A stretch of 64,000 nucleotides of DNA, taken from contig JANWWC010000004.1 of assembly GCA_025056215.1 (NCBI GenBank), positions 124,001-188,000 of the forward strand. The letters run 5' to 3'. Under the pieces are notes generated by a model. That model was not told the origin of the DNA and did no database searches. It worked only from the letters and a program-made list of their open reading frames with translations. Numbering within the stretch: the first letter of the stretch is position 1; each line of letters opens with the position of its first letter. Shown here piece after piece: positions 1-64,000 of the stretch. The position numbers and the translations under genes were made by a program. Source of the DNA: Cytophagales bacterium (lineage in GTDB: Bacteria; Bacteroidota; Bacteroidia; Cytophagales; Flammeovirgaceae).

Positions 1-2036
1 TCGGAATGTTAGTAGGGATTTTAGCTGCTTTTCAACTAGTATTTCCTTCTCTAAACTTTGATTTGCCTTATACTACTTTCGGGCGGATACGTCCGTTGCA
101 TACCAATGCGGTGATTTTTGCGTTTGTAGGAAATGCTATTTTTGCAGGTGCTTATTATTCGATGCAGCGCGTATTGCGCACGCGTATGTATAGCGATTTA
201 TTAAGTCGCGTCCATTTTTGGGGTTGGCAACTTATCATTTTGTTAGCAGCTATTACGCTCCCTTTGGGTTATACTACCTCTCACGAATATGCCGAATTGG
301 AATGGCCTATTGATATACTCATTACACTTGTGTGGGTAGTCTTTGGCATCAACATGATGGGAACAATCATCGTAAGACGCGAAAGACATATCTATGCTGC
401 TGTTTGGTTTTATGTAGCTACTTTTGTAACAGTAGCTATTTTACATGTTGTCAATTCGTTTGAATTGCCAATTAGTTGGCTTAAAAGTTATTATTGGTAT
501 GCAGGTGTTCAAGATGCTCTCGTGCAATGGTGGTATGGACATAATGCTGTGGCTTTCTTTTTGACAACACCTTACTTAGGAATGATGTATTATTTTCTTC
601 CTAAAATTGCTAACCGCCCTCTTTACTCATATAAGCTCTCTATTTTGCACTTTTGGACCCTGATTTTTATTTATATTTGGGCAGGTCCACATCATTTGCT
701 GTATTCTTCTACTCCTGATTGGGTCCAGTCGTTGGGAGTTGTGTTTTCGGTAATGCTCATTGCACCTTCGTGGGGAGGAATGATCAACGGGTTACTCACA
801 TTGCGCGGTGCGTGGGATAAGGTAAGAGAAGAGCCGGCGCTTAAGTTTATGGTAGTCGCACTTACGTGTTATGGGATGGCTACTTTTGAAGGTCCTATGC
901 TTTCGCTAAAAAATGTCAATGCGATTGCTCATTTTACAGATTGGGTAGTAGCTCATGCACATGTCGGTGGACTAGGATGGAACGGGTTTCTCACATTTGC
1001 TATTTTTTATTGGCTTGTGCCGAAGATGTGGCAAACAGAGCTTTATTCTAAACGATTAGCAAATGCTCATTTTTGGATTGGAACTTTAGGAGTTGTCATG
1101 TATGCAATTCCGATGTATTGGTCTGGGTTTACCCAAGGGTTGATGTGGAAGGAGTTTACTGCCGATGGCGTTTTGAAATATCCTAATTTTTTAGAAACTG
1201 TAACTAAAATTATTCCGCTTTATGCGATGAGAGGTATTGGAGGAACTCTCTATTTAATAGGTGTTTTTATAATGATTTATAACCTTGTAAAAACTGCTCA
1301 ACAAGGAAGTTTTTTGGCTAACGAAGTTTCTGAATTTGCCAAAGTGCATCAGCCAATCCAGCGGCTTACATGGAGAGACTGGCATAAAGTCCTTGAAGCA
1401 CATCCTATTTTGTTCATGATTGTTTCTATTGTAGTAGTTTCTATCGGTGGTTTAGTGGAGATGATTCCTACTTTTCTGATTCGCTCTAATGTGCCTACCC
1501 TTGCTAGTGTGATGCCCTATACACCTTTAGAATTAGAGGGACGCGATATTTATATTCGAGAAGGTTGCAACACATGCCACTCTCAAATGATTCGTCCATT
1601 CCGCTCTGAAACAGAAAGATACGGAGAATATTCAAAGGCAGGCGAGTATGTATACGATCATCCTTTCTTATGGGGCTCGAAGCGTACAGGACCTGATTTG
1701 ATGCGCATCGGTAAAAAATATCCCGATTCATGGCATTATCATCACTTTGTTGAGCCTGCTTCTATGTCACCGGGCTCTATTATGCCCAAATATCCTTGGT
1801 TGCTCGAAAATCAGTTAGACATTTCGTTGCTTGATAAAAAAATGATGGCTATGCAAACTTTTGGCGTACCTTACACCGATCAAGAAGTAGAAAAAAGTCG
1901 GGAAATTGCTCGTAAACAAGCAGAACAAATTGCTGAAAACCTCCGCAAAGAAGGTATCGAAGTAGAGCCAGATAGAGAAATTATTGCCCTTATTGCTTAC
2001 ATGCAGCGCTTAGGAACTGATATTCAGAAAAAATAA
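1..2036 (+). CDS. ccoNO: cbb3 cytochrome c oxidase, fused subunits I and II (CcoN-CcoO), 5' partial
   Basis: Terminal oxidase core that reduces O2 at the haem b3-CuB site in the inner membrane. The frame is open to the window edge and a Gly codon precedes the first Met at position 6, so the real start lies upstream. Residues 1 to about 470 (counted from base 6) are the polytopic CcoN part, with the conserved His-rich WWYGHNAVAF, GPHHLLYSSTPDW and VAHAHVGGLGWNG segments that carry haem and copper ligands. After a further membrane helix, the CcoO part has one c-type haem site, CNTCH at about residue 521, followed by the typical RTGPDL and SIMPKYPWL motifs. CcoN and CcoO are separate proteins in Proteobacteria; the fusion is common in Bacteroidetes. 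First visible gene of the cco operon; the next gene begins 12 bases on. Confidence 0.96.
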   Translation, partial: GMLVGILAAFQLVFPSLNFDLPYTTFGRIRPLHTNAVIFAFVGNAIFAGAYYSMQRVLRTRMYSDLLSRVHFWGWQLIILLAAITLPLGYTTSHEYAELEWPIDILITLVWVVFGINMMGTIIVRRERHIYAAVWFYVATFVTVAILHVVNSFELPISWLKSYYWYAGVQDALVQWWYGHNAVAFFLTTPYLGMMYYFLPKIANRPLYSYKLSILHFWTLIFIYIWAGPHHLLYSSTPDWVQSLGVVFSVMLIAPSWGGMINGLLTLRGAWDKVREEPALKFMVVALTCYGMATFEGPMLSLKNVNAIAHFTDWVVAHAHVGGLGWNGFLTFAIFYWLVPKMWQTELYSKRLANAHFWIGTLGVVMYAIPMYWSGFTQGLMWKEFTADGVLKYPNFLETVTKIIPLYAMRGIGGTLYLIGVFIMIYNLVKTAQQGSFLANEVSEFAKVHQPIQRLTWRDWHKVLEAHPILFMIVSIVVVSIGGLVEMIPTFLIRSNVPTLASVMPYTPLELEGRDIYIREGCNTCHSQMIRPFRSETERYGEYSKAGEYVYDHPFLWGSKRTGPDLMRIGKKYPDSWHYHHFVEPASMSPGSIMPKYPWLLENQLDISLLDKKMMAMQTFGVPYTDQEVEKSREIARKQAEQIAENLRKEGIEVEPDREIIALIAYMQRLGTDIQKK

Positions 2037-2048
2037 ACTTTTATAGCC

Positions 2049-2204
2049 ATGAGACAATTTTTGGAAGGTGTGACAGGTGTAGATATCTATCTTACAACTT
2101 CGCTGCTTATATTTTTCTTGTTCTTTTTAGCGGTGCTAGTGTGGTTTTTTACTGCTGATAAAAAACATATGGAAAAACTTAGTCGAATTCCTTTAAAAGA
2201 TTAA
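2049..2204 (+). CDS. ccoQ: CcoQ-like small cbb3 oxidase subunit (51 aa)
   Basis: Very short gene between ccoNO and ccoP. The product starts MRQFLEGVTG, has one hydrophobic helix (about residues 16-35, rich in Leu and Phe), then a charged tail with ADKKHMEKL. Size, single membrane span and position match CcoQ/FixQ, a small subunit that stabilises the cbb3 complex. It begins 12 bases after the ccoNO stop and ends 5 bases before ccoP, so it is clearly within the operon. Sequence similarity in such small proteins is weak, so the name rests mainly on context. Confidence 0.75.
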   Translation: MRQFLEGVTGVDIYLTTSLLIFFLFFLAVLVWFFTADKKHMEKLSRIPLKD

Positions 2205-2209
2205 ATCCC

Positions 2210-3049
2210 ATGAAAAAACTAAAAATAATAGCGCTCTTGCTGGCAGGATTGCCGGCATGGGCGCAAACCTCGCAACCTCAAACAGGGTTGGATTTATCGC
2301 CAGAAGAGCAAACTCTCATCGTTTATTACGCCGTCGGAGGTGCTTTTTTACTGATATTATTAGCGGCTTCTTTGTTAGTGATGGCAACAGCTATCAGTCT
2401 CATTATTAGACTTAATAGAGAAATAAATCCTCAACCTCAAGAAGAACAAAAACTTTCTTGGTGGGAGCGCTTTAATCAGCTTAAACCCTTGTCTAAAGAA
2501 AAGGAATTATTACTAGAGGAGGAGTTTGATGGTATTTTGGAATTAAATAATCCGATTCCTTTTTGGTTTAACGTGCTGTTTTATGGTACTATCTTCATGA
2601 GTATTGTGTATTTGCTTGTATATCATGTTTGGGATCTAGCGCCTTTACAAGCGCAAGAATATGAGCAAGAAGTAAAGTTAGCTGAAATCCAAAGAGAAGA
2701 ATATCTTAAGAAATTTGCTGCTAGTATTGACGAAACCAACGTAGAGCCAACTACCGAAGCAAATGATATAGTGAGCGGTAAGCAAATCTACATGACTTAT
2801 TGCGCTGCTTGCCATGGACAATTAGGAGAAGGAAAAGTAGGTCCTAATCTGACTGATAAATTTTGGTTACACGGAGGAGATATCAAAAGCCTTTTCAAAA
2901 CAATTAAGTATGGTGTTCCAGAAAAAGGTATGATTTCTTGGCAAAAACAACTTAACCCACTTCAAATTAGAAATGTTGCTAGTTATATCTTAACCTTACA
3001 AGGGACTAATCCACCAAATGCTAAAGCACCTGAAGGAACTGAAATGTAA
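2210..3049 (+). CDS. ccoP: cbb3 oxidase subunit III, mono-haem CcoP
   Basis: Membrane-anchored c-type cytochrome that feeds electrons to the CcoNO core. The 279-residue product opens with a hydrophobic stretch ending AWAQ (possible signal peptide), a long membrane helix at about residues 40-66, and a second helix in the FixP N-terminal region (NNPIPFWFNVLFYGTIF). A single cytochrome c domain follows, with CAACH at residues 198-202 and a Met-containing distal segment. Classical proteobacterial CcoP carries two haem c domains; only one is present here. A one-haem form is known in Bacteroidetes, so this is a lineage trait rather than a truncation. Confidence 0.93.
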   Translation: MKKLKIIALLLAGLPAWAQTSQPQTGLDLSPEEQTLIVYYAVGGAFLLILLAASLLVMATAISLIIRLNREINPQPQEEQKLSWWERFNQLKPLSKEKELLLEEEFDGILELNNPIPFWFNVLFYGTIFMSIVYLLVYHVWDLAPLQAQEYEQEVKLAEIQREEYLKKFAASIDETNVEPTTEANDIVSGKQIYMTYCAACHGQLGEGKVGPNLTDKFWLHGGDIKSLFKTIKYGVPEKGMISWQKQLNPLQIRNVASYILTLQGTNPPNAKAPEGTEM

Positions 3050-3122
3050 TCTGCCTTAGCCTATGGAGAAGAAGAATTTTCTCGTAGGCTTCTTTCCCTT
3101 AGAAATTAAACTTTTCATAATT

Positions 3123-4574
3123 ATGGAAACTGTTCAACAGCCTACTTTTCGTGAACAATTAGGTATTCTTGAAAAAGATGGCAAACGTCACTGGATTTAT
3201 CCTAAAAAAGTATCAGGAAAGTATTACAAATGGCGCAGCGTAGTAGCTGCCATACTTTTGCTTTTTTTGTTTGTAGCTCCCTTTGTAAAAATAAACAATT
3301 ATCCGTTAGTACTTTTGAATATCTTTGAGCGGCGTTTTGCTTTGTTAGGCTTTGTTTTTCACCCACAAGACTTGTTTTTATTTGCGCTTGCTATGATTAC
3401 TGCGGTAGTATGCATCGCTTTGTTTACAGTAGTATTAGGAAGAATCTTTTGTGGTTGGATATGCCCGCAGACAATTTTTTTAGAAATGGTATTCAGAACT
3501 ATAGAAAGGTGGATTGAAGGAGACGCTAATCAACAAAAAAAGCTTGATGAACAGCCGTGGAATTCAGAAAAAGTCATTAAAAAATCCTTGAAGCACTTAG
3601 TTTTTTTTGCTTTTTCATTCTTAGTGGCTCATACATTTTTAGCTTATTTAATAGGTATTGACCAATTGTGGACAATGTTGCGCCAAACTCCTTTGCAACA
3701 TCCGGTAGCTTTTGTTTCTCTATTGATATTTACAGGATTGTTTTATGCTGTTTTTGCACATTTGCGGGAGTTAGTTTGTATTGTTGTGTGTCCTTATGGA
3801 AGATTGCAAGGTGTTTTGTTAGATAAAAATTCTTTGGTGGTAGCATATGATTATGTGCGAGGAGAACCTCGAGGAAAAATTTTTAAATCTCAGTCTCAGC
3901 ATCGAGAAAATGTTTCAAAAGGAGATTGTATAGATTGCAAATTATGTGTTCAGGTATGTCCTACAGGAATTGATATCCGAAATGGTACACAACTCGAATG
4001 TATAAACTGCACGGCTTGTATTGATGCTTGTGACGAGGTGATGCAGAAGATAGGACGACCTACTGGTTTGATTGGTTATTATACTGCTCATCAAATCGAA
4101 GATAAAACTTTTCGAAGAGAAGATAATACGATTAAGCCTGTATTGCCGATTACCACCAGAACAATTGCTTATTTTTCTGTGCTGATTATTCTGATAGGGA
4201 TTATGACTACGCTACTCGTTACGCGTAAAGATGTTGAAATTACAGTATTGAGAATGCCTGGAACGCTTTATCAAAAACTCGATAATGGAGTAATTGCAAA
4301 TCTGTATCAGCTTGAAGTCGTAAATAAAACACCATATCCTAAAACTATTCAAGTGAAAGGAGTCGATTCTCAAGTGATAGTAGTAGGAACTGAAAACAAT
4401 TTATTGAAGCTTTCTGAGGGAGAAGTAGAGAAGTTTACAATCATGATCCAAATGCATAGTAATCAGATTAACAGCTACAAAATGAAGACTTCATTGCAAT
4501 TTTTAGAAGGAAAGCAAGTTATTTCAGAAAAAACGACTAATTTTATTGCTCCTTATAGATACAAATCGTTATGA
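3123..4574 (+). CDS. ccoG: cbb3 oxidase accessory protein CcoG (FixG/RdxA-like)
   Basis: Polyferredoxin-type membrane protein implicated in copper handling during cbb3 oxidase assembly. The product has about four to five membrane spans, a CGWICPQT motif in the NapH-like core, and two 4Fe-4S signatures (CIDCKLCVQVCP, then CINCTACIDAC). The C-terminal Ig-like region follows a helix near residue 350 and is typical of FixG. I chose the ATG at 3123 (METVQQPTFREQL, 483 aa) because family members begin shortly before FRE/FRD and GKRxWIYPKK; an in-frame ATG at 3063 would add 20 hydrophobic residues. The stop overlaps the next start (ATGA), implying translational coupling to ccoH. Confidence 0.94.
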   Translation: METVQQPTFREQLGILEKDGKRHWIYPKKVSGKYYKWRSVVAAILLLFLFVAPFVKINNYPLVLLNIFERRFALLGFVFHPQDLFLFALAMITAVVCIALFTVVLGRIFCGWICPQTIFLEMVFRTIERWIEGDANQQKKLDEQPWNSEKVIKKSLKHLVFFAFSFLVAHTFLAYLIGIDQLWTMLRQTPLQHPVAFVSLLIFTGLFYAVFAHLRELVCIVVCPYGRLQGVLLDKNSLVVAYDYVRGEPRGKIFKSQSQHRENVSKGDCIDCKLCVQVCPTGIDIRNGTQLECINCTACIDACDEVMQKIGRPTGLIGYYTAHQIEDKTFRREDNTIKPVLPITTRTIAYFSVLIILIGIMTTLLVTRKDVEITVLRMPGTLYQKLDNGVIANLYQLEVVNKTPYPKTIQVKGVDSQVIVVGTENNLLKLSEGEVEKFTIMIQMHSNQINSYKMKTSLQFLEGKQVISEKTTNFIAPYRYKSL

Positions 4575-4729
4575 AAATACCTTTCAATTGGGGAACTGGA
4601 ATTCTTATTGCAATTGTTATATTTATGATTTTTATTATCAGCTTAGGGATTTATATGATAACGCGCCCTAACGATCTGATAAAAAAAGATTATTACGAAG
4701 ACGAAATCAAACAACTACAAAAACCTTAA
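4571..4729 (+). CDS. ccoH: CcoH/FixH-like stub (52 aa)
   Basis: FixH proteins are single-span assembly factors of cbb3 oxidase. This gene overlaps the ccoG stop codon by 4 bases. The product begins MKIPFNWGTGILIAI, has one membrane helix, and then reads NDLIKKDYYEDEIKQLQ, which is the FixH signature just outside the membrane (DLV-x-KDYYExE). It then stops. Family members are usually about 140-150 residues with a periplasmic domain after this motif, so here only the anchor and the juxtamembrane signature remain. The 14 bases before the next gene cannot hold the missing domain. Confidence 0.8.
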   Translation: MKIPFNWGTGILIAIVIFMIFIISLGIYMITRPNDLIKKDYYEDEIKQLQKP

Positions 4730-4743
4730 ACATTTGTTGTCAT

Positions 4744-4956
4744 ATGAAAAAAAACATGGGTATTATTGATAGAGCAATTCGAGTCAGTATTGCATGTGTG
4801 ATTGTCGTTTTATATTTAGCAAATGTGATAAGCGGAACAATTGCGATTATAGGACTGATAATAGCGGGCATTATGTTAGCTACAAGTGTGTTGAGCTTTT
4901 GTCCTTTGTATGCTCCTTTTGGAATTTCTACTTGTAAAAAGGAAGATAATGTCTAA
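4744..4956 (+). CDS. DUF2892 family inner-membrane protein
   Basis: A 70-residue protein with a short start (MKKNMGIIDRAIR) and two hydrophobic helices around residues 12-32 and 36-52, then CPLYAPFGISTCKK. This matches DUF2892, a small family often found alone or fused to rhodanese domains (as in YgaP); its molecular role is not established. Its position 14 bases after ccoH suggests co-transcription with the cbb3 oxidase cluster. The two cysteines in the C-terminal CPLY...STC segment are typical of the family. Confidence 0.8.
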   Translation: MKKNMGIIDRAIRVSIACVIVVLYLANVISGTIAIIGLIIAGIMLATSVLSFCPLYAPFGISTCKKEDNV

Positions 4957-4960
4957 ATAA

Positions 4961-4990
4961 TTTTCAATTCTCTAAATGAGAAGATTGAAA
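4961..4990. terminator. Possible bidirectional hairpin between DUF2892 gene and nuoK
   Basis: TTTCAAT (4962-4968) pairs with ATTGAAA (4984-4990), with an inner CTC/GAG match and a short AT loop. It lies in the 3' end of nuoK, where two genes converge with only 7 bases between stops. The stem is AT-rich, so this is a weak call. Confidence 0.35.
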
Positions 4991-5266
4991 GTGCTTGTAA
5001 AATTGGATAAGAAGTGCTAAGGCTATTGAGATTTCTGCTGCTGCAACTAATAAAATAAAAAGGACAAATAAATGAGATTCTGTTTGTCCGAATTTTTTAC
5101 CAAAAGCAATGAGGTTAAGATTAGAAGCATTCAACATAAGCTCAATTCCAATGAGCATCATTATCAAATTGCGGCGTGTAATCACCAGAGTTACGCCTAT
5201 GCACATCAAAAGAGCTCCCAAGTACAGGCTTATTTGTAAATAAGAAATTCCTATCATACTAAGCAC
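4964..5266 (-). CDS. nuoK: NADH-quinone oxidoreductase subunit K (NuoK), isolated copy
   Basis: A 100-residue, three-helix subunit of the proton-pumping membrane arm of complex I. The sequence has the family features: [34 protein letters not shown] (quoted in part), with the conserved Glu in the second helix (IGIELMLN), then a third helix with an internal acidic residue ([12 protein letters not shown]). The first Met overlaps the end of clpX by 8 bases; an alternative start three codons later at 5257 (MIGISYLQ) avoids the overlap and fits the usual length. No other nuo gene is adjacent: upstream is clpX and downstream a convergent DUF2892 gene. Confidence 0.9.
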
Positions 5267-6491
5267 TTTTAAGCATCATTTTTTTCAATTGTGGGGCTTT
5301 CTCTAGTTGAGAAGCAGCATATTCTTTATCGATTACGATTTTAGAAACTGGAGGCAATTCATATTGTAAATCTAACATAATTGCTTCGCAAATGGAACGA
5401 AGTCCACGTGCACCCACTTGGAATTCTAATGCTTTTTCTACAATATAGTCTAAAGCGTCGTCAGTAAATTCGAGTTTGATGTTTTCCATCGCAAATAGTT
5501 TTTGGTATTGTTTGATAATCGCATTTTTGGGTTCTATCAAAATGCGGCGCAGAGCAGTTTTGTCTAACGGGTCTAAATGCGTAATCATAGGGAAGCGGCC
5601 GATAAGTTCAGGAATTAAGCCAAAACTTCTCAAGTCTTGAGGAGAAACGTATTGGAGGAGATTGTTTAAATCTACGGTTTCTTCTTTTTCTGTGCGGAAC
5701 CCTATAGGAGTAGTATTGAGACGAGAAGCGATTTTTTTTGTAATGCCTTCGAAAGCTCCTCCAGCGATAAACAGAATATTTTCTGTGTTAATAGCAACTA
5801 AATTTTTTTGTTCAGGATGTTTTCTACCGCCAAAGGGAGGCACATGCGCAATGGTGCCTTCCAAAAGTTTGAGAAGGGCTTGTTGTACACCCTCTCCGCC
5901 TACATCTCTTGTAATAGAAGGGTTATCTCCTTTGCGTGCAATTTTATCAATTTCGTCTATGTAAACGATGCCGCGTTCGGCTTGCTCTACGTCATAATCT
6001 GCATTTGCTAATAATCGCGTTAAGATTGTTTCGACATCCTCTCCGACATATCCTGCCTCTGTAATGACAGTAGCATCTGCGATTGCAAAGGGAACTTGCA
6101 AAATTTTGGCGAGTGTTTTGGCTAATAAGGTTTTACCAGTTCCCGTTTCGCCGACCAGAATGATGTTTGACTTTTCAATTTGGACGCCATCATCCGTTTT
6201 TTTCTGCATTAGGCGTTTGTAATGGTTGTAAACCGCTACAGAGAGGATTTTTTTAGCTTTTTCTTGTCCGATTACGTATTCATCGAGGTATTTGGCAATT
6301 TCAGTAGGTTTTACTAGATTAAAGCGCAATCCACCTGTTTTTTTGCGACTCGTATTTTTAAAATCAACCAACATCGAATGAGCCCGTTCAATGCAATTAG
6401 AGCAGATGCGCGCATTAGCGCCCGTTACCATGAGTTCTACTTGTTCTTCTGAGACTCCGCAAAACGAGCATATGTTTCCTTTTCCTTTCAT
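5259..6491 (-). CDS. clpX: ATP-dependent Clp protease ATP-binding subunit ClpX
   Basis: AAA+ unfoldase that delivers substrates to ClpP. The 410-residue product has the N-terminal C4 zinc finger (C8, C11, C30, C33), Walker A GETGTGKT at 114-121, a GYVG pore loop, Walker B with [11 protein letters not shown], sensor and arginine-finger regions, and the C-terminal small domain ([13 protein letters not shown]). Length and start are those of the family. No clpP or trigger factor gene is adjacent. Downstream it overlaps nuoK by 8 bases, so the two may share a transcript. Confidence 0.98.
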
Positions 6492-6531
6492 ACGTTCTAA
6501 CTTTCAACTACAAAATTATACGATAGCCTTT

Positions 6532-7041
6532 CTAATACAAAGACTTTACGATTTGTTTTCGGCTCATCCAAATGGCTACCATTCCGAAGCCGTAAGGGGC
6601 TCCTTCTTGAAGGATGTAAATAGGATAGAGTAGAGAGTCTTGTCCTACTTTTTGAACTATAGAAGGTATTTCAGATGCTTTTGTTTGAGAGGTGTATTCG
6701 TATGCCTGCCAAATTTGTTGAGCTTTTTCTGGCAGGTTTTTAGGAAACTGACAGTAATAATTCATCTGATAGACGAATTTCTTGAGAGAATCAGAAAGGC
6801 AAGATAAACTCAAAATACTATCGCATACAAAAGCAGAGCGGCATTCCAAGATGGAAAGGCGAATTTGCTCGCCTCGAAAGTAAGCCTGCTGAAGAATTTC
6901 CTCCTCTTTAAAGCGCCTTATTTTATTGTCTTTAATTCCCTGTCGGACATATTCTACATCTACATAGTCAGATTGTTTGATATCTAAACAACTTACTAAG
7001 TTCAGAGCGATTGTAAGAAGAAGTATATAAGAAGGTTTCAT
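6532..7041 (-). CDS. Hypothetical lipoprotein
   Basis: A 169-residue product with a short hydrophobic N-terminus and a lipobox ending LNLVSC, so probably a lipoprotein. The body contains three further Cys in its middle (ECRSAFVCDS and SLSCLSD) and ends with EGAPYGFGMVAIWMSRKQIV, reminiscent of the C-terminal part of Tll0287-like (DUF3365) sensor domains. It lacks a CxxCH haem motif, so that similarity is only suggestive. It lies 40 bases upstream of clpX on the same strand. Function unknown. Confidence 0.7.
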   Translation of the reverse strand: MKPSYILLLTIALNLVSCLDIKQSDYVDVEYVRQGIKDNKIRRFKEEEILQQAYFRGEQIRLSILECRSAFVCDSILSLSCLSDSLKKFVYQMNYYCQFPKNLPEKAQQIWQAYEYTSQTKASEIPSIVQKVGQDSLLYPIYILQEGAPYGFGMVAIWMSRKQIVKSLY

Positions 7042-7195
7042 GAAATTGCAAACGTTAGCACGAAGATTTTTACAAAATTCAATATGAAAAAATTGAGTTT
7101 TTTTTTTCTCTTCTTAAGAACTCATTATTTTAGAAACGAATTCATGGCAATTATACAAAATTTAAGTAGATTCACCTTAAACTCTATATCAAACT

Positions 7196-7468
7196 ATGAG
7201 TACTTTTGAGCAAAATGAAAAATTAGCAAAAGTGTGTAGTGACGTACAAGCAAAATTCGAAAAAATCAACGCAGATGGCAGATTTAATGATATTATTTCT
7301 AAGTTAGAGTATGTTATTGTTTCTTATCATGCTGATAAGAACCCTGTAGGATTGTTTGAAATCGGAGAAATGGCACTCCGTCAACTTAAAGCTTACAAAG
7401 AAGAAAAACCCAAGCAAGTGGCTCAAAAATTGATTGATGATTTGGAAAAAGCTCTTTCCGTGAAGTAA
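7196..7468 (+). CDS. Conserved hypothetical small cytosolic protein (90 aa)
   Basis: A 90-residue, strongly charged, mostly helical protein with no signal peptide or membrane span (starts MSTFEQNEKLAKVC, ends LIDDLEKALSVK). I recognise no named domain. It is a monocistronic + gene, divergent from the lipoprotein gene upstream and followed directly by a good intrinsic terminator at 7476-7517, which supports its being real and expressed as a single unit. Confidence 0.7.
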   Translation: MSTFEQNEKLAKVCSDVQAKFEKINADGRFNDIISKLEYVIVSYHADKNPVGLFEIGEMALRQLKAYKEEKPKQVAQKLIDDLEKALSVK

Positions 7469-7475
7469 TTTTCGG

Positions 7476-7517
7476 AAACCTGTAAGGCAGTTGTCCGTCT
7501 TATAGGTTTTTCTTTTA
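7476..7517 (+). terminator. Intrinsic terminator of the 90-aa gene
   Basis: AAACCTGTAAG (7476-7486) pairs with CTTATAGGTTT (7499-7509), with one G-U pair, and is followed by a T-rich run (TTTTCTTTTATTTTTT). It starts 8 bases after the stop codon at 7468 and reaches the 3' end of the convergent gene at 7515. Confidence 0.75.
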
Positions 7518-8042
7518 TTTTTTGACAATTCTCGTATGAAAAGCCCCTTGAGTTACTACAATCTTAGGAACGTGAACGACATTTCCTTCGCTTGGCAAAG
7601 CAATTCCTACAAACTCAAATCGACCTGTTACTAGGTCCTGAAAGACTTGTGTTAAATGCAAAAAGCCAGAGGCCTCTGGGTGTTGTGTTACAAAATATTC
7701 TACATGATCGCCTTCATGGCTAAGTTTAGAAGAAGGAGGAGATAGCGGAAATTTATCTCCTAAACTTACAGTAACATAGTTAACAGCACTGTTTTGAAGA
7801 GATAACGTGGTAGGTGCATAGGCGCGGAATCGAATTTCTACTTTACGCTTAGCGCTTGAAGCGACAATTAGAAAAAAAGACTCTCGTATAAAAAAAAATC
7901 CTTCTACTGAATCAGCCTGCCATTCTTGTCCGTTAATCGACATCCGAAACGATTGAGAAGGAATGGGAGACGGACGCACCCGAGATGTGTCTTTTTGACA
8001 ACTTATCAGAATCAAAAAAAGAAAGTATAAGATACATTTCAT
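7515..8042 (-). CDS. Hypothetical lipoprotein (175 aa)
   Basis: Begins with a short hydrophobic segment and a lipobox, LILISC-Q, then a Pro/Ser-rich linker and a predominantly beta-strand body (for example FRMSINGQEWQADSVEG, KRKVEIRFRAY). This pattern is common in Bacteroidetes outer-membrane-associated lipoproteins whose N-terminal beta domain starts with 'NGxxWxAD'. No specific function can be named. One base separates it from the nth stop upstream, so it is probably co-transcribed with nth. Confidence 0.7.
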   Translation of the reverse strand: MKCILYFLFLILISCQKDTSRVRPSPIPSQSFRMSINGQEWQADSVEGFFFIRESFFLIVASSAKRKVEIRFRAYAPTTLSLQNSAVNYVTVSLGDKFPLSPPSSKLSHEGDHVEYFVTQHPEASGFLHLTQVFQDLVTGRFEFVGIALPSEGNVVHVPKIVVTQGAFHTRIVKK

Positions 8043-8043
8043 T

Positions 8044-8673
8044 TTAAACAGAACAGTTTCCTATTACTTGGCAAAGAGGGCAATGTGTTTGGTCGTAGCC
8101 TTTGGCTTTGCAGTACTTTCTACCAAAGAAAATGATTTGCAGATGTCTTTTGTTCCATGTGCTTTTATCAAAAATAGATTTTGCATCTTTTTCAGTCTGT
8201 TCTACTGACTTTCCACTTGAAAGTTGCCATCTTTTCATTAGGCGATGAATATGAGTATCTACGGGAAAAGCAGGTACTCCGAAGGCTTGAGCCATCACCA
8301 CAGAAGCAGTTTTATGTCCTACGCCTGGCAAGCTTTCTAATTCTTCAAAACTCTGAGGAACTTCTCCGTTATATTTTTCTACTAAAATTTTTGAAAGTTC
8401 CCAAATCGATTTTGATTTAGCCTGTGAAAGCCCACAAGGTTTGATAATTTCTCGGATTTCTTCTATAGAAAGCTGTATCATCTGTTGAGGGGTTGAAGCT
8501 TTAGAAAACAACAAAGGTGTAATTTTATTTACGCGTTCGTCTGTACATTGGGCAGAAAGAAGAACAGCAATCAGTAAAGTGTAGGCATCTGTGTGATTTA
8601 AAGGAATAGGAGGATTAGGAAATTCATTATCTAAGATTGCTTCAATATGTCTAACTTTTTCTTCTTTGGTCAT
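8044..8673 (-). CDS. nth: Endonuclease III (DNA glycosylase/AP lyase)
   Basis: Base-excision repair enzyme that removes oxidised pyrimidines and cleaves at AP sites. The 209-residue product has the helix-hairpin-helix LPGVGHKTASVV containing the catalytic Lys and the downstream catalytic Asp in FPVDTHIHRL. Near the C-terminus are four Cys: the spacing is C-x9-C-x2-C-x5-C, against the canonical C-x6-C-x2-C-x5-C of the 4Fe-4S loop, a three-residue insertion between the first two. Seven bases separate it from the upstream permease gene. Confidence 0.95.
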   Translation of the reverse strand: MTKEEKVRHIEAILDNEFPNPPIPLNHTDAYTLLIAVLLSAQCTDERVNKITPLLFSKASTPQQMIQLSIEEIREIIKPCGLSQAKSKSIWELSKILVEKYNGEVPQSFEELESLPGVGHKTASVVMAQAFGVPAFPVDTHIHRLMKRWQLSSGKSVEQTEKDAKSIFDKSTWNKRHLQIIFFGRKYCKAKGYDQTHCPLCQVIGNCSV

Positions 8674-8680
8674 AACCCAA

Positions 8681-9913
8681 TTATTTCAAAGATTTAGGGT
8701 CGTAAGCGTCTCGCAGACCGTTTCCAAATAAATTAAAAGATAATACTAAAAGGCTGATTGCTAAACTAGGAAAAACTATTAAGTGTGTACTATCTTTCGT
8801 GCCAAGAGAATCAAATCCTTCGTTTATCATCATTCCCCATGAAGGAGTAGGAGGTTGTACGCCCAATCCTAAGAAACTTAGGCCAGCTTCTATCAAAATA
8901 GCAGTCGCAAAATTCGAGGTGCTGTACACAATCATCGTGCCAACAAGATTAGGAAGAATATGAAAGAAAATAATCCGCGCATCTGAAAAACCAAGAGCAT
9001 GTGCTGATTCAATAAAGAGTTTTTGTTTGATGCTCATAATTTCTCCCCGCACGACTCTCGCGATATCCACCCACATAGTGAGTCCTACAGATAAAAAGAC
9101 TACCCAAATACCTTTGCTTTGTAAGGCTAAGCTAATTGAAATGACCAACATGATGCTCGGAATAGACCAAACGATGGTCATAATCCATTGAATAAGAGCA
9201 TCTATTTTTCCACCAAAAAAACCAGCCAGAGCGCCGAACGTGACGCCAATGATTAAAGAAATGATTACTGAAATAAAACCAATCGATAACGAAATGCGCG
9301 TTCCAAAGAGTAAACGGCTCAAAACATCTCTTCCTGATTTATCGGTGCCGAGCCAGTAAGTTCTTCGCTCAAGGTTATTTGCTAAAAATTCTTTTTCTAA
9401 ATCTTTTTTAGAGACCCAAACGATATTTTCTTCTGGATCTAGATACGCGATAGAATCTTCAGTAGAAATGTAATTTGCAGCGGTGCCTAACTTTTCGCTT
9501 GCTCCTATAAACATAGGGCGAGTGCATTTTATAAGAGATTCGCCCAACATTTTATTTCCTCGCGAAGATTCTGGTTTAAAAAAAATACTGTCGTTTTTGA
9601 TTTGAAAATCGTCTTTGATGGGAACAATAGTATACTCACTTTCTTGGCCATAATAAATTCTTTTGAAAAAAGGAACCTTTTCTATTTCTTGATTCTTACG
9701 AATTTTGAGAATCATCACACTGTAGAACATCGGCTTTTTTTGAATTTGTACATCGCCATCGTTGGCATTAGGCGTGCTATCTGGCATAATCAGGTAACCC
9801 AGGGCAGCAATGATATGAGCAATAATAATAATGATTAAGCCAAAGACTGCTGGCTTGTTGCGGAAAAGTCTTTTTTTGACGTAATAAAAAGGTGTTTTAA
9901 GTTCTTCTGCCAT
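8681..9913 (-). CDS. ABC transporter permease, OppC/DppC type
   Basis: Inner-membrane permease of a peptide/nickel-type ABC importer. The hallmark LGTDKSGRDVLSRLLFGTRISL precedes a five-helix core with the EAA-loop region (AHALGFSDARIIFFHILPNLVG) and ends GNGLRDAYDPK. At 410 residues it is about 100 longer than typical OppC because a hydrophilic segment of roughly 110 residues is inserted between the first helix (about 20-42) and the core; this variant is seen in Bacteroidetes. No ATPase, OppB or substrate-binding gene is adjacent, so partners must be encoded elsewhere. Confidence 0.9.
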   Translation of the reverse strand: MAEELKTPFYYVKKRLFRNKPAVFGLIIIIIAHIIAALGYLIMPDSTPNANDGDVQIQKKPMFYSVMILKIRKNQEIEKVPFFKRIYYGQESEYTIVPIKDDFQIKNDSIFFKPESSRGNKMLGESLIKCTRPMFIGASEKLGTAANYISTEDSIAYLDPEENIVWVSKKDLEKEFLANNLERRTYWLGTDKSGRDVLSRLLFGTRISLSIGFISVIISLIIGVTFGALAGFFGGKIDALIQWIMTIVWSIPSIMLVISISLALQSKGIWVVFLSVGLTMWVDIARVVRGEIMSIKQKLFIESAHALGFSDARIIFFHILPNLVGTMIVYSTSNFATAILIEAGLSFLGLGVQPPTPSWGMMINEGFDSLGTKDSTHLIVFPSLAISLLVLSFNLFGNGLRDAYDPKSLK

Positions 9914-9970
9914 TCTTTAAAAAGCCATACTTTAATTTCAAAATACAAAATAGTATTATAAACCAAAAAT

Positions 9971-10231
9971 TCATTTGCTGTTATGGGCTAACAAGCCATC
10001 TTTTGAAGCAAAATAATAATATTGTTGGTAATTTTTAAAAAAATCCTCTTGAGTAGGAAAAGTTTCAGTCTGATAATCTATCAAAATTCTTATCCATTTT
10101 TTTTGCCATAAGTTCCAGAGAGATTCTAAAAGTTGTTTTTCAGGGATTTCAGTGCGCTCCGATAGTTCATCAAAACTAATTATAAAATACAGTTCATCTA
10201 AAATTTGGTATTCTTGTTCATTCATTTTCAA
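9971..10231 (-). CDS. Conserved hypothetical protein downstream of gatC (86 aa)
   Basis: Small acidic, aromatic-rich cytosolic protein (MKMNEQEYQILDELYF, then SLWNLWQKKWIRI, ending SKDGLLAHNSK). The first 45 residues (EYQILDELYFIISFDELSERTEI...LLESLW) look like a helical, possibly winged-helix-like, fold, but I cannot assign a family with confidence. Its start overlaps the gatC stop by 14 bases, which suggests translational coupling and co-expression with gatC. Confidence 0.7.
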   Translation of the reverse strand: MKMNEQEYQILDELYFIISFDELSERTEIPEKQLLESLWNLWQKKWIRILIDYQTETFPTQEDFFKNYQQYYYFASKDGLLAHNSK

Positions 10232-10511
10232 TTACTTTAGGAACTCTAAAATAATTAGAATCTTTTCGAGGAGCATTGAAAAGAGCTTTTTCGTGTGGCA
10301 ACGGTTCTTCTACTACGTCTTCCCGAAGAACATTTACTTCATGGCTCATATGAGTAAGGGGAAGTACATTTGTAGTATCAATCTTGTTGAGCATTTGTAC
10401 CCATTCCAGAATTTCATTGAGGCTTTTCAACATTTTTTCTTCATCTGCCTCATTAAAGTAAAGCCTTGAAAGATGTGCTATTTTTTCGATAGTATTCTTA
10501 TCAATGTTCAT
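10218..10511 (-). CDS. gatC: Asp-tRNA(Asn)/Glu-tRNA(Gln) amidotransferase subunit C
   Basis: Small GatCAB subunit that stabilises GatA for transamidation of misacylated tRNA. The 97-residue product has the family pattern: IAHLSRLYFNEADEEKM, LNEILEWVQMLNKIDT, then THMSHEVNVLREDVVEEP and a C-terminal FRVPKVIE. gatA and gatB are not adjacent, which is usual in Bacteroidetes. A TATGTTTG element (- strand, 10547-10540) lies 29 bases upstream of the ATG and matches the Bacteroidetes -7 consensus TAnnTTTG, but I see no well-spaced -33 box. Confidence 0.93.
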   Translation of the reverse strand: MNIDKNTIEKIAHLSRLYFNEADEEKMLKSLNEILEWVQMLNKIDTTNVLPLTHMSHEVNVLREDVVEEPLPHEKALFNAPRKDSNYFRVPKVIENE

Positions 10512-10589
10512 TATCTCTTCGCATTGAATTTTTTATGTACAAACATACAAAAACAATTCTATTTGTATGGAGTTCAAAAGTTTTTTCTT

Positions 10590-12044
10590 TTAAGCTTGAG
10601 ATAAATGTAGTGTTCTTTCGACTTCTTTGAACACTTTTTCTGATTCTGCTAACACAATCAGCAAGTCATTTGCTTCTAAAACTGTATTTCCATGTGGAAT
10701 CACGTAGTTATTTTCGCGGCGAATGAGTGCAATGGTTGCTTGTTGAGGAAAGTTTAAATCCACAATGCGATTTCCTATGATAGGGTTTTTTGAAGGAATG
10801 CGAAACTTTTTCATAGCTGCTTTGTGGTCGTCTGCATGAGAGGTTTCTTCACTTTCTTCTCGTTTTAGAACTCCTAACCATTTGGCTACTGGAATGATAC
10901 TAGTTCCTTGTCCTAATACTGAAACAACAGTAATAAAAAATACAATATTAAAAATGAATTCTGCTTTTTCGATACCAGCCATTAAAGGATAGGTGGCGAA
11001 CACAATAGGAACTGCCCCTCTTAGCCCCACCCAAGAAATATATAATTTCGCTTTTAAATTCATTTGAAAAGGAAGAAGTGATAAAAGTACGCTGATAGGG
11101 CGCGCAACAAACATCTGTAAGAGCGCTAATAACAATCCTATGCCCATAACTGGAAAAACATGAGATGGAACAACGAGAAGCCCCAAAGTGAGAAATAAGA
11201 TGATTTGCATGAGCCAAGCAAAACCATCAAAAAACTTGATCACTGTTTTTTTGTGGATAAACTCTTGGTTTCCTAAGTACAAAGCACATATGTATACAGC
11301 TAAAAATCCGTTTCCGCCAATCAAATCAGTAAATGAAAAAGTAAAAAACATTAAAGAAATGACAAGTACAGGATACAAACCTTGAAAATCAAGAGTGATT
11401 TTGTTGATAATATTTTTACTTGCATACCCGAACAAAAATCCGGCTGTGCCTCCTATGATCATTTGCTTTAGAAGTGAGAACAACATGTACAAAACGTTTT
11501 CTTCTGGGTTTTGTACTAATCCTAAAAAAGAGATGGTAAGTACGTAAGCCATAGGGTCGTTGCTACCACTTTCAAGTTCGAGAATAGGTCGCAATTTGTA
11601 GCGCAATGCCAGGTGATGAGAGCGAAGAATAGAAAAAACAGCAGCTGCATCAGTAGAAGAAACAATAGAGCCTAAAAGTAAACTCTCATATAAAGTTAAA
11701 TGAGTTAGTTGCCAAGTCATAAGTCCTAAAAATAACGCTGTAAGAAATACTCCTATTGTTGCTAAAGAAATCCCCTTTCCTACAATAGGTTTAATATTGT
11801 GCCAATTAGTGTCTAATCCGCCTGCGAACAGGATAAAATTTAAAGCTATGATTCCAATGAATTGAGCATAAGGAGGGTTATCAAAGTGAATTTTCCCAAT
11901 GCCTTCTGAGCCTGCTAAAGTTCCGATTGATAAGAAGAACAACAATGTAGGAACACCTGTTTTATAAGTAGTTTTACCTACAACAATACTGATGAGTAAT
12001 AGAATAGAACCTATGAGCAAAATATTTTCTATAGTAAGATTCAT
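10590..12044 (-). CDS. Potassium/proton antiporter, CPA family with TrkA-C domain
   Basis: A 484-residue membrane protein with about 12-13 hydrophobic helices (residues 5-390), including the conserved SSTDAAAVFSILR segment of cation/proton antiporters and GLRGAVPIVFATYP. Residues about 410-484 form a cytosolic RCK/TrkA-C-like domain (IVDLNFPQQATIALIRRENNYVIPHG...DLLIVLAESE). This architecture matches NhaP2/CvrA-type K+/H+ antiporters that exchange K+ for protons and control cell volume or pH. Substrate is inferred from family only. Confidence 0.9.
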   Translation of the reverse strand: MNLTIENILLIGSILLLISIVVGKTTYKTGVPTLLFFLSIGTLAGSEGIGKIHFDNPPYAQFIGIIALNFILFAGGLDTNWHNIKPIVGKGISLATIGVFLTALFLGLMTWQLTHLTLYESLLLGSIVSSTDAAAVFSILRSHHLALRYKLRPILELESGSNDPMAYVLTISFLGLVQNPEENVLYMLFSLLKQMIIGGTAGFLFGYASKNIINKITLDFQGLYPVLVISLMFFTFSFTDLIGGNGFLAVYICALYLGNQEFIHKKTVIKFFDGFAWLMQIILFLTLGLLVVPSHVFPVMGIGLLLALLQMFVARPISVLLSLLPFQMNLKAKLYISWVGLRGAVPIVFATYPLMAGIEKAEFIFNIVFFITVVSVLGQGTSIIPVAKWLGVLKREESEETSHADDHKAAMKKFRIPSKNPIIGNRIVDLNFPQQATIALIRRENNYVIPHGNTVLEANDLLIVLAESEKVFKEVERTLHLSQA

Positions 12045-12093
12045 GTTTTTTGCCTATTTTTGAAACAAATATGGTAAGTTATCAAAATCCTTT

Positions 12094-12699
12094 GTGATGG
12101 ATTATGTTTTCAAAAAAGAATTATTACTTTTTCTTTCTGTAGGCACGTTGGTAGGCGTTTGGTCAGGATGCTATCGGGTGCCTGAATATCCTGTGGTGCC
12201 TTATATAGAATATAAAGATGCTACTCAATCGTTGTTAGTCACACCTGATTCCACGATTCTTTTTTTGACAGTTTCTTTGTTTTTTCGCGACGGCGATGGA
12301 GATATTGGATTAAACGCCGAAGACACTACAGATGCGCGTTTTAAACCCTTAGACTCGAATAGACAGCCTAATATGTTTTTTTACAACTACTTTGCTACTG
12401 TCAAAAAAAAAGTAAATGGAGTATTTCAAACAGCGCAGTTTCGAACCATTGACCGCAATACAGGCAGAGAAATTCTGACTGATTACATAATAAGAGGCCG
12501 TATTCCTCGCCTAAAAGACGGAAGAGCCCGACCCATCGAAGGAGTGCTATCTTATCGAAACGATGTGCTGATTTCTCGCACAGGGCTGCTTTCACCTATT
12601 ACATTTGGCGACACTATTGCTTTTGAGATATACATTCTTGATAGAAATCTTAATCGGAGCAATACTATTCTTACGCCAACTATTTTATTGCGTCCATGA
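12094..12699 (+). CDS. Hypothetical lipoprotein with FxDGDGDIG motif
   Basis: A 201-residue protein with a hydrophobic N-terminus and lipobox VWSGC. The body has FRDGDGDIGLNAEDT, an acidic, calcium-binding-like motif found at this location in many Cytophagales lipoproteins of unknown function, then beta-rich sequence with repeated isoleucines and arginines. The start could be either of two adjacent ATGs (12094 or 12097). A TATTTTTG -7-like element lies at 12055-12062. It is divergent from the antiporter gene. Confidence 0.75.
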   Translation: MMDYVFKKELLLFLSVGTLVGVWSGCYRVPEYPVVPYIEYKDATQSLLVTPDSTILFLTVSLFFRDGDGDIGLNAEDTTDARFKPLDSNRQPNMFFYNYFATVKKKVNGVFQTAQFRTIDRNTGREILTDYIIRGRIPRLKDGRARPIEGVLSYRNDVLISRTGLLSPITFGDTIAFEIYILDRNLNRSNTILTPTILLRP

Positions 12700-12827
12700 T
12701 TCTTAATTTTTTTTTAAAAAAAAACCTTCCTTTTTTGTCACTCTCAAGCGCTAAATTGTCATATATTGTGTATTGAAAAAGTCCGATTTTAACAAGATTT
12801 TGTCCTATTTTAGAAAACTCTACTAAA

Positions 12828-13799
12828 ATGAACTCTTTGAAAGAAAAAGACTTTTGGATAAGAGTTGCCGAAAGTCTTGAAAATGAGCAAGATATAGAGG
12901 ATAGTTTGTCGTTAGCAGATGAAAAACATGCTTATAAAGAAGCTCGCATCATCTGGGACGCTGCAGGAAAAATTTCATTGCCTGATGTAGATGTAGAGTC
13001 AGCATTTACAAAAATTCAGCAAAAAGCTCACTCTCTTACTTCTTCTCAGCTTAAGTTGAAAAAGTGGTGGAAGCCTTCTTATGCAATAGCCGCCTCTGTT
13101 GCTTTCTTGTTGCTAGGGGGAGTGTTATATTTTGGCGTGTATCGCGCACTTCCAAGATGGGAACGTACTTATTCGACTTCCTACGCTGAAAGGCGAACAG
13201 TTTTACTCGCCGATGGCTCTAAAATATTGCTCAATGCAGGAACTTCTTTAAAAGTAGCTAATGGCTTTAATCAGGTTTCTCGGAAAGTGTACTTAGATGG
13301 TGAAGCGTATTTTGAAATTGCTAAAAATGAAAAAGTTCCTTTTGTCGTTCAAACTACTCACAGCCAAACAGATGTACTGGGAACTATTTTTAATATCAAA
13401 GCCTATTCAAACGAAAGCGATATAGAATTAGAAGTAATAGAAGGCAAAGTAAAATTCAGCTCTGTTGGAGGGAATTCAGTGATTCTAACTCCTAACAAAG
13501 GAGTTGTTTTAGACAAGCGATCTCAGAAAATGATAGAGTATGAAACGAGTCAAGGAGTTACTTGGTTTGTTGACGTGATTTCTTTTCAAGATGAAACATT
13601 AGCAAACGCTGCTTCTTATCTGAGCCGTTGGTATAATGTTACGATTACAGTAGAAGAAAGCATTCGTGCAAAAAGAATTACAGCTCGTTTCCACAATAAA
13701 AGTATTCAAGAAGTGCTTGATTATATCAAGATGGCGCTCAATATAGAATGTAGTGTACAGGATAAAAATACCTTTCACCTTTTTGCTAAGAAAAAGTAA
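12828..13799 (+). CDS. FecR-family anti-sigma factor (orphan)
   Basis: A 323-residue single-span protein. The N-terminal cytosolic part (about 1-80) would bind an ECF sigma factor; a membrane helix follows (about 85-105, YAIAASVAFLLLGG); then the periplasmic FecR domain (TVLLADGSKILLNAGTSL, VYLDGEAYFEIAK, FVVQTTHSQTDVLGTIFNIKAY) and a C-terminal DUF4974 domain (SFQDETLANAASYLSRWY). In Bacteroidetes such proteins are usually encoded between an ECF sigma gene and a SusC/SusD pair. None of these is adjacent here, so the sigma partner must be elsewhere. Confidence 0.9.
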   Translation: MNSLKEKDFWIRVAESLENEQDIEDSLSLADEKHAYKEARIIWDAAGKISLPDVDVESAFTKIQQKAHSLTSSQLKLKKWWKPSYAIAASVAFLLLGGVLYFGVYRALPRWERTYSTSYAERRTVLLADGSKILLNAGTSLKVANGFNQVSRKVYLDGEAYFEIAKNEKVPFVVQTTHSQTDVLGTIFNIKAYSNESDIELEVIEGKVKFSSVGGNSVILTPNKGVVLDKRSQKMIEYETSQGVTWFVDVISFQDETLANAASYLSRWYNVTITVEESIRAKRITARFHNKSIQEVLDYIKMALNIECSVQDKNTFHLFAKKK

Positions 13800-15341
<1,542 letters not shown>

Positions 15342-15369
15342 GAAAACGCGCCAGAAATAGCGCGTTTTC
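15342..15369. terminator. Bidirectional terminator between guaB and tsf
   Basis: GAAAACGCGC (15342-15351) and GCGCGTTTTC (15360-15369) form a perfect 10-bp stem with an 8-base loop. The T and A ends of the stem give short T runs on both strands, fitting termination of the two convergent genes. Confidence 0.8.
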
Positions 15370-15372
15370 AAG

Positions 15373-16203
15373 TTATCTTCCAACTCCTAAGCGAGCGAAT
15401 GATTTAACTGTAAGGCCCTTTTGAATGCTTTCTAAGTATTGTTTTACGCTTATTTTAGCATCTTTTACAAAAGTCTGTGAAAGCAAAGTGTTTTCTTGTA
15501 AAAACTTTTTTACATAACCTTCTGCAATTTTGGCGAGCACAGCTTCTGGTTTTCCTTCTTGGCGGGCACGTTCGATGCCTACTTGCTTTTCGCGTTCTAT
15601 AATTTCTGGAGCTACACTATTTTCATCAACTGCTACGGGATTCATCGCAGCAATTTGCATCGCTACATCTTTGCCTGCTTCTGTTACATCGATGCCATTC
15701 GTGCCAATTAAGTTAACTAAAACTGCTACTTTGTTTGCATGTACATAAGAAACAATCTTTTCTCCTTCTATAAGGGCATACTTTGCGATTTCTAATTTTT
15801 CACCCATTTTTCCGGAGAGCTCTGTCATTTTTTCAGAAATATTCACTCCGTCCACTGAAAGCGATAAGAGTTCGGGAACCGTTTTAGGCTTATTTGCAAT
15901 GGCAGCTTTTAAAATCATTTGACCTAATCCTAAAAATTCATCTGTATTCGAAACAGGTTCAGTTTCACAATTGAGCGTAAAAGCGATTCCTACTGTTCCA
16001 GATTCGTTTACATAAGCGTAGGCTTTCCCTTCTTTTGCTTCTTTGTCGGCGCGTTTAGCTGCAATTTTTTGTCCTTTTACTCTTAAAATGTCAATTGCCT
16101 TTTCAAAATCTCCTTGGGCTTCTTCTAAAGCCTTCTTGCAGTCCATCATGCCTGCTCCTGTGCGCTGACGCAATTCGTTTACTTGTGCTGCTGTAATTGC
16201 CAT
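15373..16203 (-). CDS. tsf: Translation elongation factor Ts
   Basis: Guanine-nucleotide exchange factor for EF-Tu. I place the start at 16203 (MAITAAQVNELRQRTGAGMMDCKKAL, quoted in part; 276 aa), which is the normal family start; an upstream in-frame Met at 16263 would add 20 non-conserved residues. The N-terminal UBA-like domain is well conserved. The core motif normally written TDFV reads TEPV here (Glu82, Pro83). The gene is not preceded by rpsB, its usual partner; the divergent neighbour is an AsmA-like gene. Confidence 0.95.
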   Translation of the reverse strand: MAITAAQVNELRQRTGAGMMDCKKALEEAQGDFEKAIDILRVKGQKIAAKRADKEAKEGKAYAYVNESGTVGIAFTLNCETEPVSNTDEFLGLGQMILKAAIANKPKTVPELLSLSVDGVNISEKMTELSGKMGEKLEIAKYALIEGEKIVSYVHANKVAVLVNLIGTNGIDVTEAGKDVAMQIAAMNPVAVDENSVAPEIIEREKQVGIERARQEGKPEAVLAKIAEGYVKKFLQENTLLSQTFVKDAKISVKQYLESIQKGLTVKSFARLGVGR

Positions 16204-16380
16204 AACATTCGATTTAATCTTTATTCTCGAAAATTGCGCAATATTAGCCGTTTGCTTTTGCAATTTTTAGTTTTTTACATAAATTTTTTATTGCTTTATT
16301 TCATCCTTTCAATTATCATTTTGTTTTTGGATTTCTAAGTATCTGTACCTAACTTTCAGCGATACTTTTTAGAACGCATT

Positions 16381-19326
16381 ATGAAAAAAACATTGAAAAT
16401 CGTTCTTATTAGCGTAGGAGCTCTTATCGGATTATTTCTTTTGGCAGCTATCTTAATTCCTATCTTTTATAAAGATGAAATCAATCAGGCGATTCAAAAA
16501 GCAATTAACGAACAAATCAACGCTACAGTTCGTTATGAGCCTAATTCTCTTTCTATTAGTTTATTATCCGACTTTCCTAACCTTTCTGTTTCTTTGGAAG
16601 GAATCAGCATAGTAGGAGTGGGCATCTTCGAGAAAGATACGCTGCTCAACTTAAAAAAAATTTCTCTTGGTATTAACTTAGCAAGTGTACTATTAGGCAA
16701 CAAGATACAAATCAAGAAAATATTTTTGGAAGAACCTTACGTAAAAGCTTTGGTTACAAAAGATGGAATTGCAAATTACAACATCGCAAAAATAGATACA
16801 AGCCAGTTGTCGTCGGAAGAGAAGCCCTCGGAATCTGCGCCTATTTCTATACAAATTGAAAAATGGAAAATAGAAAACGGCAATGTAATCTACAACGACA
16901 GTGCTACTGCTACTTATGCCCAAATTTGGGGGGTAAACCACCGAGGAAGTGGCGACTTTTCTGACAAAATCTTCGACCTAAAGACGGATATGCGCGCTGA
17001 TTCTATGTTAGTTATTCAAAACCAAATAACTTATCTTAAAAAAGCGTCCATTGATATTGAAATGACCTTAGGCATGAATTTGGAAAAAATGCTTTTCCAG
17101 TTTAAAAATAATTCTTTTAGAATCAACGATTTAGGATTAAAATTTGATGGTTGGCTTCAAATGCCTCAAGAAGGTTATGAAATGGATATCACCTTTCAAT
17201 CTATCGATAATAAGTTTAGCTCATTGCTTTCAATGATTCCAGGTGTTTATATCCGAGATTTAAAAAACCTAAAAACAAACGGAACGTTTTCGTTAGATGG
17301 TTTTGTAAAAGGAAAGTATTCAGATTCTCTCCAACTGATACCTGGATTTTTAGTAAATTTGAAAATTAACGACGGAATGTTTCAATACCAAGATTTGCCT
17401 ACTGCTATTCAGAATATCGGATTAGATATGACTCTAGATGTATCTAGAGGCAATCTTTCTGATTTGTTGGTAGATATTAAAAATTTTAATGCTAACTTAG
17501 GGGAAAACCCACTTCAAGCAAAATTGCGCCTTAAAGGATTGGAAACAATGCAAGTGGACGCTGATATCAATGCGCAATTAAACTTAGCAGATGTGATGAC
17601 AATGTATCCACTTCCTTCTGTGAGGTCGTTAAGAGGGTTGTATTCGCTCAATTTGAAAGTAAACGGAATCTATTCAGAGAAAGAGAAAAAATTGCCTCGT
17701 ATTCAAGCAAATATGAAACTTTCTCAAGGCGCTGTACAGCCTGCTGATTATCCCGTTCCGGTGGAAAATATGGAAATTGTAGCCTCTGTAACGAATACAA
17801 CTGGCAACTTAAATGAAACTTATATCGAAATTCCGATGGCAAAAATGGTAGTGAATGGCGAGCCTTTCCAAGCATCTGCCAAAATTCATAATTTAGAAGA
17901 TATTACTTATGAAGCCAAACTCGCTGGAAAAATGGATTTAGAACTCGTTCAGAAATTAGCTCCTATCGAAGGAGTTCTCCTTAGTGGAAAACTTTTTGCT
18001 GATATTACTACTAAAGGTAAAATGTCGGATATTAATGCTGGAAAGTACGACCGCTTGCCTACGAGTGGGAAATTTGAGCTTACCAATTTTTCATACAGCG
18101 ATAAAACTTATTTACCCTTAGGAATGAAAATCAGTCAAGCGAAAATGTCTTTTACGCCGTCGTCTGTGCAATTAGAGACTCTTGTGGGAAATATTGGCAA
18201 AAACGACTTCGTGCTCAACGGACAACTTTCTAATTATATTGCGTTTATTCTTTCTGAAAAAGCTATCCTAAAAGGAAATTTGAACTATCGCGGAAGCTAT
18301 TTCAATGTGAACGATTTCATGCCTAAAACCGATACTGTTTCCTCTCCGACGAGCGCCTCTTCAGCTTCATCAAAGCGCGCTGACAGTGTAAATGCAAGCA
18401 TCGCAATACCTAAAAACATCGATTTCCGCTTTGATGCTAATATCCAAAAAGTTATTTATGGTAACTTAGAACTTGAAAACCTGACAGGCGACGTTATCAT
18501 AAAAGATGGTATAATTTCTATGAATAATCTTAATTTTCGATCTCTCGGAGGTAGCTTCTCATTTAATGGTACTTTCAATGGTCAGAATCCCGCAAAGCCT
18601 TCTTATTCGATGAATTTAGATATTAAAGATGTATCTTGCGATAAAGCTTACGCAAATTTTGCAACCATCAAATTGTTTGCTCCTATTACTCAAAACATTC
18701 GCGGATTGTTAAGTACTAACTTGAATATTTCAGGAGTGATGCAATCCGATTTTTCTCCTAATATGCAATCTGTTACAGGTACAGTTTTGTTTAATCTTCG
18801 GGAAGGACAAATTCAGGATGTGCAAGCGCTCAACATGCTTGGAAATCAGTTAGGAATGCAGTCGCTTGTCAATCCGCGCATTAGCGATGTAAAAGCTTTT
18901 GGAGAAGTTCGCGATGGAAGAATGTTTTTCCGTCCCTTTGACGTAAAAATAGGAGATTATAAAACGGTAGTGAGTGGCTCCACAGGCTTTGATGGAACGA
19001 TAGATTATTCTATCACAATTCGCGATGTTCCGATTGGAATGCTTGCTGCTTCTTATTTAGGACCGTTGGCTGCCTTTTTAGGCGATCGACGCGTGGATAT
19101 TCCAGTATCAGTGAAAGGAACATACGACAAACCTATAGTAGCTCCTGGAACTCCCATAGGAGCGGGCAGTTCAGATTTGCGACAGCAAACGCAACAAGGC
19201 GCCAAAGATGCTATTCGTCAATTTGCTGAGGGTGTAAAAACCGATACATCTTCTAAGCCGGTTGATCAAAAAGTTATCGAACAAGGTAAAAAAATTATAG
19301 AGGGATTTTTTCCCCGAAAGCCTTAA
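16381..19326 (+). CDS. AsmA-like outer-membrane assembly/lipid transport family protein
   Basis: A 981-residue protein with one N-terminal membrane helix (about 5-27) and a long periplasmic part rich in short beta strands. The start (KTLKIVLISVGALIGLFLLAAILIP), the early SISLLSDFPNLSVSLEGISIVG segment, and a C-terminal AsmA_2-like region (GTVLFNLREGQIQDVQALNMLGNQLG, then RVDIPVSVKGTYDKPIVAPG; both quoted in part) place it in the AsmA/TamB-like group. These are thought to form bridge-like lipid conduits between the membranes. Single gene, convergent with the GT9 gene. Confidence 0.85.
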   Translation: MKKTLKIVLISVGALIGLFLLAAILIPIFYKDEINQAIQKAINEQINATVRYEPNSLSISLLSDFPNLSVSLEGISIVGVGIFEKDTLLNLKKISLGINLASVLLGNKIQIKKIFLEEPYVKALVTKDGIANYNIAKIDTSQLSSEEKPSESAPISIQIEKWKIENGNVIYNDSATATYAQIWGVNHRGSGDFSDKIFDLKTDMRADSMLVIQNQITYLKKASIDIEMTLGMNLEKMLFQFKNNSFRINDLGLKFDGWLQMPQEGYEMDITFQSIDNKFSSLLSMIPGVYIRDLKNLKTNGTFSLDGFVKGKYSDSLQLIPGFLVNLKINDGMFQYQDLPTAIQNIGLDMTLDVSRGNLSDLLVDIKNFNANLGENPLQAKLRLKGLETMQVDADINAQLNLADVMTMYPLPSVRSLRGLYSLNLKVNGIYSEKEKKLPRIQANMKLSQGAVQPADYPVPVENMEIVASVTNTTGNLNETYIEIPMAKMVVNGEPFQASAKIHNLEDITYEAKLAGKMDLELVQKLAPIEGVLLSGKLFADITTKGKMSDINAGKYDRLPTSGKFELTNFSYSDKTYLPLGMKISQAKMSFTPSSVQLETLVGNIGKNDFVLNGQLSNYIAFILSEKAILKGNLNYRGSYFNVNDFMPKTDTVSSPTSASSASSKRADSVNASIAIPKNIDFRFDANIQKVIYGNLELENLTGDVIIKDGIISMNNLNFRSLGGSFSFNGTFNGQNPAKPSYSMNLDIKDVSCDKAYANFATIKLFAPITQNIRGLLSTNLNISGVMQSDFSPNMQSVTGTVLFNLREGQIQDVQALNMLGNQLGMQSLVNPRISDVKAFGEVRDGRMFFRPFDVKIGDYKTVVSGSTGFDGTIDYSITIRDVPIGMLAASYLGPLAAFLGDRRVDIPVSVKGTYDKPIVAPGTPIGAGSSDLRQQTQQGAKDAIRQFAEGVKTDTSSKPVDQKVIEQGKKIIEGFFPRKP

Positions 19327-19346
19327 ACAATTCTTTGGGTGAGCTG

Positions 19347-20342
19347 CTATTGTAAAAATTTAATTCTTTCAATCAACCTTTCTATGTCGATAGTAGTAGC
19401 GCAACGGAAGTGCTGTTTAGGGCATTTTTGACGTCCATGCAAGCCACACGGACGGCATTCAAGTTTTTCATTTGTTTCTATTACTGCCGAATCGTCGGAT
19501 AAAGGAGTAAATCCAAAAGAAGGAACTGTAGAGCAAAAAATAGCAGTAACGGGAGCGTTCATAGCTGAAGCTATATGAAGCGGCGCCGAATCGTTTACAT
19601 AATTCATTAAAGCATGCTTCATCACCACGGCAGATTGTAATAAAGTTAGTTTGCCTGCTAGTATTTTGATTTTAGAAGAAGGGAATTGCTGGCATATTTG
19701 TTCACAAAATTTGTAGTCGTGATGACTTCCCATTAAATAAATATTTCCCTGAAAAGAAAGTTTTTGTAAGAATTCAACCCATTTTTCTTGTGGAAATTGC
19801 TTAGTAAACCAAACTGAAGTAGGAAAAATAGTAAGATAGGGTTCTTTTAAAAGATCTTGAACCGCATGGTAATCCGTTTCAGATGGATATAGCCTTGGTT
19901 TAAACAGTTTTCGACTCTTGGTAATTGAAAAAAGTAAGGCATTGTTGCGCTCAATTTCATGGGTTCCATCGCCAATAATGTGAGGAACTTTCTCTGTAAA
20001 AAAAAGCGACATCGGATTTTTGTCGAATCCGACTTTGTATTTTGCACCTGAGAGCACAGTAATGATTCCTGAAGAAAGAAATCTTTGAAGATTAATGACG
20101 TACTGGTACTGCTCTTTTCTAATTTTGGAAATCAGTTTAAAGATAGAACGGTATTTTTGTTTTTTATCCCAAATCAGGATTTGATGTAGGTATGGATGTT
20201 TTTCAAGCAAAGATTCATTGCCTTTTCTTAATAAAAAATCGAGTTGTGCATCGGGAAAATGAAATTTTATTTTTTCAATCAAAGAGGTTGCTAATACTAC
20301 GTCACCGAGAAAAGCAGTTTGAATAAGTAGAATTTTGGGCAT
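19347..20342 (-). CDS. Glycosyltransferase family 9 (heptosyltransferase-like)
   Basis: Resembles WaaF/ADP-heptose:LPS heptosyltransferases that build the inner core of lipopolysaccharide. Features are the start MPKILLIQTAFLGDVVLAT, a central FPTSVWFTKQFPQEKW segment and the donor-binding YVNDSAPLHIASAMNAPV. I chose the ATG at 20342 (331 aa); a longer open frame to 20537 runs through the end of the upstream MBOAT gene and is not conserved-looking. Only 2 bases separate it from the MBOAT stop. Exact sugar specificity cannot be read from the sequence. Confidence 0.9.
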   Translation of the reverse strand: MPKILLIQTAFLGDVVLATSLIEKIKFHFPDAQLDFLLRKGNESLLEKHPYLHQILIWDKKQKYRSIFKLISKIRKEQYQYVINLQRFLSSGIITVLSGAKYKVGFDKNPMSLFFTEKVPHIIGDGTHEIERNNALLFSITKSRKLFKPRLYPSETDYHAVQDLLKEPYLTIFPTSVWFTKQFPQEKWVEFLQKLSFQGNIYLMGSHHDYKFCEQICQQFPSSKIKILAGKLTLLQSAVVMKHALMNYVNDSAPLHIASAMNAPVTAIFCSTVPSFGFTPLSDDSAVIETNEKLECRPCGLHGRQKCPKQHFRCATTIDIERLIERIKFLQ

Positions 20343-20344
20343 AT

Positions 20345-21868
20345 TCAAAACTGAAAATAAATAAAAGGTTGAATTTCTGATGTTTTGAATTGGAAAAATA
20401 AAATAGAAGCTAATACGATCAAGCAAGCCTTTGCAAAATCTGGCAAGAGAGCAACACTTTTTTGAGCGTGTTCTTTCCAATGAAAGGGTATAAAGTGAAG
20501 CACAAATCCGAGCAACAAAATAGCAAATACTTGCCAACTCGATTGAAGTAATCTTACAAAATCGCCTTCAAAGGAAGTCGTCATCTGCGTTATCATTTCG
20601 AATGCTTTTTGAAGATTTTCAGCCCTGAAAAAAATCCAGCAAAAACATACGAAATGAAAAGTGAAAAAGGTAGAAACTACTTTTGTCAAGAAAGATTCTT
20701 TTTCAGAGGGAGGAAAAGTTTCTAACCAAATTTTATGACAAGCTAAGGCAATTCCATGAAGCGCTCCCCAAATGATAAATCTGATATGAGCGCCGTGCCA
20801 TAATCCACCTAATAACATGGTAATGAGTAAATTGACATAGGTTCTCAGTTTACCTTTTCGATTACCTCCTAAAGAAATATATAAATAATCGCGCAGCCAT
20901 GAAGAAAGAGAGATGTGCCAACGCCTCCAAAAATCTGTAATGTTGGTAGCTTGATAAGGAGAATTGAAATTGATGTTAAGTCTAAACCCTAATAAAAGAG
21001 CTATTCCGATGGCAATATCGCTGTAGCCTGAAAAGTCGCAATAAATTTGGATTGCATATCCATATACTGCCAGAAGATTTTCTATTGCCGAATACCGCAC
21101 GGGTTCTGCAAAAACTCTATCTACCCAATTAATAGAGAGATAATCTGAAATAACAATTTTTTTGAACAATCCTGTTAGAATTAAGTAGATAGACTTTCCA
21201 AAGTCTTCTTCTGAAAGAGAATGCGGCATTCGAATCTGAGGAATAAAATCAGCGGCGCGTACAATCGGACCTGCAATTAATTGTGGAAAAAAGCTAACAA
21301 AGAAAGCAAAATCTACAATAGAATTTACAGGTGTCAGTTTTCCGCGATAAATATCGATTGAATAGCTAAGAGTTTGAAAAGTATAAAAAGAAATTCCGGC
21401 TGGAAGAAATATCTTTTCATAATTTATTTCTAAGTCGAAGAGAGCAGAAATTCCGTAGGCGAGAATATCATAAGGTTTCCAGTTGGTTTCTAAGAGTTCA
21501 TTCCATAAATCAGCAAAAAAATAAGTGTACTTAAAATAAGCCAATAGTCCTAAATTAATGAAAAGACTTAGAAATAAAAAAAACTTTTTTTGAGCTTGTG
21601 AAGGAGCTCGAAAGATAGCTTTTCCTATCACAAAATCGACAATCGTAGAAAAAATAAGCAAAATAAAGTAAAATCCACTCGAAAGATAGTAGAAATAAAG
21701 ACTGACAAACAAAAGCCATAAAATTCTAGCAGGAGAATTTTTGTAATTCCAAGGTATTACCCATAGGAACGCAAAAAAGCACCAAAATATCCCTTGCGTA
21801 AATAGAAGAGGGCGGTTTTCGTCGTACAGAAGCCATTGCCAAAAGGTTATATCCAAAAAATTATTCAT
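20345..21868 (-). CDS. MBOAT-family membrane O-acyltransferase (AlgI/DltB-like)
   Basis: A 507-residue polytopic protein with the MBOAT signature: NITDFWRRWHISLSSWLRDYLY, then LLGGLWHGAHIRFIIWGALHG with the invariant His. Family members transfer acyl groups from the cytosol across the inner membrane onto secreted polysaccharide, usually with an SGNH-fold periplasmic partner. No partner (AlgJ/AlgX-like) gene is adjacent; instead it is followed at 2 bases by a GT9 gene, so a cell-surface glycan target is likely. Its start overlaps the purS stop by 8 bases. Confidence 0.9.
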   Translation of the reverse strand: MNNFLDITFWQWLLYDENRPLLFTQGIFWCFFAFLWVIPWNYKNSPARILWLLFVSLYFYYLSSGFYFILLIFSTIVDFVIGKAIFRAPSQAQKKFFLFLSLFINLGLLAYFKYTYFFADLWNELLETNWKPYDILAYGISALFDLEINYEKIFLPAGISFYTFQTLSYSIDIYRGKLTPVNSIVDFAFFVSFFPQLIAGPIVRAADFIPQIRMPHSLSEEDFGKSIYLILTGLFKKIVISDYLSINWVDRVFAEPVRYSAIENLLAVYGYAIQIYCDFSGYSDIAIGIALLLGFRLNINFNSPYQATNITDFWRRWHISLSSWLRDYLYISLGGNRKGKLRTYVNLLITMLLGGLWHGAHIRFIIWGALHGIALACHKIWLETFPPSEKESFLTKVVSTFFTFHFVCFCWIFFRAENLQKAFEMITQMTTSFEGDFVRLLQSSWQVFAILLLGFVLHFIPFHWKEHAQKSVALLPDFAKACLIVLASILFFQFKTSEIQPFIYFQF

Positions 21869-22106
21869 GAATTGTAAGCGAATAGCTTTCTATAATCGGG
21901 TTTGCTAATAGTTTTTGGCAAGCTGTTTGGGCAATTTGATAGGCTTCTTCGCGAGAATTAGCCTCTAATTCTAAACGGATGTGTTTCCCTACTCGCACAT
22001 CAGTAGCAGTAATTGACAAATTTTGCAAAGCAGACTTGACAGCTTTGCCTTGTGGGTCTAAAAGCTCTGGTAAGGGCATAATGTCGATTTCTGCAACAAA
22101 TTTCAT
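21861..22106 (-). CDS. purS: Phosphoribosylformylglycinamidine synthase subunit PurS
   Basis: An 81-residue protein with the PurS pattern: KFVAEIDIMPLPELLDPQGKAV (quoted in part), then LSITATDVRVGKHIRLELEA and a C-terminal ANPIIESYSLTI. PurS forms the FGAM synthetase complex with PurL and PurQ in organisms with the small-PurL arrangement. purL and purQ are not adjacent. It sits 25 bases after argF' and overlaps the downstream MBOAT gene by 8 bases. Confidence 0.88.
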   Translation of the reverse strand: MKFVAEIDIMPLPELLDPQGKAVKSALQNLSITATDVRVGKHIRLELEANSREEAYQIAQTACQKLLANPIIESYSLTIHE

Positions 22107-22131
22107 ATGAAAAATGATTATTGATTTAACT

Positions 22132-23079
22132 TTACATGCTTCTAAGAATCTGGTAATAAACAGCTTGCGCTGCTGCTACGCGATTGGCTGCTTGCGGAAT
22201 CACAATAGAAGAAGGACTATCTAATACTTCATCAGTAACAATCTGATTTCTTCGGACAGGCAAGCAGTGCATAAATTTAGCATTATTGGTAAGTCTCATT
22301 TTTTCAGCAGTAATCATCCAACTGCTATCTTGAGAAAGTACTTTTCCATATTCGGAGTAAGAAGACCAATTTTTTGCATAAATAAAATCAGCTCCCTCGA
22401 AAGCTTTGTTTTGGTCGTACTCTACTTTGACGTTTTCTATAAATTCAGGAGCTAATTCATAACCCTCTGGGTGGGTAACTACTAATTCTACAGGAGCAAC
22501 CTTCATCCATTCTACAAAGGAATTAGGAACCGCTTGGGGAAGAGCGTGAGGGTGAGGAGCCCAAGAAAGTACTACTTTAGGACGCGCTTTTGTTTTAAAT
22601 TCTTCAATTGTGATAAGATCAGCAAGCGATTGAAGCGGATGTCTAGTGGCTGATTCTAAACTAATAATAGGGCGACCTGCGTACTTTACGAAACTTTCTA
22701 GGACTTTTTCTGCATAATCAGCTTGTCTGTCTTGGAGTGTGGCAAAGCTTCGTACGCCGATAATTTCAGCATATTGGCCGATAACTGCAGCAGCTTCTTT
22801 GATATGCTCAGCAGCAGCGCCATTCATCACGACCTTGTCCTCAAGTTCGATTTTCCAACTTTCTTTGTCTACATTAAACACAATGGTTTCCATGCCTAAG
22901 TTGGTAGCGGCGCGCTGAGAGCTCAAACGCGTTCGTAAACTCGGATTAAAAAAAATTAAACACACGGTTTTTCTTTTTCCTAATTTGCGATATTTAAAAG
23001 GCTTTTTTTTGAGTTCAAAAGCTATATCCAAAAGTTCGTGCAAGCTCGGAACATCGGCAATACTGCGAAAATGTTTCAT
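22132..23079 (-). CDS. argF': N-acyl-ornithine carbamoyltransferase (ArgF')
   Basis: Arginine biosynthesis enzyme that carbamoylates an N-acylated ornithine (acetyl or succinyl) in Bacteroidetes and xanthomonads. The 315-residue product has the carbamoyl-phosphate site FFNPSLRTR, ATRHPLQSLADL, WAPHPHALPQAVPNSF and HCLPVRRN, which match the acyl-ornithine clade rather than ordinary OTC. Residue 90, just before Glu-His, is alanine; this is the position reported to determine acetyl versus succinyl substrate. A TAGCTTTG -7-like element lies on the - strand at 23110-23103, 24 bases upstream of the start codon. Confidence 0.93.
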   Translation of the reverse strand: MKHFRSIADVPSLHELLDIAFELKKKPFKYRKLGKRKTVCLIFFNPSLRTRLSSQRAATNLGMETIVFNVDKESWKIELEDKVVMNGAAAEHIKEAAAVIGQYAEIIGVRSFATLQDRQADYAEKVLESFVKYAGRPIISLESATRHPLQSLADLITIEEFKTKARPKVVLSWAPHPHALPQAVPNSFVEWMKVAPVELVVTHPEGYELAPEFIENVKVEYDQNKAFEGADFIYAKNWSSYSEYGKVLSQDSSWMITAEKMRLTNNAKFMHCLPVRRNQIVTDEVLDSPSSIVIPQAANRVAAAQAVYYQILRSM

Positions 23080-23290
23080 TGGATTTGGGTTGATTGTCCC
23101 GGCAAAGCTATGATAACATTCATAAATTTAGAAGCAATTTTATTTTTTAATATTTCAAATTAGATAAGTTTCAACAGGAAAAATGAAAAAAATTTCCTCC
23201 TAAAATACAACATCTACACCAAAAATCAGTTTATTACTCATAGAAATTTAAGAAATATTTTCTAATTTGCATCAGAAAATTTTGATAAGT

Positions 23291-24103
23291 ATGGTTACAT
23301 GGGTATATGTTCGCGCTGCAATCATAGCATTTTTATGTTTAGGAAATTTTTCTACTCTCTGGGCACACGGCATTAATCAAGTATGGTGGAACTCTTTGGA
23401 TAGCCAATGGAAAAAATTTTTTACGAATCTGATGGGTTTTTCTACTCCCACTCAAGCAGATTTTAATGAAATCTACGAAATGCAGGAGCTCGACATTTCA
23501 GGGACAGAAATCAATAATCTTAAGCCGCTTTCAGCGATGGAAAATCTTCGTACCCTATTTGCGGATGGAACTAAAATTAATAATTTGGAGCCCCTTCGCA
23601 ATTTAAAAAATTTGCGAAATCTCTATCTTGGAGGTACTCCGATACAATCGTTAGAGCCTATTAAGGGATTAGTCAATCTTAAAAAATTAGAAATCTATGA
23701 AACTCCAATTTCCGATTTATCGCCTTTGCAAGATCTTACAGCTTTAGAATATCTCAACATTTCTAATACTAATGTGACTAACATTTCCGTTCTTTCTCAC
23801 ATGATAAATCTAGAAATTTTATATTGTAACAATACAAACATTGCAGATTTATCGCCTATCAAATCGCTTACTAAGTTAACAGAACTTTCTTTGATTAAAA
23901 CTAAAGTAACAGACTTATCTCCTTTAAAAGGAATTACTTCTTTGCGAGAATTAGTTTTACAGTATACGCCTGTTACTAGTTTAGCGCCTATTCAAAATCA
24001 TAAGTCTCTTATGATGGTTTCCTGTGAATATACCAAAATTTCTCAAGAGGAAATTCAGCGGTTTAAGAAGGCTCATCCTAACTGTGAGGTTTCATCTGAA
24101 TGA
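23291..24103 (+). CDS. Secreted leucine-rich-repeat protein (SDS22/internalin type)
   Basis: A 270-residue protein with a signal peptide (MVTWVYVRAAIIAFLCL...LWAHG) and then about eight to nine tandem 22-residue leucine-rich repeats with the pattern L-x-x-L-x-x-x-x-T-x-[IV]-x-x-L-x-P-[LI]. The repeat length is almost exactly 22 throughout, as in internalin-like and SDS22 repeats, which usually mediate protein binding. I chose the ATG at 23291 since it begins the signal peptide. The stop overlaps the next start (ATGA), so it is translationally coupled to the carboxypeptidase gene. Confidence 0.88.
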   Translation: MVTWVYVRAAIIAFLCLGNFSTLWAHGINQVWWNSLDSQWKKFFTNLMGFSTPTQADFNEIYEMQELDISGTEINNLKPLSAMENLRTLFADGTKINNLEPLRNLKNLRNLYLGGTPIQSLEPIKGLVNLKKLEIYETPISDLSPLQDLTALEYLNISNTNVTNISVLSHMINLEILYCNNTNIADLSPIKSLTKLTELSLIKTKVTDLSPLKGITSLRELVLQYTPVTSLAPIQNHKSLMMVSCEYTKISQEEIQRFKKAHPNCEVSSE

Positions 24104-24996
24104 GAGAATGCATTTTGCCTCCTTTTCTACAAAAAGGAGATAAAATTGGAATTGTAGCACCTTCTGGCGCACTCTCTGCAGAATTGGAACTGCGATGCTT
24201 AGAACAACAAGGTTATAAGTGTATCATCGGAAAAAATTTATATAAACAATACGGCACTTTCGCAGGCAATGACGAAGAAAGATGTTCCGACTTGCAAGAG
24301 ATGCTCGACGATGCTTCTATTAAAGCCATCTTGTGCGCACGTGGAGGATATGGAATTACAAGAATTATCGACAAGCTTTGTTGGAGTTCGTTTTTGAAAT
24401 CGCCTAAATGGATCGTAGGATTTAGTGACATTACAGCCCTTCATTTGCAAATCCAAAGCTTGGGTTTTTGCTCTCTTCACGCAATCATGCCTGTTCATTT
24501 TCATCTACCTCAAGCAGTTTCTTCTTTAGAAAGACTTTTACAAGTATTGCAAGGCAAAACTTCAGCTATTTACTTTGAAAATATTATCATGACCGAAAAA
24601 ACTCCTATAGAAGGTATTTTGGTAGGAGGAAATCTTACGATGCTTTGTAACCAAATCGGAACTCGAACACTCCCTGATTCTGATTTTTTTGATAACAAGG
24701 TTTTGTTTTTAGAAGAAACTAACGAGCCTCTTTATCAAATCGATCGTTTAATGACACACCTTGCACGGATAGGAGTATTTTCTAAAATAAAAGCTTTGTT
24801 GATGGGATATTTTACAATTATGCCTAACTCTCCAGAATTCGGGTTTTCACTTCTCGATATTGTAATAGAAAAAGTACGACAGTATGGTCTTCCTGTAATT
24901 AGTGGTATTCCTTCCGGACATGAATTCCCAAATTTTCCGCTTATATTGGGGAAAAAAATTTATATCAGTAATTTCGAAATAAAATACGATGTTTAA
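24100..24996 (+). CDS. LD-carboxypeptidase family (peptidase S66)
   Basis: S66 serine peptidase, like LdcA/MccF, that cleaves the terminal D-Ala from muropeptide tetrapeptides during recycling, or related amide bonds. The 298-residue product has GDKIGIVAPSG at the start, ILCARGGYG, the nucleophile region GFSDITALH, LFLEETNEPLYQIDRL with the catalytic Glu, and GIPSGHEFPNFPL with the catalytic His. No signal peptide, so cytosolic recycling is likely. The start overlaps the LRR gene stop. Confidence 0.92.
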   Translation: MRECILPPFLQKGDKIGIVAPSGALSAELELRCLEQQGYKCIIGKNLYKQYGTFAGNDEERCSDLQEMLDDASIKAILCARGGYGITRIIDKLCWSSFLKSPKWIVGFSDITALHLQIQSLGFCSLHAIMPVHFHLPQAVSSLERLLQVLQGKTSAIYFENIIMTEKTPIEGILVGGNLTMLCNQIGTRTLPDSDFFDNKVLFLEETNEPLYQIDRLMTHLARIGVFSKIKALLMGYFTIMPNSPEFGFSLLDIVIEKVRQYGLPVISGIPSGHEFPNFPLILGKKIYISNFEIKYDV

Positions 24997-25014
24997 AGGC
25001 ATAGTTAGGTTTTT

Positions 25015-26064
25015 ATGCCATTCACCAAAAAAAGCTTAATAGCGGGACTCGGCTTGGTATTAGTATGTGGTTGGGTATTGCTGATTTATCGAGAACTTCT
25101 CTGGTATTGCATTCGACAATTTTATGGACAAATGCAAATCATATGGTTTGCAAAACCGATAGAAGAGTACCTTCAGAACCCTCAATATTCTCAAGAACTA
25201 AAAAATAAGATTTTACTTATACAAAAAATTCGTCGTTTTGCATTCGACTCCATCGGTCTTGACGAAACTTCAAGCTATACCAAACTTTATGACCAGCAAG
25301 GTAAGCCTCTATTATGGATAGTTACCGCTTGCCCTGCGTATGAATTAGTACCTTATGAATGGAAGTTTCCTATAATAGGCAATTTTTCTTACAAAGGTTT
25401 TTTTGATAAAGAAATGGCAATAGCAGAAGCAGAATCTTTGCGCTTACAAGGATATGATACTGATGTCGGTGAAGTGAATGCATGGTCTACTTTAGGATTT
25501 TTAAATGACCCTATTCTTTCTAACATGCTTTATCATTCGGAGGGTAAGCTTGCTAACCTCATCATTCATGAACTCACCCATGGAACAATTTACATCAAAG
25601 ACGGTGTCGAATACAATGAAAATCTAGCGGATTTTGTAGGAGAACAAGGAGCTAAATGGTTTTTGAAATCCACATATGGAGAAAATTCTACTGAATACTT
25701 AGAATATACATATACAGAAAGCGACTATGATATTTTTGTAAATCACGTGCTTGCTTATGCTAAGCGGTTAGATAGTTTATATCGGACATTTCATGAAAAG
25801 ACTCCGCAGTTAGAAAAACAAGCTAAAAAACAGTTATTATTGAATCAGTTTGTAGAAGATGCCAGGGCGCTACCTTTGAGGAGCGACTATTACAAAAAAC
25901 ATCTTGTCAAAACCCCAAACAATACTTATTTTATGGAGTTTATGCGTTACCAAGCTCAACAAAATATGTTTGAAACAGAGTGTAATCAGTTGTTCAAAGG
26001 AGATTTGCGCGCTTATGTTCAATATCTAAAGAAAAAACATCGCCATATTATTTCTTGGGATTGA
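25015..26064 (+). CDS. Putative zinc aminopeptidase (Aminopep/PF10023-like)
   Basis: A 349-residue protein with one N-terminal membrane anchor (about 6-27) and a zinc-metallopeptidase motif: IIHELTHGTIY, with a downstream Glu in YNENLADFVGEQGA, a gluzincin-like HExxH...E pattern. The early segment GQMQIIWFAKPIEEYL and the central KGFFDKEMAIAEAESL are typical of the COG4324 predicted aminopeptidase family. It lies 18 bases after the S66 gene and may be co-transcribed, which would give a peptide or cell-wall peptide processing unit. Substrate unknown. Confidence 0.85.
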   Translation: MPFTKKSLIAGLGLVLVCGWVLLIYRELLWYCIRQFYGQMQIIWFAKPIEEYLQNPQYSQELKNKILLIQKIRRFAFDSIGLDETSSYTKLYDQQGKPLLWIVTACPAYELVPYEWKFPIIGNFSYKGFFDKEMAIAEAESLRLQGYDTDVGEVNAWSTLGFLNDPILSNMLYHSEGKLANLIIHELTHGTIYIKDGVEYNENLADFVGEQGAKWFLKSTYGENSTEYLEYTYTESDYDIFVNHVLAYAKRLDSLYRTFHEKTPQLEKQAKKQLLLNQFVEDARALPLRSDYYKKHLVKTPNNTYFMEFMRYQAQQNMFETECNQLFKGDLRAYVQYLKKKHRHIISWD

Positions 26065-26069
26065 TGTTT

Positions 26070-27173
26070 TTATTGTTTTCCTGCTTTAAACTTTTCAGAT
26101 GTTGCTTGATATCTATATAAAGTTTCTAACATAGATTCGTACTCATCTAATCCTATAAAATCTGTGTGAGAAAAATTTGCAGATTTTCCAACTTGTTCAT
26201 CAAAAATGGTGTCAATAATCTGTTCAGTGATATTTGGGAAGTTCACTTCAATAGGTTTTCCGTTTTGTATCCACGCTTCTATTTTGGGAAGATGCTTTTT
26301 TTTCAAACTTTTGATAACAGGAACTCCAATTGCATCTAAGGCTGCAGCATTGCATTGTTGTTCGTATTGAGTTTTCATAGGTATAACGAGTAACTTTTTG
26401 CCTAAAAATAGCGCTTCTGCAGGTGTTTCAAAGCCTGCTCCGCATAATACTCCTGCTGAACTCGCCATGCTTTTTACAAATAATTCGTTATGAATGGGTT
26501 GTACAAAAATATTTCCTCGCTGGAATGGAGTTTTGTTATGTTTCGAAAATACCTCCCAACGTATATCTTTAAACACAGAAAGCCGTTTGATAATTTTTTC
26601 GTCGTCATAAGCAGGTAAATATACTGTGTAATGTTCTTTATTAGTAGGGTTCAATTCTCGAATTTGGCTGCGAATCACAGGTGTATAGATTCTTGGTCCG
26701 AACTCAGCGAAATGAAATCCGTACTGAGCTGTACTAGGAGCGTAGTGCTTGAGAATAAATTTTCCAAGAATATCCGTTTTGTTGGGCTTGGGAGCATTTT
26801 CGTGCAGAACTGCGCACTGGTGGCTTAACGCTATGCAAGGCTTATTTGCAAGGCGACATGCCCAGGCCGATACTGGTTCAAAATCGTTAATTATCAAATC
26901 ATACTGATTTACATCGAGACTGTTGATTTCGTTGTATAATCGCCGAATCCGATTTTTCAAATACGTGTTCCAAATATCTACCCCTCCAGATTTTCCGAAG
27001 ATGAAACTCAATCCTTTGAACTGATACTTGATAGGATAAGGAAGAGAAACATCAGCTTGAATACCGCTAATTAAAATATCTACTTCACCTTTTTTTTGAA
27101 GAATTGGAATAATATCACGTGCGCGACTGATATGTCCATTTCCTGTTCCTTGAATGGCATAGAGAATTTTCAT
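26070..27173 (-). CDS. Glycosyltransferase, MJ1255/VC2487-like family
   Basis: A 367-residue GT-B fold protein: N-terminal KILYAIQGTGNGHISRARDI (a Gly-rich loop typical of UDP-glycosyl/glucuronosyl transferases) and a C-terminal donor-binding region GVLCGAGFETPAEALFLGKKLLVIP. No signal peptide or membrane helix. Similar proteins are annotated as glycosyltransferases of unknown specificity. The gene stands alone; it converges with the aminopeptidase gene, 5 bases between stops. Confidence 0.87.
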   Translation of the reverse strand: MKILYAIQGTGNGHISRARDIIPILQKKGEVDILISGIQADVSLPYPIKYQFKGLSFIFGKSGGVDIWNTYLKNRIRRLYNEINSLDVNQYDLIINDFEPVSAWACRLANKPCIALSHQCAVLHENAPKPNKTDILGKFILKHYAPSTAQYGFHFAEFGPRIYTPVIRSQIRELNPTNKEHYTVYLPAYDDEKIIKRLSVFKDIRWEVFSKHNKTPFQRGNIFVQPIHNELFVKSMASSAGVLCGAGFETPAEALFLGKKLLVIPMKTQYEQQCNAAALDAIGVPVIKSLKKKHLPKIEAWIQNGKPIEVNFPNITEQIIDTIFDEQVGKSANFSHTDFIGLDEYESMLETLYRYQATSEKFKAGKQ

Positions 27174-27302
27174 CTTGAGGATACTTTAACCTACAAAGTA
27201 CCGCACAAAGTGTGAATTCGATGTACACGTAGTATGAATTTTTTATGAAAAAATTGGAGCTATATATAAAAACTTAGAAGGAAATTAATTTCTCTTTAGG
27301 AT

Positions 27303-29348
27303 TTAAGGATTTTTACAGATTTCTGCAAAATCTTCTCCCTGAATATTCATACCAAGTTGTTTAGCTTGCTGCAAAGTTTGGCAAGCTCCATTTTTTTCGT
27401 GAGGAGCTTTGGCATACTGGGCTTTGGCTAACTCTTTCAGAAAGAAGGCTTTTAAAAAATTATATTGCAGTTGGATATGAGGATGTTCTTTGTAGTTTTC
27501 TAATCTCAAGAGAGCATCTTGGTACAAATAAATTGCTTCGTCAAAAAGAGAAAGAGCAAAATAAGCAGCAGCATTTCTCTCAAGTACGTTGAGAATTTCT
27601 AAAGGTTTGTTGAGTGTATCGTCATAAAGTTTTTCGTATCTATTTAAATAAAATGTAACGTTTTGGAAATCTTGTTCATCTAAATAAATGTTGGCAAACT
27701 CTATACAAAAAGTAAGGTGTGAAGTATCTGCTTTTTCAAAGTTTTTAGGATTTAACAAATATTGATTAGCTGCTAACAAAATTTTAGTTCGCATTTCTCT
27801 GGAAAAGTTAGCAGGAGTGAACTTGCGGTTTATCATTTGTGCCACAAGAATGAGCGCTTTTAAGTTTCCTTTTTGGGCATAGGGTGCTAATAAAGATAAA
27901 GCACCTGCATGGTCTTTAGGAGTGTTATAATATCCGTTTAACAAGATTTCTCCCCAAAGAATTTGTGCGGCAGGATGCCCAAGAGTTGAAGCGCGCTTAA
28001 TCCATGAAAGCCCTTGTAAATCGTTAGCTTTTAGATAAGTAATACCTAGTTCATACATTGCATCTTTGTTTTCCTCGTTTTGAGCAATATATCGCAAATA
28101 TTGCACATCTGTTGGGCTGATAAATTCTTTCAAATTGAGCTGGCGCAACCGAGCTCTAGAAAGCTCATGTCCGTTATTAGCAGCAAGAAGATATTGATTA
28201 ATAGCTAAACGCGTGTCTTGCTTGCAACCACGACCATTCATGAGCATTTCTGCCATCATGAAACGCGCGGTATCATTATTCATAAAAGCCCCTCGGCGAT
28301 AAAGTTTAAATGCAACGGTATCATTTTTAGGGACAAGTTCCCCTTTTTCATAGTAAGAGGCGAGTTTGAGAATAGCAGGAAGATAGTCTAATGAGGCAGA
28401 CTTTTCTAAAAGTTCTATTGACTTGTTGAAATCCCGTGCTACTCCTTCCCCTTTGGCGTATTTTTCTGATAATACGAACATTTCACGCGCATCTCCTGTA
28501 GAAGCTTTGAACTGCAAATAAATTACTTCGTTTGGGTTCAGATATTGATTCAAATCGTAATTTTTTAAGATTGATTGAGCCTCAAGGCTTCCTTCATTAG
28601 AAGCTTGTAGATAGAGCCTTACTGCTCTTTCTTGGTTAGCAGTTGTTCCTATGCCTTGCTCATAGCATCTTGCTAAAGCAAGTACTGCAGGTAGATATTG
28701 ATGGTTTGCCGATTTTTGATAGTAAACGAATGCTTGTGCTGGGTCTTTGGGCATTTCCTTGCCTTCTTCGTAGAGTTGCGCTAAGCGATACATATAGTAG
28801 GCATTTCCTTGAGTAGCCATGTAATAAATATAGTCGACTGTAGTAGTATCAGCGTATTTTGGGATATCAATTTGTTGGAGTTGGTCTTTGGCTTCTTGCA
28901 ATCCAAATTTTCGCCAAAGCATAAGAAAAGTGCTTGTCGCTTTTAATTGATTTTGAGAAATTTCGATTCCTTTGAACTCCATACGCGCTACTTCAAAGAG
29001 AGCTTGAGCATGTTTTCCATTTTTGGCAGCTAATTGGAAACACTCACTTGCTTTGCGTGTATCTTTCGGAGTGCCTAATCCGTTTGCGTACAATTTTCCT
29101 AGATCAAATAAAGCAGAATCAAATTTTAGTTTAGCGGCTTGTTCATATTGTTTGAAAGCTTTGTGATAGTCTTGCTTGTAACCATTGCTTCCTTCTTCGT
29201 AAAATTTACCAATCATCCAGATTGCATAAGCGTCTTTTTGGGAAGCTCTTTTTTGTAGCTCTTTTAGTTTTTCTCCTGAATATTGTCCCCAACTTTCAAT
29301 TGTAAAAAATAAAATGCTGATTACTACGATATACCATTGTTTTTGCAT
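27303..29348 (-). CDS. Secreted Sel1-like (TPR) repeat protein
   Basis: A 681-residue protein with a signal peptide (ending ESWGQ) and a long run of Sel1-like repeats of about 36 residues, such as AIWMIGKFYEEGSNGYKQDYHKA, ALFDLGKLYANGLGTPKDTRKA and ARCYEQGIGTTANQERAVRLY (each quoted separately). About a dozen repeats are visible in three groups separated by degenerate segments, then a C-terminal helical TPR part. Such proteins act as interaction scaffolds. A well-formed promoter lies 50-85 bases upstream. Confidence 0.88.
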   Translation of the reverse strand: MQKQWYIVVISILFFTIESWGQYSGEKLKELQKRASQKDAYAIWMIGKFYEEGSNGYKQDYHKAFKQYEQAAKLKFDSALFDLGKLYANGLGTPKDTRKASECFQLAAKNGKHAQALFEVARMEFKGIEISQNQLKATSTFLMLWRKFGLQEAKDQLQQIDIPKYADTTTVDYIYYMATQGNAYYMYRLAQLYEEGKEMPKDPAQAFVYYQKSANHQYLPAVLALARCYEQGIGTTANQERAVRLYLQASNEGSLEAQSILKNYDLNQYLNPNEVIYLQFKASTGDAREMFVLSEKYAKGEGVARDFNKSIELLEKSASLDYLPAILKLASYYEKGELVPKNDTVAFKLYRRGAFMNNDTARFMMAEMLMNGRGCKQDTRLAINQYLLAANNGHELSRARLRQLNLKEFISPTDVQYLRYIAQNEENKDAMYELGITYLKANDLQGLSWIKRASTLGHPAAQILWGEILLNGYYNTPKDHAGALSLLAPYAQKGNLKALILVAQMINRKFTPANFSREMRTKILLAANQYLLNPKNFEKADTSHLTFCIEFANIYLDEQDFQNVTFYLNRYEKLYDDTLNKPLEILNVLERNAAAYFALSLFDEAIYLYQDALLRLENYKEHPHIQLQYNFLKAFFLKELAKAQYAKAPHEKNGACQTLQQAKQLGMNIQGEDFAEICKNP

Positions 29349-29401
29349 GGGAATTCTAATAAAGTGTAAAAAACTTTTTATTTAATACTAACGAGTTTAA
29401 G

Positions 29402-29433
29402 CAAAAATATGTTTCTTTTAATTTTGTTCAAAA
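29402..29433 (-). promoter_or_regulatory. Promoter of the Sel1-repeat gene
   Basis: Read on the - strand: TTTTG (29433-29429), a 19-base spacer, then TATTTTTG (29409-29402). This matches the Bacteroidetes TTTG-N19-TAnnTTTG consensus. The start codon is at 29348, leaving a leader of about 45-50 bases. Confidence 0.6.
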
Positions 29434-29588
29434 TTTTTATATTAATTAATTTAAAAAATTTATTTTTGTTTATATAATCTTTTTATTTCAAGATAATAGC
29501 GCATAAAATAATAACCCTATTGATAAAATGGACGTTATTTTTTGCATCGAATTGATTAAATTTGTCTATATTCTACAAAGATGTGACA

Positions 29589-30983
29589 ATGAAAAGTCTT
29601 TTACTTTTTTTTCTTCTAAATTTTTTATACTCAGAGGCTAATAGCACAGAATTAGCAACTTTAGTGTTAAATCTTTCTTCTTCTCAGGTAGGAAGAACAG
29701 GGAAAATATTTTGTTATACAGATAAGTTTTTTCTTTCTAAGCAAATTGTAAGCGTAACACATCTGCAACAGCCGACCGTGTGGGTATTTGAAATTCCTAA
29801 AGAAGATGTTTTTTTATTAGAAATTGACAATAATGAATATGAAATTTATTTAAAGCCTCACTATACTTACAAGTTGTTTTTTGATCAAGAAGAAAATCTG
29901 ATTCGCGTCGAATCAGAAGACTTTGTGAATGACTATATTTTACAAGTAAGAAAGTATATCGCAAATTTTTTAGCTTCTTATCAAGATAAAGCAGGAAAGT
30001 TTACAAAAGAATTTAAAAAACATGAATATGAACTCATCTTGCATTTGTCTGAAGAAATTAAGAAGCAACCGTTTTATCTGAAAGCCGATAGTAAAATTAG
30101 TAATCTTATTGACTTTGAACTTATCAGATTTCAAACAGATTATTTATTGTCTAATAAGTATCCGATTGATTTTATTGAGAGAAAGGTTTTAGATATCGAG
30201 CAATTTCCTGAAAATACTATTTTTTGGCTGTGGTTAGACGAGTTATTTACTTTTGAAAAAAATATAGTAGTAAAAAATAAACATGGTGTTTGGCTGCAGC
30301 GCTATAATTTAGCGTACCTTACTGCATCTGAAACAGATGGAACATGGATTTATGAAAGCTTTAAAAAAGAAATTCAAGCAGAAAATTTTCCTACCAAAAT
30401 ACAAGAAATTTTGTGGTTAAAAGGTTTGATAATTGCTTATGAGGTAGGTAATGTAAATATAGAAACTCTAAGAAATGATTTACAATACTTGTCCGAGCAT
30501 GCCCAACTTTCTGATGTAAGGGCATATGCTCAGCAGCTTCAAGCAAACTTTAATCGAATTACGATCGGACAGACTCTTCCTGATTTTTTTGTTTACGATA
30601 TGCGCGGCGATAAAATGAACATATTTTCTTATTTTGGCAAACCTACTTTACTAGAATTTTGGGCAACTTGGTGTACTGTATGCGTTAAAGAAATGAAAGA
30701 AATTCCTGGTTTAGTAGAAAAATACAAAGATGAATTTCAAGTTGTGAGCATCTCTGTCGACGATCAGCTTGAAAAAGTACAACGTTATTTAAAGTTGAAT
30801 CCTTCATTTGATTGGACATTTTTGTGGTTGCCAGAATATAAATCTGTAGCCGAAAGATTAGGAATTTCTGGATTTCCAGCGTATTTTTTAGTAGACTCTA
30901 AAGGAAGGCTTAAATACGTACTAGAGGGATCTCCTAAGAGTGAACTAAAAACGATTTTGAGTTTAGTAGAAGATTCAGACTAA
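29589..30983 (+). CDS. TlpA-like thioredoxin-fold protein
   Basis: A 464-residue periplasmic protein. The N-terminus has a hydrophobic signal (MKSLLLFFLLNFLYSEAN), a large helical middle domain of unknown role, and a C-terminal thioredoxin domain (about 330-464) with LEFWATWCTVCVKEM (active-site CTVC) and the cis-Pro region GISGFPAYFLVD. This layout resembles Bacteroidetes TlpA/DUF5106-type disulfide reductases used in cytochrome maturation or envelope thiol repair. I chose the ATG at 29589; an upstream TTG is a poorer start. A TAAATTTG -7-like element is at 29557-29564. The RlpA gene follows after 3 bases. Confidence 0.88.
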   Translation: MKSLLLFFLLNFLYSEANSTELATLVLNLSSSQVGRTGKIFCYTDKFFLSKQIVSVTHLQQPTVWVFEIPKEDVFLLEIDNNEYEIYLKPHYTYKLFFDQEENLIRVESEDFVNDYILQVRKYIANFLASYQDKAGKFTKEFKKHEYELILHLSEEIKKQPFYLKADSKISNLIDFELIRFQTDYLLSNKYPIDFIERKVLDIEQFPENTIFWLWLDELFTFEKNIVVKNKHGVWLQRYNLAYLTASETDGTWIYESFKKEIQAENFPTKIQEILWLKGLIIAYEVGNVNIETLRNDLQYLSEHAQLSDVRAYAQQLQANFNRITIGQTLPDFFVYDMRGDKMNIFSYFGKPTLLEFWATWCTVCVKEMKEIPGLVEKYKDEFQVVSISVDDQLEKVQRYLKLNPSFDWTFLWLPEYKSVAERLGISGFPAYFLVDSKGRLKYVLEGSPKSELKTILSLVEDSD

Positions 30984-30986
30984 TCC

Positions 30987-31709
30987 ATGAAATCATCCTC
31001 TTTTTTAATAGTCGTTTTATTGATAAGTTGCTGGTCTAGAGCACAAGTAGTAAAGCAACTTGGATATACTCAACAAGGCAAAGCTTCTTATTATCCAGAT
31101 GATCGCAACAAAGCTAAGACACGTAGCGGTGAAATTTATGATATGCGAGAGCTAGCCGCCGCTCATCCTTTTTTGGCGTTTAACTCAGTAATCAAAGTCA
31201 CTAATTTAGAAAATGGCTTGGAGGCAATTTTGCGCATTAACGACCGTCCTTATACCAATGACCGCGTGCTCGATGTCACACTTGCTGCAGCCCAACAACT
31301 TGGTATGATTGGCAAGCCTACTACATTAGTAAAAATAGAAGTGATTGCTTTAGATGTGCCTAGAGATGTGTTTCCAAAGTTTTTAGCTTCTCTTGAAAAA
31401 AAAACTGAAAAAGTAGTTGAAAAAGAAATAGATAGCCCTTACACTGATACGAGTGGTAAAAAACAAAAACCTCAAGGACTTGGTTTGCAAATAGGATTGT
31501 TTACTGAATTTTCTCAGGCGCAACAAAAAGCTATCGAACTTCAAAAAAAGGGTTTCTCCAAGGTATTCATTCATCAACAAATTGAAAAAAACAAAATCTT
31601 TTTTAAAGTTGTAGTAGGGGAATATTCCGATCGACCTAAAGCGCACCCTGATGCGCTAAAACTCAAAAAAATGGGTTATGATTGTTTTGTACGGCCGTAT
31701 TCTTATTGA
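30987..31709 (+). CDS. rlpA: RlpA-like double-psi beta-barrel protein with SPOR domain
   Basis: Septal-ring-type envelope protein. The 240-residue product has an N-terminal signal with a possible lipobox (LLISC), the RlpA double-psi barrel (GKASYYPDDRNKAKTRSGEIYD, then VIKVTNLENGLEAILRINDR), and a C-terminal SPOR domain (GLQIGLFTEFSQAQQKAIEL) that binds denuded peptidoglycan at division sites. RlpA of Pseudomonas is a lytic transglycosylase; activity here is inferred. The 3' end overlaps the convergent GT61 gene by 7 bases. Confidence 0.9.
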   Translation: MKSSSFLIVVLLISCWSRAQVVKQLGYTQQGKASYYPDDRNKAKTRSGEIYDMRELAAAHPFLAFNSVIKVTNLENGLEAILRINDRPYTNDRVLDVTLAAAQQLGMIGKPTTLVKIEVIALDVPRDVFPKFLASLEKKTEKVVEKEIDSPYTDTSGKKQKPQGLGLQIGLFTEFSQAQQKAIELQKKGFSKVFIHQQIEKNKIFFKVVVGEYSDRPKAHPDALKLKKMGYDCFVRPYSY

Positions 31710-32713
31710 GAGCAAATGAGTTCTAAATTTTTACGAAATTCTTGCGGATCGACTGTTACATCGGCTATATCAAAAATATCGTTTGGATTTGTGGCAGAAC
31801 AAAATTGAACGTAGTATTTTAGGTTTAAAATAGAACAATATCCCATATATAATAGGTAAGGTTCTTTTATTTCTCTCATCAATTCCATTACACTCTGATG
31901 TTCTTTCATGAACAATGCATTTGTTAAAGCAGCGCCATGAAGCGTTACAAAGTGAGTAGCTTGTTTCATCAGAGCAATTTGCTCGAAAAGACGCAAATCT
32001 TCAAAGTGAAAAATATCGAAGCCTAATTCTTTTAAAATAGGAATGATTGTTTGTTCGTTTACGATGCGGCGCGCACGAGCTCGCGAACGGCTTACGTAGA
32101 TTTTGGGGTGAGCATAAGAATCGATATTAGATTTTTCCCATAAAAAGTTCCTGACTCGATGCAATAAACTGGGTTCAAAAAATCCAAAACCTTGTAAATA
32201 ACTTGTTACCCATAGTTTAGGTACTATGCTCAGCTTTTTTTCGGGGATATACACTATTTCTTCAAAAGGCAAATGAGGAAGCGTTTCTTGAACAAAAGGA
32301 ACTTTTTGAGCTCTCTCAGGAAGGAGAAGAGTAAGAGTGGAAAGTTTTTCAAAATTCGCAAAAATTCTAGGCAAAGTTTCGGCTATCCAGTGATAATAGC
32401 CTGCTGAAGGAGAATTGCCTACAGTCCAAATGTTGTATGCTAATAAATATTGGCGATTTTTAGGTAAGTAGTGGCGCAATCTGAAAAAAAAATTTACCAA
32501 CATGATTTTGCGGAATTCTTTTATAGTCCAATCCATTAAAGGATAAGTATTGGGTAGCATTTTTAGATTTTTGAAAGCAACTCCTGAAGGAGTTAAATAA
32601 ACATTCTCGTAGAGTTGAGTGTCAATGGTATATATATCGATGCTGGGATCGTAAATGAAATTAGTAAGCGAGTGATTTAATGGAAGTTTAGAAGGTATAG
32701 TTATTTTCTGCAT
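31703..32713 (-). CDS. Glycosyltransferase family 61-like protein
   Basis: A 336-residue protein with the DUF563/GT61 pattern: SAGYYHWIAETLPRIF (the acidic catalytic-region His-Trp...Glu), IYVSRSRARARRIVNEQTIIPILKELGF, and HFVTLHGAALTNALFMKE (sequence pieces quoted separately). These enzymes transfer pentose or GlcNAc residues to glycans. No signal peptide is visible, so likely cytosolic or membrane-associated. It has its own promoter on the - strand near 32746-32777. Convergent overlap with rlpA at the 3' end. Confidence 0.87.
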   Translation of the reverse strand: MQKITIPSKLPLNHSLTNFIYDPSIDIYTIDTQLYENVYLTPSGVAFKNLKMLPNTYPLMDWTIKEFRKIMLVNFFFRLRHYLPKNRQYLLAYNIWTVGNSPSAGYYHWIAETLPRIFANFEKLSTLTLLLPERAQKVPFVQETLPHLPFEEIVYIPEKKLSIVPKLWVTSYLQGFGFFEPSLLHRVRNFLWEKSNIDSYAHPKIYVSRSRARARRIVNEQTIIPILKELGFDIFHFEDLRLFEQIALMKQATHFVTLHGAALTNALFMKEHQSVMELMREIKEPYLLYMGYCSILNLKYYVQFCSATNPNDIFDIADVTVDPQEFRKNLELICSQ

Positions 32714-32745
32714 TTCTTTAATTTGACAAAAAACCTGACCTTTGC

Positions 32746-32777
32746 CAAAAGTATGAAACTTTAGTTATGCATCCAAA
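32746..32777 (-). promoter_or_regulatory. Promoter of the GT61 gene
   Basis: Read on the - strand: TTTG (32777-32774), a 20-base spacer, TACTTTTG (32753-32746), matching the Bacteroidetes consensus. The start codon at 32713 lies 33 bases downstream of the -7 box. Confidence 0.55.
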
Positions 32778-32807
32778 CAAATTTTAAACTCTAATGAATG
32801 AATCAGA

Positions 32808-34361
32808 ATGTTGGTTGAGAAAATTTCTTGGCAAGATATTGGTTTTTCGCAATTGGTGATAGATTACATCAGCAAAGATAATTTAAAAAACTTCTACACG
32901 TTTTATCCGAGTATTTCTGAGCTTGAAAAAGCTATTGGGGCTCGTCAGTATAATGAAGAACTGCGCCACGTGCTTGTAGAAGTTCTTCAAGAACAATATC
33001 AAGAAAGTCATCTTGCTCCACCAGATTCATTGAGATTACTTGCTCGACAAAATGCGAGAACTGTAACTACTGGGCATCAACTTTGTCTTATGACAGGACC
33101 TCTCTACACAATATATAAAATTCTTACAACTCTGAATTTAGCAGAGCTTCTTTCGCAAAAGAATCCCTCTTATTGCGTTGTACCTATTTTTTGGTTAGCA
33201 TCGGAAGACCATGATTTTGCAGAAGTCAATCATTTTCATTGGTTTGGCAAGCGGTATGAATTTTTTTCTTCAGAAATAAAAGGAGCCATCGGACGATGTA
33301 GTACTTCTTCTCTTGCAAATTGGTTAGAGTCTATCTCTCAATTGCCAGAGGCATGGAAAAGTGCGTATACTTCCTCTCGGACGTGGTCAGAAGCTACTCG
33401 TAAGTTGTTGCATCATCTTTTTGGAAAATACGGATTAGTGATTCTTGATGCTGATGATAGGCGCTTAAAAAGATATTTTGTTTCGATTGCTGCTCACGAT
33501 TTGTTTGACCATATACCATACAAAGAAGTACAATGTGCCACGGAAGAACTAGAAAAGTTAGGATATAAAATCCAAATGCATCCGCGTACAATAAATTTGT
33601 TTTATATAAAAGAAGGATTGCGCGAGCGAATTGAAAAAGTAGAGAATCAATACCATGTTTTGCATACAGAAATTTTTTTTTCTAATGAACAAATTCGAAA
33701 GGAATTAGAGAACTACCCTGAAAGATTTAGCCCTAATGTAGTATTGCGACCACTTTACCAAGAAACGATACTTCCTAATGTGGCGTATGTCGGCGGACCC
33801 TCAGAAATTGCTTATTGGCTTCAATTGAAGAAGATGTTTTCTTATTTTAATATTCCGATGCCCGCTCTTGTACCGCGTCAATCTGTTACTATTTTAACAC
33901 CTAATCAGACCAATAAACTTCGTAAGTTAGAAGTTTCTATACGAGATTTATTTTTAGAAGAGATTTCTTTGAAAAAAAAATACACTTTTCAACACAGCCA
34001 GATACCTCTTGTTTTCCCTGCTCAAAAGGAGAAAGTAACCCAACTTTTTGCAGAAATCGAAAGCGTTGTTCGCAAGATAGATGCTTCTTTAGTAGGTTTA
34101 GTACAAGCTGAACAGCACAAAGCTCTAAAATCAATTGAGCATATCGAAAAAAAATTAGAAAAGGCAGCAGAACAAAAGCAAGAAGTTCAACTCAAGCAGC
34201 TTCTCCATTTGCGAGAGAAAGTTTTACCTAACAATATTTTTCAAGAAAGATATGACAATATTTTGAGCTTTTATTTAAACTATCCTGCTATTCTCGAAAC
34301 CTTAAAAGAAATTTGTCAGCCTTTTGTATGGGAAATGATAGTTCTCCACCTTGAAAATTAA
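32808..34361 (+). CDS. bshC: Bacillithiol synthase (cysteine-adding enzyme BshC)
   Basis: Adds cysteine to GlcN-malate in the last step of bacillithiol synthesis. The 517-residue product shows RTVTTGHQLCLMTGPLYTIYK, then PIFWLASEDHDFAEVNHFHW, and a long C-terminal coiled coil (about 370-480), all diagnostic of BshC. Bacillithiol is the low-molecular-weight thiol of many Bacteroidetes and Firmicutes. bshA and bshB are not in the window. The next gene begins 5 bases after the stop. Confidence 0.95.
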   Translation: MLVEKISWQDIGFSQLVIDYISKDNLKNFYTFYPSISELEKAIGARQYNEELRHVLVEVLQEQYQESHLAPPDSLRLLARQNARTVTTGHQLCLMTGPLYTIYKILTTLNLAELLSQKNPSYCVVPIFWLASEDHDFAEVNHFHWFGKRYEFFSSEIKGAIGRCSTSSLANWLESISQLPEAWKSAYTSSRTWSEATRKLLHHLFGKYGLVILDADDRRLKRYFVSIAAHDLFDHIPYKEVQCATEELEKLGYKIQMHPRTINLFYIKEGLRERIEKVENQYHVLHTEIFFSNEQIRKELENYPERFSPNVVLRPLYQETILPNVAYVGGPSEIAYWLQLKKMFSYFNIPMPALVPRQSVTILTPNQTNKLRKLEVSIRDLFLEEISLKKKYTFQHSQIPLVFPAQKEKVTQLFAEIESVVRKIDASLVGLVQAEQHKALKSIEHIEKKLEKAAEQKQEVQLKQLLHLREKVLPNNIFQERYDNILSFYLNYPAILETLKEICQPFVWEMIVLHLEN

Positions 34362-34366
34362 AAAGA

Positions 34367-35254
34367 ATGGAATGGGAAAGTTTTGTGCCACCATTGCAGA
34401 AAATACAGCATCCTATCTTAGAAAAAAGAAACATTACTTTGCAGTTGTTGAGAATAGATCTGATCCATACACATCTTTCTGGCAATAAGTGGTGGAAGCT
34501 TAAACATAATCTCTTTGAAGCGAAAAAAATGGGCTACACTACTTTGCTCACCTTTGGAGGTGCTTATTCCAACCATATTCGAGCAGTAGCTTTTGCAGGA
34601 AAATATTTCGGATTGAGTACTATTGGAGTGATTCGTGGAGATGAACATTTTGCGCTTAATCCTGTTTTAGAGTTTGCCCAAGAAATAGGTATGAAACTTT
34701 TGTTTTGGAGTCGCGAAAAGTATCGAAATAAAGAGCAGTTTTTAGGAGAACTTTACAGAGAATTTGGGGATTTTTATTTACTTCCCGAGGGAGGCACCAA
34801 TCAGTTGGCGCTAAAAGGTTGTGCGGAGTTGTGGCAATATATTCCACAAGAAACCACAATTGTTTGTAGCGCAGTGGGGACAGGTGGAACCCTTGCTGGA
34901 CTTATAGTGGGTTCTTCTTTAGAGAAAATAATTTGGGGATTTCCCGTTTTGAAAGGAGGCGCTTTTTTGTACGATACTATTTGCAAATTGTTATCGGCAT
35001 ATGCGCCTTCGAATACTTTTTCGAATTGGAAGCTATGGACAGATTATCATTTTGGTGGATACGCTAAGACAAATGCATTACTTATAGACTTTATACAATC
35101 ATTCATTAAACAAACTAATATCCCTATTGAGCCAATTTATACAGGAAAAATGTTGTTTGGAATTTTTGATTTAATACAAAACGAGTTGGTTTTAAGCGGA
35201 AGCAAAATAGTAGCTCTCCACACGGGAGGAATTTTTAAATCCGAAAAAGTTTGA
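34367..35254 (+). CDS. PLP-dependent D-cysteine desulfhydrase/ACC deaminase-like enzyme
   Basis: A fold-type II PLP enzyme of 295 residues: HTHLSGNKWWKLKHNL contains the PLP-lysine region, followed by TFGGAYSNHIRAVA, the cofactor-binding Asn segment, and CSAVGTGGTLAGLIVGS, the phosphate-binding glycine loop. The family includes D-cysteine desulfhydrase and ACC deaminase; without the diagnostic residues being tested I cannot choose. Encoded 5 bases after bshC, suggesting thiol or sulfur metabolism. The 3' end overlaps the convergent VWA gene by 20 bases. Confidence 0.88.
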   Translation: MEWESFVPPLQKIQHPILEKRNITLQLLRIDLIHTHLSGNKWWKLKHNLFEAKKMGYTTLLTFGGAYSNHIRAVAFAGKYFGLSTIGVIRGDEHFALNPVLEFAQEIGMKLLFWSREKYRNKEQFLGELYREFGDFYLLPEGGTNQLALKGCAELWQYIPQETTIVCSAVGTGGTLAGLIVGSSLEKIIWGFPVLKGGAFLYDTICKLLSAYAPSNTFSNWKLWTDYHFGGYAKTNALLIDFIQSFIKQTNIPIEPIYTGKMLFGIFDLIQNELVLSGSKIVALHTGGIFKSEKV

Positions 35255-36206
35255 CTGTAAACAAGACATCTAACACCATCAGAAAAAGGGCAGTCGCTAA
35301 AAAGTAGTAGTACTTGTTATCAGCTGCTTGAATTGTTTGGGTTTCGAGAGTTTCTCCTTCTATTTGATTAATAGCTTGAATTAAGCGGTTAATGTCGTTT
35401 CGTTTATCAGAAATCTCAAAATATTTTCCTCCTGTCATGTCAGCAAGTTTTTTAAGAGGTTCCGATTTAAGACGTGTAATTACTTCTTTACCTTCTTTGT
35501 CGCGCTTATAGCCCGTTCCCTCAGGGATTCTTCCCCCTTCTTCGGTTCCCACTCCTAATGTAAACAATTTGATATCGTTTTGTTCGATTTCGTCAGCAAT
35601 AGAAGTAGTTTCTTCTCCAAAATCTTCTCCATCGCTAATTAGTAAAATGAGTTTTGAGGTTTTTTGGGCTGTGTTTTTATCAGAGACAGAGAGTTTTTCC
35701 AGAGCCATCTTAAGAGCAGGATAAAAATCTGTTCCTGTAGCCGAAGTAAGCCCCGTGCGCATTGTTTCGATGAATAAAAAAAGTGCAGAATTATCGAAAG
35801 TGAGCGGGCATTGTAAAAAAGCATCAGAAGAAAAAACAATAAGTCCTATTCTATCGGAGCTAAAGGCTTTGACAATAGACTTGAGTTGATATTTTACTTT
35901 TTCTAAGCGAGAGGGTTGGATATCGTTAGCATCCATGGATTTAGAAATATCGACCAATAAATAAATATCTTTCCCTTTGGCTTTGATTTCTTTAATAGTT
36001 TTTTTGCCAAAAGTAGGCATTAAAAACGCAATGAGGATAAGCCCAAAGTATAAGCTGCGGAGAGCTAACTTGTATACAAAAGAGCCTGTTCTTTGTTTAA
36101 GAGAGCGCATGGTGCGTATTACTCTTAGTATATACAAAAGGTAAAGGGCGATAAACACCGCCCCTAGTAAAATTTCTGTATAACTAAAAGATTTGGCTAA
36201 CTCCAT
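35235..36206 (-). CDS. VWA-domain membrane protein (BatA-like)
   Basis: A 323-residue protein: membrane helices at about 12-28 and 47-64, then a von Willebrand A domain with an intact MIDAS (DISKS at about residue 89, a threonine in GTDFYP, and ISDGEDF), then a C-terminal helix at about 300-320. This is the BatA/BatB layout of Bacteroidetes aerotolerance operons, where the MoxR ATPase partner is usually nearby; here neither MoxR nor a second VWA gene is adjacent. It lies 12 bases downstream of pntB. The convergent overlap with the PLP enzyme is 20 bases. Confidence 0.88.
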   Translation of the reverse strand: MELAKSFSYTEILLGAVFIALYLLYILRVIRTMRSLKQRTGSFVYKLALRSLYFGLILIAFLMPTFGKKTIKEIKAKGKDIYLLVDISKSMDANDIQPSRLEKVKYQLKSIVKAFSSDRIGLIVFSSDAFLQCPLTFDNSALFLFIETMRTGLTSATGTDFYPALKMALEKLSVSDKNTAQKTSKLILLISDGEDFGEETTSIADEIEQNDIKLFTLGVGTEEGGRIPEGTGYKRDKEGKEVITRLKSEPLKKLADMTGGKYFEISDKRNDINRLIQAINQIEGETLETQTIQAADNKYYYFLATALFLMVLDVLFTVKLFRI

Positions 36207-36218
36207 GAGCGAAAAATG

Positions 36219-37610
36219 TTATGCGTTTGCTATTTCTTCTAATAATTTTGATAAGGAGCTTTTAGCGTCGCCAAAGAGCATCTTAGTTTTTTCTCCGTAA
36301 AATAATGGGTTTTCTATTCCTGCATAGCCAGTGCTCATGCTTCTTTTGAGAACAATGATGTTTTGGGCTAATTCTACATCTAAAATAGGCATTCCGTAAA
36401 TAGGGCTGTTTTTATCTTCTTTTGCTGCAGGATTGACGACGTCGTTGGCTCCTACTACTACCACTACATCTGTAGTAGGAAATTCTTTGTTAGCATCTTC
36501 GAGTTCTAACAGATTGTCATAACTTACATCGGCCTCTGCAAGCAATACGTTCATATGTCCAGGCATCCGCCCTGCTACAGGGTGAATAGCGTATTTTACA
36601 ACAACTCCCTCTGCTGTGAGAGCTTCCTCAATTTCGTGGCAGATATGTTGTGCTTGTGCAACTGCTAAGCCATATCCTGGAACGATAATAACTTTTTTAG
36701 CGTATTTGAGCATGATAGCTGCATCAGAAGGAGTGGTTTCGCGCACAGAGCCTTGGCGGGAGCTAATACTATTTCCATTTCCCCCAAAGCCGCCTATAAT
36801 TACATTCAACAAAGAGCGATTCATTGCCTTGCACATTAAAATGGTCAGAATAGTGCCTGAGGCTCCTACTAAAATACCTCCTACCACCATTATATAGCTG
36901 ATTTCTTTTGAAATTAAGCCTGCTAATGCCGCTGCAACGCCTGTGAGGGAGTTTAGTAAAGAGATAACGACAGGCATATCTCCTCCACCAATAGGGGTTA
37001 CAAACGTAATTCCATAAATTAAAGAAAGACCTACTTGTAAAAATACTAAGGTATAATTTAGAGTAGGTTGTAACATTAAGTATGCTGTGAGGCCTAACAA
37101 ACCAATGAGGAGTGCTAGATTTACAAAAATAGGAGCAGGAAGTTTAAAACTGTCTCGCAGGGAGCCATTAAGCTTTCCCCATGCGATGATGCTTCCTGTA
37201 AAAGAAACAGAACCAATAATAGAAGCAAACGAAGTAGTAAGAATTTGAGTGGTCGCTGGCGAGGTGTTGTCAGGATATTTTAGGAACTCTACTAATGCAA
37301 TGAACATTGAGCACGCTCCTCCTAATCCATTGAAAAGCGATACCATTTCGGGCATTGCTGTCATTTTGACTTTTATAGCTGAATAATAGCCTATAATAGA
37401 ACCTAAGATCATCGGAATGATAATCCACAAGTAATTGTTAAAAGAGTTTTCTAAGGGAGCGAAGGTTGCGACCAGTACTCCTATTCCCATGCCTGCCATA
37501 GCGTACTGATTTCCTCGCGTAGCACTTATAGGAGAGCTCAGTTTTTTTAGGCCCCACAAAAAACCTACGATACTTATCAAATACAAGATATCTGTTACTG
37601 TTTTCACCAC
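36219..37610 (-). CDS. pntB: NAD(P) transhydrogenase subunit beta
   Basis: Proton-translocating transhydrogenase beta subunit, which couples the proton gradient to NADPH formation. The 463-residue product has about eight to nine membrane helices and then the NADP-binding domain (VIIVPGYGLAVAQAQHICHEIEEAL, HPVAGRMPGHMNVLLAEADV, and VVVVGANDVVNPAAKEDKNSPIYGMP, each shortened here). pntA, the NAD-binding alpha subunit, is not next to it, so it must be elsewhere or lost. Confidence 0.96.
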   Translation of the reverse strand: MVKTVTDILYLISIVGFLWGLKKLSSPISATRGNQYAMAGMGIGVLVATFAPLENSFNNYLWIIIPMILGSIIGYYSAIKVKMTAMPEMVSLFNGLGGACSMFIALVEFLKYPDNTSPATTQILTTSFASIIGSVSFTGSIIAWGKLNGSLRDSFKLPAPIFVNLALLIGLLGLTAYLMLQPTLNYTLVFLQVGLSLIYGITFVTPIGGGDMPVVISLLNSLTGVAAALAGLISKEISYIMVVGGILVGASGTILTILMCKAMNRSLLNVIIGGFGGNGNSISSRQGSVRETTPSDAAIMLKYAKKVIIVPGYGLAVAQAQHICHEIEEALTAEGVVVKYAIHPVAGRMPGHMNVLLAEADVSYDNLLELEDANKEFPTTDVVVVVGANDVVNPAAKEDKNSPIYGMPILDVELAQNIIVLKRSMSTGYAGIENPLFYGEKTKMLFGDAKSSLSKLLEEIANA

Positions 37611-37736
37611 GATTTTTTTGTTTTAGTTGATTGTCAATTTTTTCACCAATAAACTGCTGAAACAATTTTAACGCGTAAAACTAAAATCTTATTTCATAGA
37701 ATCCAAAATTAATAAATCTCGCAAGAAAAGACCTTC

Positions 37737-38555
37737 TTACTCGTCTTTGGTAGAAAATCGAAACGGGAAAGTGAGAGGTTCTTCTGGAATTGTCACTTTA
37801 GAATGAACTAACTCCAAGTTGATATGGACTAAATTCCCTTGATGCTCGTACGTGAGTTCGCTTAGGCTTACGCTTGGAAAAAGTTGTTGAGCTACTTCTA
37901 TAAAGTCGCTATAGATAATAACGAGTTCTTTTTTGCTTTTTTTGTCGTTGATAATTGTTTTTTCAAGCTTTCCATTTGATTTGTTAATTACATTTTCGAT
38001 TTCGTATTTTTTCTTCTCGTTGATATATAAAGGATCGTCGTAGCGCTTGATTTTTTCCTTTATCTTATCAGAAAGAATAAATGTCTCGGCTTTTTCTTTG
38101 AGTTTGTCGGCGCTTGCAGCATTGATGAACAAGTTTCCTACGAAAATGGATTGTAAGATGTCAAAGTCAATATCGAAGTTCATTTTTTGAGAAATTTGTT
38201 TGAAATGGTAAGTGTAAAGCTTATTGTTTAAACGGTCGCTGATGAAAATAGAATCTATGGTGATAAGAATGCGCGCTCCTTCGATGCCCGTAGTATTTCG
38301 AAGTGAAATCCAAATTAGGCTGTCTTGCTTCAGTCGGATATCAGCGATGAGTTTTTGTTGCTCGTTGTTGGTAGTGAATTTTACTTTACTCTTAAGAGAA
38401 AGATACTCAAAATCAAAGTGTTGATATCGAAAGGGTTCTCCTTTTTGAACTACTTTGTTCATTATTGTTGCAGATTGTTTTTGAGAGCGACAAGCCACTA
38501 AACTTATCGTTGTACTTATCAGCAACCATTTTAAAAAGAAAGCTTTGATGTACAT
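37737..38555 (-). CDS. DUF4292 lipoprotein
   Basis: A 272-residue lipoprotein with lipobox SLVAC-R. The body begins FDFEYLSLKSKVKFTTNNEQQKL and is beta-rich, ending VTIPEEPLTFPFRFS. DUF4292 is Bacteroidetes-specific and its members resemble LolA/LolB-like outer-membrane lipoprotein-handling folds; the function is not established. Standalone gene, 126 bases upstream of pntB on the same strand, divergent from map. Confidence 0.85.
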   Translation of the reverse strand: MYIKAFFLKWLLISTTISLVACRSQKQSATIMNKVVQKGEPFRYQHFDFEYLSLKSKVKFTTNNEQQKLIADIRLKQDSLIWISLRNTTGIEGARILITIDSIFISDRLNNKLYTYHFKQISQKMNFDIDFDILQSIFVGNLFINAASADKLKEKAETFILSDKIKEKIKRYDDPLYINEKKKYEIENVINKSNGKLEKTIINDKKSKKELVIIYSDFIEVAQQLFPSVSLSELTYEHQGNLVHINLELVHSKVTIPEEPLTFPFRFSTKDE

Positions 38556-38622
38556 TAGTTTCTCGTTTTTAGGGTTTTACAATTTCATAATAGGGCACTT
38601 TTGATGTACAAAACATCAATCG

Positions 38623-38655
38623 TTTTGGAATCCAATAAAGTTCGATTCATATTTG
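38623..38655 (+). promoter_or_regulatory. Promoter candidate of the map-murE operon
   Basis: TTTTG (38623-38627), a 20-base spacer, then CATATTTG (38648-38655). Spacing is as expected for the Bacteroidetes consensus, with CA for TA in the -7 box. It lies 20 bases before the map ATG. Confidence 0.45.
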
Positions 38656-38674
38656 CTTGTCAAATTTAAGTATT

Positions 38675-39559
38675 ATGACGCGTCTTACGATTTACTACAA
38701 AACAAAAGAAGAAATCGAACTTATTCGAGAAAGTGCTCTACTAGTTTCTCGCACTTTGGGGTTAATTGCTGAAGAAATACAAGCAGGTATCACTACAGAG
38801 TATCTCGATAAATTAGCAGAAACTTTTATTCGCGATCACGGAGGAATTCCATCTTTTAAAGGATATGGAGGAAGAAACAAGAATAATCCTCAGAAGCCGT
38901 ATCCTGCAACGCTTTGCATTTCTATCAACGATGAAGTAGTTCACGGCATTCCAAGTAAACGCGTCATCAAAGAAGGAGATATTGTTTCTGTAGATTGTGG
39001 CGTGTACAAAAATGGGTTCCATGGCGACCATGCTTATACTTTTCCGATTGGGGATGTAAAACCTGAAGTCATGAAATTATTAGAAGTAACAAAAGAGTGT
39101 TTGTATATCGGAATTGCTCAAATGAAACCTGGAAATAGAATTTGTGACATTAGCTTAGCTATCCAAAGACATGCAGAAAAACATAAGTTTGGTGTTGTCA
39201 GAGAACTTTGCGGACATGGACTAGGAAAAAATCTTCACGAAATGCCTTCTGTCCCTAATCACGGAAGGGAAGTCAAAGATAAAATCAGTGAAGGAATGGT
39301 GTTAGCTATCGAACCGATGATAAATCTTAAAAATAGACATGTAAAAGAAAAATCTGATTTTTGGACTATTCATACGGTAGATGGACAGCCCTCGGCTCAC
39401 TACGAGCACGATGTAGCAATTTTGAACGGGAAAACGGAAATTCTTTCTACTTTTGATTTTATTTATGAAGCGCTTGCTAAAAAGCAGGGAAAGGCAAAGC
39501 CTGATATCAGCACACTAGAAGAAGCTCGTTTAATTGCTCAAAAATATAATTACAATTAA
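38675..39559 (+). CDS. map: Methionine aminopeptidase, type I
   Basis: Removes N-terminal Met from nascent proteins. The 294-residue product has the metal ligands in order: Asp in VSVDCGVYKNGFHGDHAYTF (two Asp), His in CGHGLGKNLHEMP, Glu in VLAIEPMI, and Glu in YEHDVAIL. I chose the ATG at 38675 (MTRLTIYYKTKEEIEL), the family start; a longer frame begins at a TTG. C-terminal residues after about 265 form a short extension. Two bases before murE, so the two are co-transcribed. Confidence 0.96.
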   Translation: MTRLTIYYKTKEEIELIRESALLVSRTLGLIAEEIQAGITTEYLDKLAETFIRDHGGIPSFKGYGGRNKNNPQKPYPATLCISINDEVVHGIPSKRVIKEGDIVSVDCGVYKNGFHGDHAYTFPIGDVKPEVMKLLEVTKECLYIGIAQMKPGNRICDISLAIQRHAEKHKFGVVRELCGHGLGKNLHEMPSVPNHGREVKDKISEGMVLAIEPMINLKNRHVKEKSDFWTIHTVDGQPSAHYEHDVAILNGKTEILSTFDFIYEALAKKQGKAKPDISTLEEARLIAQKYNYN

Positions 39560-39561
39560 TT

Positions 39562-41025
39562 ATGACTCAACTCGATACGCTTTTGAGCTCAGTTTCTGTA
39601 TTGAAAATTGTCGGAACGACTCAAAAAATGATTTCTTCTGTTGTTTTTGACTCTCGTAAAGTAGAAAAGGAAGCTATTTTTGTAGCCATACGGGGAACTC
39701 AAACCGACGGACACTATTATATCTCTTCGGCTATTGAAAAAGGAGCGACAGTTGTTGTTTGCGAAGAACTTCCTTCTGTTTTCGATAAAAATGTTACGTA
39801 TGTTCAAACATCTAATTCGCAAATAGCGTTAGGAAAGATCGCTTCTGCTTTCTATGGACATCCTTCGGAAGCTCTTAGAGTAGTGGCGGTTACAGGTACT
39901 AATGGCAAAACTACTACTGTTACTTTGCTCTACAGGCTTTTTACTTCTTTAGGCTATCGCTGTGGATTGATTTCTACAGTAGAAAACCGCATAGGAGAAA
40001 AGGTTTACCCTGCTCAAATGACTACGCCAGACGCTCTTACTTTGCAACAACTTTTTGCTGAAATGAAGGAACAACAATGTTCGCATTGTTTTATGGAGGC
40101 GAGTTCGCATGCTATCCACCAAAATCGTTTGGCAGGAGTGAAACTCGAAGGCGCCGTTTTTACCAATATTACCCATGACCATCTAGATTATCACAAAACT
40201 TTTGAAAACTATATCGCAGCTAAAAAAAAACTATTTGACGAGCTACCTAAAGATGCTTTTGCGTTGGTCAATGTAGATGATAAACGCGGCAGAGTGATGT
40301 TGCAAAATTGTCAAGCAAGCATACAAAAGACTTTCGCTCTCAAAAATCCCGCAGATTTCAAAGGAAAGGTACTCACAAATTCGTTCGATGGCTTGCAGAT
40401 AGAAATAAATGGAACGCCTGTTTGGTTTCGCTTAATAGGAGAATTTAATGCGTATAACTTGTTAGGAATTTATGGAACTGCTATCTTATTAGAAGAAGAT
40501 GCTAACAAGATTTTGTTACATCTTTCGCAACTTTCTTCTGCTAATGGTCGATTTGAAAAAATTACATCCTCCAATGGCATTCATGCTATTGTAGATTATG
40601 CTCATACTCCTGATGCTTTACAAAATGTTTTAGAAACTATCTACGCAATTCGAAAAGGGAAAGAGAGAATTATTACTGTAGTCGGTTGTGGCGGAGAACG
40701 CGACAAAGCCAAGAGACCTATGATGGCAAAAATTGCAGCGCAATATTCTGACAAAGTGTTTTTAACGGCCGATAATCCGCGCTCTGAAGAAGTGATGGAA
40801 ATTATTTCTCAAATGTATGAAGGGCTTACTACGTTTGCAATGCGAGAAAAAACTGTTATCGAGCCCGATAGAGCCAAGGCTATTCAACAAGCTATTCGAA
40901 TGGCAAATCCTGGCGATATGGTGCTCATCGCAGGAAAAGGGCATGAAAGTTACCAAGAAATAAAAGGCATAAAATATCCTTTTTCTGATAAAGAAGAGGT
41001 GATAAAAAATTTTAGCTCATTATAA
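39562..41025 (+). CDS. murE: UDP-MurNAc-L-Ala-D-Glu:meso-DAP ligase
   Basis: Adds the third residue to the peptidoglycan stem peptide. The 487-residue product has the Mur ligase P-loop TGTNGKTTTV, the GRFEK region, and the DNPR motif (LTADNPRSEE), which is diagnostic of meso-diaminopimelate-specific MurE rather than lysine-adding enzymes. It starts 2 bases after map. No other mur genes are adjacent, so it is outside a dcw cluster. Confidence 0.96.
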   Translation: MTQLDTLLSSVSVLKIVGTTQKMISSVVFDSRKVEKEAIFVAIRGTQTDGHYYISSAIEKGATVVVCEELPSVFDKNVTYVQTSNSQIALGKIASAFYGHPSEALRVVAVTGTNGKTTTVTLLYRLFTSLGYRCGLISTVENRIGEKVYPAQMTTPDALTLQQLFAEMKEQQCSHCFMEASSHAIHQNRLAGVKLEGAVFTNITHDHLDYHKTFENYIAAKKKLFDELPKDAFALVNVDDKRGRVMLQNCQASIQKTFALKNPADFKGKVLTNSFDGLQIEINGTPVWFRLIGEFNAYNLLGIYGTAILLEEDANKILLHLSQLSSANGRFEKITSSNGIHAIVDYAHTPDALQNVLETIYAIRKGKERIITVVGCGGERDKAKRPMMAKIAAQYSDKVFLTADNPRSEEVMEIISQMYEGLTTFAMREKTVIEPDRAKAIQQAIRMANPGDMVLIAGKGHESYQEIKGIKYPFSDKEEVIKNFSSL

Positions 41026-41099
41026 TCTTGAATTTGTGAAGCTTTGTTCAAACTTATAACGCTTTTTGTTGGTTTGTAAGTTAAAACAAAGGGAATACA

Positions 41100-42209
41100 A
41101 TGAGCAAAAACGGCAGAGTATTGGTAGCGATGAGCGGCGGAATAGATAGCTCTTTAACTGCTGTCTTATTGCACGAGCAAGGCTACGAAGTGATTGGCAT
41201 GACAATGAAAACGTGGGATTATGCTTCCTCGGGTGGCACTAAAAAAGAAACAGGCTGTTGTAGTCTCGATTCTATCAACGATGCGCGAGATATTGCTGTT
41301 TCTTTGGGTTTCCCTCACTATATTTTAGATATTCGAGAAGAATTTGGAGATTATGTAATCAATTACTTTACAGAAGAATATTTAAATGGCAGGACACCTA
41401 ATCCTTGCGTGTTGTGTAATACCCATATCAAATGGGATGCTCTCTTAAGGAGAGCCGATAAACTCGATTGTGAGTGGATTGCAACAGGGCATTATGCGAA
41501 TGTAAGAAAACATACAAATGGGCGCTATGTAATTTCTAAAGGTGTTGACCTTCAAAAAGACCAATCTTATGTCCTTTGGGGTGTTTCTCAACAAAGTCTT
41601 GCGCGAACGCTGCTTCCGTTAGGTAAATTTAAAAAAACTGAAATCCGACAAATGGCACAAGAACGCGGATTTACTGAGCTCGTCAAAAAATCAGAATCTT
41701 ATGAAATTTGCTTTGTGCCAGATAACGATTACCGAGGGTTTTTGAAAAGGCGAGTCGCTGGCTTAGAGCAAAAAGTAGCAGGAGGAAATTTTGTACTCAC
41801 CGATGGTACGATTGTAGGAAAGCATGAAGGTTATCCTTTCTATACAATCGGGCAACGAAAAGGACTTGGAATCGCCCTAGGGTATCCTGTTTTTGTGAAA
41901 GAAATTCGCAAAGAAACCAATGAAGTAGTGCTTGGAAGAGATACGGATTTGTATCAGGATAGCATGATTGTAGACAAACTCACCATGGGCAAGTACGAAA
42001 ATCTTATCGGAATGCCCACAGAGACTATCACCAAAATACGATACAACGACGAAGGTACTCCTGCACTCATTGAGCAATTTGAAGAAGGCTATATGCGCGT
42101 ATATTTTCATAAGCCGGTTAGGGCCATTGCACCAGGACAAGCTGCTGTTTTTTATGAAGGCGATGATGTGATTGGAGGAGGATGGATCCATTCAGGATAT
42201 AATCGTTGA
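41100..42209 (+). CDS. mnmA: tRNA-specific 2-thiouridylase MnmA
   Basis: Thiolates U34 of Lys, Glu and Gln tRNAs. The 369-residue product has the PP-loop SGGIDSS, a catalytic Cys in NPCVLCN, a second in SYEICFVPDNDYRGF, and the C-terminal beta domain (VFVKEIRKETNEVVLGRD, VRAIAPGQAAVFYEGD). Start at 41100 is the normal one. A 300-base gap follows to valS. Confidence 0.96.
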   Translation: MSKNGRVLVAMSGGIDSSLTAVLLHEQGYEVIGMTMKTWDYASSGGTKKETGCCSLDSINDARDIAVSLGFPHYILDIREEFGDYVINYFTEEYLNGRTPNPCVLCNTHIKWDALLRRADKLDCEWIATGHYANVRKHTNGRYVISKGVDLQKDQSYVLWGVSQQSLARTLLPLGKFKKTEIRQMAQERGFTELVKKSESYEICFVPDNDYRGFLKRRVAGLEQKVAGGNFVLTDGTIVGKHEGYPFYTIGQRKGLGIALGYPVFVKEIRKETNEVVLGRDTDLYQDSMIVDKLTMGKYENLIGMPTETITKIRYNDEGTPALIEQFEEGYMRVYFHKPVRAIAPGQAAVFYEGDDVIGGGWIHSGYNR

Positions 42210-42509
42210 AGCAACTTTTCAGTTTTTGTTAATTATTTATTTTGGTTTTCGTGGTCTTGCACAATTTTATCATTTCTTTTTACAAACGTTTGATTATTGA
42301 TGCTTATGAATTTTTAATCTCCAAATCTCTTTTTATAATTGCATTATCAACCATTCGAATTGAATGAGTTGATGTATCTTCGGGGAATCCTGAGATCATA
42401 TGGATAATTTCATTGGAAAATAACTTGAAAAAACCGCCTTTGCGTTGTGAAGACGGTTTTTTTGTTTTTTAGTACTAACTTTGCGTTTACGTATCCAAAT
42501 TATGATTCA
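42210..42509 (+). other. 300-base intergenic stretch between mnmA and valS
   Basis: No gene on either strand that I would defend. It contains an intrinsic-terminator-like hairpin at 42427-42470 and, just after it, a TAACTTTG -7-like element (42476-42483) ahead of the valS ATG. A short - strand open frame (42304-42399) is discussed among the rejected items. Confidence 0.6.
42427..42470 (+). terminator. Hairpin plus T-run before valS
   Basis: GAAAAAACCGCCTT (42427-42440) pairs with AAGACGGTTTTTTT (42450-42463) with one C/A mismatch, followed by GTTTTTT. It is placed to end mnmA transcription; the valS ATG is 40 bases past its end, so a role as a valS leader attenuator cannot be excluded. Confidence 0.7.
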
Positions 42510-45161
42510 ATGGAGATTGCTAAAACATACAATCCTGCTCAGGTAGAAGATAAATGGTATGCTTATTGGATAAAGCACAAATTTTTTGCATCTAAACCTA
42601 ATCCTGCTAAAAAACCTTATACGGTTGTAATTCCCCCTCCGAATATCACTGGAGTTTTGCACATGGGGCATATGCTCAACAACACAATTCAAGATGTACT
42701 TGTAAGAAGAAAGCGCATGCAAGGTTTTGAAGCTTGTTGGGTGCCAGGGACAGACCATGCTTCTATCGCTACAGAAGCAAAAGTTGTCAAAATGCTAAAA
42801 GAAGAGAAAAACATAGATAAAAAAGACCTCACCAGAGAAGAATTTCTTCGGTATGCTTGGGAGTGGAAAGAAAAATATGGGGGTATTATTTTGAAGCAAC
42901 TCGAAAAACTCGGTGCCAGTTGTGATTGGAACCGCACTCGCTTTACGATGGAGGAAAAGCTGTCGGCAGCTGTGATTCGTGTTTTTGTCGATTTATACAA
43001 AAAAGGGTATATCTATCGTGGAATTCGCATGGTGAACTGGGATCCACAAGGAAAAACAGCGCTTTCCGACGAGGAAGTAATTTTTAAAGAGACGCGTTCC
43101 AAATTGTATTACGTGAAATATCCACTCGTTGATTCTACTGATTATTTGGTAATAGCCACTACACGCCCAGAAACTATTATGGGAGATGTAGCCGTTTGTG
43201 TAAACCCTTCTGATGAAAGATATCAACGATTTATAGGAAAAGAGGTAATTGTGCCGATTGTGAACCGAAAAGTGCCCATCATTGCAGATAATTACGTAGA
43301 TATGTCGTTCGGCACAGGTTGTTTAAAAATTACACCCGCCCATGACCCAGCAGATTATGAAATAGGCTTGCGACACCAACTCCCCTCTATCGATGTGATT
43401 ACAGAAGACGGTAAAATAAGCTCTCAGGCTGGCATTTTCGTCGGAGAAGACCGCTTCAAAGCCCGGAAACTTATGATACAAGCAATAGAAGAAGCTGGAT
43501 TGTTAGAAAAAATCGAAGAAATTACTCACAATGTAGGTTATTCTGAGCGAACTGATGCCGTAATCGAGCCCAAACTTTCTACTCAATGGTTTGTAAAAAT
43601 GAAAGAACTCATCAAACCAGCTTGGGAGAATGTCATGAATGATAACATACGTTTGCATCCTGAAAAGTTTAAAAACATGTATAACCATTGGATGGAAAAC
43701 GTAAAAGATTGGTGTATCTCAAGGCAACTTTGGTGGGGGCAGCGAATCCCGGCTTATTATCTACCTGATGGGAGGTTTGTAGTAGCTGAAACACTGGAAG
43801 AAGCCTTCGAACAAGCAAAACTTTTGCCTAATTTACCAGAAAATTTCTCAAAAGAGGATCTCCGCCAAGATGAAGATGTGTTAGATACGTGGTTTAGTTC
43901 TTGGCTTTGGCCTATTTCCGTATTCGACGGTTTTGAAGATTATAATCCTCAAACTGGAAAAATTGAGATTCGTCCTAATTCAGACTTAGCATATTATTAC
44001 CCTACTGATGATTTAGTAACGGCACCCGAAATTTTATTCTTTTGGGTAGCGCGCATGATTATGGCTGGCTATGAATACATCGGAGAAAAACCCTTTAAAA
44101 ATGTATATTTGACAGGAATTGTTCGCGATAAGCTAAGACGCAAAATGTCTAAATCGCTAGGCAATTCTCCAGATCCTCTCGACCTGATTGCAAAATACGG
44201 CGCTGACGCTGTTAGAACAGGAATGTTATTCTCCTCGCCAGCAGGAAACGATTTGCTTTACGACGAAAAGTTAGTAGAACAGGGCAGAAATTTTTGCAAC
44301 AAAATTTGGAATGCTTTCCGACTAATCAAAAGTTGGAAGACAAGTGAAGATACCCCGCAACTTCCTCAAGCGGTGAGTTGGTTTGAAGCTAAATTGCATC
44401 GCGCTTATACAGAATTAGAAAAGGCCTATGAAGAGTACCGCCTTTCTGATGCATTGATGATAGTGTATAAACTCATTTGGGACGACTTTTGCTCTTGGTA
44501 TTTAGAAATGATAAAGCCTGAGTTTGGTCGGCCTATTCATTCTAATCTTTATCAATCTACCATTTTCTTTTTTGAATCGCTTTGTTTGCTGCTTCACCCG
44601 TTTATGCCTTTCATTACTGAAGAAATTTGGCAGCATCTTCAGAATCGCGTCGAAGGAGAATCAATTTGTAAAGCTGCTTATCCTCATTTTGTAGTTTCAC
44701 CTCAAGAAGAAAACATTTTGAAGGAAGGTGAAATACTAACAGAACTTATCACTCATATAAGGAATGTGAGAAACACCAAAGGAATTTCACCTAAACAGCA
44801 TCTTGAACTTACCATTAAAACAACACAGCCTAAGTTTTATGAATGGTATGAACCTATTATTAAGAGAATGGCGAACATTTCTGCAATGCATTTTTCCTTA
44901 GAGTCAGTTCCAAATGCAGTAACTTTTGTAATAAAATCTGATGAGTTCTTTTTGCCTATCCCGTCAAATCTTGAACAGGAGCGCGAGCAGCTTCTTAAAG
45001 AGTTAGAATATATGAAAGGATTTAAAAATTCCGTGCTTCAAAAACTTTCTAATGAAAAATTTATGAGTAGCGCTCCTACTAATGTGATTGAAAGAGAAAA
45101 ACAAAAACTTCTCGATGCTGAAGCTAAAATTGCAGCTCTCGAAAAAGCTTTGTTTTCCTAA
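42510..45161 (+). CDS. valS: Valyl-tRNA synthetase
   Basis: Class I aminoacyl-tRNA synthetase. The 883-residue product has the HIGH-like motif HMGHML, TDHASIATE, the editing domain (TTRPETIMGDVAV), the KMSKS motif RKMSKSLGNSPDP, an anticodon-binding helical domain and the C-terminal coiled coil (about 815-883). I chose the ATG at 42510 (MEIAKTYNPAQVEDKWY), the usual family start, because the longer frame begins inside the terminator hairpin. Confidence 0.97.
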   Translation: MEIAKTYNPAQVEDKWYAYWIKHKFFASKPNPAKKPYTVVIPPPNITGVLHMGHMLNNTIQDVLVRRKRMQGFEACWVPGTDHASIATEAKVVKMLKEEKNIDKKDLTREEFLRYAWEWKEKYGGIILKQLEKLGASCDWNRTRFTMEEKLSAAVIRVFVDLYKKGYIYRGIRMVNWDPQGKTALSDEEVIFKETRSKLYYVKYPLVDSTDYLVIATTRPETIMGDVAVCVNPSDERYQRFIGKEVIVPIVNRKVPIIADNYVDMSFGTGCLKITPAHDPADYEIGLRHQLPSIDVITEDGKISSQAGIFVGEDRFKARKLMIQAIEEAGLLEKIEEITHNVGYSERTDAVIEPKLSTQWFVKMKELIKPAWENVMNDNIRLHPEKFKNMYNHWMENVKDWCISRQLWWGQRIPAYYLPDGRFVVAETLEEAFEQAKLLPNLPENFSKEDLRQDEDVLDTWFSSWLWPISVFDGFEDYNPQTGKIEIRPNSDLAYYYPTDDLVTAPEILFFWVARMIMAGYEYIGEKPFKNVYLTGIVRDKLRRKMSKSLGNSPDPLDLIAKYGADAVRTGMLFSSPAGNDLLYDEKLVEQGRNFCNKIWNAFRLIKSWKTSEDTPQLPQAVSWFEAKLHRAYTELEKAYEEYRLSDALMIVYKLIWDDFCSWYLEMIKPEFGRPIHSNLYQSTIFFFESLCLLLHPFMPFITEEIWQHLQNRVEGESICKAAYPHFVVSPQEENILKEGEILTELITHIRNVRNTKGISPKQHLELTIKTTQPKFYEWYEPIIKRMANISAMHFSLESVPNAVTFVIKSDEFFLPIPSNLEQEREQLLKELEYMKGFKNSVLQKLSNEKFMSSAPTNVIEREKQKLLDAEAKIAALEKALFS

Positions 45162-45195
45162 AATTACTTGATAAAAAAATTTCATGAAAGCCAAT

Positions 45196-45221
45196 CGCTG
45201 CAAACCAAAGCAGCGTTTTTT
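45196..45221 (+). terminator. Terminator of valS
   Basis: CGCTGC (45196-45201), an 8-base loop, GCAGCG (45210-45215), then TTTTTT. It begins 35 bases after the valS stop. Confidence 0.8.
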
Positions 45222-45573
45222 GTTCTATATAAAAAAATTTTTATTTGTCAATACCGTTATTTTTATAAATCAAAAAAATGTTAATATAAGTTAATTCGAA
45301 AAAGCAATTTTATTTGCTTTATTGAGCATTTAAATCGTTTGATTTGGAATTAACTTTGATTTTTAGTTTAAAAATCAAAATAAAATTATAAAAAAAGTGA
45401 TTTTTAAATAATTTTAACTTTTCAAAAAATTATAATATATTTCATCTTAACTAAGATTTTTAACAAAAAATTAACATAAATAATTTTGAATATATTCGTA
45501 TAACCGATTAAGTTTGTATTGTGATTTAGCAATAAATCATACAACAAAGTATAAAACATAATTCTTTTCAACC
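45222..45573 (+). other. AT-rich upstream region of the two-repeat secreted protein
   Basis: About 350 bases, very AT-rich, with no credible gene. It holds two short perfect inverted repeats, AAAGCAA/TTGCTTT (45301-45320) and GATTTTT/AAAAATC (45358-45376), a TAACTTTG -7-like element (45351-45358), and the clear promoter at 45484-45516. Confidence 0.6.
45484..45516 (+). promoter_or_regulatory. Promoter of the two-repeat secreted protein gene
   Basis: TTTTG (45484-45488), a 20-base spacer, TAAGTTTG (45509-45516): a very good match to the Bacteroidetes TTTG-N19/20-TAnnTTTG promoter. It leaves an untranslated leader of roughly 50 bases before the ATG at 45574. Confidence 0.65.
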
Positions 45574-46170
45574 ATGAAACGGTTTAATGTAAAGAAAGTC
45601 ATTGTAGTAGCTGTTGCTATAATGCTTTCACATGTTTCTAATGTATTGGCGCTTGATGAAGACAAAGCGCTCAAAACCTTAATTACAGTGGATGCTATTA
45701 AGAATACTAAGGAGGCTGTAGTTACAATTCGAAGCTTTGAAGCAAACAAATCTTTGGTGCGTCTGTTGGATGAGTCTGGAAATATCGTCTATAAACAGCC
45801 TATACAACTTGTAGGCGTTTACAAAAAACGTTTCGACTTTTCAGAACTCAGCAACGGAAATTACGTGTTGGAGATATTGATAGCAAATAAAGTTTTCAAG
45901 TCTTACGTTTCTGTTCAGGAGAATCAGATTGTAACGATAAGCGAGCCGCATGTTCGGTATCAGTTGTTTTCAGTACAAGGCAACGATGTACTGTTTCGGT
46001 TAGACCCCACAGAGAGTGCTTACGTACAACTTTTCAATGAGGAAGGAGTTCTTGTTGCGGCCGCCTCTATTGAAGGAGAAGGAAAGTTTTCAGAGCTTCC
46101 TAAAGGTAACTACTTAGTGCATATTGCTTTTCATGGTAAGACTCATGTTGATTATCTGACTATTGAGTAG
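45574..46170 (+). CDS. Secreted protein with two homologous beta-sandwich repeats
   Basis: A 198-residue protein with a signal peptide (about 1-26, ending NVLA). Two repeats of about 65 residues follow (about 48-114 and 131-198). Both contain xVxLxxExGxxV and end with the same phrase, FSELSNGNY (89-97) and FSELPKGNY (172-180), followed by an alternating hydrophobic strand. This pattern is like the Ig-like/T9SS-sorting-type modules of Bacteroidetes exported proteins, where 'xGxYxxxI' closes the domain. No function is known. It has its own strong promoter and terminator, suggesting an abundant monocistronic product. Confidence 0.8.
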   Translation: MKRFNVKKVIVVAVAIMLSHVSNVLALDEDKALKTLITVDAIKNTKEAVVTIRSFEANKSLVRLLDESGNIVYKQPIQLVGVYKKRFDFSELSNGNYVLEILIANKVFKSYVSVQENQIVTISEPHVRYQLFSVQGNDVLFRLDPTESAYVQLFNEEGVLVAAASIEGEGKFSELPKGNYLVHIAFHGKTHVDYLTIE

Positions 46171-46216
46171 GCATAGTATTTTCATTTTCATATTTTATTG
46201 GATAAGGTGCTAAAAG

Positions 46217-46241
46217 ACTGCTTCGTTGAAGCAGTTTTTTT
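46217..46241 (+). terminator. Terminator of the two-repeat secreted protein gene
   Basis: ACTGCTTC (46217-46224), loop GTT, GAAGCAGT (46228-46235), then a T run. A perfect 8-bp stem, 47 bases after the stop codon. Confidence 0.85.
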
Positions 46242-46244
46242 CGT

Positions 46245-47066
46245 CTATTTGGAGCGATATAATAATTTTTGTTCATAAAAGTAACCACTTACAACCTTAT
46301 CTTGTCCAAAATCTCTATTAAAAGGAGTATTTACATAATTATATACTTCGTGTTTGCGATACACCATACCTATTTCTTGTGCATATACTTCCCAGCGCTC
46401 ATCTTTATTAATAAGACTTTTTTGGTTGCTTTGTATGATTGTGATAGTAGGTGAGTATTTTATAGAATCTACTAGAAAGGGTTGTGCAAATTGTATTAAG
46501 CGGTAGTTTTCTGGTTTTAAAGTATTGAAAACATTCGCATTCCAAGAAGCAGAAACAGTAGGAGGAAACACTAATTTTACGATAGGAATATTATTTTCAA
46601 TTATAACAACTCTTTGAGGGTATATGCGCCATTCTCTTACAGATTGAGGCATTACCTGATGGAAAGTGGGATGAAGCTCTAATAAAGTTCCTAATTCGAC
46701 ATTAGAAATTTTAAGACTATCGTATGACCATTCCGTCGAAAATAAAGAGCGTCGAAACCTTTCTATGCGATAAGCAAAATCACCTGATAATGTTCGAAAA
46801 GTGTCTCGTACCACTTCTAAAAGTTCAAAAATAGAAGTGTCTGTTTTGACTCTTGCATTTCCTGCGTCTTCTATATAGAGAATGCGCTTAACGCGATACA
46901 ACAAAGAATCCCCCACTTTTACTGGAAAATAAGCCATTCCAGTAGAAACGGGCGTAGGTTGAATGGTTTCGCGTGAAAAATTACATCCCCCTAATAATAA
47001 TCCTATGAAGAAAAACGCGATCGTTTTAAGAAACTGATAAGCGTACATTCTTCGTTTGTTGCGCAT
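46245..47066 (-). CDS. Hypothetical lipoprotein (273 aa)
   Basis: Starts with a basic segment, then a hydrophobic helix and lipobox LLGGC-N. The rest is beta-rich, beginning MAYFPVKVGDSLLYRVKRILY. 'YFPxxxGxxxxYxV' near the N-terminus is common in Bacteroidetes lipoproteins of unknown function. The start may be the first ATG (47066) or the one six codons later. Last gene of a likely five-gene - operon (50189 to 46245), 17 bases after the HAD gene. Confidence 0.7.
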   Translation of the reverse strand: MRNKRRMYAYQFLKTIAFFFIGLLLGGCNFSRETIQPTPVSTGMAYFPVKVGDSLLYRVKRILYIEDAGNARVKTDTSIFELLEVVRDTFRTLSGDFAYRIERFRRSLFSTEWSYDSLKISNVELGTLLELHPTFHQVMPQSVREWRIYPQRVVIIENNIPIVKLVFPPTVSASWNANVFNTLKPENYRLIQFAQPFLVDSIKYSPTITIIQSNQKSLINKDERWEVYAQEIGMVYRKHEVYNYVNTPFNRDFGQDKVVSGYFYEQKLLYRSK

Positions 47067-47083
47067 TATAGCATAGATCCATT

Positions 47084-47563
47084 TTAGTCACCGAACAAAC
47101 GTTGCCAAAAATTTCTTTTTCTTTTTTTGCGCTTAGGATAATTCCAATGCGCTTCAGTGTCTTGAATATGAGCGTACGGATTGCCCGTTTCATCTCCTTC
47201 GCTGATGAGTTCCCAAATTTTTGTCCATCCTAAGAATCCACCGATATTCCGGTCATCGATGTAAATATCAGCGTTGATTTTTCGAGATGTTTTTCCAGGT
47301 TCAAATACTTCTTCAGGATAATTTTTGTTTACAGCCCAAAATTCTACTCCGTGTTGTCTGCAAAATTCTACTGCTTCCTCTAGTTCTTTGCCTTCTCGAT
47401 AGGTCCATAAAATGAGTTGATGGCGATGATTTTGCAGAAGTTTCATTGTTTCAAAAGCAAATAGCATCGGCCTTCCGATTTGAGGATATCGATTTTCTAC
47501 GATAGTTCCGTCAAAGTCGATGGCAATTTTTAAAATTTTAGCAGTTCCATTTTTTCTTTGCAT
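47084..47563 (-). CDS. HAD-like hydrolase (BT0820-type)
   Basis: A 159-residue protein with the HAD nucleophile motif IAIDFDGTIVEN, a threonine-containing second motif (LILWTYREGKE), a lysine region and the metal-binding IDDRNIGG. It resembles the small Bacteroidetes HAD phosphatases such as BT0820. Its substrate is unknown; the neighbours (sugar isomerase, GDP-fucose synthase) suggest a sugar phosphate. C-terminus is basic (KRKKRKRNFWQRL). Confidence 0.82.
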   Translation of the reverse strand: MQRKNGTAKILKIAIDFDGTIVENRYPQIGRPMLFAFETMKLLQNHRHQLILWTYREGKELEEAVEFCRQHGVEFWAVNKNYPEEVFEPGKTSRKINADIYIDDRNIGGFLGWTKIWELISEGDETGNPYAHIQDTEAHWNYPKRKKRKRNFWQRLFGD

Positions 47564-47582
47564 GTTTTATTACTTTGAGAGT

Positions 47583-48158
47583 TTATTTATCGCTTACGAG
47601 TTTTACGAAAGGAGGTTCATCTTCTTCAATAAAAGAATATCTTCCAATTTGGGGGTTGATAAAAAAATTATCATTTAAGTCATCGTTGGCAGTAGAAACT
47701 TCTCCAATAATGCATTCCTCAGATTCTGGATAGAATTCGTGATAAACTCCTGGAACGAGAGTAACGCGCTCTCCAGCTGTAAGTCGGATTGTGTCTCCAG
47801 AGAGAACAGTTTTCCAACTTCCGTTTACTTTGATATCAAAAGGTTGATTATCACTTTCTTGAGGTTTTCCATTCCATACGCGTATTAATAAGATACCTGT
47901 TCTGCAAATAATATCTTCTTTTTTCTTTGCGTGGCAATGAGCAGGTGTTTCTTGTCCTTTAGTAGCGTATAATAATTTTTCGGTGTATTCAGGCTCTTCT
48001 GCTAAATTGATAAGTACTAAACCATACCTTGGGAAATTTCCTAACCCGAAATCAGTAACATCCCATCGTGGAGAAGGAGGCAGAGCCCACCCATTCTTTT
48101 GAAAGAAAGCTATAGCTTGTCGAACAGCGCGATTGACCTCAGAACGTTTCATTTTCAA
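47583..48158 (-). CDS. D-lyxose/D-mannose isomerase-like cupin protein
   Basis: A 191-residue cupin matching the D-lyxose ketol-isomerase family (PF07385): ETPAHCHAKKKEDIICR carries the two His and the Glu of the metal site, and LVPGVYHEFYPE supplies the third His. Known members interconvert D-lyxose/D-xylulose and D-mannose/D-fructose. The neighbouring genes are 47 bases (fcl, upstream) and 19 bases (HAD, downstream) away. Mannose/fructose activity would connect it to GDP-mannose and GDP-fucose metabolism, but that is inference. Confidence 0.85.
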   Translation of the reverse strand: MKMKRSEVNRAVRQAIAFFQKNGWALPPSPRWDVTDFGLGNFPRYGLVLINLAEEPEYTEKLLYATKGQETPAHCHAKKKEDIICRTGILLIRVWNGKPQESDNQPFDIKVNGSWKTVLSGDTIRLTAGERVTLVPGVYHEFYPESEECIIGEVSTANDDLNDNFFINPQIGRYSFIEEDEPPFVKLVSDK

Positions 48159-48204
48159 ACTTTCGATTTAGAACAACTTCTACTTTTTGTAAATATACGA
48201 AAAC

Positions 48205-49164
48205 TTATGCGAATATTTTCTTTTCGTAGCCATTTTCTAAAATTTCTTGGTAGGTACGTTCAATACCTTCGCGAAGTGAAATTTTAGCTTTCCAACCTAA
48301 TCGAGTAAGCTTAGTTATATCCATGAGTTTTCGAGGAGTACCATCTGGTTTAGAAGTATCCCACAAAATGTTTCCTTCAAATCCTACAATGCCAGCAATC
48401 ATTTCGGCAAGTTCTCGGATTGTAATATCGCTTCCTGTACCAATGTTGATGGGAGTAGAATCGTTATAATGGAGCAGAAGAAATAAGCAAGCGTCTGCAA
48501 GATCGTCAGCATGTAAAAATTCACGGCGTGGAGTTCCGCTTCCCCAAACTTCTACGACATCTCTCTTGCTAATTTTAGCTTCATGAAATTTTCTTAACAA
48601 GGCAGGTAGCACGTGTGAGTTGTTTAGGTCGTAGTTATCGTTAGGACCGTATAAGTTTGTCGGCATTGCGCTAATGAAGTTGCAACCATATTGGTAGCGA
48701 TAGCTTTCACAAAGCTTAATTCCTGCAATTTTAGCAATAGCATAAGGTTCGTTAGTAGGTTCGAGAGGTCCTGTTAGTAAATATTCTTCTTTTAAAGGCT
48801 GTGGTGCCATTTTAGGATAAATGCAGGAAGAACCCAAGAATAATAATTTTTTTACATTGTGTAGGTATGATTGATGAATTACATTAGCTTCTATCATGAG
48901 GTTATCATAAATAAATTCAGCTCGGTAAGTATTGTTAGCATGAATGCCACCTACTTTTGCAGCCGCTAATATTACGTATTCTGGTTTTTCTTTCGCAAAA
49001 AAGTCTGCTACTGCTTGTTGGTTTCTTAAATCTAGTTGAGTAGACGATCGCAGTACAAAATTTTGATAACCTTCTTTTTGCAAGCGTCGCAATATTGCAG
49101 AGCCTACCATTCCATTATGACCCGCAATGTATATTTTTGAATCTTTTTTCATAAAATTTGGCAT
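48205..49164 (-). CDS. fcl: GDP-L-fucose synthase
   Basis: Epimerase-reductase that converts GDP-4-keto-6-deoxymannose to GDP-L-fucose. The 319-residue SDR protein has [10 protein letters not shown] (nucleotide loop), [16 protein letters not shown] and the catalytic YAIAK. A start at 49152 ([14 protein letters not shown]) is as good as the first ATG at 49164; both lack a clear Shine-Dalgarno. gmd, which normally sits beside fcl, is not adjacent. Confidence 0.93.
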
Positions 49165-49187
49165 GAAGATGTTACAAAAGTAAGGAA

Positions 49188-50189
49188 CTATGTACTTTTT
49201 TCAAAGTGTGGCTGATTTGCACTGATTTTTATGAGCAAAGCGCCTAAGCAGGCAGGTAGCAACACGTTAATGCTCCAAGTGAAGAGAGTAGCCCCTAAAA
49301 TAGCTTCTTCAGGGGCTCCCATATCTTTAAAAAAGAGATAAGCTGATATTTCGCGAATTCCTAAATCGCTCAGAAAGCTAACGCTCGGAAGTGATGATTT
49401 GACCCAATAGATCAACATAACGCCTTCTAATACATGGGAAAAAGGTGACTCGATATTGAAGAGATAAAGAATGTAGCAGAACTGGAACACAAATGTAAAA
49501 TACCTTGCGAGCGAGTATCCTAAAACTAATAGTTTAACATGTTTGCTTCCGAAAGATAATTCTTGAAAAAAGCGGGAAGCAGATTGCTTGATTGTAGAAG
49601 GTAGTAAATGAATAGCTTTTAAAAAAAACACGCTGATTTCTTTCAGTTTGAAGTAAATTGCTAGTCCTACTAAAAATCCGACAAATATAAAAATAAAGCC
49701 TAAGAAGACTCCCCAGAGAGGAAATCCCTGAAATTCGTACAACCAAAAAACAAGAGCTAAATAGCCAAATGTATAAGAGCAAAGAGCTTGAGGGTAGTTT
49801 GCTGTAAGAAAAACACCTGCAGCTCTGGTTCGAATTTCGGCAGGAAGGTGCCATATTCTTCCAGCAAAATGACCTACATGAGAAAGTCCTATAAAGGAAA
49901 AAGAAACTCCTGACAAAACACCTTGCATAGCTTCTCGAAAATTGATAGAATGCAGGTATTTTATTAGCAATTGCCATTTGAGAGCCTCTAAGCTCCAATT
50001 TAGAACGCTCATGATTATCAATAGAAAAATAGTTGGCAGGTTTTGAAAGTTGAATAGGGTATTTTGAAATAATTCAAAAAAAGATTGTTCGAATTTAGGA
50101 TTTCCACTTAAGTAGCCAAATGCTATTATTATAATTGCAATAAGAAGTAAGAGCTTAGAAAATAAAAGAAACCATTTTATCCATTTCAT
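49188..50189 (-). CDS. Lysylphosphatidylglycerol synthase/UPF0104-type membrane protein
   Basis: A 333-residue polytopic protein with about eight helices ([26 protein letters not shown], and others). It has [18 protein letters not shown], the MprF-flippase-like/UPF0104 pattern, and late [21 protein letters not shown]. Related proteins act as lipid flippases or polysaccharide-related membrane proteins. It is the first gene of the putative five-gene - operon, 23 bases upstream of fcl, which points to an envelope-glycan role. Confidence 0.8.
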
Positions 50190-50277
50190 ATAAATGTGCT
50201 AGGCGTTTATTATCAACAGCAAAACAAAGATATTGCATTTCTTTCTGAAGGTGCTTATGTAGAGCTTACTTTTTGAT

Positions 50278-51180
50278 ATGTTTAAAGCGTATATAAAACT
50301 TTGCATTTGGGGGATAATCACTTCTGTTACTTTTGGGTTGAGTTGGGCTCAACGGAAAGAAATTGTGATTGTCTTAGATCCGGGGCACGGCGGGAAAGAC
50401 CCTGGTAAAGACACAAAAACTCCTGGCATGAAGCACGAGAAAGATATAAATTTAAAAGTAGCTTTAAAATTGGGAAAGTACTTATCTGATTTACAAGGCG
50501 TTAGAGTCATTTATACCCGTACGGAAGATGTGTTTATTTCCTTAGAAGACCGTGTATATATTGCAAATACAAACAAAGCGGATTATTTTATTAGCCTTCA
50601 CTGCAATTCTAATCCCAACAAAAAGGTTTTTGGTACAAAAACTCACATTCATAGTCATTATTTTAAAACCAGTAGAGAATTAGCGTTGCGCATTGAAAAA
50701 GAGTTTGCTACCAGAGCTGGCCGTACGAGTGGGGGCGTACAAAGTGCCTATGATAGAGGAGAAAATCTGTATGTAGTGCAGTATACTAATATGCCCAGTG
50801 TACTTATTGAAATGGGGTTTTTATCAAATCCTAAAGAAGAGAAGTTTCTAAATTCTGAACGAGGACAAGATATTATAGCTTCTGCCATTTTTAGAGCTGT
50901 GCGCGATTTCATTCACCGAGAAGAGATTCCTACCGAAGACCGCTCTACTGTTTATCGGGTTCAAGTAAAAGCATCTGTGGCGCCTCTTGATGGAGGAGAT
51001 AAAATCTTTTCATCCCTTGGTATGAAGGTAGAAGAAATCCAAGTGGATAGTGGTGTATTTAGATATAAGTATGTAGTAGGGCGAGAGTATGATAGATCTT
51101 CTGCACAAAAATTACTTGAAAAAGTTCATAAAAAGGGCATAAAAGATGCTTTTATTATTGAAGTAAAAGAAAAGCAATAA
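50278..51180 (+). CDS. N-acetylmuramoyl-L-alanine amidase with SPOR-like C-terminus
   Basis: Zn-dependent peptidoglycan amidase (Amidase_3) of 300 residues with a signal peptide ending SWAQ. Zn and catalytic residues: VLDPGHGGKDPG (His), MKHEKDINLKV (Glu), ISLHCNSNP (His) and IEMGFLSN (Glu). The C-terminal region (VYRVQVKASVAPL through KKGIKDAFIIEV) resembles a SPOR-type domain that would localise it to septal peptidoglycan. Start at 50278 (ATG). Divergent from the flippase-like gene. Confidence 0.93.
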   Translation: MFKAYIKLCIWGIITSVTFGLSWAQRKEIVIVLDPGHGGKDPGKDTKTPGMKHEKDINLKVALKLGKYLSDLQGVRVIYTRTEDVFISLEDRVYIANTNKADYFISLHCNSNPNKKVFGTKTHIHSHYFKTSRELALRIEKEFATRAGRTSGGVQSAYDRGENLYVVQYTNMPSVLIEMGFLSNPKEEKFLNSERGQDIIASAIFRAVRDFIHREEIPTEDRSTVYRVQVKASVAPLDGGDKIFSSLGMKVEEIQVDSGVFRYKYVVGREYDRSSAQKLLEKVHKKGIKDAFIIEVKEKQ

Positions 51181-51215
51181 AATTGGAAAGTTCAATTTGT
51201 GCTTGAAATACTATA

Positions 51216-51244
51216 ATAAAAAGCGCCTGCAGAAACACAGGCGC
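51216..51244 (-). terminator. Terminator of gldJ
   Basis: GCGCCTG (51223-51229) and CAGGCGC (51238-51244) form a perfect 7-bp stem with an 8-base loop. On the - strand it is followed by TTTTTATTATAG, so it terminates gldJ; on the + strand the stem is followed by an A run and is not a terminator for the amidase gene. Confidence 0.78.
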
Positions 51245-51270
51245 AAAAAAAGGAAAGAATTATTTTATCG

Positions 51271-52497
51271 TTAATAAGCAGCTCCTGTTGCTATCATAGC
51301 GCATCGGAATCCGATAGTAGCAGTGGCTGAGTCTTGCTCTAAATAGCGACGAGTACCTGGAGAAAGCCAATACGCGATATCTTTCCAAGAACCGCCTTTA
51401 TAAACTCTTACTTTGTTATCGATAAAAGTTGAGAAGTTAGCCTTGTCGTATACATACTCCCATTCTGTATCGTCTAAGAATCCATCTCGACGAACTGGGT
51501 TCAAATCTTCAAAATCGCTATATGAAAGTGGTCGATATACGTCAAACACCCATTCATTTACATTGCCTGCCATGCAATACAAGCCGAAATCGTTAGGAGC
51601 ATAAGCATAAATCCATTCAGTGATCATAGCACCATCATTCAAACGCCCTGCAATACCGGCGTAATCTCCGCGCCCTCGTTTAAAATTGGCAAGGAACATC
51701 CCCATTTCATTACCATAAGGATTTCGCAAGGAATGCCCGTTCCAAGGGTATAACCTTCTTTGCGCATGGTTTTCATCTGCAAATTGCAAACCGATGAGAG
51801 CTTCAGCAGCGTACTGCCATTCTGCTTCTGTAGGGAGGCGATAGTCTGGCAAAATCACTCCTGATTCGAGAGGAATTCGACCGCCAGAACGAACAATTTC
51901 AATTTCTTCTTCATTTCCGTGTTGCAGACCTAACATTTTATTTACAGCATCCGTTCTCCAGCGACAGTAGCGCATAGCTTGCTCCCAGCTTACGCCTACT
52001 ACAGGAAAGAAGCGAAACCCAGGGAATCGAAGATAATGGTCTACATAAGGATCGTTAAAAGCGAGTTCTTTTGCCCATACAGTAGTATCTGGAAGAGCTT
52101 CTTGAAAGTATTGGTCGCCCGAGTCTCGTGCGAAGCGCAAATACTCTAGCCAGTGAATGTTGGCTACTTCAGTTTGATCCATAAAGAAAGAAGCAACTGT
52201 TACGGTTCTTTCAATATTGTCATTGGAGTTCATGATATCTTCCTCGAAAGAACCTAAAATTACTCTTCCTCCTTCTATATAGACTAAATCGGGGCCTTGC
52301 GGCATGCTTTTAAATTCTCTCACTACGAAAGATGGAATATCTTCTTCTCCTTCTTCTGCTCGATCAGTATACGCAATACCTGTTTTAGTACTTGCCTTCC
52401 CAGGTTCAAAGCTTGTCGGATTTCCTTTTGAACAACTTTGCGCCAGAGCAGCGCCTAATACAAGTATAGCTAAAAATTTTACGTTCAATCTGTTCAT
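51271..52497 (-). CDS. gldJ: Gliding-motility/type IX secretion lipoprotein GldJ-like
   Basis: A 408-residue lipoprotein (lipobox LAQSC-S) with a sulfatase-modifying-factor (FGE) domain (about 70-400): LVYIEGGRVILGSFEED, FFMDQTEVANIHWLEYL, FFPVVGVSWEQAMRYCRWRTD, YRLPTEAEWQYAA, and GNVNEWVFDVYRP, ending TIGFRCAM. The segment LPDTTVWAKELAFNDPYVDHYLR is closer to GldJ than to GldK. In Flavobacterium GldJ is required for gliding and T9SS. Other gld genes are not in the window, so this gene sits alone, as in many Cytophagales. Confidence 0.88.
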   Translation of the reverse strand: MNRLNVKFLAILVLGAALAQSCSKGNPTSFEPGKASTKTGIAYTDRAEEGEEDIPSFVVREFKSMPQGPDLVYIEGGRVILGSFEEDIMNSNDNIERTVTVASFFMDQTEVANIHWLEYLRFARDSGDQYFQEALPDTTVWAKELAFNDPYVDHYLRFPGFRFFPVVGVSWEQAMRYCRWRTDAVNKMLGLQHGNEEEIEIVRSGGRIPLESGVILPDYRLPTEAEWQYAAEALIGLQFADENHAQRRLYPWNGHSLRNPYGNEMGMFLANFKRGRGDYAGIAGRLNDGAMITEWIYAYAPNDFGLYCMAGNVNEWVFDVYRPLSYSDFEDLNPVRRDGFLDDTEWEYVYDKANFSTFIDNKVRVYKGGSWKDIAYWLSPGTRRYLEQDSATATIGFRCAMIATGAAY

Positions 52498-52675
52498 AAC
52501 TTCTTATAAATTATTGCCTTATTTATCGTTTTCAATGAATGATTTCTTGCAAACTTTTTAAATTCTTTCAAAAGAAACAAACTTCGTTCGCTTTTCATCG
52601 CCTAATTTTTTGCGAACAAGAATTGTACCTAAATTTATTTATTCATAAAAATTTTTTCTCTGTTAAAAGAGAGAC

Positions 52676-53125
52676 TCACGAATTAATGCGTAGTTCTTGT
52701 TTGATGCGCTCAATAACTTTAATTTCCTCTCCTGATTGACCTTCTGAAGCTTCTGAAAACATATAAAGAGTTTCTATGATATCATCTTTTACTTCAGGGT
52801 GTATAGTGAGATATTTTGCTAAAACATCTATAAAGAGTTTTTTCCATGTTTCTAAGTTTTCTATTAACCATTTAAGAGCATGATAGTAAGATTCAGTTAA
52901 AAGAGAACGTTCCTCATCGCTTGCAGAATCAATATAAGCATCAGACATAAATTTAGCCAAATATTTGATGTATGTCCATTCTTCTAAATCCACTTTTCCA
53001 TCGCTGACTACCACTAAAAGTGCTGGAAAAAACATCAATAACGTAGTGAACTGCTCTTGCGTTAAGGAACTTCCACTTTTAAAAACAAACTGTTCATAAA
53101 GCTCTTTAAATTCTGATGTGTTCAT
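52676..53125 (-). CDS. Hypothetical helical protein, possibly TerB-like
   Basis: A 149-residue, mostly alpha-helical, acidic protein without a signal peptide. FFPALLVVVSDGKVDLEEWTYIKYLAKF (quoted in part) contains 'DGKVxxEE', the acidic helix-loop pattern seen in TerB-like domains that may bind metal. The similarity is only partial and no other tellurite-resistance gene is present. Standalone gene, upstream of gldJ on the same strand. Confidence 0.6.
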   Translation of the reverse strand: MNTSEFKELYEQFVFKSGSSLTQEQFTTLLMFFPALLVVVSDGKVDLEEWTYIKYLAKFMSDAYIDSASDEERSLLTESYYHALKWLIENLETWKKLFIDVLAKYLTIHPEVKDDIIETLYMFSEASEGQSGEEIKVIERIKQELRINS

Positions 53126-53305
53126 GTCAGTAAATTCAAAAAACTGATTTACAAAGATAATAAATCTATAAGAAAAAGTGATTTATCTCTTTTATATAAA
53201 CGCAAAAAGACAAAAAATCTTTCTATAAAGAAGAATTGTTTTTAAAATTTTGTCGTAAAAGATCGAAAAAATGTCATAAAAATGTTCTTGAACTAAAATT
53301 AGAGT

Positions 53306-54229
53306 ATGATGAGAAAGTTTTTAAGTGTACTCGCGGGATTTTTGTTTTGGAACTTGCAATTAGTTGCTCAGCCATACTTTTTCAAAGTGTTAGGTATAAA
53401 AGGTCTCTGTAAAGCAGATAATCAACTTTTAAAGGTAGGAACTAATATCAGACCGGACCAGACTATTTTCGTCCCAGTCAACGGATATTTAGGATTAGCT
53501 CACTACTCCGGAAAAACACTTGAACTTAAAAATCCAGGAACATATCGAGCCAAAGACCTTGAATCCAAGATAAAATCTAATTATACGAGTGACATGCAGC
53601 GCTATTTTGATATTGTTTTAAATGAGCTAATTTCTGAATCTAATATTTTCGAACGGCGCGAACGTTTACGAAAAGCTTCCTCTTTTTCAGGAAAAGGCGC
53701 TGTTACACGGCAAGCTACAGGAAATGCACTCAGTTTTGTTTTACCTTCTACAAGTAAGATATATGAAGATACTATTTTGATTCGGTGGTATGTAGTGGAC
53801 TCTTCTTTTTTTACAGGAAAGAAACCCGTTTATCGTCTCAAAATTATGAACATGCTTCAAGAGCTTTTATATGAAACACAAACTTCTTCTCATGAAATCG
53901 TAATTAGTTTCCAAGAACCTTCTTTACAAAAAGAGACTCATACTTATTGGTACGAAGTAGAATGGATTGAAAACCCTGATATTTCAACAGATCTTCATTC
54001 TTTTAATAAGATTTCTCCCCAAGAAGAGAAGAAAATAAAGAAAGAAATCGGAATTCTTCCTACCGATGGAGAAGCTATTGGGCAACTTATCTTAGCGCGT
54101 TACCTGGAGGATAAAGGGTTATTAGCAAATGCGTTGTTTGTCTATAAGCGCTTATTGGAGCAGTATCCTATTGAATCTTATCAAGAAATTTATCAGGATT
54201 TCTTAGTACGAAATCATATGTTAGATTAA
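53306..54229 (+). CDS. Secreted protein of unknown function (307 aa)
   Basis: Signal peptide at the N-terminus (MMRKFLSVLAGFLFWNLQLVAQ). The following beta-rich part, FFKVLGIKGLCKADNQLLKVG and YLGLAHYSGKTLELKNPG, resembles the FecR-like beta domain of Bacteroidetes periplasmic proteins. The C-terminal 70 residues are helical (ARYLEDKGLLANALFVYKRLLEQYP), like a TPR. I cannot name a function. Its 3' end overlaps the convergent SpoIIE gene by 4 bases. Confidence 0.7.
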   Translation: MMRKFLSVLAGFLFWNLQLVAQPYFFKVLGIKGLCKADNQLLKVGTNIRPDQTIFVPVNGYLGLAHYSGKTLELKNPGTYRAKDLESKIKSNYTSDMQRYFDIVLNELISESNIFERRERLRKASSFSGKGAVTRQATGNALSFVLPSTSKIYEDTILIRWYVVDSSFFTGKKPVYRLKIMNMLQELLYETQTSSHEIVISFQEPSLQKETHTYWYEVEWIENPDISTDLHSFNKISPQEEKKIKKEIGILPTDGEAIGQLILARYLEDKGLLANALFVYKRLLEQYPIESYQEIYQDFLVRNHMLD

Positions 54230-55539
54230 AACTGAGTAGGAACCTTGAAGCCTACAATAAGAATATCGTCAGTTTGATGCTGATTCCCTTTCCATTCTTG
54301 AAGTGTTTGTGAAAGTATTTTTTCTTGTTCATCGAAATCTTTTTGATAGATTTCCGAAAGAAGCGTTATCAATCTTCGAAGCATAAAACGGTTTTTGTTA
54401 TATCGGTCGAATTGGTGTGCATATCCATCGGAAAACATATAAAATACTTGTTCGGGGTTTGTAGCAATTATGTGCTTAGTGAAAGAGATGGTTTTATGTT
54501 TTTTTCCTCCAATTGAGATGCGGTCGGCAGGAATTTTTGTACAAGTATTTCTCTCAAAGATAAACAAAGGATTTCGCGCAGATGCTACTTCAAGCACTTG
54601 GTTTGAAATGTCGATTGTGCAAATGGTAATATCCATTCCTTCTGACTGTCCTGTATGCTGTTGGTTAAGATATTGAACTACTTTTTTTTCTAAAGAATTA
54701 AGAATTAGTTCTGGGCTTTCGATATTCTCACATTCAATAATCGAGTGAAGTGCGTTATGAGCTAAAATGCTAATAAAAGCGCCAGGCACGCCGTGTCCTG
54801 TACAGTCTATTGTGGCAAAAAAGATTTTTTCTTTGTGGAGATGAAAGAAATAAAAGTCGCCGCTTACAATATCTCTCGGGCGGAAAAATATTAACGCATC
54901 AGGTAATACTTGGCGTATTTTTTCAATAGGGACAAAAAGAGATTTTTGAATGGTTTCAGCGTAATAAATACTATCAAGAATTATTTGTTTTTGTTCAGAA
55001 AGAATTCTCTCCTTTTCTTGAAGTATAAGATAAGCTTGATTCAAGCGCTGAAATTGTCTTCTGAGTTCTAGTTGAGCCACTACTTGTTTAGCGAGTACCC
55101 GGAGAGCTTCTTTTTGAGCTAAGGTAAGTTTTTTAGGTTTAGAGTCTACTACGCAGAGTGTTCCTATATTGAAACTCTCTGGAGTTTTCAAGGGTGCACC
55201 TGCATAAAATCGCACGCCTATTCCGCCTGTTACTTCTGGATTATCAAAAAAACGAAAATCTTGGAGCGCATCTTCGATTTCAAAAATCTCGTCTTGCAAA
55301 ATGGCATGAGCACAAAAGGAAATGTCTCGTGATGTTTCGCAGGCTTGAATGCCGATTTTCGCTTTAAACCATTGTCGTTCTTTATCCACAAAGGTGATTA
55401 AAGAGATAGGAACTTCACAAATTTGAGAAGCTAACGACACAATTTCATCGTAATCTTGCTCAGATGGGGTATCTAATATGTTGTAAGAGAGCAAATTGTT
55501 AAGTCGTTCAAGTTCATTATCAGGAATTGCTGCTTTCAT
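54226..55539 (-). CDS. GAF-SpoIIE (PP2C-type) serine phosphatase
   Basis: A signal-transduction protein of 437 residues: an N-terminal GAF domain (about 15-165), a coiled-coil linker (about 165-215), and a SpoIIE-type PP2C phosphatase (about 230-430) with FRPRDIVSGDFYFF, FATIDCTGHGVPGAFIS and YMFSDGYAHQFDR. Such enzymes dephosphorylate anti-sigma-antagonist proteins in response to signals sensed by the GAF domain. I chose the ATG at 55539 (MKAAIPDNELERLNN); the frame runs upstream without conservation. A decayed second copy lies directly upstream at 55625-56200. Confidence 0.9.
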   Translation of the reverse strand: MKAAIPDNELERLNNLLSYNILDTPSEQDYDEIVSLASQICEVPISLITFVDKERQWFKAKIGIQACETSRDISFCAHAILQDEIFEIEDALQDFRFFDNPEVTGGIGVRFYAGAPLKTPESFNIGTLCVVDSKPKKLTLAQKEALRVLAKQVVAQLELRRQFQRLNQAYLILQEKERILSEQKQIILDSIYYAETIQKSLFVPIEKIRQVLPDALIFFRPRDIVSGDFYFFHLHKEKIFFATIDCTGHGVPGAFISILAHNALHSIIECENIESPELILNSLEKKVVQYLNQQHTGQSEGMDITICTIDISNQVLEVASARNPLFIFERNTCTKIPADRISIGGKKHKTISFTKHIIATNPEQVFYMFSDGYAHQFDRYNKNRFMLRRLITLLSEIYQKDFDEQEKILSQTLQEWKGNQHQTDDILIVGFKVPTQF

Positions 55540-55624
55540 AGAAAAGTAATTTTTAAAAATATAACAAAGTGTCGAAGTTACGATTAGTATATTTTTAAAT
55601 TTTGCAAGGAATTTTGAATCCAAT

Positions 55625-56200
55625 CATTGAAAACATCGTCGGTTTGTCGGTTGTTTCCTTTCCAGTTGTAAAGGTTTACAAGAGTATTTTTTTCTTGTTC
55701 TTCGAACCTTTTTGATAAATTTGGAGAGTGTTATTTGCATGAAACGATTTTGTTAGAGTGATTATAAACCCATTGGAATGCAAAAAAATTAAAGATTTTG
55801 TAAAAACGATTTGTTTTCTTTTCTTATATACGGGTATATACGGGCGGAGGTAGCTTTTGTAAAAAGGTATCGAAATAAGAAGAAAAGTATGTATTGTAGT
55901 TGTCTCAAGAACTCGACGTGGGGCAAATCAATCACACAAAGATGTAATACTTCTAATTGTCTTGTTTGATGCTGATTTAAGTATTGAATCGACTTGGTTT
56001 CCAAGGATTGTAGAATTAGTTCTAAGCTCGTAATTTTTTCAAAATCGAAACGATTCGTAGAATCTATGCGATAAAAGTAATAAGAGTTCTTGCTTGAAGC
56101 GCCAGTCTAATACGATCTATGCAGCAAAGAATGTCTTCTCACTGTTTCGATAAGAACTTTTGCACAAAAGTAAATTCTTGATTTGAGAACAAAGGATGCA
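55625..56200 (-). pseudogene. Decayed tandem copy of the GAF-SpoIIE phosphatase gene
   Basis: Reading the - strand in three frames gives pieces colinear with the intact neighbour. In order: IYFCAK-VLIETVRR (neighbour IYYAETIQKSLFVPIEKIRQ), an in-frame stop, SYYFYRID (DFYFFHLH), SLELILQSLETKSIQYLNQHQT (SPELILNSLEKKVVQYLNQQHT, quoted in part), NRFM, then after a frameshift FEEQEK...NWKGNNRQTDD (FDEQEKILSQTLQEWKGNQHQTDD, quoted in part). The phosphatase core with DCTGHGVPGAF is missing, consistent with an internal deletion. Fragments of the GAF-to-linker region (IAKQAEKIFQIEQR) may extend it to about 56400. This cannot encode a working enzyme. Confidence 0.85.
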
Positions 56201-56586
56201 AAGTGTTTTTCTTGCTGAAAGTCTTCTATCTCTAAATATCATCTTACGAAGGTAATTTTGTTCCGAAAAATAATTATCGAAAGCTGTTTCTGAAAGCTAT
56301 GACTCTTTGTTCAATTTGAAAAATTTTTTCTGCTTGTTTGGCAATAAAAAAGGTGTGCAAATCGAAACTTGTGAAGACGACAAGCGAGCGCTGCAAATTC
56401 TTCATAAAATTACCTCAGAAAATACCCCTTGAACTCATAAGGAGTGAGGTTCCTGTAAGGATTGTTGTTAGTTACGTTTGCATGTTTCGCAGTAGTTAGT
56501 TTAGTTATGATCAGGAAGAAAATGATTGCAAGCTTGTCTTACAAGGTTTTTAACTGTTTAAGTTTTTGCGGTTTATAAAAAAGTTT
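56201..56586. other. Pseudogene tail and TonB-receptor upstream region
   Basis: No intact gene. The part up to about 56400 may be the most decayed 5' portion of the SpoIIE pseudogene. A TACGTTTG element (56473-56480) fits the -7 consensus upstream of the receptor gene, but I see no correctly spaced -33 box. I did not find a recognisable cobalamin-riboswitch core. Confidence 0.4.
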
Positions 56587-58560
56587 ATGAGCATCATCAT
56601 TACTATTAGTTTTACTTTCATTTTTCTTGCAATCTGCTTTGAAAACGTTTTGGGGCAAAAAGATACGCTTTTGCAAGAAATTCATGTGGTGGATACGCGT
56701 TTGAATAATGATTCTTTTAGTGGTTTTAAGCAACAATTACTTGACGCTCAGGAGCTAAAGTATTTAAATGTTTGTAGCCTTTCAGATGCTCTTCGGTCTT
56801 TTTCAGGAGTGTTTATAAGAGATTACGGCGGAGTTGGAGGATTAAAAACAGTTTCTATAAGAAGTTTAGGTGCTGAGCACACTGCAATCCTTCATGACGG
56901 AGTTCAACAAATAGAGGCTTCTACGGGTCAAATTGATGTAGGTATGCTTTCTACTCATCATCTCAGTAGCATTCGCCTTTCTCAAGGAGTTTCTGTGCGA
57001 GAACTTTTGCCTGCTCGCACTTATCTCTCTGCTAATGTGATCCATCTGAATAGCTATTTTGCTTCTGATACCTCTGTAGCTCAAAAGCAATATTTAATAA
57101 AACTTCAAGGAGGAAATTTTGGACTTTTAGAAAAATACGGAAATGTGTCTTTCCCTCTTTCTCAAAATTTGAAAATGAACTATCTTTCTTGGGCAAGATA
57201 TGCACACGGAGAATATCCTTATCATTATCAGAATGGAATATATACTACTAGAGCTCGAAGACAAAACTCTGAAGTTGAACAATTGCGCCAAGAAATTCGT
57301 ACTTATTTGCGTTTTACACCTGTTTTTCGTTGGCATTCATGGGTATACGGCTCAGTGTCTAAAAGACAATTACCTGGTGCAGTAATCGATTATATTCAGC
57401 ACTCGCAACAAGCATTAGTACAACAAGAATACGTTTGGCAAAATACTTTTCATTCTGATTTGTCGAAATGGCAATTTCGCTTTGATATCAAAACAGCGTT
57501 GCAACATTTGCGTTATACAGACCCTTTATTTCTCAATAGTAGTGGGGGGATTGATGACCGCTTTTCTCAAATGGAGTCTTATTTTTCAGTAGCAGCGCGT
57601 CATCAATGGAACTTTTTTACTTTGGGAATGGCTATAGACAATAGTTTTCAAAATTTACAATCTTCTCGTTATATGGCGCAGCAGCCTTCTAGAAATGCAG
57701 TTCATGCTGCTGGAGGAATTTATTATAGGCGAAATCGAATTTCAGCAGAACTCAATGGGGTCGGAATAATTGTCAAAGAACGCAATCCTGTGGAACTGCT
57801 TCCCTTGAGAAATCACGTTTTGCCCAGTAGTTCGATTTGTTTTCAGACTAATACAGGCAACTACAAAGCGAGTATACGAAAAACAATGCGGCTTCCTACT
57901 TTCAACGATATGTATTACGTGCGCTTAGGAAATCTGACGCTTCGCCCTGAAATTGCCTTACAATATCAGTTGGCTACCTCTCAAACAAGATATTGTGGTA
58001 CTATTTTAAGAAAATTGAATTGGGATGTAGCTTTTTTTTATATCCTTACACAAGATAAAATAATAGCTGTTCCGACTCAAAATTTGTTTATATGGTCTGT
58101 GCGCAACGTAGGAAGAGTACAAACTACAGGTGCAGAGTTGGGCATAGAACAAGAATTTTTTCCTATAGGCAAATATATTCCGATATGGGTAATTCACTAT
58201 ACTTTCCAGCGCGCTATTGATATTACAGAATCTTCTTCTCCTACTTTTAGGCATCAAATAGCTTATACGCCTCAGCATATTTTTCAGCAGAGTATTCGTT
58301 TGCGCTCAAATTCTATACAATTTCATTATACAGCAAGTTTTACGGGAGTTCGTTACGCGTTGGGTGAAAATATTCCATCGAATCGGTTAGAAGAATTTTG
58401 GTTGCATGATGTTGGCTTACATTATAAAATATATCGTGCAAAATATAAGGTTGAAATGAACATCTCAGTTAATAACTTACTTTCAGCGCGTTATGCTATC
58501 ATAAGAAGTTTTCCAATGCCAGAGCGCAATGGTCAAGTTGGTTGTCTAATAAGTTTTTAA
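56587..58560 (+). CDS. TonB-dependent outer-membrane receptor
   Basis: A 657-residue protein with a signal peptide (MSIIITISFTFIFLAICFENVLGQ, quoted in part), then the plug domain (LLQEIHVVDTRL, LSDALRSFSGVFIRDYGGVGG, SIRSLGAEHTAILHDGVQ) and a beta-barrel rich in alternating aromatic strands to the end. It lacks the N-terminal carboxypeptidase-like domain of SusC proteins, so it is more like BtuB/FepA transporters. The cargo cannot be told. The ATG at 56587 was chosen over an upstream TTG. The EamA transporter gene follows after 37 bases. Confidence 0.9.
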   Translation: MSIIITISFTFIFLAICFENVLGQKDTLLQEIHVVDTRLNNDSFSGFKQQLLDAQELKYLNVCSLSDALRSFSGVFIRDYGGVGGLKTVSIRSLGAEHTAILHDGVQQIEASTGQIDVGMLSTHHLSSIRLSQGVSVRELLPARTYLSANVIHLNSYFASDTSVAQKQYLIKLQGGNFGLLEKYGNVSFPLSQNLKMNYLSWARYAHGEYPYHYQNGIYTTRARRQNSEVEQLRQEIRTYLRFTPVFRWHSWVYGSVSKRQLPGAVIDYIQHSQQALVQQEYVWQNTFHSDLSKWQFRFDIKTALQHLRYTDPLFLNSSGGIDDRFSQMESYFSVAARHQWNFFTLGMAIDNSFQNLQSSRYMAQQPSRNAVHAAGGIYYRRNRISAELNGVGIIVKERNPVELLPLRNHVLPSSSICFQTNTGNYKASIRKTMRLPTFNDMYYVRLGNLTLRPEIALQYQLATSQTRYCGTILRKLNWDVAFFYILTQDKIIAVPTQNLFIWSVRNVGRVQTTGAELGIEQEFFPIGKYIPIWVIHYTFQRAIDITESSSPTFRHQIAYTPQHIFQQSIRLRSNSIQFHYTASFTGVRYALGENIPSNRLEEFWLHDVGLHYKIYRAKYKVEMNISVNNLLSARYAIIRSFPMPERNGQVGCLISF

Positions 58561-58597
58561 GATTGTTCAGATTTTTTAGTTTGTGTTTGCAATTTTT

Positions 58598-59503
58598 ATG
58601 AAAAGTTATTCAGTAGGTATTTTTTATGTCTTAATTTCAGCAATAGGGTTTTCTGTTAAATCTGTTCTTGTAAAGTTGTGTTACCAGTCAGCGCCTGTTG
58701 ATGCAGTTTCGTTACTGGCACTTCGCATGTTATTTGCTTTTCCTTTTTTTATTATTTCTCTGATTTGGCAACAATCTCGCAGAGCATGGATAGGATGGAA
58801 AGATTTTGGGAAAATCTTTTTCTTAGCGATGTTAGGATATTATTTAGCGAGCATAGCAGATTTTTTAGGCTTGCGATATGTTTCTGCGAGTTTAGAGCGC
58901 ATTATTGTATTTACTTATCCTACTTTTGTTTTTGTGATTACTTATGTTTTATACCGCAAAACGCCGAAATGGATTCAATTAATTGCTTTGGTGCTCACCT
59001 ATTTTGGCATTTTGATAGCTTATAGCGAAGAAATTCAACATGTAGAGCATACGCAACAGACATGGAAAGGAGTCATTCTGATTTTTGGAAGTTCTTTGAG
59101 TTATGCTTTTTATTTAGTAGGCTGCGGAAGTATCATTCCTCGAATAGGCTCGGGGCTTTTTACAGCTTATGCCATGGGTATTTCTTGTTTTCAGGTTCTT
59201 TTGCACAGTTTTTGGGATAGCCAAGCTTCTATTTTAGGATGGACACCTTTAATTTATGGATATACAATATTAATGGGAGTTCTCTGTACAGTGATTCCTA
59301 CTTTTGCGCTTTCAAAAGGAATTGCTTTGTTGGGCTCTGGAAATGCTTCTTTGATTGCGGGTTTAGGCCCTATTCTGACTATTGGTTTAGCGCACCACGT
59401 TTTAGAAGAAAAAATTACTTTTTTACAAATTGTAGGTTCTTTGTTGGTAATTGTGGGAGTTTTAATCATTTCCTTAGGATTAGGAAAGCAAGAAGGAGAA
59501 TAA
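58598..59503 (+). CDS. EamA/DMT-superfamily transporter
   Basis: A 301-residue inner-membrane protein with ten hydrophobic helices and two EamA repeats (SAIGFSVKSVLVKL... and GSSLSYAFYLVGCGS...). The end IVGVLIISLGLG is typical. Members export amino acids or other metabolites, but the substrate cannot be predicted. The ATG at 58598 (MKSYSVGIFYVLIS) is preferred to an upstream GTG. Possibly co-transcribed with the receptor. Confidence 0.87.
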   Translation: MKSYSVGIFYVLISAIGFSVKSVLVKLCYQSAPVDAVSLLALRMLFAFPFFIISLIWQQSRRAWIGWKDFGKIFFLAMLGYYLASIADFLGLRYVSASLERIIVFTYPTFVFVITYVLYRKTPKWIQLIALVLTYFGILIAYSEEIQHVEHTQQTWKGVILIFGSSLSYAFYLVGCGSIIPRIGSGLFTAYAMGISCFQVLLHSFWDSQASILGWTPLIYGYTILMGVLCTVIPTFALSKGIALLGSGNASLIAGLGPILTIGLAHHVLEEKITFLQIVGSLLVIVGVLIISLGLGKQEGE

Positions 59504-59510
59504 ACTCCTT

Positions 59511-60809
59511 TCAAGCTATTTCTAACTGGTTGCCAAGCCATTCTTTAACCATTTGTTCTGCTGCTTGTCGAGCGAACAGGGGCTGTATTTTTTCTAAGAT
59601 CTCTGCTACAAAAGCATATATAAGCAAGGCGCGTGCTTTTTCTTGGCAAATGCCACGCGATTGAAGGTAAAATAAAGGTTCCTCCTCGAGGGCGCCTGTA
59701 GTAGTGCCATGTGAGCATTTGACATCATCTGCCCAAATTTCGAGTTGAGGCTTGGTATTCATGGAAGCTTGTTGGCTCAACAAAATATTTTTATTAGATT
59801 GATATGCGTTGGTTTTTTGAGCATTAGGGCGTACAAAAATTTTTCCGTTAAACACCCCTGTGCTGCGTTCATCTAACAAACCTTTATAAAGCTCATTGCT
59901 ATGGCAGTTAGGAACGCGATGATCGACTGCTGTATGATTATCGGCATGCGTATTTCCTTTGAGCATATATAAACCATACATAAAGGCTTCAGCATGTTCG
60001 CCTTCTAAAGAGACATGTAGATTGTTGCGAACAAGTTGCCCGCCTAGAGTAAGCGTTGTGTTCGTATAATGCGATTGTTGCGCTTGATGGACTTGAGTGA
60101 AATTCACAAAAGAAGAAAGGCTTTTTTCTGTTTGTAAAAGCACGTGATTCATACGAGCGGATTGGCTGATGAATGCCTCGCAAACCAAATTCATCAGACT
60201 TTCGGATTGTCCTAACGTGTAGTATTGTTCTACAAAAGAAAGTTGGGAGCCAGGTTCTACGATGATAAGATGTCTGAGTTGTGCTAAAGAACTATGCGAA
60301 CGCGTGTCTTGTACGTGGACCAAGAAAACAGGCTTTTGCAATGCTTTTCCTCGGCGGACGTAAATAAAAGCGCCGTGTTTTACCCAAGCGGCGTTGATAG
60401 CAGTAAAAGCAGTTTCAGTATGAAGTGTAGAAGAATCTAAATACTGATTAATAATTTCTTGATGAGAAGAGTATGCTTCATAGAGATTATGAACCACAGC
60501 ATTATTGTCTAATAAAACAGATGACAAATCTTCTCGAAAAATGCCATTCACATATACGAGTCGGTAACACTCTGTTTGCGGAAAAAAATGGCTTAGGTTT
60601 GCATAAGAGGCATCAGAATTTTTTACAAAAAAATTGGTATTGACGAGCTTTTTTATATTAGTATATTTCCATTCCTCATCCTCGGTAGTAGGAAAATCAA
60701 TACTTTTGAGTAGTTGTAGCGCTTTTTGTTGAAGCTTTTCTAGCAGTGAACCGCTTTCTACTTTGCGCGTTGCTTGAAAGTTTTCAATAATATCTTTAAG
60801 CATAGGCAA
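59511..60809 (-). CDS. sufD: Fe-S cluster assembly protein SufD
   Basis: Scaffold partner in the SUF Fe-S assembly machinery. The 432-residue product has the SufBD beta-helix core, including GLLDERSTGVFNGKIFVRPNAQKTNAYQ (quoted in part), DVKCSHGTTTGALEEEPLFYLQSRGI and the C-terminal EMVKEWL-type end. The N-terminal 100 residues are the helical SufD-specific region (DEEWKYTNIKKL). It is 5 bases downstream of sufC; sufB is not in the cluster. Confidence 0.93.
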   Translation of the reverse strand: MPMLKDIIENFQATRKVESGSLLEKLQQKALQLLKSIDFPTTEDEEWKYTNIKKLVNTNFFVKNSDASYANLSHFFPQTECYRLVYVNGIFREDLSSVLLDNNAVVHNLYEAYSSHQEIINQYLDSSTLHTETAFTAINAAWVKHGAFIYVRRGKALQKPVFLVHVQDTRSHSSLAQLRHLIIVEPGSQLSFVEQYYTLGQSESLMNLVCEAFISQSARMNHVLLQTEKSLSSFVNFTQVHQAQQSHYTNTTLTLGGQLVRNNLHVSLEGEHAEAFMYGLYMLKGNTHADNHTAVDHRVPNCHSNELYKGLLDERSTGVFNGKIFVRPNAQKTNAYQSNKNILLSQQASMNTKPQLEIWADDVKCSHGTTTGALEEEPLFYLQSRGICQEKARALLIYAFVAEILEKIQPLFARQAAEQMVKEWLGNQLEIA

Positions 60810-60814
60810 AAAAT

Positions 60815-61573
60815 TTAAACGGTTTCTTCTATTTCTTTCTTAATCCAATCATATCCTTTTTCTTCAAGAGCGAGAGCGAGTTCTTTTCCACCTGATTTTA
60901 CGATTTTCCCTTTGTAGAGAACATGAACAAAATCGGGAGTGATGTATTCTAAAAGCCGTTGATAGTGGGTGATTACAATAAAAGCGCGTTTCCCATCTCT
61001 TAATGCATTGACGCCTTTTGCTACGATGCGCAGTGCATCGATGTCTAAGCCAGAATCGGTTTCATCTAAAATCGCTAATTTCGGGTTGAGCATCGCCATT
61101 TGAAAAATTTCATTTCGTTTTTTTTCCCCCCCCGAAAAACCTTCATTTAACGAGCGGGAAAGAAGCGACTGATCAATTTCCACGAGTTTCATTTTCTCTT
61201 TCATTTCTTTTAGGAAAGCTACAGCGTCTAAAGGAGCTAAGCCGCGGTATTTTCTCACTTCATTGACAGCTGTTTTTAGAAAATTTGTGTTGCTCACTCC
61301 TGGAATTTCTACAGGATATTGAAATGCTAAAAACAAACCTTCTTTAGCGCGGATATCTGCCTCCATTTCGAGTAGATTTTTACCCTCAAATGTTACAGAA
61401 CCTTCTACGACTTCATAATCTTCTCGACCAGCCAATACTGCAGAAAGTGTACTTTTTCCTGAGCCGTTAGGTCCCATAATGGCATGTACTTCGCCCGCTT
61501 TTACCTCTAAGCTGACACCGTTGAGTATATGCTTTTCGCCTATTTTGACGTGCAAATTTTCTATTTTTAGCAT
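60815..61573 (-). CDS. sufC: Fe-S cluster assembly ATPase SufC
   Basis: ABC-type ATPase of the SufBCD complex. The 252-residue product has Walker A GPNGSGKSTLS, the SufC signature LNEGFSGGEKKRNEI, Walker B LAILDETDSGLDIDAL and the His switch (VITHYQRLLEYI). A direct repeat of 11 bases (AAACTCCGAAA) lies at 61596-61606 and 61620-61630 upstream, which may be a regulator binding site. Operon with sufD. Confidence 0.96.
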   Translation of the reverse strand: MLKIENLHVKIGEKHILNGVSLEVKAGEVHAIMGPNGSGKSTLSAVLAGREDYEVVEGSVTFEGKNLLEMEADIRAKEGLFLAFQYPVEIPGVSNTNFLKTAVNEVRKYRGLAPLDAVAFLKEMKEKMKLVEIDQSLLSRSLNEGFSGGEKKRNEIFQMAMLNPKLAILDETDSGLDIDALRIVAKGVNALRDGKRAFIVITHYQRLLEYITPDFVHVLYKGKIVKSGGKELALALEEKGYDWIKKEIEETV

Positions 61574-61595
61574 TTGGACTCCTATTATTTTTATA

Positions 61596-61630
61596 AAACT
61601 CCGAAAAATACTCTAAAATAAACTCCGAAA
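61596..61630 (-). repeat. Direct repeat AAACTCCGAAA x2 upstream of sufC
   Basis: Identical 11-base copies at 61596-61606 and 61620-61630, start to start 24 bases, about 22-57 bases upstream of the sufC ATG on the - strand. They could form a regulator site; nothing more can be said from sequence. Confidence 0.5.
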
Positions 61631-61682
61631 CGATGCTTTTTGTTAGAAATTAAGGTTTACCTTGGTTAAGAAAAACTTATTT

Positions 61683-62393
61683 TTAGTGCATAGGAACTTC
61701 AATAAGTAAGATTTCTGCATCAGAAAGTGTTTGAAAGCTAAACTGATTCGTTTGCCAAATTCCTAAGGCATCTCTTGTAGAGAGCTCTATGTCGTTTAGT
61801 TTTATTTTTCCATCAATTACAAATAAATAAACTCCGTTTTCAGAGCGATTAAACTGATAAAAAGGAAAGGTATTTGCGGAGAATTTGCCTATTTGAAGCC
61901 AAGCTTCTTGGTTTATCCAGAGAGCTTTCGGATTATTAGGTGCTACAATAGTGTTCCATCGATTTTCAAAGTCAGAAGCGGAAAAGGTTTTGTAAGCATA
62001 GCGCGGTGCGATGTTGCGTTCTTTGGGAAATATCCAAATTTGTAAAAACTGTCCTTCTCGGTGTGGATGAGGGTTCAATTCTGAGTGAAAGATTCCTTTG
62101 CCTGCCGACATCACTTGTACGTCGCCTTTTGTGATAATCGCTTGATTTCCTAAGTTGTCTTGATGTTTGAGTTCTCCTGAAAGCGGAATAGAAATGATTT
62201 CCATATTTTCATGAGGGTGCATTCCAAATCCAGCGCCTGGGGCGATGATGTCATCATTCAAAACTCGCAACATACCAAAGTGAATTCGCTCTGGGTTATA
62301 ATAGTTTGCGAAGCTGAATGAGTAATAGCTTTTTAGCCAACTAATTCCTTGAGAAACTCCTCGAGTGGAAGATTTATGCAGAATTGTATTCAT
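61683..62393 (-). CDS. Pirin-family protein (YhhW-like)
   Basis: A 236-residue bicupin. The first cupin has GFGMHPHENMEIISIPLSGELKHQDN (quoted in part) with His, His and Glu metal ligands, and GKGIFHSELNPH supplies another. The start SWLKSYYSFSFANYYNP is the usual pirin phrase. Family members include quercetin 2,3-dioxygenases; most bacterial members have no known substrate. Standalone gene, 109 bases upstream of sufC. Confidence 0.92.
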   Translation of the reverse strand: MNTILHKSSTRGVSQGISWLKSYYSFSFANYYNPERIHFGMLRVLNDDIIAPGAGFGMHPHENMEIISIPLSGELKHQDNLGNQAIITKGDVQVMSAGKGIFHSELNPHPHREGQFLQIWIFPKERNIAPRYAYKTFSASDFENRWNTIVAPNNPKALWINQEAWLQIGKFSANTFPFYQFNRSENGVYLFVIDGKIKLNDIELSTRDALGIWQTNQFSFQTLSDAEILLIEVPMH

Positions 62394-62560
62394 AATTTGT
62401 TGAATTTTTAAATTTTTGTAAAAATAATTTAAAAATAATAAGTAGGACTTTTAGTAGATAATTTGTTCTGATAGCTTAAAAACCGCTTTTAGAAATAAAT
62501 CATAAGTTTTGTTTTCGTACTAAAAGGACTTGTTTGGCGTTTTAAAAAAAAATCTCAAAA

Positions 62561-63862
62561 ATGATTTTTCGCGTATTTATCTGTTTTTGGATTTCTTGTT
62601 ATGCTTGGGCACAGTCTTCTAAAAATCTTCAGTGGTTTTCTGATGCGCGCTTCGGATTGTTTATCAACTGGACCCTCGATTACGAACCCCAAGATCCTGA
62701 GTCTGTCGCACGTTCTTTGGAAAATGTTAAAAAAGAAGCTAATAAATTTGATGCATCTATGTTTCAGCCTAAAGAATGGGCAAAGACTTTTAAAGAATGG
62801 GGAGTTCGGTATGTAATCATTACTGCTAAAAGCCGTGTGGGATTTACTCTCTTCGAAAGCCCTGTATTCGATTTAGATGCTAAGAAAGCTACACCTGCTC
62901 GGCGAGATTTGTTGAAAGAGTTTACGGAAGCGATGCGCGCCGAAGGTATTAAAATAGGATTTCAATACAGTTTAGCAGATTATTCGCATCCTTTCTATCA
63001 TGCTGTTCGAAAAGAAGATGGAAAAGTAAAAGTAGATTACTTTAACTGGTCGCAATATTTAGAAAAACTTCAAGCTGAACTTAAACATTTGTGTACCGCT
63101 TATGGCAAAATAGATATTCTTTGGCTCGACGGGGCAGAAGAAAGACCTATTGGATTTTGGCAAAAAGAAGATATTTTGAGCATCGTTCAACAGCATCAAC
63201 CTCATTTGCTAATGAACAATCCTTTTAATCTTTCAGGATTTGGCGACTATAAAACTATTCGCGCAGGGGATTCGATTCGAGCTGTGCTTTCAGAGGGCGT
63301 TGTGTGGGAGTATTACTTTCCGCTAGGTTTTGCATGGCGAGGCGCCCAAGCTGAAACTCATATCAAACCTGCTTACGAATTGGTGCGTATTTTTGAAGAT
63401 GTGGCTAAGAGAGGAGGAAATTTGTTGATTAACATTTACGCAGATTATCATGGAAATATTAGTCAAGAACAAAGAAAATCAATTGCAGCATTTGCCTCTT
63501 GGATGAAACAAAATGAAGAAGCAGTTTATAACGTTACGCCTATTTCAGTAGCAGGAGTTTTTAATGGAAGCATCAATAAAAGAGGAAATATTTTATACTT
63601 GATTGCTTTTGAAAATTCTCGAAACGAGCTTCTTATAAAAGGACTTCAAAACGAAGTGGAGGAAATTGTTCATCTGAAAACAGGTCAAAAACTTTCTTGG
63701 AGGCAATCGGCTGATGTCACGCAGTTCAACCAAAAAGGTTGGATATATTTTAAGCTTCCTGCTGAGTTGGAAGATAGTATTGCTACAGTCGTAACAGTTA
63801 AACTAAAATCCTCTAAATTGATGATTCGAGGTCATGATGGGAAACTATATGAGTGGAATTGA
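62561..63862 (+). CDS. GH29-like alpha-L-fucosidase with altered active site
   Basis: A 433-residue secreted protein (signal peptide ending AWAQ). The catalytic-domain layout is that of GH29: WFSDARFGLFINW, EWAKTFKEWGVRYVIITAK, GIKIGFQYSLADY, YGKIDILWLDG with candidate nucleophile Asp190. However, the usual HWG reads NWT (N36-W37-T38), and the usual KHHDGF reads KSRVGF (90-95), so the substrate-binding histidines are missing. A C-terminal beta domain follows from about residue 340. It may act on a different sugar or be inactive. Confidence 0.85.
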   Translation: MIFRVFICFWISCYAWAQSSKNLQWFSDARFGLFINWTLDYEPQDPESVARSLENVKKEANKFDASMFQPKEWAKTFKEWGVRYVIITAKSRVGFTLFESPVFDLDAKKATPARRDLLKEFTEAMRAEGIKIGFQYSLADYSHPFYHAVRKEDGKVKVDYFNWSQYLEKLQAELKHLCTAYGKIDILWLDGAEERPIGFWQKEDILSIVQQHQPHLLMNNPFNLSGFGDYKTIRAGDSIRAVLSEGVVWEYYFPLGFAWRGAQAETHIKPAYELVRIFEDVAKRGGNLLINIYADYHGNISQEQRKSIAAFASWMKQNEEAVYNVTPISVAGVFNGSINKRGNILYLIAFENSRNELLIKGLQNEVEEIVHLKTGQKLSWRQSADVTQFNQKGWIYFKLPAELEDSIATVVTVKLKSSKLMIRGHDGKLYEWN

Positions 63863-63943
63863 GTTTGTTGGAAGGGATGCTGTTAGAAAAATGTCTAAAA
63901 TTTTTGCTAAAGCCTTTATATTCGCTTTTCCAATTCAAACGAT

Positions 63944-64000
63944 ATGGTGTATCCCAAAAATATCGAAGAAAAATTAGGTTTTGATAAAATCCGAGAGCTA
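63944..64000 (+). CDS. mutS2: Endonuclease MutS2, 5' end only
   Basis: The first 19 codons (MVYPKNIEEKLGFDKIREL) match the highly conserved N-terminus of MutS2, which suppresses recombination and rescues collided ribosomes in some species. The frame is open to the window edge. Only the first 57 bases are present, so nothing is known about the domains. Confidence 0.8.
   Translation, partial: MVYPKNIEEKLGFDKIREL

Follow-up and report, generated by a model that had tools for sequence, protein, structure and literature searches.

A frame-broken remnant, probably a decayed tandem duplicate, upstream of an intact GAF-SpoIIE phosphatase gene in a Cytophagales bacterium

The 64,000-nucleotide stretch of DNA analyzed here (the window) contains an intact GAF-SpoIIE phosphatase gene and, directly upstream of it on the same strand, the remnant of a homologous gene whose reading frame has been broken many times (Table 1). 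Judged from sequence comparisons, the upstream stretch is very probably a decayed tandem duplicate, in which the downstream copy would have remained intact and the upstream one would have been inactivated and then have drifted unconstrained. Gene duplication and decay of this kind are ordinary in bacteria, and the remnant is an ordinary pseudogene; it documents a single loss from a genome with many SpoIIE phosphatases and has little importance beyond annotation.

Fusions of GAF to SpoIIE-like phosphatases have already been described, for example sce6543 of Sorangium cellulosum (PMC2887360). Both domains of such proteins (PF01590 and PF07228) are found in the intact neighbor, whereas the remnant is without the GAF half and most of the conserved motifs. 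The nearest solved sequences to the intact gene were PDB 6k4e, a putative serine phosphatase, for its phosphatase part (E 7e-29) and PDB 4zmu, a diguanylate cyclase, for its GAF part (E 1e-33); both are only distant homologs and are uninformative on the decay.

Table 1. Positions of the remnant, the intact gene, and their parts in the window
Feature	Position	Strand	Evidence and remarks
Remnant (pseudogene) of a GAF-SpoIIE phosphatase gene	55597..56401 (secure core 55607-56374)	-	Matches residues ~147-437 of the intact neighbor; frameshift-tolerant and frame-blind DNA alignments
Wrecked catalytic core, counterpart of IDCTGHGVPGAFISILAHN	56063..56120	-	In the alignments, retains the first Asp but not GHG or PGAF; flanked by frameshifts
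Longest part of the remnant that is still open (FEKITSLELILQSLETKSIQYLNQHQTRQLEVLH...)	55837..56055	-	Found without frame correction; match of 55% across 40 aa by blastp, to the intact neighbor only
Conserved C-terminal piece FEEQEKNTLVNLYNWKGNNRQTDDVF	55629..55706	-	Alignments
Intact GAF-SpoIIE phosphatase gene	54226..55539	-	437 aa; ATG 55539-55537, TAA 54228-54226; ORF list, coding sequence and stop checked, Pfam
GAF sensor domain of the intact gene	55072..55452	-	PF01590, E 4.6e-11; remnant counterpart not found
SpoIIE (PP2C-type) phosphatase domain of the intact gene	54241..54831	-	PF07228, E 3.6e-17

Detection and extent of the remnant

The initial annotation had described a degenerate, colinear copy between positions 55625 and 56200, on the same strand as the intact gene and directly upstream of it, and had proposed a translated search with the intact 437-residue protein as a check. 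When this protein was compared to the genome in a six-frame search, the region was recovered as an independent, weak match (C12:179837-180046, which is window 55837-56046, minus strand, 43% identity, E 5e-5). Because the region is frame broken, the protein was then aligned to the DNA by dynamic programming with frameshifts allowed. The resulting alignment was colinear, joined residues 155-434 to window positions 56374-55607 with 108 of 254 identical, and scored 254, compared to 43 for the opposite strand and to 200 dinucleotide shuffles whose scores averaged 41 and did not exceed 59. A frame-blind alignment of the DNA, which borrows nothing from the protein, was also significant (868 versus a shuffle maximum of 488); it was over-gapped, with 83 indels, and therefore served for significance only and not for rates. 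These results demonstrate that the copy described upstream of the intact gene is real.

The extent of the match depended on the frameshift penalty. With a looser penalty the remnant grew to 56401-55597 and residues 147-437, and with a stricter one the match shrank to the C-terminal part, 56040-55607. The interval first proposed was thus too short, and the remnant reaches from approximately 56374 (or 56401) to 55597. In the alignment, its 3' end falls at the same point as the end of the intact gene, and it stops approximately 57 bases before the ATG of that gene. On its other side, a divergent TonB-receptor gene starts near 56590, approximately 200 bases beyond the remnant. The longest ORF-poor gap that the window contains, which measures 1,050 bases versus a median of 74 for gaps between ORFs of at least 120 aa, is mostly taken up by the remnant. 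The G+C content of the remnant is 0.31-0.33, versus 0.35-0.39 in the intact gene.

Damage to the reading frame and the conserved motifs

The reading frame of the remnant is destroyed. Its frameshifts, of which a single one had been noted initially, are many, although their count varies with the penalty chosen (17 under the standard setting and 31 under the loosest one); 26 codons are also missing, and the longest homologous stretch that is still open is approximately 73 codons. Sequencing error was rejected as the cause, since approximately 40% of the aligned bases differ and indels are numerous as well.

The GDFY, DCTGHG, SDG, and TDD motifs have a metal or catalytic role in PP2C enzymes. The remnant was compared to the motifs common to eight intact homologs, and three of the four were found to be ruined: GDFY is lost, little beyond the first Asp is left of DCTGHGVPGAF, and SDG has become SNG, with the C-terminal TDD alone kept unchanged. 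The initial annotation had reported the DCTGHGVPGAF core as lacking, which is correct in effect, but the core has been scrambled and not excised, and its surroundings can still be aligned. With these motifs in this state, the remnant would not be expected to encode a working SpoIIE phosphatase enzyme. For the GAF half (residues 1 to approximately 147), no counterpart was detected in the flank up to 56700; the score of 46 was set against a shuffle mean of 37 and was equaled by 8 of 100 shuffles, and a GAF remnant upstream of 56375 was rejected because its score lay within those of the shuffles.

The alignments give no apparent sign of selection on the protein of the remnant. At the residues that are invariant in the eight intact homologs, the remnant keeps 47-51%, versus 41-44% at variable residues, the values depending on the alignment; invariant residues are thus kept hardly more often than variable ones, as drift without protein-level constraint predicts. 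Because these residues are invariant in the intact homologs, a change at any of them most likely arose in the branch of the remnant itself. At codon positions 1 and 2 of the invariant residues the remnant differs at 0.30-0.43, and third-position differences overall amount to approximately 0.59 (156 of 265). By Jukes-Cantor arithmetic, 0.37 in one unconstrained branch predicts approximately 0.56 for two, which is close to the third-position value observed. This comparison of rates suggests that the copy has been dead for most of its existence, a rough argument in that the protein-guided alignment pulls codon positions 1 and 2 towards agreement.

Source of the remnant and alternative explanations

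Approximately 60 SpoIIE homologs, including paralogs from the same genome and proteins from relatives, were scored against the remnant in the same way. The adjacent gene scored 254 and the next best, L059, scored 104; full-length orthologs with the same domain layout from other genera scored 41-87. The longest open stretch, taken without correction, matches the adjacent gene alone, and a single C-terminal piece of 21 residues fits L059 slightly better, a lead that we regard as the noise of so short a match. With the neighbor by far the closest homolog, the remnant is most readily taken to be a lineage-specific duplicate of it. The two are adjacent, colinear, and on one strand. The tandem duplication and subsequent decay that had been proposed initially is borne out by the wide margin of this best match, the conserved order and strand, and the common end point.

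The tandem duplication would have placed two copies of an ancestral GAF-SpoIIE gene head to tail. The downstream copy would have remained intact, and the upstream copy would have been inactivated, probably early, after which it would have drifted without constraint and gathered frameshifts, small deletions, and AT-rich changes; at present it would be without function. Its 5' part, the GAF half, would have been either removed or never copied. We consider it possible, if somewhat doubtful, that the duplication was confined to the 3' two thirds of the gene, in which case the upstream piece would have been dead from the start and would never have lost a GAF half. The absence of any GAF trace beyond shuffle level upstream is in keeping with such a partial duplication, as is the unconstrained appearance of the conserved residues throughout, but the 5' half could equally well have been deleted later. 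The missing GAF half could also be accounted for if the remnant came from a different, GAF-less SpoIIE paralog, such as one of the 298-aa L059 type, that lay beside the GAF-SpoIIE gene by chance and was no duplicate of it. The remnant starts approximately where stand-alone SpoIIE proteins start, and L059 is both the second-best match and the slightly better one on the 21-residue piece; the whole-length scores and the longest open stretch, however, favor the neighbor so strongly that this origin is very unlikely.

We also considered whether the remnant is retained because its DNA or RNA has a role, either as a leader or promoter for the intact gene or as an untranslated regulatory RNA. Its place directly upstream of the intact gene, so close to the ATG, would fit such a function, as would its persistence despite heavy decay. 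However, no Rfam match was found in the window, and upstream of the intact gene there was neither a Bacteroidota-type -33/-7 match of at least 9/10 nor an excess of sigma-70-like sites (8 versus 8.2 in shuffles), results that lend no support to the suggestion in the initial annotation that the promoter of the intact gene lies in the remnant. The other suggestion made there, that the intact copy may have diverged in its sensing role, likewise gains no support from these comparisons. A function of the DNA or RNA of the remnant is very unlikely, and it is slightly less likely still that a dead duplicate has turned into a regulatory leader or control region of the intact copy and persists for that reason. 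In Salmonella, highly degraded pseudogenes that persist are reported to be few and to derive from genes that are weakly expressed and have low connectivity (Kuo and Ochman 2010, PMC2916853). Bacterial pseudogenes likewise have reading frames broken by frameshifts and deletions; by comparison to them, the remnant differs in that its source gene adjoins it.

Relatives, other tandem pairs, and further observations

Of the 390 genomes of the order that were searched, 6, the genome under study included, contain relatives of the intact gene with an E value of 1e-80 or better; the comparison genomes were all from other genera. Two of the 6, the distantly related G113 and G062, each carry two intact GAF-SpoIIE copies head to tail on one strand. 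These pairs lie at G113:C74:22968-25906 (L152) and G062:C33:33408-36332 (L153), in genomes of 9.3-9.8 Mb with approximately 170 first-look SpoIIE candidates each. The copies are 74-76% identical within a genome, 90-95% identical to their counterparts in the other genome, and approximately 41% identical to the intact gene studied here. Since counterparts are more alike than the copies within a genome, the duplication in G113 and G062 preceded their split, and since the intact gene is only approximately 41% identical to either copy and the remnant is closest to its own neighbor, the two duplications were separate events. The arrangement is thus head to tail at both loci, but in G113 and G062 both copies are intact. 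GAF-SpoIIE genes would accordingly have been tandemly duplicated at least twice independently, with both copies kept once and one lost once. No further decayed copies were found beside the G113 and G062 pairs or beside the single copy in G033.

Among these relatives, all of other genera, the flanking genes formed no conserved neighborhood, and an intact second copy in the corresponding place was not seen. The flanking gene at 53306-54229 has distant relatives in most genomes. For the TonB receptor a single comparable match was obtained; it lies in G033, but not on the contig that carries the phosphatase of that genome. A scan of contigs for relatives returned mostly GAF-domain relatives from other groups and no close relative.

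The genome under study has 35 SpoIIE-domain (PF07228) matches in 2.83 Mb, approximately 12 per Mb. There are 11 in a 3.0-Mb genome of the same family (G006) and 59-63 or more in genomes of 4-5 Mb in the same order (G031, G018, and G037). When the intact protein was used as the query against its own genome, 35 matches were obtained, among them the gene itself, one GAF-only gene, and the remnant. A stand-alone GAF protein of 235 aa (L062:2219-2926, minus strand, on G000:C12) shares 56% identity with the GAF region of the intact gene, linker included. Its gene lies directly downstream of the minus-strand gene at 2998-5628, which encodes a protein of 876 aa that carries a SpoIIE domain at its C terminus, so that sensor and phosphatase are separate neighbors there. 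The next two longest gaps in the window, at 4575-5258 and 9914-10589, contain small ORFs that resemble real genes; we take these to be a 100-aa NuoK-like protein (4964-5266, minus strand), a 70-aa membrane protein (4744-4956, plus strand), and a 97-aa GatC-like protein (10218-10511, minus strand).
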